From NCBI GenBank assembly GCA_013334865.1, contig JAAXWS010000002.1:1-64000 (forward strand): 64,000 nt of DNA, given 5' to 3'. Numbering within the stretch: position 1 is the stretch's first letter; each line of letters opens with the position of its first letter. Positions 1-64,000 of this stretch are shown here, in pieces. Below the pieces are notes generated by a model. The model had not been told where the DNA came from and made no database searches. It saw only the letters and a list, made by a program, of their open reading frames with translations. A program made the position numbers and the translations under genes. Source of the DNA: Chlorobiaceae bacterium (lineage in GTDB: Bacteria > Bacteroidota > Chlorobiia > Chlorobiales > Chlorobiaceae).

Positions 1-882
1 AACCTCGACCTGACGGCGCTGACCCGCTGCACTCCTGACGAGCACCTGACCTATGAGTTTGGAGTTGCGCAGAAGACCCGCACCCCGAACCTCTACGAGC
101 GTTACTCCTGGTCGCGCAATGCCATGGCGCTGATCATGAACAACTACGTGGGGGACGGCAACGGCTACCTCGGCAATCCTGACCTGAAGCCTGAAGTAGC
201 CCGCACCGTCAGCGCAAGCGCAAGCTTGCACAGCGGGGACAAGAGCTGGGAGTTGAAGGTTTCGCCCTACTTTACCTGGGTGGCCGACTATATCGACGCC
301 GTGCAATGGGATCGCACGTCCAATGTCGCCACGACGAACCCCGCCGGCCAGTTCGGTATCCTGAGGTATATGAACCAGACCGGCCGCCTTTTCGGCGTGG
401 ATGTCTCCGGGCGCATGCCGCTCGGTGAAAACGGCCTCGGTGAGTGGCGTGCGAAGGGCCTGGTGAACTATGTGAACGGGCGCAACGTCGATACCGGAAG
501 CGGGCTCTACAACATCATGCCGCTGAATACCAAGCTATCGCTCGACCAGCAGGTCGGCAGCCTCGGCAATACGCTGGAGATGGTTGCCGTGGCGAGGAAG
601 AACGACACATCCGTACCTCGACAGGAGCTTTCGACCGCAGGGTACACCCTGTTCAACTGGCGAGGCAGCTACACCATCGACAAACTGCGTTTCGACTTCG
701 GTGTCGAGAACATCTTCGACAGGTTCTACTCTCTGCCGCTCGGAGGGGTGTATACCGGCCAAGGTCAGACCATGAGCATGAACCCGGCGACAATGAATCC
801 TCCAGTGTACAATATGCCGTTCGGTATCGCCGTTCCGGGCATGGGTCGTTCGGTGTATGTCGGGATGAACTACAGGTTCTGA
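1..882 (+). CDS. TonB-dependent outer-membrane receptor, C-terminal part (5' truncated by window edge)
   Basis: The reading frame is open from base 1, so the N-terminal plug domain lies outside the window. The visible 293 residues are beta-barrel sequence: an FGVAQKTRTPNLYERYSW stretch near the start, alternating aromatic/polar strands (FRFDFG-like, ENIFDRFY) and a terminal YVGMNYRF ending in Phe, the usual signal for outer-membrane barrel assembly. Family role is energy-dependent import of siderophores, corrinoids or metal chelates across the outer membrane. The ligand cannot be told from this fragment. A strong terminator follows directly, so this is the last gene of its transcript and is not joined to the cyc2 region. 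Confidence 0.9.
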   Translation, partial: NLDLTALTRCTPDEHLTYEFGVAQKTRTPNLYERYSWSRNAMALIMNNYVGDGNGYLGNPDLKPEVARTVSASASLHSGDKSWELKVSPYFTWVADYIDAVQWDRTSNVATTNPAGQFGILRYMNQTGRLFGVDVSGRMPLGENGLGEWRAKGLVNYVNGRNVDTGSGLYNIMPLNTKLSLDQQVGSLGNTLEMVAVARKNDTSVPRQELSTAGYTLFNWRGSYTIDKLRFDFGVENIFDRFYSLPLGGVYTGQGQTMSMNPATMNPPVYNMPFGIAVPGMGRSVYVGMNYRF

Positions 883-910
883 GTCCGCCCCCATTCACAC
901 GATCCTGCCG

Positions 911-948
911 AAGCTGTCCCGGGCCCCTAACCGGGACAGCTTTTTTTT
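911..948 (+). terminator. Rho-independent terminator of the TonB receptor gene
   Basis: A perfect 12-bp stem (911-922 with 931-942, AAGCTGTCCCGG and its complement) encloses an 8-nt loop and runs into eight T. It lies 29 bases after the stop codon. Confidence 0.92.
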
Positions 949-1004
949 GGCGCAGGCAATTGATTAACTTCACTCTGGCCAAGGTCCCCCCCCGACACTG
1001 TCAC

Positions 1005-1066
1005 ATCCAAATCGAAATCGTGATCGGATTCGCAATCGATTTGGATTTCGATACCGGTTTCGATGA
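1005..1066. repeat. Degenerate ATCG-rich intergenic repeat
   Basis: The stretch is built of overlapping words such as AATCGAAATCG and GGATTTCGAT and holds a 10-bp inverted repeat, ATCCAAATCG at 1005-1014 and CGATTTGGAT at 1037-1046. The same words, including ATCCAAATCG, recur at 21472-21556. It sits just upstream of the Sel1 gene. Confidence 0.6.
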
Positions 1067-1109
1067 GGAAAGAGAACTTCTATCCCGAGAACATGGAGAA
1101 TCCCTTACG

Positions 1110-1496
1110 ATGAAAAGCCTGTATTTCGCCTTGTTGTTCCTGCTGACCCTGAGCGTGACGGCCAAGGCCGACCCTGCGCGGTTCAGGATGATTCGCGAGG
1201 AGGCGGAAAAAGGGGATGCGAAAGCACAGAACATGCTGGGGGTCTATTACCAGCTCGGGTTGAGCACCGAAGAGAACGACGCAGAGGCGGCCAGATGGTT
1301 CCGCAAGGCTGCCGAGCAGGGGCACGGTGAGGCGCAGTTCAACCTCGGCGATGCCTATGAACATGGAAAGGGGGTGCCGCTCGACAGGAAGGAGGCACTA
1401 TCCTGGTACAGGAAGTCATGCGACAATGGCTGCAAGTGCGGATGCCGCAGCTACCGTAACCTCAAAAAAGAGCTTGAATTCAATCCGCTGCCATAA
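1110..1496 (+). CDS. Secreted Sel1-repeat (TPR-like) protein
   Basis: 128 residues. An N-terminal signal peptide (MKSLYFALLFLLTLSVTAKA, cut near residue 20) is followed by two Sel1-like repeats with their hallmark phrases: GDAKAQNMLGVYYQLG, AARWFRKAAEQGHGEAQFNLG and GVPLDRKEALSWYRKSC. Sel1 repeats form alpha-alpha superhelices used for protein-protein contacts, often in envelope or secreted proteins. The C-terminus is cysteine-rich (CDNGCKCGC), which may be disulfide-bonded or bind metal; that is inference. The start at 1110 was chosen over a much longer in-frame extension because it has a GGAGAA ribosome site 9 bases upstream and begins with a signal peptide. No partner is evident. Confidence 0.8.
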   Translation: MKSLYFALLFLLTLSVTAKADPARFRMIREEAEKGDAKAQNMLGVYYQLGLSTEENDAEAARWFRKAAEQGHGEAQFNLGDAYEHGKGVPLDRKEALSWYRKSCDNGCKCGCRSYRNLKKELEFNPLP

Positions 1497-2206
1497 GAAA
1501 GTGTGGTTTTTTTTAAAAAATAGTTCCCCGGGGATTCCCAACGTTTGCGAGAATTGAAATTATTTATTACAATTGTTAAGAATGACCACAGGGCAGTGTA
1601 GCAGGTTTGAGTTCCCTCCTTCCTTATGCCCGTTCGATACACATGACATATGACCCCCTTCCTCGAGTAAACGCTTCCAGCGCGTGGGGTTTCGACGCAC
1701 GATGATGATACTTCCTTGATTTGCTGATCGGCATTTATTTTTCACGTTGAATCTGATTGGTTTCAGGGCAATTTCGCCGGAACGGATCGTTTCCGGTTTT
1801 TTCCTGAACCCAAATCCTGAATTCGGATGACTGTCCGATTCCCGGTAGGGGATGGTACGTTCTGCTCGATTCGGGAGGCCTGATTTTACGTTACCCTGTA
1901 GTATAACTATATCGACATATAGTTTTTCGCTATCGGTGTTCAGCCGATGAGATTCTCGACTCATAAGGGCCGGGTATCTCTATGTGATGGCGTATAAACA
2001 ATTGTTATCAGTCTGTATCGCGCTTGACGGTTGCTCCCGCTCTTTACGCAAAGGAATCGACACATCATGTCTTGGCATGACTCGCCACTAGTCTCATGCA
2101 GGAGCTTGGTACGTATGGGGCAGGGTATCTCGGTTTATCAGTTCTTTTTCATGGTCAGTAATTTTAATAGTCAGCAATCATCACTAATCAACACATGGAG
2201 TCATTC
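1497..2206. promoter_or_regulatory. 710-base intergenic region upstream of cyc2 containing a 20-base dyad
   Basis: No credible gene is seen; an opposite-strand frame of 134 codons (1560-1964) has no recognisable composition or motif. The region is AT-richer than its flanks. It holds the candidate terminator at 1777-1802 and a perfect dyad at 1905-1924 (AACTATAT, spacer CGAC, ATATAGTT), which has the size of a dimeric repressor or activator operator and lies 283 bases before the cyc2 start. I could not place a convincing -35/-10 pair. Confidence 0.5.
1777..1802 (+). terminator. Possible Rho-independent terminator in the long gap upstream of cyc2
   Basis: CCGGAA (1777-1782) pairs with TTCCGG (1791-1796) and is followed by six T. 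It lies about 280 bases after the Sel1 stop, so it would end either a long Sel1 3' tail or a short unannotated transcript. The stem is only 6 bp. Confidence 0.4.
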
Positions 2207-3475
2207 ATGAGGAAAAAGCTAACCATTGCCTCTCTCGTTTCGCTCTGCACGGTGCCGCTGGTCACCCCCTCGAACGACGCATCGGCCATCCCTGCTTTTG
2301 CCAGGAAGTACGGCACCTCCTGCTACACCTGTCACTCGGGTTTCCCTGCAAGGAACGCTTTTGGCGAAGCCTTCAAGAACAACGGCTATCGCTGGCCGGG
2401 TGGTGAAGACGAGGACAAGACCAAGCAGGATCAGCTGAAAATGGGCGCCGATGGATGGAAGAAGACTTTCCCCGAAAGCCCTTGGCCGGCAGAGATTCCG
2501 GGGTATGCGCCGATATCGCTTTGGGTTCGCGGCAACCTTGCTGATTATGCCACAAGTTCCGAAAAACAGGATGGGACAGTGGTTACCCCATCGAGGTCAC
2601 TGTGGGGTAGTGGCGTGTTCAACAACGCGACTATTTTCTTCGGCGGTACCATGGGTGACAACCTTTCTGCACTGGTCCAGTACAACCCGACGGCAGGGAG
2701 CACTACCGGCCAGCTGGTATGGACGTTCAAGCCGGGCCTGAAGCTGGCGTTCGGAAACGGGTTCACCGACCTCAGCTTTGGAAACGCAACAAACAATACC
2801 GCTTTCGCATCTTCGCTTGTTCCCGCCTTTGGTAACGCCACCGGCAGCAGCGTAGCGGAACTCGTGTACATCCCGCAGGATTACCTCAAGTTCACTGCTG
2901 GTGTCGGACAGGCAGGAACAAACGTCACCAACAGCTTTTCTGACTTGAAATACTTCCGCGCGAGGTACAAGGTCGGTGGCGCAGGCCTCCTGAGCGGTGC
3001 TGGCGGTACTTACGGCAACGAATTCGTCGGCCTCGACAACAATATCACGTTTGCGACAATGGTGTACAGCGCTGCTCCCGGAACCGCTGCCGCAGCTGGT
3101 GCTGCCGCAAGTGCTTTCGTGTCTTCCACCGGCGTCACCGAACGCTTGATTTGGGAAGCTGACGTCACCGGCAGCTATGGCAACTTCCTCGGAGGCCTTG
3201 GCTTCAGCAGGAGCACCAACATCTCGAAGAGCAACATCAAGGCAGAAGCGGCCTACTTCCTCTATCCCTGGTTGAAGGGATCGGTCGTCTACACTGGACT
3301 TAACCAGCAGGATACCCCGACGGTTGCATATGCACTGACGACCCACGTGCGCGCCAATGCCTCCCTGACGGCAACGTATACCCAGAACCTCAGGCAGTGG
3401 TCGGCGACGAAGAGCCCAGTTACGACTGGCTCCAACCAGAATACCATTGCGTTGGCCGGTGCCTTTGCCTTCTGA
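2207..3475 (+). CDS. cyc2: Cyc2-type fused monoheme cytochrome c-outer membrane porin
   Basis: 422 residues. A signal peptide (about residues 1-27, ending ASA) is followed by a short cytochrome domain with one heme site, CYTCH at 39-43, inside the family-typical context FARKYG...C..CH...P.RNAFGEAFKNNGYRW. The remaining ~350 residues are Gly/Thr/Ser/aromatic-rich amphipathic strands, as in an outer-membrane barrel, ending AGAFAF. This architecture is that of Cyc2, the Fe(II) oxidase of acidophilic and neutrophilic iron oxidisers and of photoferrotrophic Chlorobium, which passes electrons from extracellular Fe(II) into the periplasm. The ATG at 2207 is preferred over one at 2195 because GGAG (2197-2200) then sits 6 bases upstream and a clean signal peptide results. 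The long regulated-looking leader and the downstream cytochrome operon fit this role. Function in this organism is inferred. Confidence 0.85.
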   Translation: MRKKLTIASLVSLCTVPLVTPSNDASAIPAFARKYGTSCYTCHSGFPARNAFGEAFKNNGYRWPGGEDEDKTKQDQLKMGADGWKKTFPESPWPAEIPGYAPISLWVRGNLADYATSSEKQDGTVVTPSRSLWGSGVFNNATIFFGGTMGDNLSALVQYNPTAGSTTGQLVWTFKPGLKLAFGNGFTDLSFGNATNNTAFASSLVPAFGNATGSSVAELVYIPQDYLKFTAGVGQAGTNVTNSFSDLKYFRARYKVGGAGLLSGAGGTYGNEFVGLDNNITFATMVYSAAPGTAAAAGAAASAFVSSTGVTERLIWEADVTGSYGNFLGGLGFSRSTNISKSNIKAEAAYFLYPWLKGSVVYTGLNQQDTPTVAYALTTHVRANASLTATYTQNLRQWSATKSPVTTGSNQNTIALAGAFAF

Positions 3476-3719
3476 TCAAGTCAGTTCTTGACTCTGCAAG
3501 TGTCTGGAAAGGAGTGTCCGAAACCGGTTCACCAAAGTGTTCTTTGATCGGCGCTTCTTTCCTCGACGCTTGCGTCGTAAATGATCTCACCGCTACAATT
3601 TCCTGATCTTCTTCCGCCTCGGGGACGGGGTGGAGGAAAATCCGGAATATCCGGTGCCAACCGGAGCTGGAGGTCATTGGCCTTTTGGTTCTTTGTTTTT
3701 GGTGTGTGGTTGTGTTGGG

Positions 3720-3784
3720 GGTGTGCTCGCCTGAGGGTTGCATTCCGGCATTGCTGGAGCAACCTGTAGCGGGCACACCTTTTT
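3720..3784 (+). terminator. Three-tier hairpin plus T-tract between cyc2 and the Rieske gene (terminator or attenuator)
   Basis: An outer 11-bp stem (3720-3730 with 3769-3779, one G-T pair), an internal loop, a 6-bp stem GGTTGC/GCAACC (3736-3741 with 3759-3764) and an inner 6-bp stem TCCGGC/GCTGGA (3744-3749 with 3753-3758) around a 3-nt loop, followed by five T. It lies 245 bases after cyc2 and 80 bases before the Rieske start, so it could end the cyc2 transcript or tune read-through into the operon. The preceding 240 bases (3476-3719) hold no recognisable gene. Confidence 0.65.
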
Positions 3785-3863
3785 ATATGCCCGACGACAT
3801 TGGTCCCCGGGTGACGGGGACATGGATTTGAAAAACGTCTCAAGAAAGTAAAAGAGATACTCA

Positions 3864-4415
3864 ATGCAGGATGAAACAACGCTTCATGGAGAACATGGCA
3901 CGTCGGGCGGCCCGTCGCCAGTCGACAACGACAGGCGCAACTTCCTGACGAAAGTCGGTTGGGGCAGCCTCGCCGGGTTCCTGGCCATCAACTCCTACGC
4001 ATTCCTCAGGTTCTTCTACCCGAGGGTGCTTTTCGAACCGCCGTCGCAGTTCAAGGTGGGATTTCCCGCCGACTATCCTCCGGGTACGGTGAACTCGCAG
4101 TACCAGAGGGAGTTCGGCACCTGGATCATCCGCCTGCAGGACGGAAGGTTCTTTGCGATGGAGTCGAAGTGCACCCACCTGGGATGCACCCCGAGCTGGC
4201 TCGAGTCGCAGAAGAAGTTCAAGTGCCCCTGCCACGGCAGCGGTTACTACATCTCCGGGCTGAACTTCGAAGGGCCCGCGCCGAGGCCGATGGATCGATT
4301 CAAGATCAGCATCGCCGAGGACGGCCAGTTGCAGGTCGACAAGACCATCAAGTTCCCGGGAATCCCCGGCAAGGAGTCGAACGAGGTCTATCCGCAGAGC
4401 CTCCTGAAGGCATAG
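3864..4415 (+). CDS. petC: Rieske [2Fe-2S] protein of a bc-type quinol/cytochrome c oxidoreductase
   Basis: 183 residues. A twin-arginine motif (RRNFL, 24-28) precedes a single hydrophobic anchor at about 31-50, so the protein is probably Tat-exported and stays membrane-tethered with its cluster domain in the periplasm. The cluster ligands are in the two classic boxes CTHLGC (103-108) and CPCHGS (121-126), both intact, and the two extra cysteines of the disulfide are present. The family moves one electron from quinol (or, in reverse, to quinone) between the Qo site and a c-type cytochrome. It heads a tightly spaced operon with ferredoxin, split cytochrome b and two c-type cytochromes. Chlorobi normally carry a petCB pair with fused cytochrome b; this would be a second, different complex. 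Confidence 0.93.
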   Translation: MQDETTLHGEHGTSGGPSPVDNDRRNFLTKVGWGSLAGFLAINSYAFLRFFYPRVLFEPPSQFKVGFPADYPPGTVNSQYQREFGTWIIRLQDGRFFAMESKCTHLGCTPSWLESQKKFKCPCHGSGYYISGLNFEGPAPRPMDRFKISIAEDGQLQVDKTIKFPGIPGKESNEVYPQSLLKA

Positions 4416-4448
4416 CGGTAATCGGTAACAAGAAATCGGGAAGCCCAT

Positions 4449-4784
4449 ATGATGGACAACCATGAGGAGATCACCCTGACCGCGACGCCGTCGGCCCCTG
4501 AACGTCCGGGGCAACGGAAGCGCGGCCTTGCCCGCAACAATCCGGACCAGTGCACCGGATGCGGGATCTGCGTCAAGAGCTGCCCGACGGGTTGCATCAC
4601 CATTATCGAATCCGAGCTGAACTTCAACGGCGTAGCGCATATCGATGACAACCGTTGCACCGGTTGCAACATCTGCGCCATCGACTGCCCGTGGTTCGCG
4701 ATCGATATGTTGAACCCGGACGGTTCCCGACGGGATCCCTCCGAATATGCAAAGCAGGCGCACCGCCTTCGCGGATACCACTAA
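4449..4784 (+). CDS. 2[4Fe-4S] ferredoxin-type subunit encoded inside the bc operon
   Basis: 111 residues, no signal peptide, so cytoplasmic. Two complete four-cysteine cluster motifs are visible: CTGCGICVKSCP near 35-46 and CTGCNICAIDCP near 70-81, each of the CX2CX2CX3CP type that binds a low-potential [4Fe-4S] cluster. A basic N-terminus (RPGQRKRGLARN) and a 24-residue C-terminal tail flank the fold. The second motif resembles NuoI-like and other complex-bound ferredoxins more than free bacterial ferredoxin. Its place between the Rieske and cytochrome b genes, 33 bases after the former and 30 before the latter, suggests a subunit docked on the cytoplasmic face of cytochrome b, but that is inference. 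The ATG codons at 4449 and 4452 are both possible starts. Confidence 0.88.
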   Translation: MMDNHEEITLTATPSAPERPGQRKRGLARNNPDQCTGCGICVKSCPTGCITIIESELNFNGVAHIDDNRCTGCNICAIDCPWFAIDMLNPDGSRRDPSEYAKQAHRLRGYH

Positions 4785-4814
4785 GCGGTTTGTAACATAA
4801 AATTCGACAGGCAA

Positions 4815-5579
4815 ATGAACAGTCTCTACGACAAGGTCAAGAAAAACCTGATATGGAAATCCGTATTCAGGAGAGATTACCGGGACAATGCCAGAAGCCG
4901 TGCCATGGCCATTTTCGGCAACGTGTTCCTCCACCTGCATCCAGTCAAGGTGCGTGAAAGCGCCGTCAAGCTGCGCTACACCTGGGGCATGGGGGGCATC
5001 ACCTTCCTCGCCTTCATCATCCTGACCATCACGGGCGTCGTGCTGATGTTCTATTATCATCCGACGGTCGACCTGGCTTACCTCGACATGAAGGACCTTG
5101 AGTTCCAGGCGCCCTACGGCGTCATCAGCAGGAACCTGCACCGGTGGGCTGCCCACTTCATGGTCATCGTGGTGATGATCCACATGTTCAGGGTATTCAT
5201 GACCGGCTCCTACAAGGCTCCCCGCCAGTTCAACTGGGGCATCGGGGTGATCCTTCTGGTGCTGACCTTCCTCCTGAGCTTCACCGGTTACCTCCTTCCC
5301 TGGGACCAGCTGGGCTTCTGGGCTATCACGGTCGGAACCAACATGGGTGCGGCAACGCCGCTGCTCGGTTTCCAGGGGCCGTTCAGCGAATATCTCCACA
5401 TCACGCCATACAACGACGTGCGTTTCGCCCTGCTTGGCGGGGCATCGGTCGGCGGCAACGCGTTGCTCAGGTCCTACATCTGGCACTGCATCGCTATTCC
5501 GCTCATCTCGATCATCCTCATGTTCGTGCATTTCTGGCGTGTCAGGAAGGACGGCGGTATTTCAAGACCTCAACACTAA
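4815..5579 (+). CDS. petB: Cytochrome b6-type N-terminal cytochrome b subunit
   Basis: 254 residues with four membrane helices. Both heme b pairs are present: H109 and H123 (LHRWAAH...IHMFR, 13 residues between) and H224 and H239 (WHC...[12 protein letters not shown], 14 residues between). The 14-residue spacing in the last helix is the b6 pattern, whereas mitochondrial-type cytochrome b has 13. The length also matches b6 rather than full cytochrome b. The protein ends soon after helix four and the Qo/subunit IV half is a separate gene directly downstream. It would form the transmembrane electron path of a quinol:cytochrome c oxidoreductase working forwards or in reverse. Confidence in the family is high; the direction of electron flow is unknown. 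Confidence 0.93.
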
Positions 5580-5598
5580 ACCCCGGCGATAGATAATT

Positions 5599-6483
5599 AT
5601 GAATCCATTTATCGAAATCATCACCCAGCCGGACAACATCGCCATTGTGATCATGATCGTGATGGTGACGTTCTTCACGCTCTGGGGTTTTCAGCAGGCC
5701 TTCCAGAACGACAAGCTCAAGGCCTCAGGTTATGCGGTAGACGGTGAACTCGACAAGGATGTCGATACGTTCAAGCCTCTGGTGCGCATCGAGCTCATCA
5801 TCTCGCTTGTCGTCATGCTCTTCCTGACCATCTGGTCAATTTGGGTTGACGCGCCGCTTGAGGAGATCGCCAACCCGACGATCACGCCGAACCCGGCAAA
5901 GGCCCCGTGGTATTTCCTCGGATTGCAGGAGCTGCTCGTCTACTTCGATCCGTGGCTTGCCGGCGTCGTGCTGCCGACGTTGATCGTCGTGGGCCTGCTC
6001 GCGATTCCCTATATCGACATCAACCCGAAAGGGAATGGTTACTACACCTTTGAAGAGCGGAAGTATGCGATCGTGATCTTCGCCTTCGGCTTCTTCATCC
6101 TCTGGCTGCTCCTCATTGTCATCGGCGTCTTCGACAGGGGACCGGGTTGGCTCTGGTACTGGCCATGGGAGGAATGGGACCACCAGCGGGTCGTGTTCGA
6201 GCCGACGCGTGACTTGACCCAGGTGATCGGCATCGAATCGCGCTCGATCCCGGGCTTCATCATCGGCGCCATCGTGGTGATCGGTTATTACGTTGCCGGC
6301 ATGCTGCTGCCGCTCAGGCACTGGCGGAAGAACAATCCTGAACTTCTTGCGCAGCTCGGCATGATACGGTACAACCTCATCATGTTCCTGTTCGTCACCA
6401 TGATGTCGGTTCCGATCAAGATGGTGCTCCGTCTCGTCTTTCTGGTGAAATATGTCTGGATAACCCCGTGGTTCAACGTCTGA
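5599..6483 (+). CDS. petD: Cytochrome b C-terminal / subunit IV-type protein
   Basis: 294 residues, much longer than cyanobacterial subunit IV (about 160), with helices near 13-32, 63-82, 118-137, 156-178, 218-238 and 258-280. The quinol-oxidation loop reads NPAKAPWYFLGLQELL (about 98-112): it aligns with the PEWY loop but has APWY (102-105), so the glutamate that normally accepts a Qo proton is absent. An LGLQELL continuation like this is seen in split bc complexes of deltaproteobacteria and relatives. An extra Trp-rich periplasmic segment (WLWYWPWEEW) follows the fourth helix. It completes cytochrome b with the preceding gene, 19 bases away. A proton exit other than the PEWY glutamate must be assumed if it is a functional Qo site. 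Confidence 0.88.
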   Translation: MNPFIEIITQPDNIAIVIMIVMVTFFTLWGFQQAFQNDKLKASGYAVDGELDKDVDTFKPLVRIELIISLVVMLFLTIWSIWVDAPLEEIANPTITPNPAKAPWYFLGLQELLVYFDPWLAGVVLPTLIVVGLLAIPYIDINPKGNGYYTFEERKYAIVIFAFGFFILWLLLIVIGVFDRGPGWLWYWPWEEWDHQRVVFEPTRDLTQVIGIESRSIPGFIIGAIVVIGYYVAGMLLPLRHWRKNNPELLAQLGMIRYNLIMFLFVTMMSVPIKMVLRLVFLVKYVWITPWFNV

Positions 6484-6550
6484 GCCTATCGGGCTTGAAC
6501 GCGAGGTAAACAAGGTGTCATTGAACGTCCATTAATAAAAACTGCTGAAA

Positions 6551-9163
6551 ATGGCGAGAGAGAATCAAAATACAACCAGGTTGAGGGCCCAGATCTTTGC
6601 CGGCCTGAGCGTCGCCCTGCTGCTGCTATCCGCATGGGTGATCTGGGACGACGAGTTCGGCCTCAGGCCATGGAAACATTACCAGAAAGAGTACAAGGCC
6701 CTCAAGCACGAAAAGCTCGACAAGGAGTATCAGGAGGCCTTGCGCGACTTCAAGAGGAGCGGGGGAGCCCGTAGGCTCGAAATGCTCGAGAAGCAGCTGG
6801 CGAAGGCCGAGGATGCATTCAAGCAGAAGGGCGTGCACGAACGGTATGTGAAGCTCAATGCGCAGCTCGACGACCTGCATGCAAAGATGGCCCTCAGCCA
6901 GAAGGAGCTGCAGACGGTCCGTGGACAGTACCTCGAAACAGAGTACTACTTCACCAAGACCCAGAAGCCGGAGTACAAGAAGAAGATGGACGAACTGCAG
7001 AAGCAGATCGACGTCATCGACCGTTCGAACAAGGAACTTCTTGCAAAGGATGAACCCCTGAGGCTGGAGATCAGCAAGCTGACGGGCGGTATGAACGAGA
7101 TCCGCGCCGAGATCGAGGCGATGAAGAAGGGCCTCGAAGAGAGGAAGGAGAAGATCGCCAACAACGACAAGGCTCCGATCGAGATCAAGCAGTACATGAT
7201 CAAGGATACCGACAAGGCTGATCGTTGCGTGTCGTGCCATGCAGGCATCGAAAGCTCCCTGCAAGTCTCCCAGAAGCAGCCTTACACGAAGCATCCGCTC
7301 GGTTTTGTTTACATCGGCAAGCACGATCCGGGCAAGTTCGGCTGTACCTTTTGCCATCGCGGACAGGGACGCGCGACCACCACGATTGAAAAGGCGCACG
7401 GAAATGTCAAGCATTTCGCCGAGCCGATGCTCAAGGGCGACATGACCCAGACCTCTTGCCTCAATTGCCACGGTGACATCAAGAACCTCCGTGGTGCAGA
7501 GAAGATCGCCGGCAACACCGAACTGATCAGGAAGTACGGCTGCTACAGCTGCCACAAGATCCCCGGCTACGAAGGGATGGGCGATGTTGGGCCCGAACTT
7601 ACCAACGTCGGCACCAAGGTGAACTACTCCTGGGCGGTCAAATGGCTTATGGATCCCAAGAAGTATTTCTCCACGGCACGAATGCCGAAGTTCTTCTTCA
7701 CGAAGGATCAGGCCGAGTCGATCGCCGACTACCTGTTCAGCATCTCCGGCACGACCAGGCATGATGTCGATTATGCGGCCGAAACCCCGAATGCCGCATT
7801 GGTAGAGAAAGGAAAGGGGCTCTGGAGCCAGGCACGTTGCAACCTCTGCCATATGACCAACGGCAAGGGCGGCAACCATATCAAGGTCTACGCTCCCGAC
7901 CTCAGCAAGGCGGGCAGCAAGTTGAACAAGACCTGGATGTTCAACTGGATCAAGGACCCGAACAAGTATTACCCCGGCACCAAGATGCCACGGTTCCGCT
8001 TCACCGATGAGGAGATCAAGGCTCTGGTAGAGTATATCACGAGCGAGTATCAGGACGATGACGCTGAAGCCAACTATACTGCGCCTTCCGAGATCAAGGC
8101 CGCCTCGATCAAGAAGGGTAAGGACCTGATCCAGCAGTACGGTTGCTACGGTTGCCACAAGATCCAGGGCATGGAGATGGTGCAGGTCGCGCCGTCGCTG
8201 AAGAGTCAGGGGGTTACTTTCCTCCGTAGCGACGAGATGCGCGAGAAGATCGGTACGGAGCTTTCCTCCATCGGCAGCAAGCCGGTCGACCTTCTCGACT
8301 TCGGCAAGCTGAAGAAATCGATCCCGAACGATCGCCTGAGCTATATCAAGCAGAAGCTGAGGGACCCGAGGGGCTTCAGGCTTGGGCTGCGCATGCCAAA
8401 CTTCGGACTCACCGAAAAAGAGGTCAACGAGTTGGCTGCCGTGCTCTATGGCTTCACCGACTCCAATGTCCCGACACGCTTCCTGGTGCCTTCCCGACAG
8501 GAGCTTGAAAGGATGGCTGGTGTCCCGAGCTACAAGTTCACCGGGGACTTCGCGAAGGTTATCGCTGACCTTAAGTGTACCAACTGCCACAGCATCAAGG
8601 GAATCGGCGCTGATTACGCTCCTGATCTCTCGATTGTCGGCAGCAAGCTTCAGGAGAGCTGGATCAGGTCGTTCCTTGCCAATCCCGACGTGATCCGTCC
8701 ACTGCTTCAGCAGATGCCGAAGCTCGGGCTGACTGGCGGGGTAAAGCCGGCAAAGATCACCATGCCCAAGTTCAACCTCGGAAAGCAGAGGGTGGAAGAT
8801 ACGAACAGGACCGACGTTGATGTCGTGATGAACTACTTCCAGCAGGAACTGGTCACCCCTGATATCCCGAAGGATATTCCGGTCCTCGTCGACGTGGCCA
8901 TGCCGGAGCAGCTTGCCCAGGGCAAGAAGCTCTATGACCAGAAGGGCTGCGTCTCATGCCATCAGATCGGTTCCGACGGCGGCGCCCTCGGCCCGAACCT
9001 GTCGAATGTCGGCAACAGGCTGAGGCCCGGTTTCATCTTCAAGCACCTTGAAAACTCGAGGAAGTTCAAACCCGATATCGTTGAGCCTAACTACGGCTTT
9101 ACCGAGCGCGAGAGGATTTTCTTGACCAACTATCTGATGACCCTGAAACTTACTGCCAAGTGA
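6551..9163 (+). CDS. Membrane-anchored octaheme cytochrome c with N-terminal coiled coil
   Basis: 870 residues. One N-terminal membrane helix (about 13-32) is followed by a long charged helical stretch (about 40-215) rich in heptad-like Lys/Glu/Leu that should form a coiled-coil stalk. Eight CXXCH heme sites follow, starting at residues 226, 265, 303, 331, 430, 532, 676 and 800. The last five sit in separate modules of cytochrome c class I type (GCYSCHKI..., GPEL/APDL..., RMPKF/KMPRF), each with a Met that could be the distal ligand, while the first three are close together. It would take the place of cytochrome c1/f, wiring the Rieske protein to periplasmic carriers over a long distance. It overlaps the next gene (TGATG), so the two are translationally coupled. 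Physiological partners are inferred from gene order. Confidence 0.88.
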   Translation: MARENQNTTRLRAQIFAGLSVALLLLSAWVIWDDEFGLRPWKHYQKEYKALKHEKLDKEYQEALRDFKRSGGARRLEMLEKQLAKAEDAFKQKGVHERYVKLNAQLDDLHAKMALSQKELQTVRGQYLETEYYFTKTQKPEYKKKMDELQKQIDVIDRSNKELLAKDEPLRLEISKLTGGMNEIRAEIEAMKKGLEERKEKIANNDKAPIEIKQYMIKDTDKADRCVSCHAGIESSLQVSQKQPYTKHPLGFVYIGKHDPGKFGCTFCHRGQGRATTTIEKAHGNVKHFAEPMLKGDMTQTSCLNCHGDIKNLRGAEKIAGNTELIRKYGCYSCHKIPGYEGMGDVGPELTNVGTKVNYSWAVKWLMDPKKYFSTARMPKFFFTKDQAESIADYLFSISGTTRHDVDYAAETPNAALVEKGKGLWSQARCNLCHMTNGKGGNHIKVYAPDLSKAGSKLNKTWMFNWIKDPNKYYPGTKMPRFRFTDEEIKALVEYITSEYQDDDAEANYTAPSEIKAASIKKGKDLIQQYGCYGCHKIQGMEMVQVAPSLKSQGVTFLRSDEMREKIGTELSSIGSKPVDLLDFGKLKKSIPNDRLSYIKQKLRDPRGFRLGLRMPNFGLTEKEVNELAAVLYGFTDSNVPTRFLVPSRQELERMAGVPSYKFTGDFAKVIADLKCTNCHSIKGIGADYAPDLSIVGSKLQESWIRSFLANPDVIRPLLQQMPKLGLTGGVKPAKITMPKFNLGKQRVEDTNRTDVDVVMNYFQQELVTPDIPKDIPVLVDVAMPEQLAQGKKLYDQKGCVSCHQIGSDGGALGPNLSNVGNRLRPGFIFKHLENSRKFKPDIVEPNYGFTERERIFLTNYLMTLKLTAK

Positions 9164-9609
9164 TGCAAAAAAAGACACACCTCTGGAAAACCGCTATTCT
9201 TGCAGCACTCCCGCTTCTCGTCATCTCGGGCTGCGGCAAGAAGTCCGGCAAGGACGCCAAAAAAGGGGACGCAGCAGCCGATTCGGCTGCTGTGGCCGCC
9301 AAGGAAGCAAGCATGCCATTCACCCTGAAGGAGGGAAAACGGCTTTACAACCATTACTGTTTCGAGTGCCATGGCGATGCGGGAGACGGTAGCGGACAGT
9401 ATTATGGCTTTTCGCTCACACCTCAGCCGGCCAACTTCACCGACAAGGCGTTCATGAAGGGCCTCTCCGACGAGACCATCTTCAAGGTGATTAGCGAAGG
9501 TTCGGCATCCGTCGGAAAATCGAACATGTGCCCACCGTGGGGCAAGACTCTCGACAGGGAGGAGATCGAATGCATGGTGGCGTATGTAAAGACTTTCGCC
9601 GCGAAATGA
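9163..9609 (+). CDS. Lipoprotein monoheme class I cytochrome c
   Basis: 148 residues. A signal peptide ends in a lipobox (VISGC, lipidated C24), then comes a Lys/Ala/Asp-rich linker and a class I cytochrome domain with CFECH beginning at residue 66, a GDGSGQYYGF turn and NMCPPWGKTL, whose Met is the likely distal ligand. Lipidation would hold it at a membrane, facing the periplasm. The start at 9163 overlaps the stop of the octaheme gene by one base; a GTG at 9160 is possible but the ATG gives the natural coupled start. It is the last gene of the bc operon and the obvious soluble-side carrier between Cyc2 and the complex, though that is inferred. Confidence 0.88.
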   Translation: MQKKTHLWKTAILAALPLLVISGCGKKSGKDAKKGDAAADSAAVAAKEASMPFTLKEGKRLYNHYCFECHGDAGDGSGQYYGFSLTPQPANFTDKAFMKGLSDETIFKVISEGSASVGKSNMCPPWGKTLDREEIECMVAYVKTFAAK

Positions 9610-9619
9610 TAAGGAATCG

Positions 9620-9650
9620 GCCGGGATGCGGTTTTTTGCCAAATCCCGGC
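9620..9650 (+). terminator. Hairpin after the cytochrome operon
   Basis: GCCGGGAT (9620-9627) pairs perfectly with ATCCCGGC (9643-9650). There is no T-run immediately after it, so it may stabilise the 3' end of the mRNA and not terminate efficiently. Confidence 0.4.
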
Positions 9651-9805
9651 GTTGCCTTTGACCGGCTGAGCTTTGATTGTTATTCCCTGATTTTTCGTCT
9701 TTTTGTAATAATTGTTAACTTCAAAGCTTACGAATGTTTATTCGTCTCTCCTGATCAGTCTCCCGATTCGTATCAATACAACCATACCCTCGAAAGGAGT
9801 TCATT

Positions 9806-10405
9806 ATGACTATCAAATCTACGTTCCTCAAAACCGCCATTCTCGCCGCAGGTTTCGGGATGCTCTCTTCCAATGCTTTCTGCGCCGGTACCGTGACGGG
9901 CGCCATCGATGCCGCGAATGCCAAATACAAGAAGGACGCCGTCGTTTATCTGAAGGGTGTCAAGGGGCCGATCGCTCCGAAAAAGGGTGTCGTCGACCAG
10001 AAGAACCTCATTTTCGTGCCTCACGTCCTCGCTGTTCCTACCGGATCTACCGTCGAGTTCAAGAACAGCGACAAGGTCAACCACAATGTATTCTCTGCCG
10101 ACGTCTGCAAGAAGTTCAACCTCGGCACCTACACTCCGGGTATGTCCAAGCCGGTTACTTTCGACAAGCCCTGTGTCGTGAACCTGCTCTGCAACGTCCA
10201 CTCCGAGATGTCGAGCTATGTCGTCGTCGTTGACAGCAACTACATTGCCGTCACCGATGCGAACGGCAAGTTCACCATTTCCGGCGTACCTGCCGGGACC
10301 TACGAGGTTGCCGCATGGAGCGAAAAGCTGAAAGAGGCCGGCAAGACCATGGTTACCGTCACTGATGGCGGTACCGCTACTGTCTCCTTGAAGCTCGCCA
10401 AGTAA
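9806..10405 (+). CDS. Periplasmic cupredoxin with C-terminal carboxypeptidase-regulatory-like domain
   Basis: 199 residues with a signal peptide (to about residue 27, AFCAG). The first domain (about 28-143) is a plastocyanin-like fold: H93 in VNHNVF, then C129, H132 and M135 in LLCNVHSEM, the set of four ligands of a type 1 copper site, with the compact C-X2-H-X2-M spacing. The last 55 residues (DANGKFTISGVPAGTYEVAAW) form a small beta-sandwich of the carboxypeptidase regulatory / CnaB-like kind. A strong ribosome site (AAAGGAG) lies 6 bases before the ATG. It has its own leader but follows the bc operon, so it may be a blue-copper electron carrier for the same pathway, comparable in role to rusticyanin; that role is inference. 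Confidence 0.82.
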   Translation: MTIKSTFLKTAILAAGFGMLSSNAFCAGTVTGAIDAANAKYKKDAVVYLKGVKGPIAPKKGVVDQKNLIFVPHVLAVPTGSTVEFKNSDKVNHNVFSADVCKKFNLGTYTPGMSKPVTFDKPCVVNLLCNVHSEMSSYVVVVDSNYIAVTDANGKFTISGVPAGTYEVAAWSEKLKEAGKTMVTVTDGGTATVSLKLAK

Positions 10406-10431
10406 TTCCTGGGATTCACATATCCAGTTAC

Positions 10432-10459
10432 AAAAAACCCGCCACTCGGCGGGTTTTTT
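10432..10459. terminator. Bidirectional-looking Rho-independent terminator after the cupredoxin
   Basis: AAAAAACCCGCC and GGCGGGTTTTTT (10432-10443, 10448-10459) form a 12-bp stem around a 4-nt loop with an A-run on one side and a T-run on the other. Confidence 0.95.
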
Positions 10460-10479
10460 GTTCCTTTGGATTGAAGAAA

Positions 10480-10589
10480 TAACGTGAAAAGGGACGACAT
10501 TCATTCTTTCCACTTCGTAACGTGAAAAGGGACGACATTCATTCTTTCCACTTCGAGATGTCTGAAGTGGAAAGAATGAATGTCGTCCC
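10480..10589. repeat. REP-like element: 38-bp tandem repeat plus inverted copy
   Basis: Two identical adjacent 38-bp copies (10480-10517 and 10518-10555, beginning TAACGTGAAAAGGGACGAC) are followed by an inverted copy of 26 bases (10564-10589). The second direct copy and the inverted copy make a perfect 26-bp stem (10529-10554 with 10564-10589) and a 9-nt loop. The pattern resembles palindromic elements mobilised by REP-associated tyrosine transposases; no such transposase lies in this window. Confidence 0.75.
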
Positions 10590-10693
10590 CTATTTTCGAT
10601 TAGCAGGGAACCTGGGAAAAATAAGCTATGCTTTGCTTTTTGATTGTAAATATGAAAATTGCTGAATAACCGTTTGTTTATGGAGTTTCGAAA

Positions 10694-12538
10694 ATGATGA
10701 CCCTTCCGATGCGGCGATCATATGTCAAACACGCCATGGTTTCCTTCATGGTATTCCTTTTCGGCATACTTCGCGCCACCAGCGCTTTGTCAGCCGATTT
10801 CCTCCAGCAGGAACAGGCGTTCAGCCTCAAGGCGGAAGTAATGGATCGAAGGGCCATCAGCCTGCACTGGGATATCGCCAACGGGTACAAGCTTTACAGG
10901 AACGGGATCACGGCAACTGCCGAGGGGGGCAACGCGGTGCTCGGAGATGTCTTGCTGCCTGCGGGAATCAGTTCCATCGACTCTTCGACGGGGGAGAAGA
11001 CCGAGCTATACCATGGACGGTTGGACGCCGTTGTTCCCGTCAAGAGCGCCCGAGCCCATTTTCGCCTCAAGGTCACCTATCAGGGGTGTGCCGAGGATGG
11101 CCTCTGCTATCCGCCGGTCGAAAAGGTGTTCGATGTTGTGCCCGGCAAAGCAGGTATACTCTCCCCGACCACCGAGACGGGGGAGCCTGGTTCGAGTGCG
11201 GGCCTGTCGCCAGCCAAATCACCAGCTACGCAGCAGGGGAGCGGCGGTGACGGCCAGTGCCTTGCCCACGACACCCTGAAAGGCGGCAACCTGTGGAAGA
11301 TCCCGCCGGTGTTCCTGCTCTTCGGCTTGCTGCTCTCCTTCACCCCCTGTGTATTGCCGATGGTGCCGATTCTCTCCTCGATCATTGTCGGCGATGGCCG
11401 GATCACCAAGGGAAAGGGGTTCCTCCTGGCCGTTGCGTACAGCCTGGGAATGGCACTCGTCTACACAAGCCTCGGCGTGGCTGCCGGTCTGGCCGGCGAA
11501 GGCCTCGCCGGCGCCCTGCAGAAACCCTGGGTCCTGGTCATGTTCTCCTTTCTGCTGATCATCCTCTCACTTTCGATGTTCGACGTCTACCAGCTGCAGG
11601 TGCCGGCTTCATTGCAGAACCGCCTGACAATGACTTCGGACAGGCTGAGCCGGGGGCGATTCCTGGGGGTCTTTATGATGGGGTCGATATCCGCGTTGAT
11701 CGTCGGTCCGTGTGTTGCTGCACCGCTTGCCGGCACGCTGGTCTATATCAGCCAGACCCGGAATGTGATGATCGGTGGCCTGGCCCTGTTTTCGATGGCG
11801 ATCGGCATGAGCGTACCGTTGCTGCTGATAGGATTGTCTGCAGGCAGCATCCTGCCGAAGGTCGGCCCATGGATGACCGGTGTGAAGCACCTGTTCGGCT
11901 TTGTCCTGATCGCGGTGGCGATATGGATGATCAAGCCGGTCCTGCCGCCCCAGGCCATGCCGGTCGCCTGGGGTGCCCTTGCCCTGTTCGCGTCGGTGTT
12001 CATAGGGCGTTACAAGCTTCATTCCGGTAACAAACAGCAGTCGCCGACGTTCATCACCATCGGGGTGTTCCTGGCTTTGATCGGGGTCTTGGAGATGATC
12101 GGGGCGGCAACGGGATCCGAAGATCCGCTGAAGCCGTTTTCCTGGTTGCAGCAGGGACGGGGACGGAAAGAGGGGAGTGCCGACCGTATCGTTTTCAGGA
12201 GGATCTCGAGCGTCGAGGAGCTCGACCGTGAGCTCAAGTCCACCGATAAACCGGTCATGCTCGATTTCTATGCCGACTGGTGCATCTCCTGCAAGGAACT
12301 CGAACACACCACGTTCCGTGATCCCGCCGTCGTGGCGAAGCTGTCCGGCATGAAGCTGCTTCAGGCCGACGTTACCGCAAACAACGAACAGGACCGGGCG
12401 CTGATGAAACGTTTCAGCCTTTTCGGGCCCCCCGGCATCATTATATTCGACAGGCAGGGACGGGAGGTCGACGGGGCGCGCATCGTGGGTTTCGTCGATG
12501 CGGCTGCATTCATGGAGAAGCTTGAAAAGGTGAGGTGA
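10694..12538 (+). CDS. dsbD: Thiol:disulfide interchange protein DsbD
   Basis: 614 residues in the classic three-part layout. After a signal peptide, the periplasmic N-terminal domain carries its redox pair in CAEDGLC (C132 and C138). A hydrophobic core of eight helices follows with the two membrane cysteines in FTPCVLP and GPCVAAP. The C-terminal thioredoxin-like domain has WCISC (C530 and C533). DsbD moves electrons from cytoplasmic thioredoxin to periplasmic substrates, including apocytochromes during c-type heme attachment. The placement directly after at least eleven CXXCH sites' worth of cytochrome genes is suggestive of a maturation role, but a terminator and a repeat element separate it from them, so it is separately transcribed. 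Confidence 0.93.
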   Translation: MMTLPMRRSYVKHAMVSFMVFLFGILRATSALSADFLQQEQAFSLKAEVMDRRAISLHWDIANGYKLYRNGITATAEGGNAVLGDVLLPAGISSIDSSTGEKTELYHGRLDAVVPVKSARAHFRLKVTYQGCAEDGLCYPPVEKVFDVVPGKAGILSPTTETGEPGSSAGLSPAKSPATQQGSGGDGQCLAHDTLKGGNLWKIPPVFLLFGLLLSFTPCVLPMVPILSSIIVGDGRITKGKGFLLAVAYSLGMALVYTSLGVAAGLAGEGLAGALQKPWVLVMFSFLLIILSLSMFDVYQLQVPASLQNRLTMTSDRLSRGRFLGVFMMGSISALIVGPCVAAPLAGTLVYISQTRNVMIGGLALFSMAIGMSVPLLLIGLSAGSILPKVGPWMTGVKHLFGFVLIAVAIWMIKPVLPPQAMPVAWGALALFASVFIGRYKLHSGNKQQSPTFITIGVFLALIGVLEMIGAATGSEDPLKPFSWLQQGRGRKEGSADRIVFRRISSVEELDRELKSTDKPVMLDFYADWCISCKELEHTTFRDPAVVAKLSGMKLLQADVTANNEQDRALMKRFSLFGPPGIIIFDRQGREVDGARIVGFVDAAAFMEKLEKVR

Positions 12539-12541
12539 GAT

Positions 12542-12811
12542 CAATTGCCCCTTGAACCCCGGGTTGAAACCCGGGGCAATTGAAGGTCATGTACGAGATG
12601 GCGGTGCCTCGGGGTTCAGCCCCGTAGGGGCGCCATATGGGTAGCCCGGGCTTCAGCCTTCCATATTCAGGAGGGATTTATCCCGACGGATATTCATCTC
12701 TTTTTTTTTTCCAATTGCCCCGGGCTTCAGCCTTCCATATTCAGGAGGGATTTATCCCGACGGATATTCATCTCTTTTTTTTTTCCAATTGCCCCGGGCT
12801 TCAGCCCGGGG
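12542..12811. repeat. Palindromic intergenic repeats with a 74-bp tandem duplication
   Basis: First a palindrome CAATTGCCCC/GGGGCAATTG (12542-12551 with 12573-12582) around CCCGGGTTGAAACCCGGG, then GGGGTTCAGCCCC-type palindromes, then two identical 74-bp units (12645-12718 and 12719-12792, each with ten T) and the start of a third (12793 on). The CCCCGGGCTTCAGCCCGGG words are of the kind dispersed between genes in many Chlorobi and related genomes. It fills the whole gap between the converging dsbD and CPBP-like genes. Confidence 0.8.
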
Positions 12812-12825
12812 GCGGGGAGAACAGA

Positions 12826-13407
12826 TCAATAGAACATCGAGAACTTCACGTTCCATGCCATCGTCAGGTCGACGATCGCATGCAGGAAGATCACGGTCCG
12901 CAGGTCGCGGTACCAGAAGAAGCTGAGGGCCCAGCTGGTGGCGATCATGAGCTGGACCGGCATGAAGAAGGGTTTGAACGGGCTGGTCTGGACGACATGC
13001 TCAGGCAGGATCGGCAGCCAGAACAGTCCGTGGATGATCCCGCTGTAGATCATGAAAAACAGGAACCCGACAGCAAACCCTGCCCACCGGTTGGGGGTGA
13101 ACTTTGCGACAAGCTCTTCTCCCAGGCGATACACGGCGTAGAACATGAAGGTTTCGGCGATGCCGTTGCCGATGCTGAAGATCAGCACGCTAAGAGGTTC
13201 GAGCGAACGACCGCTGTCGGTCGTCGAATTGGAGTAGACGAAGGCGTTGACGGCGAGGATGACGATCGAGAGCAGGATGAGTGCTTTCCGCCGGCCGTCG
13301 AACTCGCGGTTGAACGAGAAGATGTCATTCCTGAAGAATACGAGGCCGATCATGATGGCCAGTGCCCAGTAGGCATAGATCAACAGGGGCGCAGGGAGTG
13401 CTGCCAT
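12826..13407 (-). CDS. CPBP-like (CAAX protease-related) multi-pass membrane protein
   Basis: 193 residues, about six hydrophobic helices and no signal peptide. The three sites that define CPBP intramembrane proteases are partly recognisable: AETFMFY with E85 (in place of the double Glu motif EExxxR), FxxxH-like YSGIIH with H126, and FLHAIVD with H176 and D180. Loss of the second Glu and of the Arg leaves it unclear whether it is proteolytically active. It lies 21 bases downstream of lipA on the same strand and may share its transcript. A non-protease relative of the family is equally possible. Confidence 0.55.
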   Translation of the reverse strand: MAALPAPLLIYAYWALAIMIGLVFFRNDIFSFNREFDGRRKALILLSIVILAVNAFVYSNSTTDSGRSLEPLSVLIFSIGNGIAETFMFYAVYRLGEELVAKFTPNRWAGFAVGFLFFMIYSGIIHGLFWLPILPEHVVQTSPFKPFFMPVQLMIATSWALSFFWYRDLRTVIFLHAIVDLTMAWNVKFSMFY

Positions 13408-13428
13408 GGGTACGCTCGGGATTTCGGG

Positions 13429-14358
13429 TTAAGAGAGATGTTCTGCCGGTTCGAATGCTTCTGCATGATACGAACTTCTGACGAAAGGCCCTGACTGGAT
13501 GTGTCGGAATCCCTCCTTTTCCGCCACTGAACGGAAATGCTCGAACTCCTCTGGGGTGACGTACCGTTCGACGGGGAGGTGCGAGGCTGTGGGCTGGAGG
13601 TACTGCCCGATGGTAACCATGTCGCTGCCGTGTTTTCGGAGATCGTGCAGCGATGCCTCTACCTCTGCGACGGTTTCACCCATGCCCACCATCATTCCGG
13701 ACTTGGTAGCCAGCCTGAACTGCCGTTTGGCCAGTTCGATGACCGCAAGGGATCCGGCGTAATCGGCCTGCGGACGGACTTTGGAATAGAGCGACGGAAC
13801 TGTTTCGATATTGTGGTTCAGCACTTCAGGGCCTTCGGCCATGACCAGTTCAAGGGAGTCCCTGACACCCTGAAAATCGGGAATGAGGCACTCGATGCTG
13901 ACGCCGGGGTTCATGGTTCTCACCGCACGTATCGTTTCTGCCCAGTGCGAAGCGCCTCCATCCGGAAGGTCGTCCCGGTTGACGCTGGTGAGCACGGCAT
14001 GCCGAAGCTTCATCGACCTGACCGCCTCGGCGATCTTTCCTGGTTCCAGCGGATCCGGTGTTGCCGGCCTTGTCGCGGTGCCGACGGCGCAGAATCGGCA
14101 GGAGCGGGTGCATATCTCCCCGAGCAGGAGGAACGTTGCCGTGCCTTTGGACCAGCACTCCTGGAGGTTCGGGCACATCGCGGAGCGGCAGACGGTATGC
14201 AGGCTGTGGCGGCTCAGCAGCTGCCGTGTCGAGGCGAACGACGTCCCCGATGCGGTGATTTTCTTCTTGAGCCAGTCGGGTTTCCTGCCGGGACCGGGAT
14301 GCATGGCGATGCGAGTCGAGACTTGGTGAAAATGAATGAATCGGTGGAATATAGCCAT
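13429..14358 (-). CDS. lipA: Lipoyl synthase
   Basis: Up to 309 residues. It inserts two sulfur atoms into octanoyl groups on lipoate-dependent proteins. Both iron-sulfur sites are visible: the auxiliary cluster box [12 protein letters not shown] (CX4CX5C) and the radical-SAM box CTRSCRFC (CX3CX2C), followed by [16 protein letters not shown] and the conserved [15 protein letters not shown] segment, and the C-terminal Arg-Ser-Ser-Tyr ([10 protein letters not shown]) that closes the active site. A downstream ATG (14304, [15 protein letters not shown]) gives 291 residues, nearer the family norm, and may be the true start; neither start has a clear ribosome site. In an organism with a reductive TCA cycle, lipoate probably serves the glycine cleavage system. 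Confidence 0.95.
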
Positions 14359-14524
14359 TCCTGAGGATTACAAACGACAGGCAATCGGTTTGTTGCACCG
14401 CAAGGGTCTGTCTGGCTATCTTTACTCGTCAAGCACCAATGACTTCCGGCGGGATCGGTATGGTGATCGCCGGCATTGCCTATAAAATATAATTTTGTAA
14501 AGACTTATGGACTATTCTGGTTTT

Positions 14525-14947
14525 ATGCGGAACGCCGTTCTTTGTTTGTCGCTTTGCATCGGATGGTCCATCACGGCAACGGCTGAAGATTATCCGGATA
14601 TCAAGGTCGAGAAACTGCTGGTTTCTACAACTGCATATAACGGCCAGTCGCTTGCTTACCTGAGCGGGAAAAAACCTGAGGTTACGGCGATGACCGTGAC
14701 CATTCCGCCAGGAGGTGTAACCGGGTGGCACCAGCATCAGGTGCCGGTTTATGCTTACGTCCTCGATGGAGAACTTACGGTAGACCTGAAGGGTACCGCG
14801 ACCTACCGGTTCAGGAAAGGCGATGTCATCCTCGAAGTGATGCATATCCTGCATAACGGGAGGAATACCGGAGACAAGGTGACGAAGCTGCTCGTCTTCT
14901 ATGCCGGAACATCCGGGATGCCGAACGTCATCAGGCAGGATCCCTGA
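14525..14947 (+). CDS. Periplasmic cupin-domain protein
   Basis: 140 residues from this start, which opens a clean signal peptide (MRNAVLCLSLCIGWSITATA); an in-frame ATG at 14507 would add six residues. The rest is a single cupin barrel: PPGGVTGWHQHQVPVYAYVLDGELTVD carries the two His and downstream Glu/His-type positions of motif 1, and FRKGDVILEVMHILHNGRN is motif 2 with its His. Such small exported cupins usually bind one divalent metal; their reactions are mostly unknown. Stands alone on the plus strand between lipA and a long gene-poor gap. Confidence 0.75.
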   Translation: MRNAVLCLSLCIGWSITATAEDYPDIKVEKLLVSTTAYNGQSLAYLSGKKPEVTAMTVTIPPGGVTGWHQHQVPVYAYVLDGELTVDLKGTATYRFRKGDVILEVMHILHNGRNTGDKVTKLLVFYAGTSGMPNVIRQDP

Positions 14948-15575
14948 GGGGATAGTCCACAGCATTGAAACCTGCAGGGGAGGAGTATCGGAAGAAACCA
15001 CTGGCAAGTGTCGAAGAAGGATAATTTTCTTTGTATTCGATACTTTACATAATTTATATTATACAACAAATCATCAGGAAAGCAAACTGGTCCCGGTTCA
15101 CATGAATCTGAGGGTTGACGATCGCGTTACCATCATGATCCTTCAATCTCGACAGCTTATTTCTTACCTGAACCGGTGAAAGAAGAAATTTGCAAATGCA
15201 TGCCTCGCAGACCTGGCCTGGCTCATTTCTTTACCAGGAATTGTCACTGTGTGTTGTACCTGAACGCCAGGTCATCAACCATCACTTCACTCTGCCTGAG
15301 TAAAAAAACTTCCTGAGGCAACTCTATCGTCAACCTGCAGAATTATCCGTTTTGACGTATTGAGGCTGCTCTCAAATGTGCATCCTGTCGGTCTCCATTC
15401 TTGATGGGACGACTGGTTGAGATATCCGGGAAAGGTATCGAGGCACAGCAATGAATTCTATCTGTAAGACCCTGATAAACCGTTCGGATATGCTCATCGC
15501 CGTTGCCAGAGTCTGTTTGGTCGCATGATAAGCCTGCTTCCTGAATCTGGTACTTTACATAATATGTTGGACTAC
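14948..15575. other. 628-base gene-poor interval
   Basis: No convincing gene, RNA or mobile element was seen; all frames are short and without recognisable composition. A 13-base word TACTTTACATAAT occurs twice in the same orientation, at 15041-15053 and 15551-15563, about 510 bases apart. The interval is AT-richer than its flanks, so it may be decayed sequence or a regulatory region of the PTA-family gene, whose stop codon adjoins it. Confidence 0.4.
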
Positions 15576-16562
15576 TCATTTGATCAAGCCTTCACGACGG
15601 GCCTCGACGACGAGCACCGCAAGGGCGCACGACAGCAGCCTGGCCCGGAGGTTGTCGGCACGGCTGGTGAGGATGATCGGGATGCGGGCCCCCATGACGA
15701 TGCCTGCGGCATCCGCATGGCTGATAAATGTCAGTTGCTTGGCGAGGATGTTGGCTGCCTCGATGTCCGGGGCCAGCAGGATGTCCGCATCCCCCGCCAC
15801 CTCGGAAGTTATCCCTTTTTTTCGGGCGGCTTCCATGCTGATTGCATTATCGAACGCAAGCGGGCCATCGATGACGCAGCCGGTGATCTGGCCCCTCTGG
15901 GCCATCTTGCACAACGAAGCCGCATCGATGGTGGCCTGCATGGCCGGATTGACGACTTCCACGGCGGCAAGCACGGCGATCCTGGGCGGCCGCGACTCCC
16001 TGGTCAGGGTCTGCCATGCGTCGATGGCGTTGCGGCAGATATCGGCCTTGATCCCGAGGTCGGGTGCGATGTTGACGACGGCATCGGTGACGATGAGCCA
16101 TTTGTGGTAGCCTGCAGTGTCCATCACATAGGCATGAGAAAGGCGTCGCTCGCTGCGCAATCCCGAACCGTGCGCCACGATTGGAGCGAGCAGCTCATCG
16201 GTGTGGATCGAGCCCTTCATGATTGCTTGCACCATACCATCCCTTGCCAGCCGGGCCGCCTTTTCGGCTGACTCATGACTATGTCCGGCATCGACGACCT
16301 TCCATGATGAGACGTCGATGCCGGTTTTCGAGGCCGCCAACAGGATCCTCGCCTCAGGACCGACAAGGACCGGCGTGATCAACTGCTCATCGACGGCTTC
16401 CTTTATGGCCAGGATATCGGATTCGTGGACCGGATGCGCGACGGCGGTGAGCAGTGGAGGAAGCGACGCACAGGCTTGCATGACCTTGTGATACCTGTCA
16501 TGCGATCGCACCTGTATCTCTGGGGGTTCGTCGGATGCGAATGCGTGAAGATCGGGATTCAT
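15576..16562 (-). CDS. Phosphate acetyl/butyryltransferase-family protein
   Basis: 328 residues, about the length of phosphate butyryltransferases and of the stand-alone PTA domain. Typical stretches are present: LTAVAHPVHESDILAIKEA near the start, GMVQAIMKGSIHTDELL, DTAGYHKWLIVTDAVVNIAPD and GDADILLAPDIEAANILAKQ, all conserved in the PTA_PTB family, which exchanges CoA for phosphate on an acyl group. The acyl chain length cannot be read from sequence. It lies 32 bases after korB on the same strand, so the trio probably forms one operon; a link between 2-oxoglutarate/succinyl-CoA chemistry and acyl phosphate is possible but unproven. Confidence 0.82.
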   Translation of the reverse strand: MNPDLHAFASDEPPEIQVRSHDRYHKVMQACASLPPLLTAVAHPVHESDILAIKEAVDEQLITPVLVGPEARILLAASKTGIDVSSWKVVDAGHSHESAEKAARLARDGMVQAIMKGSIHTDELLAPIVAHGSGLRSERRLSHAYVMDTAGYHKWLIVTDAVVNIAPDLGIKADICRNAIDAWQTLTRESRPPRIAVLAAVEVVNPAMQATIDAASLCKMAQRGQITGCVIDGPLAFDNAISMEAARKKGITSEVAGDADILLAPDIEAANILAKQLTFISHADAAGIVMGARIPIILTSRADNLRARLLSCALAVLVVEARREGLIK

Positions 16563-16594
16563 TGATGGACAAGGTTTCAGGTTGATGACAGTGG

Positions 16595-17458
16595 TCAGCG
16601 ATACGAGTCGATCATACGGCGCACCGCCTCTGCTCCGGGTGCCGGACGGGCATACAACGGCCCTCGTTCATTACCGGCGAGATCCTCGTACAGCCTTTTC
16701 CGTTCGTTCCGGTAGAAAATTCCGAGCGGGAATTTGTCCTCCTTGAGCGCAAGCCTGAAGGCGGCCTGTCGATCAGAGGGGTCGTGATCTTCCGGGACGG
16801 CGCAGGTGTGTTCCCGGAACCACTTCCAGGTATTGAGCTTGTTGAAAACCACGCAGGGCTGGAACACATCGACGATCGAAAAGCCCCTGAACCGGATAGC
16901 CTCCATGATGAGCTGCTTTGCCTGTTCCACATCGCCGGTCCAGGCCCTTGCGACGAACGGTGCATCGAGGGAGATGGCGAAAGCCAGCGGGTTGAAGGGC
17001 TCGAGCAGCACACCACGAGGCTGGACCGGGGTCTTCATGCAGCGTTGCGATGTCGGTGAGGCCTGCCCCTTGGTAAGACCGTACACCATGTTGTCGTGGA
17101 CGATGACCGTGACATCGAAGTTTCTCCGGATGGCGTGCAGCAGATGGTTTCCCCCTTCGCCGTACATGTCCCCGTCGCCAGACTCGACGACGACGGTGAG
17201 GTCCCTGTTGGCCATCCTGATGCCGAAGGCTGCGGGAAGCGCCCGTCCATGCAACCCGTTGAACATGTTGACGTCGAGGTATTGCGGAGTTTTTGCGGCC
17301 TGCCCGATGCCCGAGACCATGACCAGTTTGTTCCGGTCGATGCCGAGCTCCTGCAAGGCACCCTTGACCGCCTTGAGCAGCATATGGTTGCCGCATCCTG
17401 GGCACCAGGCGATGTCGGAGCCCGGCGGCATTGCGAACGTATTCTGCGAATTATTCAT
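16595..17458 (-). CDS. korB: 2-oxoglutarate:ferredoxin oxidoreductase, beta subunit
   Basis: 287 residues. It binds thiamine diphosphate: CPGCGNH near the N-terminus supplies cluster/TPP-region cysteines, and GDGDMYGEGGNH is the Mg-TPP motif (GDGX~25N). The enzyme carboxylates succinyl-CoA to 2-oxoglutarate with reduced ferredoxin in the reductive TCA cycle. The start at 17458 (MNNSQNTFAM) was chosen over an upstream in-frame Met because it overlaps the end of korA by only 8 bases, which suits translational coupling. Confidence 0.92.
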   Translation of the reverse strand: MNNSQNTFAMPPGSDIAWCPGCGNHMLLKAVKGALQELGIDRNKLVMVSGIGQAAKTPQYLDVNMFNGLHGRALPAAFGIRMANRDLTVVVESGDGDMYGEGGNHLLHAIRRNFDVTVIVHDNMVYGLTKGQASPTSQRCMKTPVQPRGVLLEPFNPLAFAISLDAPFVARAWTGDVEQAKQLIMEAIRFRGFSIVDVFQPCVVFNKLNTWKWFREHTCAVPEDHDPSDRQAAFRLALKEDKFPLGIFYRNERKRLYEDLAGNERGPLYARPAPGAEAVRRMIDSYR

Positions 17459-19157
17459 GCGTTTCCTCCATGAGTGCATCCATGACATCTTCTACCGAGA
17501 ATGGTTCGCCTGTGGATTTCAATATCCTCCGATCCACCGGAATGCCGGTTTCATGCGAGAGGAGGTCGGCAAACTGACCTGTCGCATTGTTCTCGATGAC
17601 GACGATCCGCCGGTTGTCCAGCAGTGGGAAACTTGCCGGATTGAGCGGATAGACCTGCGTGAAATGGAGGCCGGCGATCCTGTCGGAACCAAGGATGTCG
17701 AGCGCCTCTTCGACCACTCCCCTGTTCGATCCCCAGCAGATGAGAAGGGTGTCCGCATCCTCCACGGAGCCTATCTGTGCCGGAGGGAGCGCCACCTCAC
17801 GGAGCGCCTGCATTCGCGTCAGCCGCTTCTCGACCATCTTTCGGCGCATCTCGAAGCTTTCGGTGATCAGCCCGTGCTCGTCGTGCTCGTCGGAATCGAC
17901 GCGGACGATGCCTGACCCGTGCCCCGGCACTCCCCTAGGACTCAGCCCGTCGTCGGTAAATTCGAATCGCCGATAGTCGACCGGGGTTTCGATGATCGAT
18001 ATCTCCAGTGGCATATTCTGGACCGCTGATGCCTCTATGGTGCAGACTGCATCGAGCAGGTACTGGTCGGTCAGCATGAACACCGGGATCTGGAAGCGGT
18101 CGGCCAGGTTGAATGCCCGCTGCATGGCTTCGATGATTTCAGCCGTCGAACCGGGGGCGAAGATGGCCCTTGCAAAGTCGCCATGTCCGGCATTGAGCGC
18201 CAGCCGCAGGTCTCCCTGTTCGGTTCGGGTCGGAAGGCCGGTCGCAGGGCCGGGGCGTTGGCCGATGTGGATGACGATCGGTGTTTCGATCATGCCGCAG
18301 AGGCTGACTCCCTCCTGCATGAGGTCGAATCCGCCTCCGGAGGTGGTGACAACGGCCCTTGCGCCTGCGTAGGCGGCTCCAAGGCCCGCATTGATGGCAG
18401 CGATTTCGTCTTCGGCCTGGTCGGCCACGACGCCGAAATCGTCTGCCCTTGAAGAGAGGAACGTCAGGAGTCCCGTTCCCGGGGACATCGGGTAGGAGCT
18501 GATGAAATTGCACCCGGCAAGCACGGCGCCGATGCCGAGAGCCGAGGTGCCGTCCATGAGCAGTCGCTTCCCGCCTCCCGACGCCATTGGGGGTGGAAGC
18601 TCGATCGATATGCCTGGGGAGAGGCCTGCAATGAACGCATAGCCAAGTTCCGCAGCGCGGTTGTTCCCGGAAACCACCTCAGGCCCCTTTCCGGTGAACC
18701 GTTTTTTCAGGAATGCGGAGAACTGACCGGAATCCACGCCGAGCAGGCCGAGTGCCGCGGAGGCGATGACCGTATCGGCAAATATGCCACCGCCGGCTTC
18801 ACTGGAGAGGCGTTTCAGCGGGATATCGATGAAATTCCCGTGCCAGTTCGCTCCGAGGTTTTCCCGGTCGGCAAATACCAGCGTTCCGGGGCGGATCCTG
18901 CCCTCAAGGCGATCGAGCGCGTTCCGGGACATGGCGAAGAGCAGGTCGATACCGGAACGGTAAGCTGCCCTGGGCCTGGTCGTGATCCGTACCTCGGTCG
19001 TGTTGCTTCCTCCCCGGATGCGTGACATGTATTCGGTGCAGGAGAAAACATGGAAGCCGTTGTCCTTCATGACAGGCAGCAACATGCCTGTCACGGTCTG
19101 TATTCCCTGCCCGGCCGCTCCTTCGAAGACAAGGCATACATCCTCACTGTCATGCAT
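17451..19157 (-). CDS. korA: 2-oxoglutarate:ferredoxin oxidoreductase, alpha subunit (gamma-alpha fusion)
   Basis: 568 residues. The N-terminal ~190 residues are the gamma (CoA-type) domain with FEGAAGQGIQTV and YMSRIRGGSN; the middle is the alpha pyrimidine-binding domain with SSYPMSPGTG and QAEDEIAAINAGLGAAYAGAR; TTSGGGFDLMQEG follows, and the C-terminal part is the transketolase-C-like domain (VENNATGQFA is here IENNATGQFADLL). The combination of fused gamma-alpha and separate beta is the two-subunit KorAB form found in green sulfur bacteria. The ORF continues 113 codons further upstream, but MHDSEDVCLVFEGAAGQG is the natural family start, and the upstream stretch has no family similarity and is low in plausible coding signal. 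Confidence 0.92.
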   Translation of the reverse strand: MHDSEDVCLVFEGAAGQGIQTVTGMLLPVMKDNGFHVFSCTEYMSRIRGGSNTTEVRITTRPRAAYRSGIDLLFAMSRNALDRLEGRIRPGTLVFADRENLGANWHGNFIDIPLKRLSSEAGGGIFADTVIASAALGLLGVDSGQFSAFLKKRFTGKGPEVVSGNNRAAELGYAFIAGLSPGISIELPPPMASGGGKRLLMDGTSALGIGAVLAGCNFISSYPMSPGTGLLTFLSSRADDFGVVADQAEDEIAAINAGLGAAYAGARAVVTTSGGGFDLMQEGVSLCGMIETPIVIHIGQRPGPATGLPTRTEQGDLRLALNAGHGDFARAIFAPGSTAEIIEAMQRAFNLADRFQIPVFMLTDQYLLDAVCTIEASAVQNMPLEISIIETPVDYRRFEFTDDGLSPRGVPGHGSGIVRVDSDEHDEHGLITESFEMRRKMVEKRLTRMQALREVALPPAQIGSVEDADTLLICWGSNRGVVEEALDILGSDRIAGLHFTQVYPLNPASFPLLDNRRIVVIENNATGQFADLLSHETGIPVDRRILKSTGEPFSVEDVMDALMEETHE

Positions 19158-19391
19158 TGGCGTTTTCGTTTTGAACCACCGTTGAACATGTACATCGAAC
19201 TTTGGGGATGATAACAGTAACCTTCCCCGACACCGACGACGTTCCCTTGTTTGCCGTATCGGGCTGTCGGCCGGTGAGCGTGTGAAACGGTTTGCCGGTA
19301 TGCCTGTCACTGTGTAAATTGGGTATCGAAGTGCTTCCGGTGGAGTTTCCTGTGATGCCTTGATTCCGCCCCGACAAGTCCCCAGAACATC

Positions 19392-20357
19392 ATGCCCTTC
19401 CAGCTTTTCACGATTATCATCCTGGCCTTGTTCCTCGCGATATTCATCCCGAAATATCGCAGGCATCTCCGAAAGCAGGCTGTCCGCAGGAGCCATGAAA
19501 CATGGGCGATAGGGATCTACGAAGGGCCTACCCCATATGAACTCAAGCCCGCCGATGGGGTCGTAAACCCTGTCCTCACCGCATCAGATGTCTCGGACAT
19601 TCGGGCACGGTTCGTCGCCGATCCCTTCATGATAAGGATGACTGACGGATTTTACCTGTTCTTCGAGGTGCTGAACGACCGGAGGAACCTGGGTGAAATA
19701 GCTTATGCGTTCAGCCCCGACGGGAAAAAATGGCAGTATCGCAGCATCGTCCTTCGCGAGCGGTTCCATCTCTCCTATCCGTATGTCTTTTTCTGGGAAA
19801 ACGATGTCTACATGATCCCGGAATGCGGTGCATCGGGAGGCATCCATCTCTACCGAGCCGTGGAGTTCCCCGGAAAGTGGCAGCGGATTTCCACGCTCAT
19901 CCGCGGTGACCGGAAGCGGAACGCGGTCGTCGATCCTTCGGTCATCAGGCACGGCGGCCACTGGTACCTGTTCAGCTACGGCAAGAACCGCAGCCTGCAC
20001 CTGTTCGTCTCGGAGTCGCTTGCCGGGCACTGGGTAGAGCATCCGCAGAGCCCGGTAATCTCAGGCACTCCGCAGTTTGCGAGGCCCGGTGGCCGGGTGA
20101 CTGCCTACGAGGGTGCCATCCTCAGGTATGCCCAGGACGAAACGCCCCATTACGGCAGCCGGGTATGGGCCTTCCGGATCGTCGAGCTCACCCCGTCCAC
20201 ATACCGGGAAGAGGCGGTATCGGATACCCCGCTCCTCCAGCCCGGGAACGAGTCCTGGAACCGCGACGGCATGCACAACGTCGATCCGCACCGGTTGCCT
20301 TCGGGCTCCTGGCTCGCCTGCGTCGATGGCTTCACCATTCAGCCCGTAAAGGAGTAA
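19392..20357 (+). CDS. Membrane-anchored five-bladed beta-propeller protein (GH43 / GINT1 N-domain-like)
   Basis: 321 residues: one N-terminal membrane helix (about 5-20), a basic stop-transfer stretch (KYRRHLRKQAVRR), then a propeller-like domain. Recognisable phrases are NPVLTASDVSDIRARFVADPFMI, FYLFFEVLN, GEIAYAFSPDGKKW, YPYVFFWENDVYMIPE and DPSVIRHGGHWYLFSY. These resemble the domain found N-terminal in plant glucosamine inositolphosphorylceramide transferases and in bacterial surface-glycan proteins, related in fold to GH43. The paired glycosyltransferase downstream (8-base gap, shared ribosome site over the stop codon) points to a role in polysaccharide or glycolipid assembly. Enzymatic activity is not shown by the sequence. 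Confidence 0.65.
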   Translation: MPFQLFTIIILALFLAIFIPKYRRHLRKQAVRRSHETWAIGIYEGPTPYELKPADGVVNPVLTASDVSDIRARFVADPFMIRMTDGFYLFFEVLNDRRNLGEIAYAFSPDGKKWQYRSIVLRERFHLSYPYVFFWENDVYMIPECGASGGIHLYRAVEFPGKWQRISTLIRGDRKRNAVVDPSVIRHGGHWYLFSYGKNRSLHLFVSESLAGHWVEHPQSPVISGTPQFARPGGRVTAYEGAILRYAQDETPHYGSRVWAFRIVELTPSTYREEAVSDTPLLQPGNESWNRDGMHNVDPHRLPSGSWLACVDGFTIQPVKE

Positions 20358-20365
20358 ACGCCGAG

Positions 20366-21439
20366 ATGAACATCATGTTTTTCGATGCGACCAGAGAATG
20401 GTCAGGCGGGGCGAACCGCATGTTCCTTTGCTGCAGGGAGCTTATCAGGCGAGGGCACAACGTCGTGGTATGCAGCCTGCCGGGCAACGAAATGTCGAAA
20501 CGCCTTGCACAGGAAGGTATACCGTTCTTTAACCTGGAGCCGAGGTCCGATGTCAACCTGCTCGTGCTGCCTGAAATCGTCAGGATGATCCGCGAGCATA
20601 AGGTCGACATCCTCGACATCCATTCCCCCAAGTTCTACTGGCTCGGCACGTTTGCCGCCCGGCTGGCAGGCCGCCCGGTGATGATCACCAGGAATGTCCC
20701 CTTCCGGAAGAAAGGCCTCAAACGCAGGCTCAATAAGCTGCTCTACGGTTTCCTGGTCGACCGGGTAGTTGCCATTTCTGACAAGATCAAACGTGAACTT
20801 CTCGAGGACTACGGGCTCGACGAGCGCCGTATTGAGGTCATATACGACGGCCTCGATACGGCAAGATTCGAGATGCCGTCCCCTCCCTCAGCTAACGCGA
20901 ACGTCTGGGTCGGAGTCGTATCGAGGCTGGTTTTCGGGAAGGGCCTCGAGTGTTTCGTCGAAGCGATGCCGATGATTTGCCGGCAAGTTCCGGAAACTCG
21001 CTTTATGATCGCCGGAAGCGGTCCGCTGGAGGATGTCCTCCGCAAAAGGGTTGTCGAATTTGGACTCGGAAACGAGGTCATGTTTGCAGGATTCAGGCAT
21101 GACGTTCCTCGACTTTTCAGTGAACTGGATATCACGGTGGTTCCTTCGCCTGAAGAAGGGATGTCGATGAGCGCACTTGAGTCTATGGCATCAGGACGGC
21201 CTGTTGTCGCTACATCCGGCGGCGGGCTTGTCGATATCATTTCAAATATGGATAACGGGGTCATTGTCACACCGGACAATCCGGCAGAACTGGCCGCAGG
21301 GGTTGTTGCCCTTCTGCGCTCGGATTATCGCGCTGTCGGCATGAAAGCCAAACGGATTGTCAAAGAGAAATTCGAATTGACCCGTATTATCGACCGTTAC
21401 GAAGCCCTCCTGTCTTCGCTGGTCAGCAATCAACGCTGA
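20366..21439 (+). CDS. GT4-family glycosyltransferase
   Basis: 357 residues with a GT-B fold. N-terminal half: FFDATREWSGGANRMFL (a glycine-rich loop) and ILDIHSPKFYW; C-terminal half: GVVSRLVFGKGLECFVEAM, MIAGSGPL, EVMFAGFRHDVPRLFSELDITVVPSPEEGMSMSALESMASGRPVVAT, which contains the EX7E-like nucleotide-sugar site. The start at 20366 has AAAGGAG overlapping the stop of the previous gene; an upstream in-frame Met would overlap that gene deeply. Sugar donor and acceptor cannot be told. Probably acts in surface polysaccharide or lipid-linked glycan synthesis with its neighbour. Confidence 0.85.
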   Translation: MNIMFFDATREWSGGANRMFLCCRELIRRGHNVVVCSLPGNEMSKRLAQEGIPFFNLEPRSDVNLLVLPEIVRMIREHKVDILDIHSPKFYWLGTFAARLAGRPVMITRNVPFRKKGLKRRLNKLLYGFLVDRVVAISDKIKRELLEDYGLDERRIEVIYDGLDTARFEMPSPPSANANVWVGVVSRLVFGKGLECFVEAMPMICRQVPETRFMIAGSGPLEDVLRKRVVEFGLGNEVMFAGFRHDVPRLFSELDITVVPSPEEGMSMSALESMASGRPVVATSGGGLVDIISNMDNGVIVTPDNPAELAAGVVALLRSDYRAVGMKAKRIVKEKFELTRIIDRYEALLSSLVSNQR

Positions 21440-21471
21440 CGCTTCCCTGCCCATCTTCAGTACGTATCTAT

Positions 21472-21556
21472 AAATCGAAATCGGTATCGTTATCGAAATC
21501 CAAATCGGTATCGAAATCATAGACCCTGATCTCGATACCGATCTCGATCTCGATCA
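21472..21556. repeat. Degenerate ATCG-rich intergenic repeat, second copy
   Basis: Overlapping words AATCGAAATCG, GGTATCG and ATCTCGAT fill the gap after the glycosyltransferase, with an 11-bp inverted pair ATCGGTATCGA (21504-21514) and TCGATACCGAT (21532-21542). The word ATCCAAATCG is shared with the copy at 1005-1066. Confidence 0.6.
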
Positions 21557-21575
21557 CTCCTGCTGCCATGCAAAC

Positions 21576-21608
21576 AAAAAAAGCAGGCCTTCCGGCCTGC
21601 TTTTCCTG
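21576..21608. terminator. Bidirectional terminator between the glycosyltransferase and aclA
   Basis: AAAAGCAGGCC (21579-21589) and GGCCTGCTTTT (21594-21604) form an 11-bp stem around TTCC, with A-rich sequence on the left and T-rich on the right, serving the two converging transcripts. Confidence 0.93.
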
Positions 21609-21638
21609 CATTGAAAGAACAACCGGCTATGCCGGGAA

Positions 21639-23471
21639 TCACTTCTTCTCGGGAACCGGGCGTTCCGGCTTGACCGCATAGTTGATCAGGTAGTCATAGA
21701 GCCTGATCAGGCGTGCGTTCTGGTTGTTCTGGTCGATCCAGTGGCCGATCATGCCGATCGTTCTTGCCAGGACGAAGAACCCGTTCAGCGAATGTTCCGG
21801 GAAATCCAGGTCCATCAGGATGCAGCCGATGGTGCCGTCGACGTTCAGGATGAGGTTGTCCTTCTTTCCCGTCGTGATCTTCTCGACCTCGAGGGCGTAG
21901 TCAAGGCAGGGGGTGTGCAGCGAGGTCTCGTTCTTCACGTAGCTCACGAGGTACTTAACCCTCTTGTCGGGATTCTTGAGGCTCTTCACCCTGTGGCCGA
22001 TGCCGGGAACCGGGCCGACGTTGTCCTTCATCCACGACAGGAAGCCAGGGATGTCGTTTGGGAACTCCTTGACACCCATCTTGAAGTATTTGCCGGCGTT
22101 GGTGACAGCGCCGCCGAAACGGGGGCCGATCATGGTCATGCCCGCCGAAACGGCCTGCGGCATGTCGATGCCTGCACAGGCGGCGATGATCGAGCCGAAG
22201 GCTCCGGAAACGGCCGGGCCGTGGTCCGCCGAGATCATCACGATGCGTTTGATGATCTCGGACTCTTCGCGGCTCGGCAGCTTCTTGTTCCAGAGCAGGC
22301 CAATGACATCCTCGATGCCGTAGCCCTTCTCGCAGAGCTCGGAGGCCGCATAACCGCTGTACCTCGGCTCTTCGCCGCGGTCATCGGAGATCGTGGTGCG
22401 GATGAGCGGTTCGACGACCACTTCACCCTGCTTCATGACCTCCTGCACGCTCGGCGGCAGCTGCGGAAGCAGCGACTCGTCGATACCGGCTTCCGGCTTG
22501 ATGTCGCCACTGGCGAGGAGTTCCTGGTAGACCTGCTTGATCGCCTTGCTCAGGCCGCCGAAGGTATCCGGCACATAGGCGCCGGCTTCGCGCAGCGCAT
22601 TCATCTTGGAACGGGCGGAGCCTGCACCTTTCTTGCCCTCCTTGGCGCCGGCGTGGCCGAACTTCATGCCCTGGGGGAGCACCTCCTGGCAGGTGCCGCC
22701 GATGGCGGCGATCAGCTTGATGCGGCGCTTCTGCGCACCGAGCCACTCCGCGGCCTCCTCTTCGAGGCTTCCGCCCACCTCGCCGATCATGACGACCGCC
22801 TTGGTTGCAGGATCGTTCTCGAACATCTCGAGGTAGGTGACGAAATCGGTGCCAGGGTAGGCGTCGCCCCCGATGGCCACCGCCGAGGTCACGCCGTCGC
22901 CGTTCTGGGCGCAGAGCCACATGGCTTCGTTCGACAGGCCGCCGGACTTCGTCAGGACGCCGAACGAGCCGGCCCTGTAGAGGTTGCAGAGCTTCAGGTT
23001 CTTGAACTCGCCGCCGATCACGCCGAGGCGGCACTCGCCTGCCGACATGATGCCGATCGAGGATGGGCCGTTGAAGATCTTGCCGTGCTGTCGGGCAAGC
23101 TTGCTCAGGCGCTTGGCGTCCTTCTCTGGAATCCCCTCGGTGATCATGGAGATCAGCTTGATGCCCGGGGCTTCGATGCACTCCTTGGCAGCCTGGTAGC
23201 CTCGGGATGCGCCGATGTAGATCAGGGCCGTGTTGATCTGCGGATGCTCCTGCAGGGCGGGCGAGAGGCCGCCGTAGACGGTGATGTTGTTCAGTTCGCC
23301 GCCGCGGAAAATCTCTTTCTGCTGGCCGGCTTCAGGCGGGTAGACGAATGCCTGTATGGTCAGGGGTTTATTGATCAGGAAGTCGAACTGGGCCATGCGT
23401 TTTGCCGCATTGACGCCGGCGACGCCGCCGATGATGACCGCCCGAGTATCTTTATTTGCGAGAATGCTCAC
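21639..23471 (-). CDS. aclA: ATP-citrate lyase, large subunit AclA
   Basis: 610 residues, the length of Chlorobium AclA. It contains a CoA-binding/ligase region with GKIFNGPSSIGIM, TKSGGLSNEA and the phosphohistidine loop FGHAGAKEG (H273, phosphorylated during citryl-CoA formation), and a C-terminal citrate synthase-like lyase domain with ISADHGPAVSGA, MIGPRFGGAV and VPGIGHRVKS. With AclB it cleaves citrate, using ATP and CoA, to acetyl-CoA and oxaloacetate, the committing step of the reductive TCA cycle. Cytoplasmic. Downstream of aclB by 62 bases, an aclB-aclA order known from Chlorobium. Confidence 0.96.
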   Translation of the reverse strand: MSILANKDTRAVIIGGVAGVNAAKRMAQFDFLINKPLTIQAFVYPPEAGQQKEIFRGGELNNITVYGGLSPALQEHPQINTALIYIGASRGYQAAKECIEAPGIKLISMITEGIPEKDAKRLSKLARQHGKIFNGPSSIGIMSAGECRLGVIGGEFKNLKLCNLYRAGSFGVLTKSGGLSNEAMWLCAQNGDGVTSAVAIGGDAYPGTDFVTYLEMFENDPATKAVVMIGEVGGSLEEEAAEWLGAQKRRIKLIAAIGGTCQEVLPQGMKFGHAGAKEGKKGAGSARSKMNALREAGAYVPDTFGGLSKAIKQVYQELLASGDIKPEAGIDESLLPQLPPSVQEVMKQGEVVVEPLIRTTISDDRGEEPRYSGYAASELCEKGYGIEDVIGLLWNKKLPSREESEIIKRIVMISADHGPAVSGAFGSIIAACAGIDMPQAVSAGMTMIGPRFGGAVTNAGKYFKMGVKEFPNDIPGFLSWMKDNVGPVPGIGHRVKSLKNPDKRVKYLVSYVKNETSLHTPCLDYALEVEKITTGKKDNLILNVDGTIGCILMDLDFPEHSLNGFFVLARTIGMIGHWIDQNNQNARLIRLYDYLINYAVKPERPVPEKK

Positions 23472-23518
23472 GGTACAATCAGTTTAAGGATTTGCTGTAG
23501 TATCTTTTAAAGAAAGGA

Positions 23519-23535
23519 GATGCCCGTCAGGCATC
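23519..23535 (-). promoter_or_regulatory. Small hairpin at the end of aclB
   Basis: On the minus strand GATGCC, loop TGACG, GGCATC (23535-23519) overlaps the aclB stop codon and is followed by a pyrimidine-rich tract (TCCTTTCTTT). It may be a weak intra-operon terminator or mRNA-stability element before aclA. Confidence 0.4.
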
Positions 23536-24730
23536 AGGATTTCATGGCCATGTCGACGATGTCGGTCATGGGCATGCTGCGGTCGTAGACGTGGATGTCG
23601 AACCCCTCCTCCTGCAGCTTCCTGATGGCGGCAAGGCCCTGTGCCTCGTTCGGTCCTCCCCTGCGCACCCAGATCTTGACGTTTTCCATGTAGCCCTTCG
23701 ACTTGCTCTCGCGGAACCCGTTGATGATGCCGCTGAAGGTCGCCTTCACGTCGGTGAAGTTGGCGATGGCGCCGCCCACGATGATGTGCTTGATGTTCGG
23801 GAGGCGGCAGATTGTCTCCGTGAGGGCCTCGACGGCCCAGTCGGCCGGGTCTCCGGAGTACTCCGCATAGTTGGCTATTGTTCCGCCCCTTGCCACGACG
23901 GCATCGGCGTAGAAAACCGATGCTCCGCCGCCTGCCGTCAACAGGGCGACCTCGCCACCGGGCACTTCGACGAACTTGACCGAACCCTTGATCCTGGAGT
24001 CGATGTCCATGATCTGCTGCTCGGCTTCGGTGAACGGACGGCCGATTTCCGAGACCGGCTTGAAGTCCCAGTCGGCGTGGCGGAAACGGGCGTCCCAGTC
24101 GACGTTCATAACCGCGTCGAGAGCAGCGAAGCGCATGTCGCTCTTGCGGATGACAAGCGGGTTGATCTCGATGGACTGCGCATCCTCGTTGTCGAAGCAG
24201 AGGATAAGACGCGAGCTGATCTTTGCGACACGCTCGGCGATCTCGCCTTCGAACCCGGCCTCGACGGCCAGTTCGGTCAGGCGTTCGATCGAGGGATTCT
24301 CGTCGAGTTCGATGAACATGCGCTTGACGGTGCCCCAGTTATCCTCGATATCGATGCCGCCCTTTTTGGAGAGCAGGAGCTCGGAGCCATCCTTGTTGCC
24401 GATAATGGAGAAGTAGTACTCCTCGTCGTGTTCGAGCATCTCCGCGACGATCACCTGACGCACCTCGGCGGTGCCGATTTTGGTGCCGATCATCTCGCGC
24501 GATGCTTCGATCGCTTCGTCGAGTGTAAGTCCGATTTTGACGAGACCGAGCTTGAAACGTCCGCCGATAGCCTCGTGGGCTTTGACAACCAGTTTCGATT
24601 CTCGCAGCCATTTATTAGCTTCGCCAAGCTGAGAAAGACGGTTCGGGTCCATGATCACAACATAATTGGGCACAGGAATGCCCCATTTGTTGAATAATTT
24701 CATGGCAGGCCCTTCAAGGATTTTAGCCAT
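23534..24730 (-). CDS. aclB: ATP-citrate lyase, small subunit AclB
   Basis: 398 residues, the same length as Chlorobium AclB. The N-terminus (MAKILEGPAMKLFNKWGIPVPNY) and the following ATP-grasp fold are typical of the succinyl-CoA synthetase beta-like subunit; ALLTAGGGASVFYADAV and FTDVKATFSGIINGFRE mark the C-terminal CoA-ligase-type domain. It forms the nucleotide-grasp half of the enzyme. The ORF extends 26 codons further upstream, but that stretch (Cys/His/Pro-rich, no family similarity) is outside the conserved start. Confidence 0.95.
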   Translation of the reverse strand: MAKILEGPAMKLFNKWGIPVPNYVVIMDPNRLSQLGEANKWLRESKLVVKAHEAIGGRFKLGLVKIGLTLDEAIEASREMIGTKIGTAEVRQVIVAEMLEHDEEYYFSIIGNKDGSELLLSKKGGIDIEDNWGTVKRMFIELDENPSIERLTELAVEAGFEGEIAERVAKISSRLILCFDNEDAQSIEINPLVIRKSDMRFAALDAVMNVDWDARFRHADWDFKPVSEIGRPFTEAEQQIMDIDSRIKGSVKFVEVPGGEVALLTAGGGASVFYADAVVARGGTIANYAEYSGDPADWAVEALTETICRLPNIKHIIVGGAIANFTDVKATFSGIINGFRESKSKGYMENVKIWVRRGGPNEAQGLAAIRKLQEEGFDIHVYDRSMPMTDIVDMAMKS

Positions 24731-24870
24731 GCCTGTGGAATTTATGTTTGGGTAAGTGCGCGGAAAAAGATGAGTGCAGGAGCAATATATAACTATATTC
24801 GTTTGCAATCCAAGGGATTAAGGACTGTTAAGGGTGTGAAAACGAAAGAAAAACCATAAAAAAACGCATT

Positions 24871-25716
24871 ATGACCGATTTTATCGCCTGGTGGCAGCAG
24901 CTTCCCTCTATGATGGATCCTGTGATCTTCACGGTGGGGGGAATCGCCATCCGCTGGTACGGGATGATGTATGTCGTCGCGTTTGCGATCGTCTACCTGC
25001 TTTCACGGTTCCGGATGTCAACCGAAAAACTTGCTTTCGACAAGTCATTCCCGGGCGATGCCCTCACCTGGGCGATGGGCGGCGTGCTGCTGGGTGGCCG
25101 TATCGGCTACATCCTTTTTTACGGGTTCCACGATTTCCTGGCCAACCCTATAGGTTCGATCATTCCCGTCGCGACCACCAACGGCGCCTGCCGTTTCTCG
25201 GGTATCTCGGGGATGTCCTATCATGGCGCCCTCATTGGCGTGGTCATCGCCATTGCTCTGTTCACCCGAAAAAGCGGCAAGGGGTTCCTGGAGACCTTCG
25301 ACCTTTTCATTCCCGCACTGCCGCTCGGCTACACCTTCGGCAGGCTCGGCAACTTCATCAACGGGGAGCTTTACGGCAGGGTGACGACCGCGGCCATAGG
25401 GATGCACTTCCCCCAGGCTCCCGGATACGGACTGCGGCATCCATCGCAACTCTATGAAGCGTTTTTTGAAGGTATCGTGCTGTTCGTGCTCCTCTGGTCG
25501 CTGCGCAAGAAAGCCCCGTATACCGGGTTCCTGTCGGGTCTTTATCTTTTGGGTTACGGTGTCGTCCGCTTCTTCATCGAGTTCTTCCGGGAACCCGACG
25601 CACAGCTCGGTTTCGTGTTCCTCAGCTTTTCGATGGGCCAGGTGCTCTGCTTCATCATGATGGCGGCCGGCATCGGGATCATTGTTGCGAACCGGCCATC
25701 GACGTTGCGCAGGTAG
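24871..25716 (+). CDS. lgt: Prolipoprotein diacylglyceryl transferase
   Basis: 281 residues, seven predicted helices. It transfers diacylglycerol from phosphatidylglycerol to the lipobox Cys of lipoprotein precursors in the inner membrane. Family markers: RWYGMMYVVAF, GRIGYILFYG, MSYHGALIG and the signature GRLGNFINGELYGR, then LRHPSQLYEAFFEG and FFREPD. It divergently faces aclB across 140 bases. It would be needed to lipidate the cytochrome c at 9163 and the BMP lipoprotein at 55710. Confidence 0.96.
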   Translation: MTDFIAWWQQLPSMMDPVIFTVGGIAIRWYGMMYVVAFAIVYLLSRFRMSTEKLAFDKSFPGDALTWAMGGVLLGGRIGYILFYGFHDFLANPIGSIIPVATTNGACRFSGISGMSYHGALIGVVIAIALFTRKSGKGFLETFDLFIPALPLGYTFGRLGNFINGELYGRVTTAAIGMHFPQAPGYGLRHPSQLYEAFFEGIVLFVLLWSLRKKAPYTGFLSGLYLLGYGVVRFFIEFFREPDAQLGFVFLSFSMGQVLCFIMMAAGIGIIVANRPSTLRR

Positions 25717-25720
25717 CATT

Positions 25721-25755
25721 GAAAAGCCGCTGCAGAAACAGCGGCTTTTCTTTAT
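25721..25755. terminator. Bidirectional terminator after lgt
   Basis: GAAAAGCCGCTG (25721-25732) and CAGCGGCTTTTC (25739-25750) form a perfect 12-bp stem around a 6-nt loop. It overlaps the end of the converging GDT1-type gene. Confidence 0.93.
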
Positions 25756-26447
25756 ATGATATCTTTCTCGTTTTCCCCTTCAGTGGGGGCAGGCCTTTGC
25801 CAGAAGAAAAGCAAGCCGAGCAACGCCACGACGAAAAGGCCTCCGCCCCAGACCGGCAGGCCGAAATTGCGCCCGCCATCGTACATGTTCCAGGCGCCGA
25901 ACGCGAAGAAGATGAACGAAGCCCCATAGCCGATCGCCTTTTCAGGAAGGTTCCTGCCCAGCATCTTGCCGACGATTACCGCCAGACCGTCCGAAACCAC
26001 CATGCCGACCGTCGACCCGATCCACACGGGAAGGAACGGGTTGGTCGTGGCGAGGCTGATCGTCGAAAGCATGGTCTTGTCCCCGAGCTCTGCCATGAAG
26101 AATGTGGTAAAGACGAGCCAGAACGGGTTGACGCCGGTCTTGCACTCGGTTTTGTCGTCATCGTCGAGGCTGTCTCCCCTCAGCGTCCAGAAGCCGAAGG
26201 CGATGAACGAGATGCCGGCGACGAAGGTGATCCAGTCACCCGGCAGCATCGAGCCCATGAGCCAGCCGATGCCGGCAGAAAAGATATGGACGGCGAGCGT
26301 TGCCCAGAAGATGCCCGACATCACCACCCGGGTGCTGTAGCAGGTAGCGAGAGCAAGGGCGACGAGCTGGGTCTTGTCGCCCAGCTCGGCGATGAAGATC
26401 ATGCCGAGGGAAAGCCAGAAAGCGTGCATTGGAATATGGTTTGCCAT
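25752..26447 (-). CDS. GDT1/TMEM165 (UPF0016)-family cation transporter
   Basis: 231 residues from this start. Two copies of the family signature are clear, [14 protein letters not shown] and [14 protein letters not shown], in inverted three-helix repeats separated by an acidic loop ([13 protein letters not shown]). Members export Mn2+ or exchange Ca2+/Mn2+ for H+ across the inner membrane. The ORF reaches 26495, but [13 protein letters not shown] at 26447 is the likely start; an alternative Met is at 26429. No ribosome site is clear for any of them. No Mn riboswitch is visible; the gap to the lipocalin gene is under 60 bases. Confidence 0.85.
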
Positions 26448-26506
26448 TGAAAAACAGGTGGCGGGCAAAATATTCCAATTGGCGACAATATCCAACTTGT
26501 CAGCCT

Positions 26507-26992
26507 TCAGCCGTGTTTCGTCCTGACCAGCCTTGCCGTGTCGATCCTCTTCTCTTGCAGAAGCCCGATCATCCGGGCGTACGCCGCTTCATCGGGATAG
26601 GGTGTCCTGGAGAGCAACCAGCAGCGGGAGCGGTCCGGGTTGGAGACCAGCGCCCACGAGTAGTCGTCGGCAAGCCCGACGATCCAGTAATCGGCCTTGA
26701 TGAACCTGAAGAAGGTGACGATCAGCCTGGCGTTGCCGCTGCCGGGCACCGGAACCGCCGTCGCCCGTATCGAGGCTTCCCTGCCGCCCCTCCTGCAGGA
26801 GTTGCGGACAAGCACCTTTCCGCCTCCCGGCGCCAGGGTATACTCGGCCTTCGTGTTGGTGCAGCGGTTCTGCTGCCTGCTTGGTATTGCGGCGATCTCA
26901 TACCAGGTGCCGCAGTATCTCTGCACGTCGACCTCCTGCACCGTCTCGGGGCCGTTCAGCAGGTGCATTTTTCGGAACAGTTTCCTGAACAT
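26507..26992 (-). CDS. Blc-type bacterial lipocalin
   Basis: 161 residues. The lipocalin fingerprint is plain: [11 protein letters not shown] (motif 1, GXW) and [31 protein letters not shown] (motifs 2 and 3) with a C-terminal helix ([18 protein letters not shown]). Bacterial lipocalins of this group are usually outer-membrane lipoproteins that bind lysophospholipids or fatty acids. Here no lipobox or signal peptide precedes the barrel ([14 protein letters not shown]), so either the start is further upstream or the protein is cytoplasmic. Confidence 0.85.
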
Positions 26993-27144
26993 TGCTTCTT
27001 GTGGCTGGTTTCTGCGTTCGGATTTCTCTTTCCCTGAACACTGTCGCCAGGCATGAAGTTCATCCGGAAACCTGCCGATATTGCTTTAATCACGCATTTT
27101 CAATACCATACCATCTACGGTCCGTCCACAAAGAGCCTGTTGCC

Positions 27145-27816
27145 ATGGAGTTCATCCGAATCGCCGTCGAAAATGACATCCCGCAATGTGCCCGCCTGCT
27201 TTCCTACCTTTTCAGCCAGGAGCATGAATTCAGCCCGGATCCTGAGCTTCAGGAGCAGGGGCTGGGCATGATCGTCGGCCAACCTTCCGCAGGGACGATC
27301 TTCGTGTGCGAACTGGAGGGGGCGATCATCGGCATGGTCATGCTGCTGGGCACCGTGAGCACTGCCCTTGGCCGGAAGGCCGCCCTGCTCGAAGACATGG
27401 TCGTCTCCCCTGAACATCGTGGCCGGGGCATCGGCTCGCGCCTGCTCGAACATGCCTGCGACTGGGCGGTGAAGCAGGGATTCGGCAGGATCACCCTCCT
27501 GACCGACGGCGACAATGATGACGCCCACAGGTTCTATGCCGCAAAGGGTTTCTCACGATCTGATATGGTGGTATTCAGGAAGCATCTTCCGACGCCGCAG
27601 GCTCCAGCGGTTCCACCCCAAGCCATCGGTCAGGCAGGAGGCGTCTTGCCGGCATGGATATGCGAGGAGTGCGGGTATGTCTATGATCCCTCCGAAGGAG
27701 ACCTCGAATGGAACATCAGGCCAGGGGTTCCATTCGAGCGGCTTCCCGCCGAGTGGTGCTGCCTGGTCTGCAGCGCATCACGCGATCAGTTCCGGCCCTT
27801 CGACTCGCAACTGTAA
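27145..27816 (+). CDS. GNAT acetyltransferase-rubredoxin fusion protein
   Basis: 223 residues. The N-terminal domain (about 1-150) is a GNAT acyltransferase with the acetyl-CoA loop EDMVVSPEHRGRGIGSRLLEH and TDGDNDDAHRFYAAKGFSRS. After a Pro/Ala/Gln-rich linker (about 150-168) comes a complete rubredoxin: CEECGYVYDP...PGVPFERLPAEWCCLVC, with iron ligands C173, C176, C206 and C209. Rubredoxin carries single electrons; its joining to an acetyltransferase is uncommon. Start chosen at 27145 (MEFIRIAVEN), where GNAT homology begins; the ORF extends 51 codons upstream without family similarity. Confidence 0.85.
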   Translation: MEFIRIAVENDIPQCARLLSYLFSQEHEFSPDPELQEQGLGMIVGQPSAGTIFVCELEGAIIGMVMLLGTVSTALGRKAALLEDMVVSPEHRGRGIGSRLLEHACDWAVKQGFGRITLLTDGDNDDAHRFYAAKGFSRSDMVVFRKHLPTPQAPAVPPQAIGQAGGVLPAWICEECGYVYDPSEGDLEWNIRPGVPFERLPAEWCCLVCSASRDQFRPFDSQL

Positions 27817-27821
27817 GGGGA

Positions 27822-29072
27822 TTATTCGCTTTTGCTGTCCAGCGAGTGGCTGGTCGCGATGGCGGCGGCCTTGCCGGCAGGATAGAGGCTGACGAGGAGG
27901 CAGAGGGCGATCGTGGCGATGCCGACCGTGAGGAAGTCGGCCGCATGCATGCTCACCGGATAGGCGTCGATGATGAAGGCGCTTTTCGATGGAAGCTGCA
28001 CAAGGCCCCAGCTCTCCTGTGCCGTGCAGATGCCCCAGGCGACTGCCGAGCCGACGACGGTGCCTGCCAGGCCGGTCAGCCCGCCCTCGATGATGAAGAT
28101 CGTCATGAACTCACGGCGTTCCAGGCCAAGGCAGCGCAGGTAGAACAGTTCGTGACGCTTGTCGATGACGGTCATGGCCAGCGATCCGGCGAGGCTGAGC
28201 ACCGCGACGATAATCACCAGCATGAGCACGCTGAAGCTTGCCCACTTTTCAAGCTGCATGACCACGAACAGGTCGCGGTGCTTCTCATCGAGCGTCCTGA
28301 CCTTGAGGCGACCTTCGAGCCGGTGCTTCGAGAGCCAGCGTAAGAGGTTCCTTTCAAGGTTGCGGTCGGAGACAGTCCCGGAGCCCCTGATGTCGATGCC
28401 GGAATAGCGCTCCTGCCCGAGCATGAGGATGCTCCTCGCCGTGGAGTCCGAAGCCAGCACATAGCGGTCGTCGAAGATCTTCTGGAGCGAAAAGAGGGAT
28501 GCCACGCCCGCGTCGGTCAGCGAGAGCGCCGGCAGGAGGTATGGCTGGTCGAGCGCCTGGAGACCGACCGAGATCAGCTCGGGGCTGAAGAGGCGTACCC
28601 TGTCGCCGGGGATGAGACCGAGCCGGTAGGCGAGCGCCTCGCCCAGGGAAACGCTTCCCGATCCGAAATAGGGTGTCTCCCGACGTTTCTGGCCCATGAG
28701 CCGTTGCTGCCCCTCCTCCGTCAGGCCCTTGACCGTCACCAGTTCACTCCGGGCCCCCTTTGCCAGTACCGCCGGCCCTTCAGCAAACGGCTGGGCCCAG
28801 GAGACTCCGTCCACCAGTTTCACGGAGCGTATCAGGGAGTCCGGAACCGCGACGGAGCGTTCCCTGACGGGCACCAGCTGCACCGGGCTCTCGATGGAGA
28901 GGAAGAGCTCCCTGGAAAGTTTCTGGAAACCGTTGAGCACGCTCATGACCACCAGCAGCGTCGATACTCCCACGATGATGCCGCCGAGGCTGATTCCCGA
29001 AATGATGTTGATGACCCGGAACCTCTTGCGTGCGAAGCTGTAGCGGCCCGCTATCCAGAAACCTGTCTTCAT
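27822..29072 (-). CDS. LolC/LolE-family lipoprotein-releasing ABC permease (second)
   Basis: 416 residues from this start, with an N-terminal helix ([20 protein letters not shown]), a large periplasmic domain and three C-terminal helices with the FtsX-like [18 protein letters not shown] coupling loop. LolCE transfers outer-membrane lipoproteins from the inner membrane to the carrier LolA, driven by the LolD ATPase; no LolD or LolA is encoded nearby. [16 protein letters not shown] is the chosen start, with GAGGAG about 10 bases upstream. Thirteen bases separate it from the paralogue upstream, so the two may form a heterodimer. Confidence 0.82.
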
Positions 29073-29085
29073 CGCGAAGGGCTCC

Positions 29086-30354
29086 TCAAGCGGCAAGCGC
29101 CGTTCCGGGTTTGAGCGAAGCGGCGAGCCTGGACGGAATGAAGGCGAAGAGAAGCGCCAGGAGGGCAACACCCGTCGAAACGACCAGGTAATCAACAGGA
29201 TCGATCAGGATGGGCACGTGCTTGATGAAGTAGCTCTTCTCGGGCAGGGAGATCAGGTGGAACCGCTGCTCGAAGAGGGAGAGTCCGAGGGCGCAGAGGT
29301 CGCCGGCGCCGATCCCCACCAGCGAGATCATGAAGGCCTGACCCATGAATATCGCACTGATCCGCCCGGGTTCGAGTCCGAGTGCCGAAAGCATGCCGAT
29401 CTCCTTCGTTTTCTCGATGATCAGCACCAGCAGGGTCGAGACGATGTTGAAGACGGCTACAACCGTTATGGTGACGATGAGCAGCGGCATGACGTTCTTC
29501 TGCAGCTTCAGCCACTCGAACAGGTTTGCATAGCGTTCGTAGACCGTGTAGGTGTAGAAGGGGTAGCCCATCGTACCTGCGACGGAAGCGGATATCGCGG
29601 GAAGATCGTGAAGGTCGGAGACGTTGGCTTCAAAGCCGGTGACCATGCCCGGACGGTATCGCTCCTGCAGCGCCCTGAGGTCGGCGAACGCCACGATGTC
29701 GTCGAACCCCTCGGTCAGCCCGGTTTCATAGACGCCGGCCACTGTCGCCACTTCGAGGTCCAGGTTCGAAAGCAGGTCGAGAATCGACTGGCGCGGGTCG
29801 GCAAGCGATGCGCTCCCCTCTTTGCCGAGCCCGACGATCATGATCCGGTCTCCGGTCCTCACGCCGAGTGTTTCCGCCAGCGACTTGCCGATCATCACCG
29901 GCAGCGAGGCTGAAGGGCTGCGCTGCAGCGAGCGGACCTGAGCTGCCGTACCGGGAGCGAAGCGGTGGAGCTGCTCTTCGGTGATCCCCCTGACGACGGC
30001 CGGTGCCACGACATCCTTTCCCTTGCCTGCAGGGCCGCGGCTCCTGAGCATGACATTCATTTCGAGGAAGGGTGACGCAGACACGATGCTCCGGTTCCGT
30101 CGGATGAGTTCAAGGTCGTGGCGGGTCTCAGGGAACGGGCGGTCGTCGGGCTGGCGGACCTGTAAATGCGAGGTGAAGGTGATGAGCTTGCCTTCGATGA
30201 TCGAGGCGAAGCCGCTGACGATCGAAAGGGTGAGGATGAGTGCCGCGGTTCCGACGGCGATGCCGAGCACGGATGCCGTGACGATGAAGGTCGGCCTTGA
30301 CAACGATCTCGGTTTGAACGCGAACCTTCTGGCGATGTAGAGTTCGGTGCGCAT
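29086..30354 (-). CDS. LolC/LolE-family lipoprotein-releasing ABC permease (first)
   Basis: 422 residues, [17 protein letters not shown] start, N-terminal helix ([21 protein letters not shown]) and an MacB-like periplasmic domain, then three helices with the [21 protein letters not shown] cytoplasmic loop typical of LolC/E and FtsX permeases. Its ATG overlaps the last base of the diguanylate cyclase stop codon (TAATG), so it is translated in the same operon. Paralogous to the next gene. Confidence 0.82.
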
Positions 30355-31631
30355 TACTTCTCCTGGGCGTCCTCCTCCTCCCTGATGAACGCGATAACGC
30401 GGTTTCTCCCCTGTTCCTTGGCCTGGTAGAGGGCATGATCCGCGTTGTTGATCAGCGAGTACCAGTCTGCCGCGTCGTCCGGCCAGGTCGCCAGGCCGAT
30501 GCTCACGGTGAGCTGGCCTTCAGGCTGGCGGTGTTCGTGGTCGAAGGGTTCGGCTTCGATGATCTGGCGCAGCCTCTCGGCGATCTCGAAGCTCATGTAC
30601 CGGTCCGTCTTGGGAAAGAGGATCGCGAACTCCTCGCCGCCGAACCGCGAAGGGATGTCCGTGACGCGGCACTGCTCCCTGATGATCGCCGCCATCCTCT
30701 CGAGCACCTTGTCGCCGGCGATGTGCCCGTAGGCGTCGTTGTACTGCTTGAAGTGGTCGATGTCCACCATGGCCAGCGAGATGAAGTCTCCGAACCTCTT
30801 GGCCCGCTCGACATCGATGATCAGGTGCTCCTTGAAGTGGCGGTAGTTGTAGAGGCAGGTCTTCTCGTCGCGGATGTAGAGCTCGTCGAGCTTCTTGTTC
30901 TTCTCCTCGATCTCCCGGCAGAGTCCGGCAACCGATTCGGTGACGTACCGGAGCTCCGGAGAGGGGTCCGGGTCGGACAGTATCGTGGAGGTCGCCTCTG
31001 CGGTTTCGTGGACGCTCTCCGGGATGTTCCGGTTCAGCTGCGTCAGCCGAAGGGCCAGCTGGTTCAGGGGGACCAGCAGGTGGCGGTAGTTCGAGAGCAG
31101 GAGCCTCCCGGTAGCGAACATGATCGTGAGCAGAAGCGTACCGATGAAGACCATGAAGAGGTGGAGGGCGGAAACGATTGAACTGCTGCTGTCGGCGATC
31201 TTCCTGGTGCTCCCCAGGATCATCGTGTCGAGTTCGATGAGCATGAGGCCGATCGACTCCCTGCTGACTTTTGCCCTTCCGGATTTTCCTTCGGCAAGCC
31301 ATGATTCAACCTGCCCTCCCTTACGGATGGCCTCCCTTCTCCCGCTTTCGGAAAACCGTGCGCGTTCAAGCACGAGCCTCGCCTCGATGTCGCTGCTGTC
31401 GGCAGGCGTAAGGTCGGGCCTGGTGAGGCGCTCGTCGAGGGACGCCAGGGCTACCCTGCACTGGACAAGGTCCTTGTAGAATGCCTGCTCCTCGTCGATC
31501 GTGCGCAGTTGCGAGGACTGGTAGACGCCGAACCATGCGGTGACGGCGATCGCAAGCAGCAGGATGACCGTGCCGGCGGCGAATGCCCATCTGAGCGACA
31601 CCTTTGCCATGCTTTCGGGATCATGGGCCAT
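30354..31631 (-). CDS. Membrane-bound GGDEF diguanylate cyclase
   Basis: 425 residues. Two membrane helices (about 14-34 and 155-177) bracket a ~120-residue periplasmic sensor region, then a short HAMP-like/coiled stretch and a C-terminal GGDEF domain. The active site GGEEF (331-335) and the substrate phrase VDIDHFKQYND are intact. RVTD (R322 and D325), five residues before it, is the inhibitory RxxD site, so product inhibition by c-di-GMP is expected. It should make c-di-GMP from GTP. Its neighbours upstream (periplasmic PBP) and downstream (Lol-type permeases) suggest that binding of a small ligand in the periplasm could gate it; that is inference. Confidence 0.92.
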   Translation of the reverse strand: MAHDPESMAKVSLRWAFAAGTVILLLAIAVTAWFGVYQSSQLRTIDEEQAFYKDLVQCRVALASLDERLTRPDLTPADSSDIEARLVLERARFSESGRREAIRKGGQVESWLAEGKSGRAKVSRESIGLMLIELDTMILGSTRKIADSSSSIVSALHLFMVFIGTLLLTIMFATGRLLLSNYRHLLVPLNQLALRLTQLNRNIPESVHETAEATSTILSDPDPSPELRYVTESVAGLCREIEEKNKKLDELYIRDEKTCLYNYRHFKEHLIIDVERAKRFGDFISLAMVDIDHFKQYNDAYGHIAGDKVLERMAAIIREQCRVTDIPSRFGGEEFAILFPKTDRYMSFEIAERLRQIIEAEPFDHEHRQPEGQLTVSIGLATWPDDAADWYSLINNADHALYQAKEQGRNRVIAFIREEEDAQEK

Positions 31632-31638
31632 GCGACAC

Positions 31639-32580
31639 CTATTTCAGGATGATGGTTCTGACCGTCTGCCGATACGGAGCCATGTCTCCCCTTTCGAACA
31701 GTTTCTGCCCCTCCTTGCTCAGCCATGCGCCGAAACCTGTTGCCGTGGGATCGAACGGATCGTAGAGGTAGTAGACGATCGAAACGAGCGGATAGTCGCC
31801 CGAGTAGACGGTTGCCGGGGAGGCCTCGACAGGGGGCGCAGCGGCATCCCGGCTGACGGGCATCGCCTTGATCCTGCTCCCGTTCCCGGACCTGAGCGCT
31901 GCGGCATATTCGGGCAGGGTCACGATGGCTGCAGCCTGTTCGTCCCCGGCCACGCGAGAAATCAGCTCGCCGACGTCCCTGGTCGCAGTTGCCGAAATGT
32001 GGCCCGTCTTGCCGAAAAGAATCGAGGAGAGGACGGCGCGTGAACGGAAGTCGCTGCCGTCGATGCAGGCCACGATATGGCCGGTCCTGCCGCCCAGCTG
32101 TTGCCAGTCGGTCAGGCGGCCGGAGAAGATCTCCTTGAGGGTGCCGACGCTTACCGACCGGAGCGGATTGGCGCGGTTGACGATGAAGATGAGGGCGTTC
32201 CTGGCGATCGGCTCGCGCCTGACAGGCCGTTTCAGCGATGCGACCACCGAATCCTCCTCCCTGATGAGGGCTCCGTCGACGACGGCGCCGCCGGCCTCCC
32301 TGTCGAGCAGTCGAAGGACGGTGCGTCCGGAAGGTTCGGGCGAAAGCGAGACACGGGTCTCCGGGTAGTGGGCCGAAAAACTCTTCAACTGGAGCTCCAT
32401 GACCGTCATGAGCGAACGGTCCACCGCAACCGATGCGTCACCGCTGGTTGCGGTAATGCTCGGTACGACCGAGCGGAATCGAGCCCCTTGGGAAGGCGTG
32501 CGCATCCACATCCAGACCGGTACCAGGATGCCTGCGGCGAGCGCGATAGCGATGCTTATGTTCCGAGCCCTGTTATCCAT
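31639..32580 (-). CDS. PstS-like periplasmic substrate-binding protein
   Basis: 313 residues, N-terminal hydrophobic anchor/signal (ISIAIALAAGILVPVWMW), then a PBP-like domain with LKEIFSGRLTDWQQLGGRTGHIV, the phrase by which PstS relatives are known, and GFGAWLSKEGQKLFERGDMAPY near the C-terminus. The family normally captures phosphate or related anions. It lacks an adjacent PstC/A/B, and sits in one operon with a diguanylate cyclase, so it may act as a sensor input and not as an importer component. Confidence 0.78.
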   Translation of the reverse strand: MDNRARNISIAIALAAGILVPVWMWMRTPSQGARFRSVVPSITATSGDASVAVDRSLMTVMELQLKSFSAHYPETRVSLSPEPSGRTVLRLLDREAGGAVVDGALIREEDSVVASLKRPVRREPIARNALIFIVNRANPLRSVSVGTLKEIFSGRLTDWQQLGGRTGHIVACIDGSDFRSRAVLSSILFGKTGHISATATRDVGELISRVAGDEQAAAIVTLPEYAAALRSGNGSRIKAMPVSRDAAAPPVEASPATVYSGDYPLVSIVYYLYDPFDPTATGFGAWLSKEGQKLFERGDMAPYRQTVRTIILK

Positions 32581-32746
32581 GTGGTTCCGGGTTCGTTGAG
32601 CGGTAGGTCGCCGGGTCTATTATCCTTCAGATAAATATAGAAAAAAAAAGGACATGTGGGCAATTGTCACGGCCTCGTAAAAAAATAACTCCTGAGGTAT
32701 TTCAGCTATTGAAAATCTTGTCTAATTAAGTAATATATCCGCCTTC

Positions 32747-32766
32747 CCGGATATTTATTCATCCGG
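32747..32766. promoter_or_regulatory. Candidate ArgR operator before argC
   Basis: CCGGATATTTATTCATCCGG has 6-bp perfect inverted ends and, on the minus strand, matches the ARG-box half-site TGAAT followed by four A/T (TGAATAAATAT). It lies 17 bases before the argC start. An argR gene lies in the same operon, which makes autoregulation likely, but no binding has been tested. Confidence 0.5.
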
Positions 32767-32783
32767 TTGGAAAAGCGACGGGA

Positions 32784-33827
32784 ATGGCTGAAAACGAAGC
32801 GAAACGAATCCCCATGGAGCTGCAGAATAAATACACGGCATCGATCATCGGCGCATCCGGATACTCGGGTGCCGAGCTGACCGGCCTGCTTATGAAACAT
32901 CCGGCTGTCGAGCTGGAAGAGCTTTACGCCCATACCCAGGCTGGGAGGCATTTTTCCGAACTCTATCCGGCGATCGGCTGCGACCGGGTTTTCCAGGCCT
33001 ATGACGGCCAGGCGGGAAGCGACATCTATTTCCTGGCCCTTCCGCACGGCGAGGCTCTGCAGCTCGTGCCCGGCCTGATTGCTTCGGGCAGGAAGGTCGT
33101 CGACCTCTCCGGCGACTATCGGCTGAAGAATGTCGGGGAGCATGAGAAATTCTATGGCGGCTTGAAATCTGCCGATGCGGTGCTTCAGTACGGTATGCCC
33201 GAGCTTTTCCGCAGCGCGATCTCCGGTTCGACGGCCATCAGCAACCCCGGATGCTATGCGACCAGCATCATCCTGGGGCTTGCTCCCCTGTTCAGGGGCG
33301 GCATGGATGGCGTCCGGGTCGAATCGGTGAACGTCACCGCGGTGTCCGGTATCTCCGGCGCCGGTCGGAGCTCGAAGACCGAACTCTCGTTCTCGGAGAT
33401 GAGCGGCAACGTGCGGGCCTACAAGGTCGGCTTGCACCAGCATACCCCGGAGATCATGCAGGCGCTCGGCAGTTCGACCGTCGAACCGGGCTTCAGGTTC
33501 GTGTTCACCCCCATGATCGCCCCCTACGTCAGGGGCATCTACTCGGTGCTGAACGTGCAGCTTGCTTCGCCGGTGTCGAAGGATTCGATCCTCAGCCTCT
33601 ACCGCGGCTTCTATGCGGATGCCGCGTTCGTGCGCCTGCGGGATACCGTGACTGAGGTGCGCCACGTGGCCCATACGAACTTCTGCGACGTCAGCCTCGC
33701 CTGGCAGGCGGATGGTTCGCTGGTCATCGTCACGGCCATCGACAACCTGGTGAAAGGGGCCGCCGGCCAGGCGGTGCAGAACATGAACCTCATGCTCGGC
33801 ATCGACGAAACGACAGGTCTGCTCTGA
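32784..33827 (+). CDS. argC: N-acetyl-gamma-glutamyl-phosphate reductase
   Basis: 347 residues. NADPH-dependent reduction of N-acetylglutamyl phosphate to the semialdehyde, third step of arginine synthesis. NAD(P) site [10 protein letters not shown] near 22-32; catalytic cysteine C157 in [19 protein letters not shown] and HQHTPE are conserved. It opens the argCJBFRG operon, spaced 24 bases from argJ. A second Met (residue 11, [10 protein letters not shown]) is an equally good start. Confidence 0.96.
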
Positions 33828-33851
33828 CAATCACAAACCATCCGTACAAGC

Positions 33852-35132
33852 GTGGAACCATTTGAAAAAGCCGCATCGGCCATCGATTCCCTCTTTTCGA
33901 GGAGTTCCCTCCCCGCAGGGGTGAGCCGCGTCCTGCCCGAGGCGGCGGGAGCGGCGTTCTGGCCGGCAGGATTTATCCTCTCCGGCATCAACGCAGGCAT
34001 CAAGCCCCAGCGCAAGGACCTCATGCTGCTGCTTTCCGACGCGCCAGCCAGCGCGGCCTCGGTCTTTACCACCAACCGCTGCTCTGCGGCACCGGTCGAG
34101 CTGTCGAAGATCCATCTCGCCGCCACGTCCGGCCGGATGCGTGCCGTCGTCTGCAACAGCGGCAACGCCAACGCGGCCACCGGGGCCAGGGGCATGCAGG
34201 ATGCAGCACGAATGGCGGACGATACGGCGGATGCGTTCGGGCTCGAGCCTGAAGAGGTGCTCGTCGCCTCCACCGGCGTCATCGGCCAACTGCTTCCCAC
34301 CGAGAAGATCGCGGCAGCCATGCCGGCGCTCCGGGATGCCGCTGGCCCGCAGCAGTGGAGAGATGCCGCCGAGGCGATCATGACCACCGACACCTTCCCG
34401 AAGTTTTTTGCGGTCGACGTCGCGCTGTCTGGCGGTACGGCACGGATCGCCGGCATCGCCAAAGGCTCGGGCATGATTTGCCCTGACATGGCCACCATGC
34501 TGGCGTTCCTCTGCACCGACGCCGATTTCGAGCCGGCGCTCCTCCAGGAGCACCTCTCGGCCGCCAACGCCGTGAGCTTCAACGCCATCACGGTCGACGG
34601 CGACACCAGCACCAACGACATGGCGGCCATCCTTGCCAGCGGCAGGGGGCCCGCTGTCGCGAAGGGCAGCGACGACAGCCGGCTGTTCGGCGAGGCCCTC
34701 AGGGCGGTCATGACCATGCTGGCCCAGCTCATCGTGGTCGACGGCGAAGGGGCGACCAAGTTCGTCGAGATCCGCATCGAAGGCGCTGCAAACGACGACG
34801 AGGCGCAGATGGCCGCCATGACCGTGGCTAACTCCCCGCTCGTCAAGACGGCCATCCACGGCGAGGACGCCAACTGGGGGCGGATCATCGCAGCCGTCGG
34901 GCGCTCCGGCGCGTCGTTCGTCCAGGAGGAGCTCGCCGTCTGGTTCGACGCGCTGCCGATCCTGAAGCCGGGCCTTGATGCCAGCTTCTCCGAGGAGGAG
35001 GCCAAGAAGGTCATCTCGAAGGATGCCTACGCCATCACGGTCAGCCTGGGTGGCGGCCCCGGCATTGCGACCGTCTGGACCTGCGACCTGAGCAAGCGTT
35101 ACATCGAAATCAACGGCAGCTACCGCAGCTGA
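33852..35132 (+). CDS. argJ: Bifunctional ornithine acetyltransferase / N-acetylglutamate synthase
   Basis: 426 residues, GTG start (33852). It recycles the acetyl group from N-acetylornithine to glutamate. The precursor is self-cleaved before a Thr nucleophile: T215 in [15 protein letters not shown]. Other family stretches: [24 protein letters not shown] and [15 protein letters not shown]. Cyclic-pathway enzyme, so a separate argA is not required once the pathway is primed. Confidence 0.95.
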
Positions 35133-35164
35133 CCGGAACCCTCCACCATTCACCCGATTTTGCC

Positions 35165-36058
35165 ATGGAACAGATGTGCAGCGAATTCCGCCCCGAAGGC
35201 AACAAACCCCGCCAGGCCATCGGCCAGGTGCTTATCGAGGCGCTGCCCTACATCAGGAAGTTCGAGGGCAAGACCTTCGTCATCAAGTACGGCGGCGCCG
35301 CCATGAAGGACGAGGTGCTCAAGAACACCTTCGCCGAGAACGTCACCCTGCTCAGGAAGGTCGGCATCAACGTCGTGATCGTGCACGGCGGCGGCGACGC
35401 CATCACAAAGACCTCCGAGAAGCTCGGACTGCAGACCACCTTCGTACACGGCAAGCGCGTGACCGATCGGGAAACGATCGACGTGGTGCAGATGACCCTT
35501 GCCGGCAAGGTCAACCAGGACATCGTCCAGCTCATCAACGAGGACGGAGGCAACGCCGTCGGCGTCAGCGGCCTCGATGCCGACACCATCAGGGCCGTCC
35601 CCTCGCCCAAAGCCGCGACGCTCGGCCTGGTCGGCGACGTGGCGGAGATCAACACCAAGTACATCGACCTGCTCTGCAACGCCGGGCTGATTCCGGTGAT
35701 CGCTCCGATCGGCTTCGACCTCGAGAGCAACATCTACAACATCAACGCCGACGACGCGGCGGCTGCCATCGCCGTGGCGCTGAAGGCGGAAAAGCTGATC
35801 TACGTCAGCGATGTCGAAGGGGTAAGGGTGGGCAACCGCTTCCTCAAGACCGTCTGCAAGGCCGATGCGGCGGACTTCATCGAGAAGGGCATCATCACCG
35901 GGGGCATGATCCCCAAGGTGGTCTCGGCATACCAGACCCTCGACGGCGGCGTGGGCAAGGTCCATCTCATCGACGGCAAGCAGATCCACTCGCTCCTGCT
36001 CGAGATCTTTACGAACGAGGGTGTCGGCACGCAGTTCGTCATCGAAATCGAATCCTAA
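35165..36058 (+). CDS. argB: N-acetylglutamate kinase
   Basis: 297 residues. Phosphorylates N-acetylglutamate with ATP. Phosphate-binding KYGGAAMKD, substrate loop [10 protein letters not shown] and the C-terminal GGMIPKV... segment are intact. An N-terminal extension of about 40 residues ([18 protein letters not shown]) is the helix that builds arginine-sensitive hexamers in many bacteria, so feedback inhibition by arginine is plausible. Confidence 0.96.
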
Positions 36059-36088
36059 CACATATTCAACACAGGAAATAAGGAACAT

Positions 36089-37105
36089 ATGAGCCACCAC
36101 GAGGCCACGCATAGCTCCGGGAAACGCGATTTTCTCGGATTCACCGGACTGGATGCCGGCAAGATCATCGAGCTGTTCGACTATTCGCTCCATATCAAGC
36201 GCAACCGCGAGCAGAACCGCAACAGCGACGAGTTCCGTCCGATCAGGCACAAGACGGTGGCCATGATCTTCAGCAAGCCCTCCCTGCGCACCAGGGTCTC
36301 CTTCGAGCTTGGCGTCTATGAGCTTGGCGGCCACGCCATCAGCCTCGAAGGCAAGGCGATCGGCGTCGGCGAGCGCGAATCGGTCGAGGATATCGCAAGG
36401 CTGCTCTCCCGCTACAACGACGCCATCGTGGCGAGGCTGCACGAGCATTCGATCATCGAAACCCTTGCCTCCCACGCCGACATACCGGTCATCAATGCGC
36501 TGACCGACCTCTCGCATCCCTGCCAGGTGCTGGCCGACGCCTTCACCCTGTACGAAAAGGGGCTGTGGCACGACGGCATCAAGGTGGTGTTCGTCGGCGA
36601 CGGCAACAACGTGGCCAACTCCTGGATCGAGCTTGCAGGCATCCTGCCCTTCAATTTCGTGCTCACCTGCCCTCCCGGCTACATGCCCGACGAGCAGCTG
36701 CTCCAGCAGGCCCGCAGCCGTGCGAAGGGGACCATCGAGATCGTCCACGACCCGTACCAGGCGGTGAAAGATGCCGACGTGCTCTACACCGACGTGTGGA
36801 CGAGCATGGGCCAGGAGGAGGAGAGCGCTGAAAGGCTCCGGGTCTTCAAGGAGTACCAGATCAACAGCGCCCTGCTCGCGGAAGCCAAGGCCTCGGCAGT
36901 CGTCATGCACTGCATGCCTGCGCATCGCGGCCAGGAGATCAGCGCCGAGGTGATGGACGGCCCGCAATCGATCATCATCGACGAGGCCGAAAACCGCCTG
37001 CACGTGCAGAAGGCGCTTATGGTCAAGCTGATGAACCACGACGAGTACCGCAAGTTCCACCTGACCCACCGCCTCATGAGGGCAGCCAACAGCCTGAAAT
37101 CCTGA
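36089..37105 (+). CDS. argF: Ornithine carbamoyltransferase
   Basis: 338 residues. Makes citrulline from ornithine and carbamoyl phosphate. SKPSLRTR is the carbamoyl-phosphate (SxRTR) motif, LSHPCQVLAD contains the HPCQ motif and MHCMPAHRGQ the conserved HC(L/M)PAHRG ornithine site. It follows argB by 30 bases and precedes argR by 13. Confidence 0.96.
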   Translation: MSHHEATHSSGKRDFLGFTGLDAGKIIELFDYSLHIKRNREQNRNSDEFRPIRHKTVAMIFSKPSLRTRVSFELGVYELGGHAISLEGKAIGVGERESVEDIARLLSRYNDAIVARLHEHSIIETLASHADIPVINALTDLSHPCQVLADAFTLYEKGLWHDGIKVVFVGDGNNVANSWIELAGILPFNFVLTCPPGYMPDEQLLQQARSRAKGTIEIVHDPYQAVKDADVLYTDVWTSMGQEEESAERLRVFKEYQINSALLAEAKASAVVMHCMPAHRGQEISAEVMDGPQSIIIDEAENRLHVQKALMVKLMNHDEYRKFHLTHRLMRAANSLKS

Positions 37106-37118
37106 CCTGGACTCCGCC

Positions 37119-37565
37119 ATGAACAAGACGTACAGGCAGAGGAAGATCAGGGAGCTTGTCGAAAGCCGCCAGGTAGGCGGGCAGCTGGAGCTGCTCGACC
37201 TGCTGAAGGCGGCCGGCATCAGTGTCGCCCAGGCCACCCTTTCGAGGGACTTCGCCGAGCTCGGCATCGTCAGGAAGCGCGTCGGGCAGAGGTACCGGCT
37301 CGAGCTTCCGGAGGCCTCCACCGAAGACATCATCAAGGGGCTCGTCGGCATGGAGGTGCTGTCGGTCGCCTCGAACGAAACCTCGATCATCATCAGGACG
37401 CTACCCGGCCGCGCGCACGGCGTCGGCTCGTTCCTCGACCGCCTCAGGAGCCGGGAGATACTCGGCACCATCGCCGGAGACGACACGGTGCTCGTGATTC
37501 CTGCATCGGTTACGAAAATATCGGCGGTCAAATCCTATATTCAGAAAAGCCTTTCACAACCATGA
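37119..37565 (+). CDS. argR: Arginine repressor ArgR
   Basis: 148 residues. N-terminal winged helix (about 5-65, with the recognition helix [18 protein letters not shown]) and C-terminal hexamerisation/arginine domain with [13 protein letters not shown] and [11 protein letters not shown] (conserved GTIAGDDT). Lies inside the operon it should control; see the candidate operator at 32747. Confidence 0.95.
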
Positions 37566-37581
37566 AACAGAGTATCGCAGC

Positions 37582-38784
<1,203 letters not shown>

Positions 38785-38785
38785 C

Positions 38786-38841
38786 AGTTGATAGTTGATA
38801 GTTGATAGTTGATAGTTGATAGTTGATAGTGGATAGTTGAT
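38786..38841. repeat. Heptamer tandem repeat (AGTTGAT)8 and inverted relatives around the argG terminator
   Basis: Eight tandem 7-base units, AGTTGAT except the seventh (AGTGGAT), begin immediately after the argG stop codon. Complementary units (ACTATCA, ACTATCC) form a short array at 38963-38995 upstream of argH. Together they could pair across the terminator. Such short tandem repeats are known from intergenic regions of several Chlorobi and cyanobacteria. Confidence 0.8.
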
Positions 38842-38862
38842 TTGAATCGGACGTCGATCCGA

Positions 38863-38894
38863 AAGCAGGCGCGGTCTCCCGCGCCTGCTTTTTT
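38863..38894 (+). terminator. Terminator after argG
   Basis: AAGCAGGCGCGG (38863-38874) pairs with CCGCGCCTGCTT (38879-38890) around TCTC, followed by T-rich sequence. It separates argH from the argCJBFRG transcript. Confidence 0.93.
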
Positions 38895-39041
38895 GATGCC
38901 CGTTGCACGATGTACCGGGATGATATGAATCCGGGGGAGTACCTCGCCCCCGCCCTTTCTTCACTATCAACTATCCACTATCAACTATCCACTATTTCCC
39001 GTATTTTCCAGCAAACGTTTCGGAAACCTATCGTCCATACC

Positions 39042-40427
39042 ATGTCCAATCAGAAGGAACTCCTCTGGCAAAGCCGTTTTTCCCAGCCGTTCGACCGGGA
39101 AGCGCTGAAGTTCTCCTCCTCCGTCCACGTCGATGGCCTCCTCTACCGTGAGGACATCCAGGGCTCGATCGCCCACGCGACGATGCTTGCCGAGGAGGGC
39201 ATCATTTCAGGCGAGGAGGCCGGACAGATCGTCGAGGGGCTCAGGGCCGTGGAGCAGGAGCTTGAAAGCGGAGCGCTGGTTCCGGTCTGGGAGGACGAGG
39301 ATATCCATACGGTGATCGAGAACCGCCTGAAGGAACTGATCGGCCCGGCCGCAGGCAAGCTGCACTCCGGCAGGAGCAGGAACGACCAGGTGGCGACCGA
39401 CACAAGGCTCTACCTGCGCAGGAACATCGACTGCCTCACCGGCCTGATCGCCGGGATGCAGTCGACGCTGCTGGATAAGGCCGAGCGCTACAGCAGGACC
39501 ATCATGTTCGGCTACACCCACCTGCAGCGTGCGCAGCCGATGTCGGCCGGCCACTACTATATGGCCTGGCACTCGATGTTCGGCCGGGACGCATCCAGGC
39601 TGTCCGACCTCAGGAAGCGGGCCAACGTCTCCCCTCTCGGCGCGGCCGCCTTCGCCGGCAGCACCCTTCCGCTGAACACGGCGCGCTCGGCCGAACTGCT
39701 CGGCTTCGAAGGAGTCTTCTCGAACAGCATCGATGCGGTCAGCGACCGCGACCTGGTGATCGAGTTCATCTCGGCCTGCGCGACCGTCATGATGCACCTG
39801 TCGCGCTTTTCGGAGGACGTGATCCTGTGGAGTTCGGCGGAGTTCAACTACCTCGGCATCAGCGACGCCTTCGCTACCGGTTCCTCCATCATGCCGCAGA
39901 AGAAGAACGCCGACATCGCCGAGCTGGTCCGTGGCAAGACCGGCCGCGTCTACGGCAACCTGATGAACATCCTGACCATCATGAAGGGGCTACCGCTTTC
40001 CTACAACCGGGACATGCAGGAGGACAAACCGCCGCTTTTCGACACCGCCGAAACCACCGCCCAGAGCCTTTCGATCTTCAGGCGCATGCTCGAGAATACC
40101 TGGCTGAACGAAGAGCGCCTGGCCAGGCTGACGGCAGATGACCTGAGCCTCGCGACCGAGATCGCCGAGTACCTGGTCAGGAAGCAGATCCCCTTCCGCG
40201 ACGCCCACCGCATCACCGGCAAGATTGTCGCCTACGCCATCGAGCAGGACAAGAGCCTTCCCTCGATCGGCCTGGACGAGTACCGCACCTTCTCGGAGGC
40301 GTTCGACGAAGGGATCTATGACGACCTGAAACCCGACGCCAGCGTCAATTCGAAGAAGACCTCGGGAAGCTGCTCGTTCCGATCCGTGGAGGAGCAGATC
40401 GCCAGGGCGCGGGCCTCGAAGAAATAA
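39042..40427 (+). CDS. argH: Argininosuccinate lyase
   Basis: 461 residues. Cleaves argininosuccinate to arginine and fumarate. Family signatures: [12 protein letters not shown] near the active site, TLPLNTARS and the flexible signature loop [16 protein letters not shown] with the catalytic Ser. The chosen ATG (39042) is where homology starts; the frame reaches further upstream only through the repeat array. It has its own leader of about 150 bases. Confidence 0.96.
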
Positions 40428-40481
40428 TTGGGCTTCGAGTGCCCCCCTATTCGACTGATGGGGGCTATGCCACAGAAATAG

Positions 40482-40508
40482 ACAAGGGCGCCTCGAGGGC
40501 GCCCTTGT
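40482..40508. terminator. Hairpin between converging argH and prc
   Basis: ACAAGGGCGC (40482-40491) pairs with GCGCCCTTGT (40499-40508) around a 7-nt loop. No clear T-run on either side, so its termination strength is unsure. Confidence 0.55.
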
Positions 40509-40514
40509 GGTTGC

Positions 40515-42575
40515 TTACCTTGCCGGCTGATGCGTGGCTGCTGCCGGCGTGGCCTTCCGGGCCATCAGGTCGTTCATGATGACCCCTGTTTCCTGGAGGA
40601 GAATGTCGGTCTTCTTCTTGCCCTGCCTTTCCTGGCCCCAGCGCTCCTGGATGCGTTTCAGGGAGAGGCTTTCGGTTTTGAATGCCGATTCGAGCAGCGA
40701 GACCTCCTTCCGTTTCCTGATCCTGCTCAATGCGGCCTGGTCGCGGAGATAGGCTTGGTAGGTCTGGTCAACGGCGGCCTGCTCCTGGAATTTCTGCTTC
40801 ACGGACGCGATATCCTCCCTGGTGACGTCGTTCTCGGGTGTGAAGAGCGCCTTCGTGGTGGTTGTCCACGGCAGGCTGCTGGTATAGGTGTCCTCGCCAA
40901 CGCCGGCGGAATCGATCATCGACGGCAGGATGATGTCGGGGACCACTCCGATATGCTGGGTGCTCCCTCCCGAGATGCGGTAGAACTTCGCGATCGTCAG
41001 CTTGAGCTGACCGAGGTCAGGCTGCTTCACGAACATGCTGAACGGGCGCTGGAGGCGGACGATGCTCTGCACCGTGCCCTTGCCGAAGGTGCGCTCCCCG
41101 ACGATCAGGCCGCGGCCGTAGTCCTGGATCGCCGCGGCGAAGATCTCCGACGCCGAGGCGCTGTAACGGTTCACCAGCACGGTAAGCGGGCCTTCGTACT
41201 GCACCCGGCTGTCTTCGTCGCGAAGCACGGTCTTGCCTCCCCTGGAATCGCTGACCTGGACGACCGGGCCATCGTGGATGAACAGGCCTGTCACGTTGAC
41301 CGCCTCCTCCAGTGATCCCCCTCCGTTCTCACGGAGATCGATGATGATCCCTTCCACCTTCTGCTGTTTCAGCTCGGCAAGGATCCTCGAAACGTCCCTG
41401 GAGGTGCTGGCATAGTTCTTCTTCTGCTGGCGCTCTCCCTCGAAATCAAGGTAGAACGAGGGGATGACGATGACGCCGATCCTGTGGCCATCCTGCGTGA
41501 TGATTTTCTTCTGTGCAGCCTGCTCCTGGAGGTCGACCCGGTCCCGCACCAGACGGACGATCTTTGACGGGCCCTTGCCAGCCTGGCTGGCAGGCAGGAT
41601 GCTCAGCCTTACCACCGTACCTTTTTTGCCACGGATCAGTTTGACCACGTCGTTGATCCTCCAGCCGATCACGTCGACAAGCTCCCCTGCATTGCCCTGT
41701 CCCACGCCAACGATCTTGTCGCCTTTCTTCAGCAGGTTACTCTTGAATGCCGGACCTCCCGGAATGATCTCGTTGACCACCGTATACTCGTTCTCCATCT
41801 GGAGCTTGGCGCCAATCCCCTCGAGCGAACGGCTCATGTCGATCTGGAAGTTCTCGAACTCCTCAGGTGAGAAGTAGCTCGTATGCGGATCGAACGATGT
41901 GGTGAGCGCATAGGTGTACGCGAGGAATGCATCCTCAGGCTTCTGGCGGTCAAGCAGCTTCAGCCGGTTGGTATAACTTTTGACAAGGGCAGAAGAGATG
42001 TTCCTGTTGCCATCACCCGCGAACTTCATGCCGAGGTACTGGTATTTCAGCTCCTTGCGCCAGAGATCCTGGAGCTGGCTGCGGTCGGCCGGCCAGGGAT
42101 TGTTCTTGCGCTCGATGTCGAGGGTCTCCGGAACGGTGAAATTGAACTTCGTGCCCGCCTTCAGCGTCGAGATCATGAACTCCATCTTCTCGCGGGCACG
42201 CTGCAGGAACAGGTTGTAGATCGTGAAGCCTGCTGAAGGATTCCCCGAAACGAAGTCGTCGTCGATCCTTGTCCCCACCTCTTTGCGCAACCGGTCGACT
42301 TCGTAGGCCATGAAATAGGAGCGGTTGTTGTCGAGGTTCTCGAGGAAACGGTTGAATACCTGCTGCGACAGCGAATCGTTGGCCGGAACCTTCCGGTAGT
42401 GGTTCTGGAGCAGGTACTGCGCTATGTAGCGGGAGGCCTCCTCTTCAGCCGCGGTGGGCTTCAGGGGGGGCGATGCGGTACGGTTTGTCACGGCATGCGA
42501 GCTCACGGCCGGAGCCAGCAGGGCGAGCAACAGCATCAGGGTGGAAATCAGAGGGGCACGAAGCTTCTTCATCAT
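40515..42575 (-). CDS. prc: C-terminal processing (tail-specific) protease Prc
   Basis: 686 residues, close to the E. coli length. Signal peptide (to about residue 27), N-terminal helical domain, PDZ domain (GIGAKLQMENEYTVVNEIIPGGPAF) and the S41 peptidase core: IIDLRENGGGSLEEAV, NRYSASASEIFAAAI (catalytic Ser) and GERTFGKGTVQ (catalytic Lys). The C-terminal helical part follows. It trims or degrades periplasmic proteins by recognising apolar C-termini. Confidence 0.94.
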   Translation of the reverse strand: MMKKLRAPLISTLMLLLALLAPAVSSHAVTNRTASPPLKPTAAEEEASRYIAQYLLQNHYRKVPANDSLSQQVFNRFLENLDNNRSYFMAYEVDRLRKEVGTRIDDDFVSGNPSAGFTIYNLFLQRAREKMEFMISTLKAGTKFNFTVPETLDIERKNNPWPADRSQLQDLWRKELKYQYLGMKFAGDGNRNISSALVKSYTNRLKLLDRQKPEDAFLAYTYALTTSFDPHTSYFSPEEFENFQIDMSRSLEGIGAKLQMENEYTVVNEIIPGGPAFKSNLLKKGDKIVGVGQGNAGELVDVIGWRINDVVKLIRGKKGTVVRLSILPASQAGKGPSKIVRLVRDRVDLQEQAAQKKIITQDGHRIGVIVIPSFYLDFEGERQQKKNYASTSRDVSRILAELKQQKVEGIIIDLRENGGGSLEEAVNVTGLFIHDGPVVQVSDSRGGKTVLRDEDSRVQYEGPLTVLVNRYSASASEIFAAAIQDYGRGLIVGERTFGKGTVQSIVRLQRPFSMFVKQPDLGQLKLTIAKFYRISGGSTQHIGVVPDIILPSMIDSAGVGEDTYTSSLPWTTTTKALFTPENDVTREDIASVKQKFQEQAAVDQTYQAYLRDQAALSRIRKRKEVSLLESAFKTESLSLKRIQERWGQERQGKKKTDILLQETGVIMNDLMARKATPAAATHQPAR

Positions 42576-42748
42576 CGTCGACGACGCTTGTTAGTAATTC
42601 TGGAGAATGGAACGTATCGCTATGTAACGGATTGCAGAGTCAAATATATTATATTCCAGCGGACACTTTCAGCCGGATACGTTTTTTTTATGGATCGTAT
42701 AAGAAAATCCTGATCCTGTTACATACAAAATCAAAAGGAGCGCCTTTT

Positions 42749-43723
42749 ATGGAAAAGAAGCACACCAGTTACAAAGAGCTTGGACTGGTCAACAGCCGTG
42801 AGATGTTCGCCCAGGCCGTCAAGGGCGGCTACGCCATACCCGCCTACAACTTCAACAACCTTGAACAGCTCCAGGCGATCGTCATGGCCTGCGTCGAAAC
42901 CGCCTCGCCGGTCATCCTGCAGGTCTCGAAAGGCGCGCGAAGCTATGCCAACCAGACGCTGCTCCGCCATCTGGCCGCCGGTGCCGTCGAATATGCCGCA
43001 GAGCTCGGCAAGGAGATTCCGATCGTCCTGCACCTCGACCACGGCGACAGCTTCGAACTGTGCAAGGACTGCATCGAGACCGGCTTCTCGTCGGTCATGA
43101 TCGACGGTTCGCACCTCAGCTACGAGGACAACGTGAAGCTCACCCGCCAGGTCGTCGAGTATGCCCACCAGCACGACGTCACGGTAGAGGGCGAGCTCGG
43201 CGTGCTTGCAGGCATCGAGGATGAGGTCCACGCCGCGCACCACACCTACACCGAGCCCGACCAGGTCGAGGACTTCGTCAAGAAGACGGGTGTCGACAGC
43301 CTGGCCATCGCCATCGGTACCTCGCACGGCGCCTTCAAGTTCAAGCCGGGCGAAGATCCGAAGATCAGGCTCGACATCCTTGCCGAGATCGAGCGCCGTA
43401 TACCCGGGTTCCCGATCGTCCTGCATGGCGCTTCATCGGTTCCCCAGGAACTGGTAAAGACCATCAATACTTACGGCGGAAGGCTCAAGGATGCGATCGG
43501 CATCGGTGAAGACCAGCTCAGGGAGGCTGCCCGTTCGGCTGTCTGCAAGATCAATATCGACTCCGACGGCAGGCTCGCCATGACCGCAGCCATCCGCAAG
43601 GTGTTTGTCGAGAAGCCGGAGGAGTTCGATCCGCGCAAATACCTCGGACCTGCCCGCGACTCCCTCAAGGAGCTCTACAAGCACAAGATCGTCAACGTGC
43701 TCGGTTCGAACGGCAAGGCGTAA
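42749..43723 (+). CDS. fba: Class II fructose-1,6-bisphosphate aldolase
   Basis: 324 residues. Zinc enzyme of gluconeogenic sugar building from triose phosphates, downstream of the reductive TCA cycle. PAYNFNNLEQLQAI, HLDHGDSFE (zinc/DHG motif), SHLSYEDNV, EGELGVLAGIEDEV and HGASSVPQE are conserved. AAAAGGAG is 8 bases before the ATG at 42749; the ORF runs 92 codons further upstream without similarity and across prc, so the short form is right. Confidence 0.94.
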   Translation: MEKKHTSYKELGLVNSREMFAQAVKGGYAIPAYNFNNLEQLQAIVMACVETASPVILQVSKGARSYANQTLLRHLAAGAVEYAAELGKEIPIVLHLDHGDSFELCKDCIETGFSSVMIDGSHLSYEDNVKLTRQVVEYAHQHDVTVEGELGVLAGIEDEVHAAHHTYTEPDQVEDFVKKTGVDSLAIAIGTSHGAFKFKPGEDPKIRLDILAEIERRIPGFPIVLHGASSVPQELVKTINTYGGRLKDAIGIGEDQLREAARSAVCKINIDSDGRLAMTAAIRKVFVEKPEEFDPRKYLGPARDSLKELYKHKIVNVLGSNGKA

Positions 43724-43749
43724 AAAGAGGGGAAGGACTACAGGGACAT

Positions 43750-43829
43750 AAAGGACTGAAAGGACATCAGGGAGAAGATAAGCAGGTTTTTCTTGAACGC
43801 TGCTGTCCCTGATGTCCTTTCAGTCCCTT
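43750..43829. repeat. 24-base inverted repeat between converging fba and M20 genes
   Basis: AAAGGACTGAAAGGACATCAGGGA (43750-43773, first 20 bases AAAGGACTGAAAGGACATCA) is nearly perfectly complementary to 43806-43829, with a 32-base spacer and one bulge near the outer end. A related word (GGACTACAGGGACATAAAGG) precedes it. It may work as a joint terminator or belong to a dispersed repeat family. Confidence 0.7.
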
Positions 43830-43842
43830 TCTTCATTTCTGC

Positions 43843-45063
43843 TCACCGTTCGAGGAAGCGCATCGCCAGGTAGCTCATCAGGCCGACGCCGGTCTCAAGG
43901 GCCGATTCGTCCGGATCGAAGCCCGGAGAGTGCAGGTTGTTGCCCGGCCCGATGCCGTCCACAGCCGTACCCAGCTGCCAGAAGGTGCCCGGGCACTCCC
44001 GGAGGAAATAGGCGAAATCTTCCGCGGTCATGAGCTTTTCGGAGTTGAGTACCCGCTCTTCGCCGAGGAACTCCTTGGCAGCATCCCATGCGATATCGGT
44101 CATGTCAGGGTCGTTGGACAGCACCGGATAACCGGTTCGTATCTCGACATCAGCCTTGACGTCGAAAGCGTCGGCGACCTGCCTGACGGTGCGTTCCAGT
44201 CGTTCGTGCAGGATCGACCGAAGCTCTTCGTTCATCGTACGCATCGTGCCGGACATGCTCACCTTGCCTGGAATGACGTTGGTGGCATTGCCTCCGTTGA
44301 TCGAGCAGATCGAGAGCACCGCTGGCTCGTGCGGTGGAGTAAGCCTGCTGACCAGGTGCTGGAGAGCCGTGATGATCTGTGCCGATGCGAGGATGGGATC
44401 CCTGGTCTTGTGGGGGGCGGAGGCGTGCCCGCCCTGGCCGTTGACCGTGATGTGGACTTCGTCGGTCGCCGCCATCAGCGGACCCTTGCAGAGGGCGACG
44501 CTGCCGGAAGGAACGCTCGGGAAGCAGTGCTGGCCGAAAATGGCCGCCGGCCGGTACTTCTCGAGAAGCCCTGCATCGATCATCGGTTTCGCGCCGCCGG
44601 GAGCCTTCTCCTCCGCCGGCTGGAAAATCAGCAGGACATCCCCCTTGATCTGATCACGCATGGCCGAAAGAATCTTCGCGGTGCCAAGCAGCATGGCCGA
44701 ATGCATGTCGTGCCCACAGGCGTGCATGCATCCGGAATTTTGGGAACAGAAGCCGTGGGCGTTCTCCTCCTGGACCGGAAGGGCATCAATGTCGGCGCGA
44801 AGCGCCACCGTCCGGCGCGTGCCGGACGAAATTGGCGCAGTGCCGCGGATGAGCGCCACGACACCCGTCTCGAGCAGCTGGGGCTCAGGGATGATGGCGA
44901 TGCTTTCGAGATACTCCTTGATGAACGCCGTCGTGCGGAACTCCTGGAAGGAGAGCTCCGGATGCCGGTGGATCTCCCGGCGCAGGTTCACGACCTCGGG
45001 CTGGATCTCCCTTGCTGCCTTCCGTATTCTGTTGGCAATGGCACTGAATGGCTCAGCTTGCAT
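43843..45063 (-). CDS. M20-family metal-dependent amidohydrolase
   Basis: 406 residues. Recognised by RREIHRHPELSFQE at the start, the zinc/metal loop CMHACGHDMHSAMLLG and AEEKAPGGAKPMI (general base Glu pair), GQHCFPSVPSG and the dimerisation insert VNGQGGHASAPHKTRDPI. Family members hydrolyse N-acyl amino acids (hippurate, IAA-amino acids, N-acetyl-diaminopimelate); substrate is undetermined. Cytoplasmic. Starts 28 bases before the end of the CBS-protein gene's neighbourhood, same strand, no overlap. Confidence 0.88.
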   Translation of the reverse strand: MQAEPFSAIANRIRKAAREIQPEVVNLRREIHRHPELSFQEFRTTAFIKEYLESIAIIPEPQLLETGVVALIRGTAPISSGTRRTVALRADIDALPVQEENAHGFCSQNSGCMHACGHDMHSAMLLGTAKILSAMRDQIKGDVLLIFQPAEEKAPGGAKPMIDAGLLEKYRPAAIFGQHCFPSVPSGSVALCKGPLMAATDEVHITVNGQGGHASAPHKTRDPILASAQIITALQHLVSRLTPPHEPAVLSICSINGGNATNVIPGKVSMSGTMRTMNEELRSILHERLERTVRQVADAFDVKADVEIRTGYPVLSNDPDMTDIAWDAAKEFLGEERVLNSEKLMTAEDFAYFLRECPGTFWQLGTAVDGIGPGNNLHSPGFDPDESALETGVGLMSYLAMRFLER

Positions 45064-45090
45064 AAAATGTTTTAATAATGATATTTATGG

Positions 45091-45774
45091 TCACATATCC
45101 ATATAACGTATGAACTCGAGCGCCTTTTCGCGAAGGTCATCATGTCCGGATTCGGGATACGGGGTATGGTAGATGATCAGGTAGCCGTACCGTTCGAGGT
45201 TCCTGACCAGCCGGAAGAAATCGTGGCTCATTACCCTGAACGTCAGCAGTTGCCCCTCTCCGGTCGCACCGTACGGTTTCGATGAGCTTTCAAGCACGAA
45301 GGAATCGTTCTTCTCGATAGCAGCGATGATCTCGGAAAGCTTTGCGCCGGAAGGCGGGACCTCAATTTCAATCGTGGATGTCCCTGCATCCGCATGTAGC
45401 CACCCGGACAGCATCCTGAGAATGGACCGCTTCGTGACCGTGCCGGCGTATTCCATATCCTCGTCGAGCACGGGAATCACCTCGGCGTCGAGTGCTGCGA
45501 CAGCACCGAGGCTATCCACGACCACCGCGTCGCCGGAGAATCCCGGCACCTGGTCCAGCATGACCGAACGGAGCGTCGTCGTCCTTGACGGAAACCCTTT
45601 CCTTCCGGCAAAAAGGCCTTGAAGGCTCGCCATTCCGCAATAGCGATCACCGTCGAGAACCGGCGCCGCCGGGACGCCGGCCTCAAGAAGCCTCCTGGCG
45701 ACGTCAGCTGCTGGGTCGTCAAGTCCGAATACCGGGTGGCCGGTTTCGATCATCGATGCAAAGGTGGCAGGCAT
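45091..45774 (-). CDS. CBS-domain pair protein with C-terminal ACT-like domain
   Basis: 227 residues, no signal peptide. Two CBS motifs (about 10-62 and 65-125: VPAAPVLDGDRYCGMASLQGLF and VIPVLDEDMEYAGTVTKRSILRML) bind adenine nucleotides in related proteins. The last ~90 residues (TIEIEVPPSGAKLSEIIAAIE...) look like an ACT-type regulatory fold. Lies directly after rpiB (TGA followed at once by ATG), so it is translated with it. Possibly an energy or amino-acid sensor; target unknown. Confidence 0.75.
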   Translation of the reverse strand: MPATFASMIETGHPVFGLDDPAADVARRLLEAGVPAAPVLDGDRYCGMASLQGLFAGRKGFPSRTTTLRSVMLDQVPGFSGDAVVVDSLGAVAALDAEVIPVLDEDMEYAGTVTKRSILRMLSGWLHADAGTSTIEIEVPPSGAKLSEIIAAIEKNDSFVLESSSKPYGATGEGQLLTFRVMSHDFFRLVRNLERYGYLIIYHTPYPESGHDDLREKALEFIRYMDM

Positions 45775-46209
45775 TCAGCAGCAGGACTCGATCTTGTCGA
45801 TACGGCGCTGATGCCGGCCGCCCTCGAACTCTGATCCGAACCAGCTTTCAAGGATCCTGCCCGCGGTTTCGATATCGTTGAAGCGGGCGGAAAAGCAGAG
45901 CACGTTGGCGTTGTTGTGTTGCCTCGCGAGCGATGCGAACTCCGGGCTGCACGCCAGGGCCGCCCGGATTCCGGGTACCTTGTTGGCCGCTATCGAGACG
46001 CCGATGCCTGTACCGCACATCAGGATCCCCTGCTCGTGTTTCCCGTGGGCCACCGACTCGGCGACCTTGCGGGCATAATCGGGGTAATCGACCGACTCTT
46101 CCGAATAGGGGCCCATATCCTCGAAATCGTGGCCATGGCGTTCGAGCCACGAGAGCACGAATTTTTTCATTTCATAACCGGCATGGTCGCTTCCGACTGC
46201 AATTTTCAT
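45775..46209 (-). CDS. rpiB: Ribose-5-phosphate isomerase B
   Basis: 144 residues. Interconverts ribose 5-phosphate and ribulose 5-phosphate. [10 protein letters not shown] near the start, VDYPDYA and the [21 protein letters not shown] loop are diagnostic of the RpiB/LacAB family. Its ATG overlaps the ppk stop codon (ATGA). Confidence 0.93.
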
Positions 46210-48347
46210 ATTCCGTTGACTTTGGTTTTGAGATGTTTTTTCCTTTTCGAGGACTGTCGCATGAACAGTTTCTGGCTGTTGACCGCCCGGCCTTCACGGC
46301 GCCTGGCAAAGGAGCCGTCGGGACGCATCTGCCATGATTTCCTGTTGTCGCCGAGCATGAGGTCGAGATCCGACCTGACCGATTCGACCAGGCGCTGGTC
46401 GACGACCGGGAAGATGGTCTCGACGCGCTTGTCGAGGTTCCTGGGCATGAAATCTGCGCTGCCAAGGAACAGCTCCCCCCTGCCGCCGTTGCCGAAATAG
46501 TAGGCCCGGCTGTGTTCGAGGAAGCGTCCGATAATGCTCGAAACACGGATATGTTCGCTCACCCCGGGGATTCCGGGCTTCAGGCAGCAGATGCCCCTGA
46601 CCAGCAAGTCGATCCGGACCCCCTTGCACGACGCGCGGTAGAGCGCCCTGATGACCTCTTCGTCGACGAGGGCGTTCATCTTGAGGATGATGAGCCCGTT
46701 GCCGTTGCGCTGCTGCCATCCTATCTCCCGTTCGATCATCGACATGATCCATGTCCGGGTGTTCACCGGCGAAACGATGAGCGAGTGGTAGGTCCGGTTC
46801 TTCGAATAGCCGGTCAGGGCGTTGAAGAGTTCAGAGACGTCATCGGCAAGCGCACGGTTCATCGTAAAATAGCTGTAGTCCGTGTAGACCTTCGCGGTGA
46901 CGGGGTTGTAGTTCCCGGTCCCCAGGTGCAGGTAATGGCAGAGGCGCCCCTCTTCGCGCCGGACTATCAGGGTGAGTTTTGCATGGGTCTTCAGGCCCGG
47001 CAGGCCGTAGACGACGTGGGCGCCGACATCCTCGAGTGCCCGCGCCCAGACGATGTTGTTCTCTTCGTCGAACCGCGCTTTCAGTTCGACCAGCACGGCA
47101 ACCTGCTTGCCCTGCTCGACGGCGAACATCAGGGCCTTGACCACCGGGGAGTTGCTGCCGACACGGTACAGGGTCTGCTTGATCGACAGGACGTCGGGAT
47201 CCCGGGCTGCCTGCCAGATGAGCTCTTCGACGGGGGTGAACGAGTCGTAGGGGTGGTGCAGCAGCAGGTCCCCCGACTGCATGAGGCTGAAGAGGTTGAC
47301 GGGGCAGGAGACCCCTTCGAGGGGGCTGTTCGGCACGAACGGTTCGTCCTTGAGGTCAGGCCTGTCGATCTTGAGCAGCTCCATGACCGAACTGAGGCCG
47401 AGCACGCCGCCGATCTCGTAAAGGTTGCGGTCGTACACCTCGAGGTTCTGGACCAGCAGCTTCCTGATCGAAATCGGCATGTCGGGGGTGATGTCGAGCC
47501 TGACCACCTTGCCGTACCTCCGTGAACGGATCCCCTGCTCGATGCTTTCGAGAAGGTCTCCCGCCTCGTCCTCTTCGATCTCGATGTCGGCGTCACGGAT
47601 GATCCGGAAGGGATGGCACTGCAGGATGCGCATCTTCGGGAAGAGCTGGTCGAGGTTGTGCTCGATGAAATTCTCCATCCAGACGAGGCGGATCGTTTCG
47701 TCTCCGAATTCGAGCCCCTTGACCCCATCCAGCCGAAGGATCCTCGGAAGGGTGCCGGGCACCTTGACCCTGGCAAACCTGACGGCCTTGCTCTCTTCGT
47801 CCTCGAGCTCGATGGCAAGGTTCAGCGACAGGTTCGACATGAACGGGAACGGGTGTCCGGTATCGAAGGCCAGCGGGGTCAGCACCGGGTAGATCTCTTC
47901 CCGGAAATAACGCCGGAGTGCCTCCTGCTGGCGCTCCGGCAAGAGTGAACAGCTCACGAACTCGATGCCGCGTTTTTCAAGCTCCGGGCAGATGTCCTGG
48001 AAGAAGCAGTCGTTTCTCATCTGGAGCTGCCCGAGCACGCGATGGCGGACCTTTTCAAGCGTCTCCTGGGGCGTGAGGCCGTCCATGGTGCGCTCGACGA
48101 TCCCCGCCGCGCACTGGTCGTCGAGACCGGCAACCCTGATCATGAAGAACTCGTCGAGGTTGGAGCTGAAGATCGAGACGAACTTCACCCTCTCGAGCAG
48201 CGGATGGGCATCCCGTGACAGCGCCTCGTCAAGGACCCTCTGGTTGAAGTCCATCCAGCTCAGCTCACGGTTCACGAACAGCGACGGGTCGACCGTCTCC
48301 GGTTCGAACCGGGTCGGCGTCAATGTCTTTTGTTCACCGTTCCTCAT
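46206..48347 (-). CDS. ppk: Polyphosphate kinase 1
   Basis: 713 residues. Reversibly builds polyphosphate from ATP. N-terminal PPK-N with [17 protein letters not shown] and [17 protein letters not shown]; the two phospholipase-D-like C1 and C2 domains carry [27 protein letters not shown], which supplies the histidines phosphorylated during catalysis. Inner-face membrane-associated enzyme in other bacteria. Overlaps the folate cyclo-ligase gene by 4 bases (ATGA), so the four genes fcl-ppk-rpiB-CBS form one minus-strand operon. Confidence 0.95.
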
Positions 48348-48937
48348 GCCCTGCCGTTCATGAAATTGATTATTCCTGTTTCAGTTGCCACGACGTCCAG
48401 AGGCTGGTCCCAAGGGTCCGAAGGCAACGCATCGAGCAACTGGAACCCGAACGCAAGTCCGATCCTCAACGGGTGCACGCCATGAGCGGCCAGAAGCTCG
48501 AAAAACCTGTCGTACCAACCCTTGCCGTATCCCAGGCGGCTCCCCTTCCGGTCGGCACCTACGAGCGGAACGATCACCACATCGAAACCCGACTCTTCGG
48601 ACGTGATGACCGGATCTGGACCTGGAGGTCCGATCGCGGGGGTCGTGAAGCGGTGGCCGGGCAGGTATCTCGCCGCAGCCATGCGCTCCTGCTCAATATA
48701 AGGCATGTACACCATTTTCCGTTCCGAACACAGCCACTCCAGCAAGCCGGTCGTAGATACTTCGCGTTCAGCCTCCATCGAGGCATAGCAATGTACCTTC
48801 ACCGCCGAATGCAGTTCCGGCATTGCCGTCATGAATGCCTGTATCGCCATGCTCTTTTCAAGCCACTCCCGTCTGTCCAGCGAGCGTCTTTGCCGCAACA
48901 GTCCGCGGCGAATGGCTGCTTTGCTTTCATCTGTCAT
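48344..48937 (-). CDS. 5-formyltetrahydrofolate cyclo-ligase
   Basis: 197 residues. Converts 5-formyl-THF to 5,10-methenyl-THF with ATP. Diagnostic [11 protein letters not shown] near residue 145 and the N-terminal [12 protein letters not shown]. First gene of the ppk operon. In many bacteria this gene (ygfA) follows the 6S RNA; no convincing 6S structure is visible upstream here. Confidence 0.92.
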
Positions 48938-49279
48938 CGGGCATCGGTACGTCCCGGGCTGACGTCGTTGACGACAGCCCGGGTATGGTTTTTTCCATTA
49001 TCCAGCAAGATAATAAAACATCGACCGATACCTCAGCAAACCGCCGGGCGCCGGCATATGCGGAAAAGGGGGTGCATATCGTCACTCGCATCTTTTTCCG
49101 GAAAGCCGTCAACTCATCGCATGGTGATTTTTTGTTTAGTTCAAACTCGCAACACTCGTATATTTGAAGATAGAAACATCAACGACAACGCTCTGGCGAA
49201 CCGGTCCTGCGTCATCGATACGGCGGCTGGGGCACGATCATGGTATCCTGCTTTCCTTAAACCAATAAACCTTACGATC
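48938..49279. promoter_or_regulatory. Divergent intergenic region between the folate/ppk operon and the Csm-like gene
   Basis: No gene seen. A compound hairpin (CCCGGGCT 48953-48960 with AGCCCGGG 48976-48983, inner GTCG/CGAC around TTGA) would sit in the 5' leader of the minus-strand operon. On the plus strand, six T follow five bases after it, not adjacent as in a good terminator. ATATGC/GCATAT-type words near 49055-49080 form another small palindrome. Confidence 0.45.
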
Positions 49280-49501
49280 ATGGCTAATGAGAACAACCCC
49301 GTGGGCGCCGTCAACGAACTGGTGGAGGTCGCCTCGAAATCTGCACAGCAGCTTGCCGAAACCCTCTGTGGTGGCCTGAAGTCAGCTGCCGGGCTCATCG
49401 ATCCCCTGGGCAAGGCCTGCGTCTCGATCCTCAGCACGGCGCTTGGTGCGGCCAACCAGGTCTTTGAAGGCATCGCTGGCTGCTGCGCCCCGAAGAAGTA
49501 A
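49280..49501 (+). CDS. Chlorosome envelope protein B/F-like small protein
   Basis: 73 residues, no signal peptide. Shape is that of CsmB/CsmF: GAVNELVEVASKSAQQLAETL, a GLKSAAGLIDPLGK stretch and GAANQVFEGIAG ending in APKK, the amphipathic, Ala/Gly/Val-rich pattern of proteins that lie in the galactolipid monolayer of chlorosomes. Three cysteines (C31, C47 and a CC pair before APKK) are unusual for that family and could be disulfide- or cofactor-related. The long frame upstream has no such composition. Identity is by pattern from memory, so moderate confidence. Confidence 0.65.
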   Translation: MANENNPVGAVNELVEVASKSAQQLAETLCGGLKSAAGLIDPLGKACVSILSTALGAANQVFEGIAGCCAPKK

Positions 49502-49516
49502 TCCGGTCTCCAATGC

Positions 49517-49555
49517 AAAAAAACACCCTGTGCCGTCAGCTCAGGGTGTTTTTTT
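49517..49555. terminator. Bidirectional terminator after the Csm-like gene
   Basis: AAAAAAACACCCTG (49517-49530) pairs with CAGGGTGTTTTTTT (49542-49555); the loop is 11 nt. It serves the Csm-like gene and the converging TIR gene. Confidence 0.9.
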
Positions 49556-49569
49556 ACCCGGCCATTTCT

Positions 49570-51141
49570 TCAATGGCCGTCTCCGGACCGGAATGATTCG
49601 ACGAGTCGCTTCATTACAAGCCGGTAGAGCTCCTCATCACTATCCCATCCCACGAAAGAGGGTATATCATGTCTCCTCGCCTCCATCGCGAGGTCGCATC
49701 CGGTTTCGCTGTCGACACAGCGCCACTGGTCGAGACGAGACTGCCTGACGAGGCTCACCGGAAAGAATATCCTTTTTCCTCCGCTCTTCTCCCGCAATCG
49801 TGCACCGAGTATCTCGTCGCGTATCCAGGCACTTTTCATGCTGTTTTCCGAAAGGAGCAGGATGATCTTTTCATGTTGCAGGGGTGGTTGCGGAAACCTC
49901 TGCGGGGCTGATTCCTTCTTCGTACGGTTCCTGACGGCGAGCCAGCAGCGCACACCGTTCGCCTGGAGTTCATCATGGAGCCGCTCCGCCAGGAGGTGAT
50001 CCCTCTGGCCGTAGACGATGAAGCAGGCTTGACGGTCGAGATCGGCAGCCGAGAGCGACCGCAGGTAATTCATGAACGTCTCGGGAACGCCGCAGCCGCG
50101 AAGGAAGGCCTCGGGGATCTTTCCCTTCGACTTGTAGATGGTGTTGATGCTGATTTCCGAAGGGCCGAGGTAGCGGGCCTTTTCGGATCCCTTGATGTTG
50201 CTCAGGTCGACATCGATGAATCCAGCTCCGCCGATGCCGGTATCGGCGATGCTCGCCATGCTGAGATCCGCGCTTCGGAATACGGCGCCGTCGATCAGGG
50301 CGCCGTCGAGGATGGCGTCGCAGAGGTTTGCACCGGTCAGGTCTGCGCCGCTGAGTATCGCCTTCGCGAGGTCGGCACCGTTGAGGTTCGCCAGGGAGAG
50401 TTTTGCACCGCTCAGGTTTGCGCCGATGAGTTTCGTCCATTTCAGCTTTGCTTCCCTGAGGTCCGCCTCCCCGAGATCGGCATCACCCAGCTCGGCCATG
50501 CTGAGGTCGGTGTCGAACAGGTTCGCGTCGTGCAGGTCGGCGTCGTGCAGGTTGGCATCCCGGAGGTCGGCATCGCTGAGGTCGGCCATGCTGAGGTTGG
50601 TATCATGCAGGTTTGCCCCGATGAGGTCCGCCCAGCTCAGTTTCGCGTCGCGAAGGTCGGCGTCGCCGAGATTCGCCATGCTCAGTCCCGCGCCGCTGAG
50701 GTCGGCTCCATTGAGGTTGGCATCCCTCAGGTCTGCCTCGCTCAGGTTCGCTCCGTTGAGTTTCGCTTCGCTCAGGTTTGCCCCCCTCAGGATCGCGCCG
50801 CTGAGGTTCGCGTCCTTCAGGTCTACCTCGCTGAGGTTGGCGCCGCTCAGATCGGCTCTCTCCAGAACCACCCCGCAGAGCTTGGCCTTGGCGAGGTTCG
50901 CATCCCGAAGATTGGCCGACGTCAGATTGACGCCATAGAGCCGGGCTTCATGGAAATTGGCCCCCTCGAGCCTCGCATGGCTCAGGTTCGCTCCGTTCAG
51001 TTTCGAGCGCGCCATGTTCACGCCGCTCAGGTCGAGCCCTTTCAGATCGACCTTGGTGAGCTGAACGACCTCGTCGGGGCGAATTTCTCTTGCCTCATTC
51101 CATTCGGAAACCGACCTGAGAAGCATTTCCAGGTTCATCAT
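49570..51141 (-). CDS. Pentapeptide-repeat protein with C-terminal TIR domain
   Basis: 523 residues. From about residue 30 to 325 there are some 55 pentapeptide units of the A(D/N)LXX type (ANLSE, ADLRD, ANLHD), which fold as a right-handed quadrilateral beta-helix. A linker with ISINTIYKSKGKIPEAFLRGCG follows, then a TIR domain from about residue 371 (CFIVYGQRDHLLAERLHDEL, VRCWLAV, IILLLSENSMKSAWIRDEILGARL). The presumed catalytic Glu of NAD-cleaving TIRs is present as E443 in WIRDEI. TIR domains in bacteria act in phage-triggered NAD depletion or signalling; whether this protein does so is unknown. It stands alone on its strand. Confidence 0.85.
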   Translation of the reverse strand: MMNLEMLLRSVSEWNEAREIRPDEVVQLTKVDLKGLDLSGVNMARSKLNGANLSHARLEGANFHEARLYGVNLTSANLRDANLAKAKLCGVVLERADLSGANLSEVDLKDANLSGAILRGANLSEAKLNGANLSEADLRDANLNGADLSGAGLSMANLGDADLRDAKLSWADLIGANLHDTNLSMADLSDADLRDANLHDADLHDANLFDTDLSMAELGDADLGEADLREAKLKWTKLIGANLSGAKLSLANLNGADLAKAILSGADLTGANLCDAILDGALIDGAVFRSADLSMASIADTGIGGAGFIDVDLSNIKGSEKARYLGPSEISINTIYKSKGKIPEAFLRGCGVPETFMNYLRSLSAADLDRQACFIVYGQRDHLLAERLHDELQANGVRCWLAVRNRTKKESAPQRFPQPPLQHEKIILLLSENSMKSAWIRDEILGARLREKSGGKRIFFPVSLVRQSRLDQWRCVDSETGCDLAMEARRHDIPSFVGWDSDEELYRLVMKRLVESFRSGDGH

Positions 51142-51368
51142 GGTTGACCCTTTTCATCGTTTTGTTCACACCGTCCCGGCTTTGTCTATATACAACAAGT
51201 ATAAGGTGTATAATAGTTTGCTTTGTCGGCATTTTTCAGCTGACTCCGTTGGGCTGCGGTTGTCCGCAACGGTAGAGCCGGCACGTATAATATTGCAGTT
51301 ATGCCTATCTTGAGGGAAGCCCGGGCCGCTCGAGGCCTGGCTCCATGAACCCAAAAGCACGAGTCGAA

Positions 51369-52052
51369 ATGGAGATCTACGGAACTATCTTCTGCGTAGG
51401 CAAGAACTACCCGGACCATGCCAGGGAGATGGCGACATGGGAACAGCAGGCCGTGGCGGATCATAACGAGCCGCTCATCGGCGAGCCCACCATCTTCATG
51501 AAGCCGTCGTCCGCGCTCTCCCGGGACGGCACCACAACGATCCCGGTCTTCGACGGTCATCCGGTCAGCAGCAGCATGCACTACGAGGTCGAACTGGTGT
51601 TGCTTGTCGGGAAGGATGCCGATTCGGTAAGCATCGACGATGCGGCCGCCTGCATCGCCGGATATGGGGTCGGGCTCGACATGACGTTGCGGGACGTCCA
51701 GCTGGAGCAGAAAAAGGCCGGCAATCCATGGCTCAAGAGCAAAGGGTTCCGCAACAGCGCGCTCGTCTCGGCGTTCGTAGCTCCGGACGCGTCCGGGCCA
51801 TGGGATCAGCTTGCCATCTCCCTCAGGCTCAACGGCAGGCTCGTCCAGCACTCCCCCGTATCGAAAATGAGCTTCCCGCCAGCTTACCTGATCCACTATT
51901 TGTCGTATATTTACGGACTTCGCCGAGGTGATCTGATATTCACCGGTACTCCGGCAGGAGTCGGCCGGGTCGATCCTGCGGACAGGCTTGAGGCTACGCT
52001 CGAATCCGGGGCGGAGTCGACTCTGGCGAACCTGAAGGCAACCGTCATCTGA
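51369..52052 (+). CDS. Fumarylacetoacetate hydrolase-family protein
   Basis: 227 residues from this Met (an in-frame ATG at 51345 would add eight). FCVGKNYPDHAREM, GEPTIFMKPSSAL, HYEVELVLLVGK (metal ligand Glu pair), GLDMTLRDVQLEQKKAGNPWLKSKGF and YGLRRGDLIFTGTPAGVG are those of acylpyruvate hydrolases and oxaloacetate decarboxylases/tautomerases (FAHD1-like). Metal-dependent cleavage or tautomerisation of a small beta-dicarbonyl acid; substrate unproven. It precedes dihydroorotase by 19 bases, likely in one transcript. Confidence 0.85.
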   Translation: MEIYGTIFCVGKNYPDHAREMATWEQQAVADHNEPLIGEPTIFMKPSSALSRDGTTTIPVFDGHPVSSSMHYEVELVLLVGKDADSVSIDDAAACIAGYGVGLDMTLRDVQLEQKKAGNPWLKSKGFRNSALVSAFVAPDASGPWDQLAISLRLNGRLVQHSPVSKMSFPPAYLIHYLSYIYGLRRGDLIFTGTPAGVGRVDPADRLEATLESGAESTLANLKATVI

Positions 52053-52071
52053 AAACATTCTCAAGAATACC

Positions 52072-53388
52072 ATGGGTACCATTTTCCAGAATGCTAGGCT
52101 CATCAACCCTTCCGAGCAGCTCGACACGAAAGGATCGATGAGGATCGACGAGGTCGGGATCATCGACCAGGTGGCGATCGGATCCGGAATCACTCCCCGG
52201 GAAGGCGACCGCATCATCGACCTTGAAGGCAAGGTGCTCGCCCCGGGCCTTTTCGACATGCACTGCCACTTCCGCGAGCCTGGCCAGGAGTACAAGGAGA
52301 CCCTTGAATCCGGCGCAGCAGCCGCAGCCAAAGGCGGTTTCACTGGCGTGGCCCTCATGCCGAACACCCGCCCGGTCATCGACAGCCCGCTCGGCGTCGC
52401 CTACATCCGGCATCACAGCGCATCGCTGCCGGTCGACCTTGAGGTCATCGGCGCCATGACCGCCGAAAGCAAGGGCGAAGCCCTCGCTCCGTTCGGGAAA
52501 TACTGCTCTTACGGTGTCAAGGCGGTCTCCGACGACGGCACGGCCATCCAGAACACGCAGATCATGCGTCTTGCCATGGAGTATGCGGCGAACTTCGACC
52601 TGCTGCTCATCCAGCATGCCGAAGACCGCCACCTGAGCGCCGGAGGGGTCATGAACGAAGGTCCCGTCTCCGCCACACTCGGACTCAAGGGGATTCCGGA
52701 AGTCGCCGAATCGATCATGATCGGAAGGGACGTGCAAATGCTGGCCTGGCTGAAGCGGCACAAACTCTGCGGCTCTCTGAACGAACCCCGTTACCACGTG
52801 GCCCACATCAGCACGGCCGAGTCTGTTGACCTGGTGCGCAAGGCCAAGGCCGCCGGACTCAAGGTATCCTGCGAGGTCACCCCGCACCACTTCACCCTCT
52901 GCGACGAAGACCTTGTCGATGCCGTCGACAAGGGCAACTTCATCATGAAGCCGCCGCTTTCATCCAGAGAGAGCCGCCAGGCCCTCATCGACGGGATCGT
53001 GGATGGCACTATCGACGCCATCGCGACAGATCACGCGCCCCATGCGAAGCACGAGAAGGAGTGCCCGCCCGATCAGGCGTCGTTCGGCATCATCGGCCTC
53101 GAGACTTCGGTCGGGCTGAGCATCACCGAGCTGGTCGACAGGAACCTCGTCTCCCTTTCCCGAGCCATCGAACTGCTTTCAACCAATCCAAGGCGTATCC
53201 TCGGTCTTGAAACCATCCTCTTCAAAACCGGCGAGAAGGCGAATTTGTGCATCATCGATCCGGAGTGCGCATGGACCGTGGACGAATCCGATTTCAGGTC
53301 GAAATCGAGGAACACCCCGTTCATCGGTCGCTCCCTGAAAGGCCGTGCCGTCGGCATTTTCCACAAGGGCAGGTATATCGGGGAATAA
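52072..53388 (+). CDS. pyrC: Dihydroorotase, class I (PyrC type)
   Basis: 438 residues. Cyclises carbamoyl-aspartate to dihydroorotate. Zinc ligands lie in DMHCHFREPGQEYKE (DxHxH) and later in HISTAESVDL, PHHFTL and TDHAPH; GGFTGVALMPNTRP is the class I phrase. Length and the missing CAD-like Lys position are compatible with the bacterial type I enzyme. Confidence 0.93.
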   Translation: MGTIFQNARLINPSEQLDTKGSMRIDEVGIIDQVAIGSGITPREGDRIIDLEGKVLAPGLFDMHCHFREPGQEYKETLESGAAAAAKGGFTGVALMPNTRPVIDSPLGVAYIRHHSASLPVDLEVIGAMTAESKGEALAPFGKYCSYGVKAVSDDGTAIQNTQIMRLAMEYAANFDLLLIQHAEDRHLSAGGVMNEGPVSATLGLKGIPEVAESIMIGRDVQMLAWLKRHKLCGSLNEPRYHVAHISTAESVDLVRKAKAAGLKVSCEVTPHHFTLCDEDLVDAVDKGNFIMKPPLSSRESRQALIDGIVDGTIDAIATDHAPHAKHEKECPPDQASFGIIGLETSVGLSITELVDRNLVSLSRAIELLSTNPRRILGLETILFKTGEKANLCIIDPECAWTVDESDFRSKSRNTPFIGRSLKGRAVGIFHKGRYIGE

Positions 53389-53581
53389 TCCCGATATACG
53401 CATGAAAGTTACGGGCAGGGATATTGGTTCTTTGCCCTTTTTTTATTACTTTCGATATCTTTTTACAGCGAAATATGGAGGCATCGGGATCCACGCCGCT
53501 GCAAGGTCCGTCACCATGCGGAAGGAGCAGGCTCGATCATGGTGCCGTGAAGTCAACAACAAGCATTTCCGGATAAGCAAC

Positions 53582-53773
53582 ATGGCCAAGAAACAAACGT
53601 TCGGTGACAAGCAGAAAAAAGGTACGGCTGACTTCAAAGTCGCCAAGCTGGTCTATTCGGTGAAGTCCGAGAAGACCAACGCCTGGAAATTCGTCGAGAA
53701 GAATGTCCGCATTCCCAACGGCGAGAACGAAGTCGATCTCCTCAAGAAGGCCATGACTTCAACGGGCAAATAA
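53582..53773 (+). CDS. Small basic protein of unknown function
   Basis: 63 residues, strongly basic (MAKKQTFGDKQKKGTADFKVAK at the start) with a Lys/Glu-rich remainder. A longer upstream extension was rejected because the ATG at 53582 begins the dense basic region. Function not recognised; small basic proteins of this kind are sometimes ribosome-associated. Follows pyrC by 193 bases, precedes a methyltransferase by 52. Confidence 0.5.
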   Translation: MAKKQTFGDKQKKGTADFKVAKLVYSVKSEKTNAWKFVEKNVRIPNGENEVDLLKKAMTSTGK

Positions 53774-53825
53774 TCCCTTCGGGAAGCCCCCTCATACGTT
53801 CCAGCCCATCGATCTTCGGACAATC

Positions 53826-54614
53826 ATGACCGGACGACCATCACCATCCCGGGACGGCAGCGCCCGGGAATGGTTTGAAGACTGGTTCAACCATCCCCTC
53901 TATCTTCAGGTATACAGCCACCGCGACGATGCCGAGGCAGCTCGATGCGTCGAAACCATCCTGCGCATCACCGGCCTCGATCACGAGCCGGACAAGGCTT
54001 CGGTGCTTGACATCGCATGCGGCGCCGGAAGGCACGCCTTCGCGTTTGCCCGGAAGGGGCACCAGATAACTGCTAACGATCTGTCGGCATTCCTGCTCGG
54101 TACGGCTGAATCGGAAGCAGCAGCCTCCGGGCTCGATATCGCCTTCACCCGATGCGACATGCGCGCCATCAGGCTCGAGCGCCAGTTTGATCTTGTCGTG
54201 CAGCTGTTTTCGAGCTTCGGGTATTTCGAAACCGAAGATGAGGATCGTGCCGTCCTGAGGAACGTCCTGGAGATGCTCCGGCCCGGAGGCTGGTACGTGC
54301 TCGACCTTCTCAACCCCTCATGGCTCTCCAGCCACTTCGTGCCGCACAGCGAAAAAACCTCAGGCGAACTCACCATCACCGAAGAGCGTACGCTCTCACA
54401 TGAAAAAGTGTCCAAGCGCATCGGGATCCGCGACGCTGCAGGTCACACGATTTCGTTCACCGAATCGATGAAGCTGTTCTCGCCGGAAGCGATCTCGGGG
54501 CTGCTTCAAAGCGAAGGGTTCGAGGTCGTCCGTATTGCCGGCGATTACCTCGGGGCGGAGTTCCTGGCACCCGCCTCGCCGAGGATACTGCTCTTCTCGA
54601 GGAAGCCCTCCTGA
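53826..54614 (+). CDS. Class I SAM-dependent methyltransferase
   Basis: 262 residues. SAM site VLDIACGAGRHAFAFA (motif I), motif II ANDLSAFLLG, and later MLRPGGWYVLDLLN (motif III/post-III). Methyl acceptor unknown; no sign of a membrane segment. Ends about 40 bases before the end of the converging epimerase gene. Confidence 0.87.
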   Translation: MTGRPSPSRDGSAREWFEDWFNHPLYLQVYSHRDDAEAARCVETILRITGLDHEPDKASVLDIACGAGRHAFAFARKGHQITANDLSAFLLGTAESEAAASGLDIAFTRCDMRAIRLERQFDLVVQLFSSFGYFETEDEDRAVLRNVLEMLRPGGWYVLDLLNPSWLSSHFVPHSEKTSGELTITEERTLSHEKVSKRIGIRDAAGHTISFTESMKLFSPEAISGLLQSEGFEVVRIAGDYLGAEFLAPASPRILLFSRKPS

Positions 54615-54652
54615 AAGCATCTCGTCGGTCCCGGCGAAATCCCTGGAGTACG

Positions 54653-55660
54653 TCAGTTTACCGTAAGCATGTTGCGGTCGCGGTACCATTCGAAGGTGCG
54701 GCGGATGCTCTCTTCGTATGGTTCTGAGCGCATCCCGAGCTCCCGCTTCGCCTTCGAGGAGTCGAAGTAGAGGAACTGAGATGCCACGGTGTAGAGGTTC
54801 ATGTTGAAAAGCTTCGAGACCCTGTCGCGCATCCCCGTGACCCCGATGATGGCGTGGATCGCTTTGGCGGCCCGGAGTGGAAGCGGAAGGGCGAACTGGT
54901 GGACGCCGGTCACTCTCATAATGGTTTTCGTCAGCTCCCGGTAGGAGACGTTGTCCCCGCCGATGATGTAGCGTTCGCCGGTACGCCCGAGCTTCATGGC
55001 GGAAATCATCGCTTCGGCAACGATGCCGACATCTACCACGCAGACGCCGCCAAGCGGGAAGAAGGGCATCCTGCGGTTGTAGACATCCTTGATGATGCGG
55101 CCGGCATTGAAGTTGATGTCACCTGCCCCGAATACGAACGCAGGGACGACGATCACGCAATCGAGGCCGTTGCGGACCTCTTCGGCGACGATCTGCTCGG
55201 CGATATGCTTGGTCCTCGGATACTCGAGGTCGATGAACCGCTCGAAATTCCACTCGCTCTGTTCGTTGAGCGGCCCGTGTTCGCTGCCGATGCCGACGGC
55301 CGAGACTGAACTCACATGGACCACCCGCCTCACCCCCGCTTTCCTGCTTTCCGCAAGCACGTTCCTGGTGCCGTCGATGTTGATTTTCGGGAGCATGGGG
55401 TTCGGCTTGCTCCCCATGTAGGTTATGCCGGCGCAGTGATAGACCTCATCGATGCCGTCGAACCGGCCTTCAAGGCTTCCTGCATCCGTCACGTCGCCAC
55501 GAACCAGAACGACCCGGTCGATGCAATCCTCGAGCGAAGTGAGGTCCGAGCTTCCACGGACGAGGACGTGAACTTCGTTATCGACATCTTCAGCCAGCCT
55601 GCACGCAAGGCGCGAACCGATGAACCCGGTCCCGCCTGTTACCAATATTTTTTTCCCCAC
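54653..55660 (-). CDS. NAD(P)-dependent sugar epimerase / dihydroflavonol reductase-like SDR
   Basis: 335 residues, GTG start at 55660 (VGKKILVTGG) chosen because AAGGA lies just upstream and the Rossmann motif GGTGFIGSRL opens there; the frame reaches 40 codons further without similarity and would enter the leader of the next gene. YPRTKHIAEQ is the YxxxK catalytic pair in an extended SDR; GDVTDAGSLEG, HVSSVSAVG and PAFVFGAGD follow. It resembles hopanoid-associated epimerases and DFR-like reductases; substrate unknown. Confidence 0.8.
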   Translation of the reverse strand: MGKKILVTGGTGFIGSRLACRLAEDVDNEVHVLVRGSSDLTSLEDCIDRVVLVRGDVTDAGSLEGRFDGIDEVYHCAGITYMGSKPNPMLPKINIDGTRNVLAESRKAGVRRVVHVSSVSAVGIGSEHGPLNEQSEWNFERFIDLEYPRTKHIAEQIVAEEVRNGLDCVIVVPAFVFGAGDINFNAGRIIKDVYNRRMPFFPLGGVCVVDVGIVAEAMISAMKLGRTGERYIIGGDNVSYRELTKTIMRVTGVHQFALPLPLRAAKAIHAIIGVTGMRDRVSKLFNMNLYTVASQFLYFDSSKAKRELGMRSEPYEESIRRTFEWYRDRNMLTVN

Positions 55661-55709
55661 GTCGTTCCTTGTAATGATCGATAATAATGAATGAGAAATC
55701 CCGGGGTCG

Positions 55710-56750
55710 TCACTCCTCCACCTTGATCTTCCCCGAAATGATGTCTTTCCGGATCTGCTCGATGCGATCGTGCGCTGCACTGCCTATCAGGGCGGAAATC
55801 CTGTCGTTGTAGACATAGTCGGTATAACGCCCCTCAAGGCCGAAGACATTCTGGCGGCCACCCTGGAAGCGGTTGTTCTTCCCGTCATCGATTGTCTTCA
55901 GCACCGCCTTGTCGACCATCTTGTTCATGCTGGTGAGCACGACGCCGGGAACAAGGTATTCCTGGTCCGTATCGGTGCTGATCACCAGCTTGCCGACCTG
56001 CCTGCCGGCTTCGACCACCCCGAGGCCGCTTGCTCCGGACGCCTGGTAGATGATGTCGGCACCGCGCCCGTACTGGCCGAGCGCAAGCTCCTTGCCTTTG
56101 GCCGGGTCGTTGAACGCGCTGCCGGTCATGCCTATGAAGCCTGAAATCACCTTGATGTCTGGCTTGACATATCGGGCACCCGCAATGAAGCCGGTTTCGA
56201 ACTTCCTGATGATGCTGGAGTCCATGCCGCCGATGAAGCCGACCGTCCCGGTTTTGGTGTTCAGTGCTGCGATCGCCCCGGCAAGGAATGACCCTTTCTT
56301 CTGCTCGAACACGATGCCGCTCAGGTTGTCGGGAATCTTCGTTCCGGGCTGGGGATTGTAGTCGATGCAGACGAACTTCTTGTCAGGGAACTCCCTGGCG
56401 ATGGCCGTGATATCTTCCGTGAAAAGCAGGCCGACCCCGATGACCATCCTGACCTCGGGGTCGGTGGCCAGCTGCCGGAGGGAAGCTTCGCGGTCGGCGC
56501 CCTCACCCTGCGGTTCGATGACATCGTATTCGATGCCAAGCTGTCTCTTTGCCATCTCCAGGCCCTTGAATGAGGCATCGTTGAATGCCTTGTCGCCCTT
56601 GCCTCCTACGTCGAACACCAGGCCGACCTTGTAGGCTCCGGGAGTCGATGTTTTGGAAGATTTGCCGGAACATCCTGCTATCAGCAGCATGAGGATCGCC
56701 ATGCCTGCCGAAGCCCGGATAAACGCTGGTGATAAAAGCCTGTGGAACAT
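55710..56750 (-). CDS. BMP-family ABC-transporter substrate-binding lipoprotein
   Basis: 346 residues. Lipobox LLIAGC with C27. The BMP fold shows VGLVFDVGGKGDKAFNDASF, GFIGGMDSSIIRKFETGFIAGA, GADIIYQASGASGLGV and GVVLTSMNKMVDKAV. Related proteins bind nucleosides, purines or riboflavin. No permease or ATPase gene is adjacent, so this is an orphan in the window. Faces the MltF-like gene across 219 bases. Confidence 0.88.
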   Translation of the reverse strand: MFHRLLSPAFIRASAGMAILMLLIAGCSGKSSKTSTPGAYKVGLVFDVGGKGDKAFNDASFKGLEMAKRQLGIEYDVIEPQGEGADREASLRQLATDPEVRMVIGVGLLFTEDITAIAREFPDKKFVCIDYNPQPGTKIPDNLSGIVFEQKKGSFLAGAIAALNTKTGTVGFIGGMDSSIIRKFETGFIAGARYVKPDIKVISGFIGMTGSAFNDPAKGKELALGQYGRGADIIYQASGASGLGVVEAGRQVGKLVISTDTDQEYLVPGVVLTSMNKMVDKAVLKTIDDGKNNRFQGGRQNVFGLEGRYTDYVYNDRISALIGSAAHDRIEQIRKDIISGKIKVEE

Positions 56751-56969
56751 GACGGCCTGTGTTGGTTGAGTTAGGAAACTACGTCATGAAAGCTAACAAA
56801 AAAGCGGCTCTTTTGACAGCGGGACAGGAGACAAAACCTGATTTCCCGCAACATGGTCCGTAGCCTCGCGCTTCTCGGCAGCACGACGTTGTGCCGGGTT
56901 GATTCATTATATTGAAAACAGCAAAGGTGTTGTCCGTTCCGTTCAGAAGTATTTCAACACATCCGAACC

Positions 56970-58412
56970 ATGACATCCCGCTCCCCCTCTCATCGCCATC
57001 CTGCACGCCGGATACTTCCCCGTGCAGCCCTGCTTCTGGTTGTGGCGGCCGCCATCCTTGCCATCTTCAGGGCCGCCTTCAACAACAGGGACCTTGTGGT
57101 TCCCGTCCGCGATCTCGACGAGATCAGCAAGTCCGGAAAACTGCGCGTGCTGCTCGCCTACGACCCCATCAACTACTTCATATACAAGGGAGCCCCGATG
57201 GGCTACAGTTATGAGCTGGCCGAACGTTTCGCACGGGAACTCGGCGTCCGGCTCGAAGTCGTGCCCGTCAGGGACCTGAACCGGCAGATCCCCATGCTCA
57301 GGAACGGCGAAGGAGACCTGATCGCCCATTTCATGACTGTAACCGCAACCCGCTCGAGAGTCGTCGACTTTTCTGTCCCGCTCGACTCCACAAGCCAGGT
57401 CCTCGTCCAGCGAAAATCCGGCGATTCCTCCGGTGCCGGGCTGGTCCGATCCCCACGGGAACTTGCCGGCAAGGTCGTCCATGTGCGCGAAAACTCCGCC
57501 TACTACAACAGCCTCAGGGAGATCATGGACAGGTATGGCATCCGCATCGGCATAGTGCCGGTACACGGTTCGCTGACGACAGGAGACCTGATCGGTCAGG
57601 TCGACGAGGGAAAGATCCGGTACACGGTTGCCGACAGCAATATCGCGGCTCCCCACCAGTCCATCTACCGGGAGATCGACATTTCAACGAAGCTCAGTGG
57701 CCGGCAGCCTCTCGGCTGGGCTGTCCGCAAGAACTCTCCGAAACTCCGGGAAGCGCTCGATGCGTGGCTTGTTCGTGAAAAACGGTCGGGAGATATCGGG
57801 TCGATCCACCACAAGTATTATGAACGGCAGTACCAGTTCAGGAAATATGCTGCCAACGCATTCTATTCCGGCAAGGCTGGCACCATCTCCCCCTTCGACA
57901 AGCTTGTCAGGGCGGCGGCAAAGACGATCGGCTGGGACTGGCGCCTGCTCTCGTCGCTCATCTACGAAGAGTCTCAGTTCGATCCGGGGGTGGTGTCATG
58001 GGCTGGTGCCGTCGGCCTGATGCAGATCATGCCGTCTACCGGAGCCATGCACGGCGTGTACAATCTCACCGAACCGTCGGCGAACATACGGGCCGGCGCA
58101 GCCTACCTTGAATCGCTTGAAAAAGAGTGGAAGGAGATCAAGGACGCCGACACCAGGATCAAGTTCATCCTGGCTTCGTACAACGTCGGACCTGGACACG
58201 TGAGGGATGCACAGAAGCTCGCCGTAAAATACGGAGCGAATCCGAATCTCTGGGAGGACAACGTCGAGAAGTACCTCCGGCTCAAATCCGAACCCGGATT
58301 TTACAACGACGACGCTGCCGACCTCGGCTACTGCAACGGAGGGATTCCTGTAAGGTATACCCGCAGCATCCTTGATCGGTACCGTCTCTACACGCAGGTT
58401 ATTCCAGGCTGA
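56970..58412 (+). CDS. mltF: MltF-like membrane-bound lytic transglycosylase
   Basis: 480 residues. N-terminal membrane anchor (about 18-34), then an amino-acid-binding type (SBP_bac_3) sensor domain (about 50-285: LRVLLAYDPINYFIYKG, GYSYELAERFARELGVRLEV), then a lysozyme-like SLT domain with catalytic Glu in SSLIYEESQFDPGVVS and the conserved GAVGLMQIMPST. Same two-domain order as E. coli MltF. Cleaves peptidoglycan to 1,6-anhydro products; the sensor domain is thought to regulate it. Confidence 0.93.
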   Translation: MTSRSPSHRHPARRILPRAALLLVVAAAILAIFRAAFNNRDLVVPVRDLDEISKSGKLRVLLAYDPINYFIYKGAPMGYSYELAERFARELGVRLEVVPVRDLNRQIPMLRNGEGDLIAHFMTVTATRSRVVDFSVPLDSTSQVLVQRKSGDSSGAGLVRSPRELAGKVVHVRENSAYYNSLREIMDRYGIRIGIVPVHGSLTTGDLIGQVDEGKIRYTVADSNIAAPHQSIYREIDISTKLSGRQPLGWAVRKNSPKLREALDAWLVREKRSGDIGSIHHKYYERQYQFRKYAANAFYSGKAGTISPFDKLVRAAAKTIGWDWRLLSSLIYEESQFDPGVVSWAGAVGLMQIMPSTGAMHGVYNLTEPSANIRAGAAYLESLEKEWKEIKDADTRIKFILASYNVGPGHVRDAQKLAVKYGANPNLWEDNVEKYLRLKSEPGFYNDDAADLGYCNGGIPVRYTRSILDRYRLYTQVIPG

Positions 58413-58421
58413 TCGCGCATT

Positions 58422-61400
58422 TCACCAGCTTTTGCGGATGCCGGCGGTGATGGTCCAGTCTCGTCCCTGGTGGCCGTCCACGCCGGCCATCAGCCCTGCT
58501 TTCGCATAGTACTCCAGGCACTCCGGGCGCGAGTTCCGGCTCACGATTCCCAGGGCTCCGCCGAGCCAGGTCCGGTCGATTTTCACCCCGTATCTCCGGC
58601 CGGTCTGGGCCCAGCTCACCTCGGCGTCGTCTCCGAACTCGCGCACCGCGTTCAGTTCGAACATCGGGTTCAGGCACCATCCCTTCGGCATGATCATGCC
58701 CGTTACGCCAACCCGTCCCTGCAGCCCCGTCATCGACTCCACCCGGGCCAGGCTTGCCGCCGTGACCTGCATCCAGTATCCCTCCATCCGCTGCCACATC
58801 AGCTGCGCCTGCGGCTCCAGACGGAACCCGTCCGTCACCTTCACGTAGGCGCCGCCCTCCAGCGAGGCCCCGTAGCTCCAGCTCTTCGCGTTCGGCCTGG
58901 TGCCGGTCGAGATCACGCTCGAGCTGATGTCCCACCGGTTGGCCTGCGCCACCGCCTCGGCGTACCACCGGCCCCGGCGTTCCACGCTCGTGTAACCGCC
59001 GAGCCCCATGCCGAACACCTCCGTCTTTCCGCTCTTCGCATCCCCGCTTCCGAAGTTGTCAGCCTTCAGATAGCTTGTGCCGGCGAAGATGCCCTTCCGG
59101 TAGAGCGTGCCGCCGCAGAGGCATGCCGACAGGTCGGCGCCGACCTGCATCGTGTTCCGGTACCCGCTGGCCCGGTACTCCGTCCCGGCGCTCCCGATCC
59201 CTGAGCGGAAACGGGTGCCCGTCGTGCGCATCCACCAAGACGCCGGTTCGCGCTCCTGGCCCGGCACGCTCCACCCGTACGCCTGGCGTTCGTGGAACCG
59301 CGGCATCGAGTCGTAAGCAAGCGTTCCCACCCCGTACACCGACGCCACCACATCGGGATGACCGTCAGGCGGCGGGGGTGGAGGGGTTGGCGTATCACCC
59401 CCATCTGATCCGTTCCCCAGGATCTGCAGGTACCAGCCGTCGGTGAGCGCGGCCAGCTGTACCGTTGCCCCCTGGAATACCGGATCCTTGTCGTCGATCG
59501 TGAACGACGCACCGGTGTTCGTCCCGTTCAGTTTCACCACCAGGATCCCGTTGCCGGTCGTCTTGCGAACCGTTGCCCCTGAGTAGTTGTGCACCACGAT
59601 TCTGGTGCCGGTACCGGTAGAAGCACCAACTTCCAGCAGGTCGAGATTCTCCGCGTCACTCCATCCCTTGCTGCCTTCGCCGAGCGGGACGTCGAGCATC
59701 AGCATCGATCCGGCCACTCCGGCATAGGTGCCGTCCACCGTCAGACGGTCGTCCGGCTGGCCATCGTACAGCGACACCGTTCCTGCATTCGTCAGGTTCC
59801 CCGCAATTACGTAACGCCCCGGTGAGGAGCCGATCGCGCGCACGATCGAGCCTGCCTCGATGGTCATCTGCAGCGTTTCTCCTGCCGATGGGCTGAAGGT
59901 AAGCGGATGACTCCTGTCAGGCGTCGGGCCGAGATACACATCCGAATGGTTCCCGGCAGCGTCGTCGCCGACCGTGATGAATTCCCAGCCGGTTACGTTC
60001 GTGGAAAACCCAGACGGTATGTCCGCCGTTGCCGCGTCATTGTCCGTTTGCCAGCCGGACATCCACAACCGGTCGGCGCTTCCCGCTCCGCCCTCGATCC
60101 TGGTTGCGCCGGACAGGTCGGCCTTGCCGGTCAGCTTCAGCAGATCCTCACCGGGGCCCAGGCTGATGCCGGTCCTGATTGTGCCGGCAACCGTTACTTG
60201 CTGGATGCCGAGATCACCCTGGATCATCCCGTTGCCGCCTCCCACCGAGATCGTCCCGCCGGCCTGGTCGAAGAGCGTGGTGGTGGTGCCGGCCGCGCCG
60301 TCGCCCATCAGGAAGGTGTCTGCCGCAGTCAGATTGCCGGAGTTGTCCATGGATCCCCCCTTCAGGTTGAAGGCATTGCCGCCGAGGCTCCTGCCGCTGA
60401 CGAGCGTCAATTTCTTCGAGCCCGTCTTGTCGATCGTCTCGAACCCTGAGAAGTCGTTCGAGACTGTCATGTCCACGGTTGCGGCGTCGAAGGTGAGCGT
60501 GTCGCTGCCGCCGCCGCCTGCCACATTCCCGGAGATGCTCCCGGCGTCGATAAGCGTCAGTCGGTCGTTGCCGGCCCCGAGATCGATGGCGGCGGTGATG
60601 GTGCCGGAGTTCTCGATCGCCTGGCTGCCGTCACCGCCGGTGATGGTGCCTGTTCCCGCCACGGTAACGGAGGCGCCAGCGGCATTGACGAGGCGGGCGC
60701 CGTCGCCCGTCATCTCGAAACGGTCGCCGGCTCCGAGGGCCGCACGGTTGTCGAGCAGCGTGTTCGCCCCGCTCAAGCGAACATAGCCGCTTCCCGTGAT
60801 TCCGGCAGAGGTGGCGGCCGTCAGGGCGCTTTTCAGGATCAGCGTGCCGCCGGCGATATCCAGCCCGTTGGTCAGCAGAGACGTCCCGAACTCCAACGTC
60901 AGCGTTCCGGCGCCATCCTTGCCGATCGCCTCGAAACCGGTCGGCACCCCATCCCCTGCCGGCAGCGAGGCCATCACGAAGCTTTGACCGGCATCAACGC
61001 CGTAGAGCAGCGCATCCGTCCCGTCGCCGCCACTGACGATGGCCGCCTGGGTCGGGGCTCCCGTTACCCACCAGGTGTAGCTGTCGTTGCCTGTGCCCAG
61101 TTCCACCGCGCCGGTGATCGAGCCGCGATTGCTCACCCGGTCGTCGCCGGCACCGAGGTCGATACTGGCGGCAATCGTACCGGAGTTGTCGATCGCCTGG
61201 CTGCCGGGTCCGCCGGTGAGGGTGCCCTGGCCTCCTGCACCTACGGTGACGGTGGCGTCAGCCTTGTTGCTGAGGGTGGTGCCGTCGCCGATCATGTCGA
61301 ATGTCGTGACGGTCACCGTGCCGAAATTCTCCACCGTGCCGGCCCTCAGGTTGAACTCTTCGCCGCTCAGGCTCTTTCCGGTGCCGAGCGTCAGCTTGCG

Positions 61401-64000
61401 GGTTCCGGTCTTTTCTATGGTCTCGAAGCCGCTGAAGTCGTTCGACACCCTCATGTCCACGGTTGCGGCGTTGAAGGTGAGCAGGTCGCTTCCGTTGCCT
61501 CCCATGACGCTTCCTGAGATGCTTCCCGCATCGGTAAGCGTCAAGGTGTCGTTGCCTGCTCCTAGCTCCACGCCGGCGTTGATCGTGCCGGCTACCGTGA
61601 CCTGCTGCACGCCGTCATCTCCCCGGACCACCCCGCTGCCGCCGGCTATCGTGATCGTCCCGCCGGCCTGGTCGAAGAGCGCGGTGGTGCCGGCCGTGCC
61701 GTCGCCCATCAGGAAGGTGTCCGCAGCCACCGTGCCGAAGTTGTCCACGGTTCCGGCCTGCAGGTGAAAGTCGTTGCCGCCGAGGCTGCTGCCGCTGCCG
61801 AGCGTCAGCTTGCGGGTTCCGGTCTTTTCTATGGTCTCGAAGCCGCTGAAGTCGTTCGACACCCTCATGTCCACGGTTGCGGCGTTGAAGGTGAGCAGGT
61901 CGCTCCCGTTGCCTCCCATGACGCTTCCCGAGATGCTTCCCGCATCGATAAGCGTCAAGGTGTCATTGCCTGCTCCCAGCTCCACGCCGGCGTTGATCGT
62001 GCCGGCTACCGTGACCTGCTGCACGCCGTCATCTCCCTGGAGCACCCCGCTGCCGCCGGCTATCGTGATCGTCCCGCTGGCCTGGTCGAAGAGCGCGGTG
62101 GTGCCGGCCGTGCCGTCGCCCATCAGGAAGGTGTCCGCAGCCACCGTGCCGGAGTTGTCCACGGTTCCGGCCTGCAGGTGAAAGTCGTTGCCGCCGAGGC
62201 TGCTGCCGCTGCCGAGCGTCAGCTTGCGGGTTCCGGTCTTTTCTATGGTCTCGAAGCCGCTGAAGTCGTTCGACATCCTCATGTCCACGGTTGCGGCGTT
62301 GAAGGTGAGCAGGTCGCTCCCGTTGCCTCCCATGACGCTTCCCGAGATGCTTCCCGCATCGATAAGCGTCAAGGTGTCGTTGCCTGCTCCCAGCTCCACG
62401 CCGGCGTTGATCGTGCCGGCGACGGTGACCTGCTGCACGCCGTCATCTCCCCGGACCACCCCGCTGCCGCCGGCTATCGTGATCGTCCCGCTGGCCTGGT
62501 CGAAGAGCGCGGTGGTGGTGCCGGCCGTGCCGTCGCCCATCAGGAAGGTGTCCGCTTCAGTCAGATTGCCGGAGTTGTCCACGGTTCCCGCCTTCAGGTT
62601 GAATGCGTTGCTGCCCAGGCTCCTGCCGGTGCCGAGAGTCAAGGTCTTCGAGCCCGTCTTGTCGATCGTCTCGAAGCTTGAGACGTCGTTAGAGATCGTC
62701 ATGTCGACGGTTGCGGCGTCGAAGGTGAGCTGGTCGCTCCCATTGCCACCATTTACGCTGCCGGAGATGCTTGCAGCGTCGACCAGTGTCAAGCTGTCGT
62801 TGCCAGCTCCCAGGTCGACGCTCCCGTTGATCGTGCCGGCGACGGTGACCTGTTGCACGCCGCCATCACCCAGGAGCACCCCGTCGCCGCCGGCGATTGA
62901 GATCGTCCCTGCGGCTTCATTGATCAGGGTGGTGGTGGTGCCGGTCGTGCCGTCGCCCATCAGGAAGGTATCCGCACCCACCGTGCCGAAGTTGTCCACG
63001 GTTCCCGCCTTCAGGTTGAAGGCATTGCTGCCCAGGCTCCTGCTGGAGCCGATCGTCAGTGTCTTCGATCCGGTCTTTTCTATGGTTTCGAAATTCGTGA
63101 ATATTTTGGAGGCTGTCATGTCCAGTGTCGCTGCATGGAAGGTGAAGGTGTCGCTCCCGTCGCCCCCATCGATGCTGCCGGAGATGCTTCCCGCGTCGAC
63201 CAGCGTCATGGTGTCGTTTCCCGCCACCAACGCGATGCTCCCGGTGATCGTGCCGGCGACGGTGACCTGCTGCACGCCGCCATCACCCTGCAACACGCCG
63301 TCTCCGCCGGCGATCGTGACCGTTCCGCCAGCTTCGTCGATCAGTGCGGAGGTCGTACCCGCATTCCCGTCTCCCATCCGGAAGGTGTCCGCAGCCATAG
63401 TGCCGAAGTTGTCCACGGTTCCGGCCCTCAGGTTGAATGCATTGCTGCCCAGGCTCCTTCCTGTGCCGAGTGTCAGGGTCTTCGAACCCGTCTTGTCGAT
63501 CGTTTCGAAGCCGATGAAGTCGTTCGATACCGTCATGTTCATGTTCTCGGCATTGAAAACGAGGGTGTCGCTCCCGGTCCCTCCGTCCACGCTGCCAGAG
63601 ATGCTGGCGCCGTCGACAAGCGTCATCAGGTCGTTACCCGTACCGAACGTGACATTGCCGCCGATACTGGATGTCCCCGACATTTCCAGCGTGTCGTCGC
63701 CTCCGGGGTCGGTTACCGTGTCATAAACGGGCGCACCGCCAGAAAGGCTGAGGGTATAGGCCAAGGTGTTGTAGTCCCAGTACTGCGTCGAGGGATACGT
63801 CGTTATTGCGGTAAGGTATCGCGCCTGCTGGTATGAGTCTGCGCCGAATCTCACCGAGCCGTCTATCCTTGAGCTCCCTGACATGGTCAGCGCATTCCGT
63901 TTGCCAGAATTCGTGTTGTTGGTGCCCACCTCGACCTTGCCCCAGCCGAACGCGATGTTGCCCGTCACCCGCGTCTGGTCGCTCATGGTCAGGGTGTTGT
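58422..64000 (-). CDS. Giant repeat autotransporter (5' end beyond the window)
   Basis: At least 1,858 residues; codons remain open to the last base, so the signal peptide is missing. The passenger holds eight related modules of about 138 residues, each with a GAGNDTLTLIDAGSISGSV-type segment, a GGNGSDLLTF-type segment and FETIDKTGSKTL or FETIEKTGTRKL. They predict a long beta-helix. A proline-rich linker (GDTPTPPPPPPDG) precedes a C-terminal beta-barrel domain (about the last 290 residues, ending TAGIRKSW) as in type V (autotransporter) secretion. A pertactin-like junction sits before it (GTRIVVHNYSG). Likely a surface adhesin or matrix protein; ligand unknown. Confidence 0.87.
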   Translation of the reverse strand, partial: NTLTMSDQTRVTGNIAFGWGKVEVGTNNTNSGKRNALTMSGSSRIDGSVRFGADSYQQARYLTAITTYPSTQYWDYNTLAYTLSLSGGAPVYDTVTDPGGDDTLEMSGTSSIGGNVTFGTGNDLMTLVDGASISGSVDGGTGSDTLVFNAENMNMTVSNDFIGFETIDKTGSKTLTLGTGRSLGSNAFNLRAGTVDNFGTMAADTFRMGDGNAGTTSALIDEAGGTVTIAGGDGVLQGDGGVQQVTVAGTITGSIALVAGNDTMTLVDAGSISGSIDGGDGSDTFTFHAATLDMTASKIFTNFETIEKTGSKTLTIGSSRSLGSNAFNLKAGTVDNFGTVGADTFLMGDGTTGTTTTLINEAAGTISIAGGDGVLLGDGGVQQVTVAGTINGSVDLGAGNDSLTLVDAASISGSVNGGNGSDQLTFDAATVDMTISNDVSSFETIDKTGSKTLTLGTGRSLGSNAFNLKAGTVDNSGNLTEADTFLMGDGTAGTTTALFDQASGTITIAGGSGVVRGDDGVQQVTVAGTINAGVELGAGNDTLTLIDAGSISGSVMGGNGSDLLTFNAATVDMRMSNDFSGFETIEKTGTRKLTLGSGSSLGGNDFHLQAGTVDNSGTVAADTFLMGDGTAGTTALFDQASGTITIAGGSGVLQGDDGVQQVTVAGTINAGVELGAGNDTLTLIDAGSISGSVMGGNGSDLLTFNAATVDMRVSNDFSGFETIEKTGTRKLTLGSGSSLGGNDFHLQAGTVDNFGTVAADTFLMGDGTAGTTALFDQAGGTITIAGGSGVVRGDDGVQQVTVAGTINAGVELGAGNDTLTLTDAGSISGSVMGGNGSDLLTFNAATVDMRVSNDFSGFETIEKTGTRKLTLGTGKSLSGEEFNLRAGTVENFGTVTVTTFDMIGDGTTLSNKADATVTVGAGGQGTLTGGPGSQAIDNSGTIAASIDLGAGDDRVSNRGSITGAVELGTGNDSYTWWVTGAPTQAAIVSGGDGTDALLYGVDAGQSFVMASLPAGDGVPTGFEAIGKDGAGTLTLEFGTSLLTNGLDIAGGTLILKSALTAATSAGITGSGYVRLSGANTLLDNRAALGAGDRFEMTGDGARLVNAAGASVTVAGTGTITGGDGSQAIENSGTITAAIDLGAGNDRLTLIDAGSISGNVAGGGGSDTLTFDAATVDMTVSNDFSGFETIDKTGSKKLTLVSGRSLGGNAFNLKGGSMDNSGNLTAADTFLMGDGAAGTTTTLFDQAGGTISVGGGNGMIQGDLGIQQVTVAGTIRTGISLGPGEDLLKLTGKADLSGATRIEGGAGSADRLWMSGWQTDNDAATADIPSGFSTNVTGWEFITVGDDAAGNHSDVYLGPTPDRSHPLTFSPSAGETLQMTIEAGSIVRAIGSSPGRYVIAGNLTNAGTVSLYDGQPDDRLTVDGTYAGVAGSMLMLDVPLGEGSKGWSDAENLDLLEVGASTGTGTRIVVHNYSGATVRKTTGNGILVVKLNGTNTGASFTIDDKDPVFQGATVQLAALTDGWYLQILGNGSDGGDTPTPPPPPPDGHPDVVASVYGVGTLAYDSMPRFHERQAYGWSVPGQEREPASWWMRTTGTRFRSGIGSAGTEYRASGYRNTMQVGADLSACLCGGTLYRKGIFAGTSYLKADNFGSGDAKSGKTEVFGMGLGGYTSVERRGRWYAEAVAQANRWDISSSVISTGTRPNAKSWSYGASLEGGAYVKVTDGFRLEPQAQLMWQRMEGYWMQVTAASLARVESMTGLQGRVGVTGMIMPKGWCLNPMFELNAVREFGDDAEVSWAQTGRRYGVKIDRTWLGGALGIVSRNSRPECLEYYAKAGLMAGVDGHQGRDWTITAGIRKSW
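61377..62636 (-). repeat. Near-identical 414-bp DNA repeats inside the autotransporter
   Basis: The phrase around 61391 recurs at 61805 and 62219, a 414-bp period equal to 138 codons, and the three copies are almost identical at the nucleotide level (for example TCAGCTTGCGGGTTCCGGTC in all three). Neighbouring modules on either side are more diverged. Recent duplication or gene conversion is the simplest reading. Confidence 0.8.

Follow-up and report, generated by a model that had tools for sequence, protein, structure and literature searches.

A dicluster ferredoxin gene fixed in the operon of an accessory Rieske/cytochrome b complex of Chlorobiaceae

The window, a 64,000-nucleotide stretch of DNA from a Chlorobiaceae genome, carries a gene for a dicluster 2[4Fe-4S] ferredoxin between the genes for a Rieske protein and a split cytochrome b, made up of a b6-type subunit and a subunit IV. 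This raises the question of what a ferredoxin does in an operon of this kind. The first-pass annotation placed and described the gene correctly. Its remark that conventional complexes have no such subunit is true of b6f and bc1.

The ferredoxin gene and its operon

The genes of the operon and its surroundings are listed in Table 1. The ferredoxin has two CX2CX2CX3CP motifs (C35/38/41/45 and C70/73/76/80), and thus the paired CX2CX2CX3C pattern by which bacterial 2[4Fe-4S] ferredoxins are recognised, with none of the eight Cys varying among 31 orthologues. It matches the Pfam families Fer4_21 (1.6e-12) and Fer4 (9.8e-13). Alignment of the 31 orthologues puts a conserved Met at the second ATG, 4452, which is possibly the start. 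A low potential is assumed here from the motif. No signal peptide or membrane segment was recognised by eye. Against the model for the PorD/KorD delta subunit (TIGR02179) the protein scores 46.0 bits, under the curated cut-off of 60.05. A search of PDB sequences returned only generic dicluster proteins (FwdF, MvhB, NuoI, PsaC and PscB, the last at 6e-4) and no solved complex with a ferredoxin subunit of this type. The AlphaFold2 model, built on a 31-row alignment, is poor (pLDDT 52, pTM 0.37).

Table 1. Genes of the accessory complex and its immediate surroundings in the window
Feature	Coordinates	Strand	Basis and remarks
Cyc2-like fused monoheme cytochrome-porin, candidate Fe(II) oxidase	2195..3475	+	Motif; directly upstream of operon
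Rieske [2Fe-2S] protein, RRNFLTKVGWGSLAG (Tat-type) membrane anchor	3864..4415	+	PF00355 2.9e-10
Dicluster 2[4Fe-4S] ferredoxin, 111 aa	4449..4784	+	ORF, Pfam; proposed cytoplasmic electron port
Cytochrome b6-type subunit, 254 aa	4815..5579	+	PF00033 9.9e-40; ExtP-like 6.8e-76
Long subunit IV-like protein, 294 aa	5599..6483	+	PF00032 5.9e-6
Membrane-anchored octaheme c-type cytochrome, 870 aa, 8 CXXCH	6551..9163	+	Long helical N-terminal part
Monoheme cytochrome c	9160..9609	+	4-base overlap with octaheme gene
Cupredoxin-like periplasmic protein (plastocyanin/azurin family plus carboxypeptidase-regulatory-like domain)	9806..10405	+	Conserved in cluster

The Rieske protein has both cluster-binding boxes (CTHLGC...CPCHGSGYY). 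The cytochrome b is of the four-helix type with a separate subunit IV, and its heme-ligand pairs are H109/H123 and H224/H239 as counted on the sequence. The two Rieske boxes, the two His pairs and the subunit IV together place the complex in the Rieske/split cytochrome b (b6f-like) class. By hand alignment, the cytochrome b has no Cys at the position of heme cN, a hallmark of b6f. In subunit IV the Qo motif PEWY is replaced by PAKAPWY, which is likewise present in the long cytochrome b of loci L127-L131. The octaheme cytochrome has one apparent N-terminal membrane helix followed by a long helical stretch. DsbD is encoded downstream in the cluster, and no NAD(P)/FAD flavoprotein is present among the proteins of the window operon. 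A gap of about 390 bp separates the Cyc2-like gene from the operon, so this gene may have its own transcript. The 426 aa Cyc2-like protein has one N-terminal CXXCH; it is assigned by motif, with no family model matched, and its outer-membrane barrel is assumed.

The genome is that of a phototrophic member of the Chlorobiaceae, its nearest records being Chlorobiaceae MAGs. The FMO antenna protein was found in it and NuoF was not. A canonical Rieske/cytochrome b pair with a fused cytochrome b is located on contig C43, and such a complex is present in nearly every member of the family (86 genomes). The complex of the window is therefore an accessory, second complex. The Rieske protein of the housekeeping complex (L139:4117-4659, G000:C43) has the loop CPCHGAKY, with Ala at the position of the Ser in the accessory CPCHGSGYY. 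Since the accessory loop has Ser and Tyr as hydrogen-bond donors, a higher potential is predicted for the accessory protein. The two loops within one cell suggest complexes poised at different potentials.

The first-pass annotation also tied the ferredoxin to CO2 reduction by KorAB. A 2-oxoacid:ferredoxin oxidoreductase beta subunit (KorB) is indeed encoded at 16598-17491, but on the opposite strand, and nothing links it to the bc operon. The genome has a separate PorD-type delta subunit, and the ferredoxin was rejected as that of the KorAB enzyme. A citryl-CoA lyase/succinyl-CoA ligase-like protein of the ATP-citrate lyase type is encoded at 21642-23474, likewise unlinked to the operon. The products of these two genes are consistent with a reductive TCA cycle.

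Linkage and conservation in Chlorobiaceae and their relatives

If the ferredoxin belongs with the complex, the two should travel together, and the linkage proposed for checking in other genomes did hold. Among 86 Chlorobiaceae genomes, searched at thresholds of E <1e-60 for the split cytochrome b and E <1e-10 for the ferredoxin, the cytochrome b was found in 34 and the ferredoxin in the identical 34, with the genes always adjacent; given shared ancestry, this represents far fewer than 34 independent events. About four in ten of the green sulfur bacteria examined have the accessory complex. One carrier, G154 (the same contig as L030), is placed in a different family within the order. The position is covered in 31 Chlorobiales loci; in every one the ferredoxin gene lies between those for the Rieske protein and cytochrome b, and the gap between ferredoxin and cytochrome b genes is 28-32 nt in 30 of these. 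The median omega of the ferredoxin is 0.12, as expected under purifying selection. Taken with the conserved linkage, this rules out a chance ORF at this position.

The C-terminal tail of the ferredoxin (Y100, Q103 and R108-G109-Y110) is invariant across the 31 orthologues. This conservation exceeds the needs of the clusters and is counted in favour of a dedicated port. Net charges of the orthologues range from -3 to +4, with a mean of 0, while a bulk ferredoxin of the same genome has a net charge of -10 and the enzyme-bound PorD-type delta subunit +2. By charge, the operon ferredoxin is closer to the delta subunit than to the bulk ferredoxin. Its pairwise distances correlate with those of cytochrome b at r=0.88, compared with 0.70 for the Rieske protein, 0.75 for subunit IV and 0.73 for the multiheme/octaheme c. 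Of the genes compared, it is also the one with the lowest conservation, with a mean identity of 62% against 74-89% for its neighbours, and this faster evolution counts against tight integration.

A Cyc2-like gene is present in all 34 carriers and in 23 of the 52 non-carriers (Fisher p = 1e-8, a guide only, since the genomes are related). It lies upstream of the Rieske gene in 27 of the 28 loci with enough flank, L016 being the exception. Cyc2-like cytochrome-porins were found in 57 of the 86 Chlorobiaceae, with up to seven matches per genome, some of which are fragments of one gene. Those adjacent to the complex look like a distinct subgroup relative to paralogues that are ~35-42% identical. 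In one genome (G006:C3) the complex-adjacent gene and a second Cyc2-like gene, located downstream on that contig, each have an in-frame TGA, representing either a pseudogene or an assembly error.

Outside the Chlorobi, the complex occurs with and without an Fe-S module. Acidobacterial loci (L033-L080) have a cytochrome b 62-68% identical to that of the window in the same gene order, with no ferredoxin, and in 17 of 20 such genomes there is no close ferredoxin homologue anywhere. The core of the complex therefore works without a ferredoxin, which counts against a dedicated port. Eight loci from Bacteroidota outside the Chlorobi have a cytochrome b 62-65% identical to that of the window. In five of these there is a free dicluster ferredoxin, four times just upstream of the Rieske gene and once after subunit IV. 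In the other three genomes (L134, L135 and L136) the ferredoxin homologue is unlinked and has a YpdA-like NAD(P)H flavoprotein as its neighbour; the two may form an NAD(P)H:ferredoxin pair of their own. Eight deeper loci (L123-L130) encode, upstream of the Rieske gene, a GltD-like NAD(P)-flavoprotein of 600-690 aa with a C-terminal dicluster domain (two of the eight proteins were checked against family models). By their gene content these are anammox-like complexes outside the anammox bacteria, in the same phylum as the window. Cyc2-like and cupredoxin-like genes are also present at one of these loci (L124) and at one locus with a free ferredoxin (L115).

In the cytochrome b tree the Chlorobi sequences group as a single clade (SH-aLRT 99), and the tree gives no clear branching order for the three close groups. 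An invention of the Fe-S module within the Chlorobi was rejected, because the outgroup loci carry such modules too. A fair reading of the quick tree, which carries long-branch warnings, is that the module is ancestral and has been lost in Acidobacteria. Residues H40 and R244 of cytochrome b, spaced by 204, are invariant in 75 of 75 sequences, and K245, next to R244, is invariant too. The conservation of H40 and R244 is the same with or without an Fe-S module; these residues therefore do not track it.

Proposed role and direction of electron flow

The ferredoxin is probably a functional subunit or partner, real and conserved, of a complex whose class is known but little studied. The first-pass annotation regarded it as an unusual subunit; it is fixed in the operon, but it is not unique in kind, as relatives have the dicluster domain of a flavoprotein (PMC12954380). 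The ferredoxin would stand where the homologous complexes carry that domain, as a dedicated Fe-S subunit or a firmly attached partner at the cytoplasmic face of the accessory complex. Through it, the n-side haem of cytochrome b would exchange electrons with the cell's pool of ferredoxin. The main argument for such a cytoplasmic port is that beside the same complex there is in some loci a free dicluster protein and in others an NAD(P)-flavoprotein with a dicluster domain, the one standing in for the other. From these gene contents and alignments, it is likely that the ferredoxin is the dedicated n-side port of this complex.

The direction of flow that is preferred here would take electrons from ferredoxin, which the type I reaction centre reduces, through the two [4Fe-4S] clusters to the n-side haem b and on to menaquinone. 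Menaquinol would then be oxidised at Qo, and its electrons would pass by way of the Rieske protein and the octaheme cytochrome to the cytochrome c/P840 pool. The complex would in this way plug ferredoxin into the menaquinone pool for cyclic flow, which would help where Fe(II) and Cyc2 deliver electrons at the level of cytochrome c without generating a proton gradient. For the same reason, photoferrotrophs should be the organisms most in need of cyclic flow. This direction is preferred because light reduces ferredoxin and the electrons of Fe(II) do not pass through the quinone pool, and because a cyclic route is described as no more than a prediction for green sulfur bacteria (PMC11269200). The FMO protein, the absence of NuoF from the genome and the Cyc2-like gene of every carrier are also counted for it. 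The high-potential type of Rieske protein, with Ser and Tyr, is counted against it as fitting bifurcation also. The port and this direction, taken jointly, may be given slightly less than an even chance. It is tentatively proposed, at a lower level of confidence, that in green sulfur bacteria that oxidise iron the ferredoxin-plugged complex serves cyclic photophosphorylation as a ferredoxin:menaquinone reductase, and that it arose through replacement or loss of the flavoprotein part of an NAD(P)-linked module in an ancestor.

The first-pass annotation envisaged flow the other way, with the complex delivering electrons to ferredoxin-level acceptors or bifurcating. Menaquinol would be split at Qo, one electron passing to the Rieske protein and octaheme c and the other through the haems b and the dicluster ferredoxin to ferredoxin or NAD(P). 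Bifurcation with NAD(P) has been proposed for the homologous anammox complexes (PMC12954380). The higher potential predicted for the Rieske protein would suit such a split, as would the lack of a Cys for haem cN. However, Acidobacteria that lack an Fe-S module have this Rieske motif too, so the loop is not tied to the ferredoxin. The reaction centre, moreover, already supplies reduced ferredoxin. Textbook potentials are about -70 mV for menaquinone, about +240 mV for P840, -450 to -500 mV for ferredoxin and -320 mV for NAD(P). On these values the first electron would have a drive of ~310 mV while the second would need 380-430 mV, a shortfall of roughly 70-120 mV over both, which would make bifurcation toward ferredoxin marginal in a cell of this kind. 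NAD(P) as the acceptor would fit, but the operon encodes no NAD(P) flavoprotein. The FMO protein indicates a photosystem of the ferredoxin-reducing type, which makes flow from ferredoxin to menaquinone at least as likely as bifurcation. Outward bifurcation is accordingly thought unlikely, though it keeps an appreciable chance.

A second alternative is that the ferredoxin is soluble, co-regulated with the complex for iron-dependent growth and never bound to it. It is a small protein without a membrane anchor, it evolves faster than the subunits, and its homologues are unlinked in some outgroups. The position and spacing of the gene are nevertheless invariant, as is the C-terminal tail; the charge is neutral, unlike that of bulk ferredoxins, and in relatives the protein is replaced by a domain of a complex-associated flavoprotein. 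This makes an unbound carrier improbable.

The flavoproteins of the relatives lead to a third alternative, in which a soluble flavoprotein, linked to NAD(P)H or H2 and encoded outside the operon (FNR, YpdA-like or hydrogenase), reduces the ferredoxin, which then feeds the complex in place of the fused module. The GltD-like fusions of the related complexes and the three genomes with an unlinked homologue beside a YpdA-like protein are in keeping with this. The window operon, on the other hand, has no flavoprotein, the conserved gene set is the same across the Chlorobiales loci, and the first product of the photosystem here is ferredoxin rather than NADH. An input port of this kind is doubtful. 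A role in maturation of the complex or in redox sensing, rather than electron transfer, would suit a small Fe-S protein in a cluster with DsbD, but it is very improbable given the dicluster spacing of electron-transfer type with all eight Cys kept, the fusion of the corresponding domain to an NAD(P)-flavoprotein in relatives and, to our knowledge, the lack of any precedent.

For the preferred direction, from ferredoxin to menaquinone, a bc complex with a fixed ferredoxin is a concrete candidate for the return of electrons from ferredoxin to quinone in bacteria with type I reaction centres. It could supply the step that is missing from light-driven cyclic electron flow.

Comparison with known complexes

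A literature search gave no account of this Chlorobi gene cluster. An earlier mention is possible in two works outside the search, Tsuji 2020, reportedly on Chlorobia and cyc2, and ten Brink 2013, which is said to deal with multiple Rieske/cytb complexes.

The best curated family for the cytochrome b (6.8e-76) and subunit IV (1.2e-13) is the Geobacter-type ExtP/ExtQ/ExtS set (NCBIfam NF040969/NF040970/NF040971), and the multihaem c also has an Ext-type match (2.2e-21). All of these matches are under the curated cut-offs of 290, 150 and 100 bits, and the likeness is one of sequence. The Acidobacterial complex resembles that of the window in its gene order, octahaem c and cupredoxin-like gene, but differs in having no ferredoxin and an N-terminal extension on cytochrome b. 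At two Acidobacterial loci (L039 and L053) it lies near cytochrome oxidase genes.

In the cyclic flow of cytochrome b6f with FNR/ferredoxin, electrons from ferredoxin enter a b6-type cytochrome from the stromal side. The likeness to the complex proposed here is a functional analogy; b6f has no ferredoxin gene of its own, has haem cN and uses plastoquinone.

The closest parallel is with the anammox complexes of Kuenenia stuttgartiensis (Kustd1480-1485 and Kuste4569-4574), which consist of a b6-like cytochrome b, a subunit IV, multihaem c and a cytoplasmic NAD(P) oxidoreductase (PMC12954380). These complexes are proposed to bifurcate electrons from menaquinol, with NAD(P) as an acceptor (PMC12954380, which cites a proposal by Kartal). 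In AlphaFold3 models the NAD(P) oxidoreductase is on the cytoplasmic face, and there is an extra interface haem b at His43 (Kuste4571) or His62 (Kustd1481), with Arg247 or Arg266 nearby (PMC12954380). The window complex shares the b6-like cytochrome b with subunit IV and the replacement of cytochrome f by a multihaem c, and its octaheme cytochrome resembles the description of Kustd1485 as large, with long helices that wrap the complex. In both groups the cells have more than one Rieske/cytochrome b complex. A cytoplasmic Fe-S electron path is present in the anammox complexes and would be present in that of the window. The spacing of 204 between H40 and R244 equals that of His43/Arg247 and of His62/Arg266, an agreement of numbers only. 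The differences are that the Fe-S clusters of the anammox complexes lie within the NAD(P) oxidoreductase, whereas in the window they are in a free 111-aa ferredoxin with no flavoprotein; that haem cN is present in the anammox models, while the window cytochrome b has no Cys there; and that Kuenenia is an anammox bacterium and the window host an anoxygenic phototroph. The NAD(P)-coupled anammox complexes are thereby joined to a larger group of complexes, some with a different cytoplasmic module, some with it encoded apart and some without it, and whether a bc complex can exchange electrons with the low-potential pool becomes a question that several organisms can help to answer.
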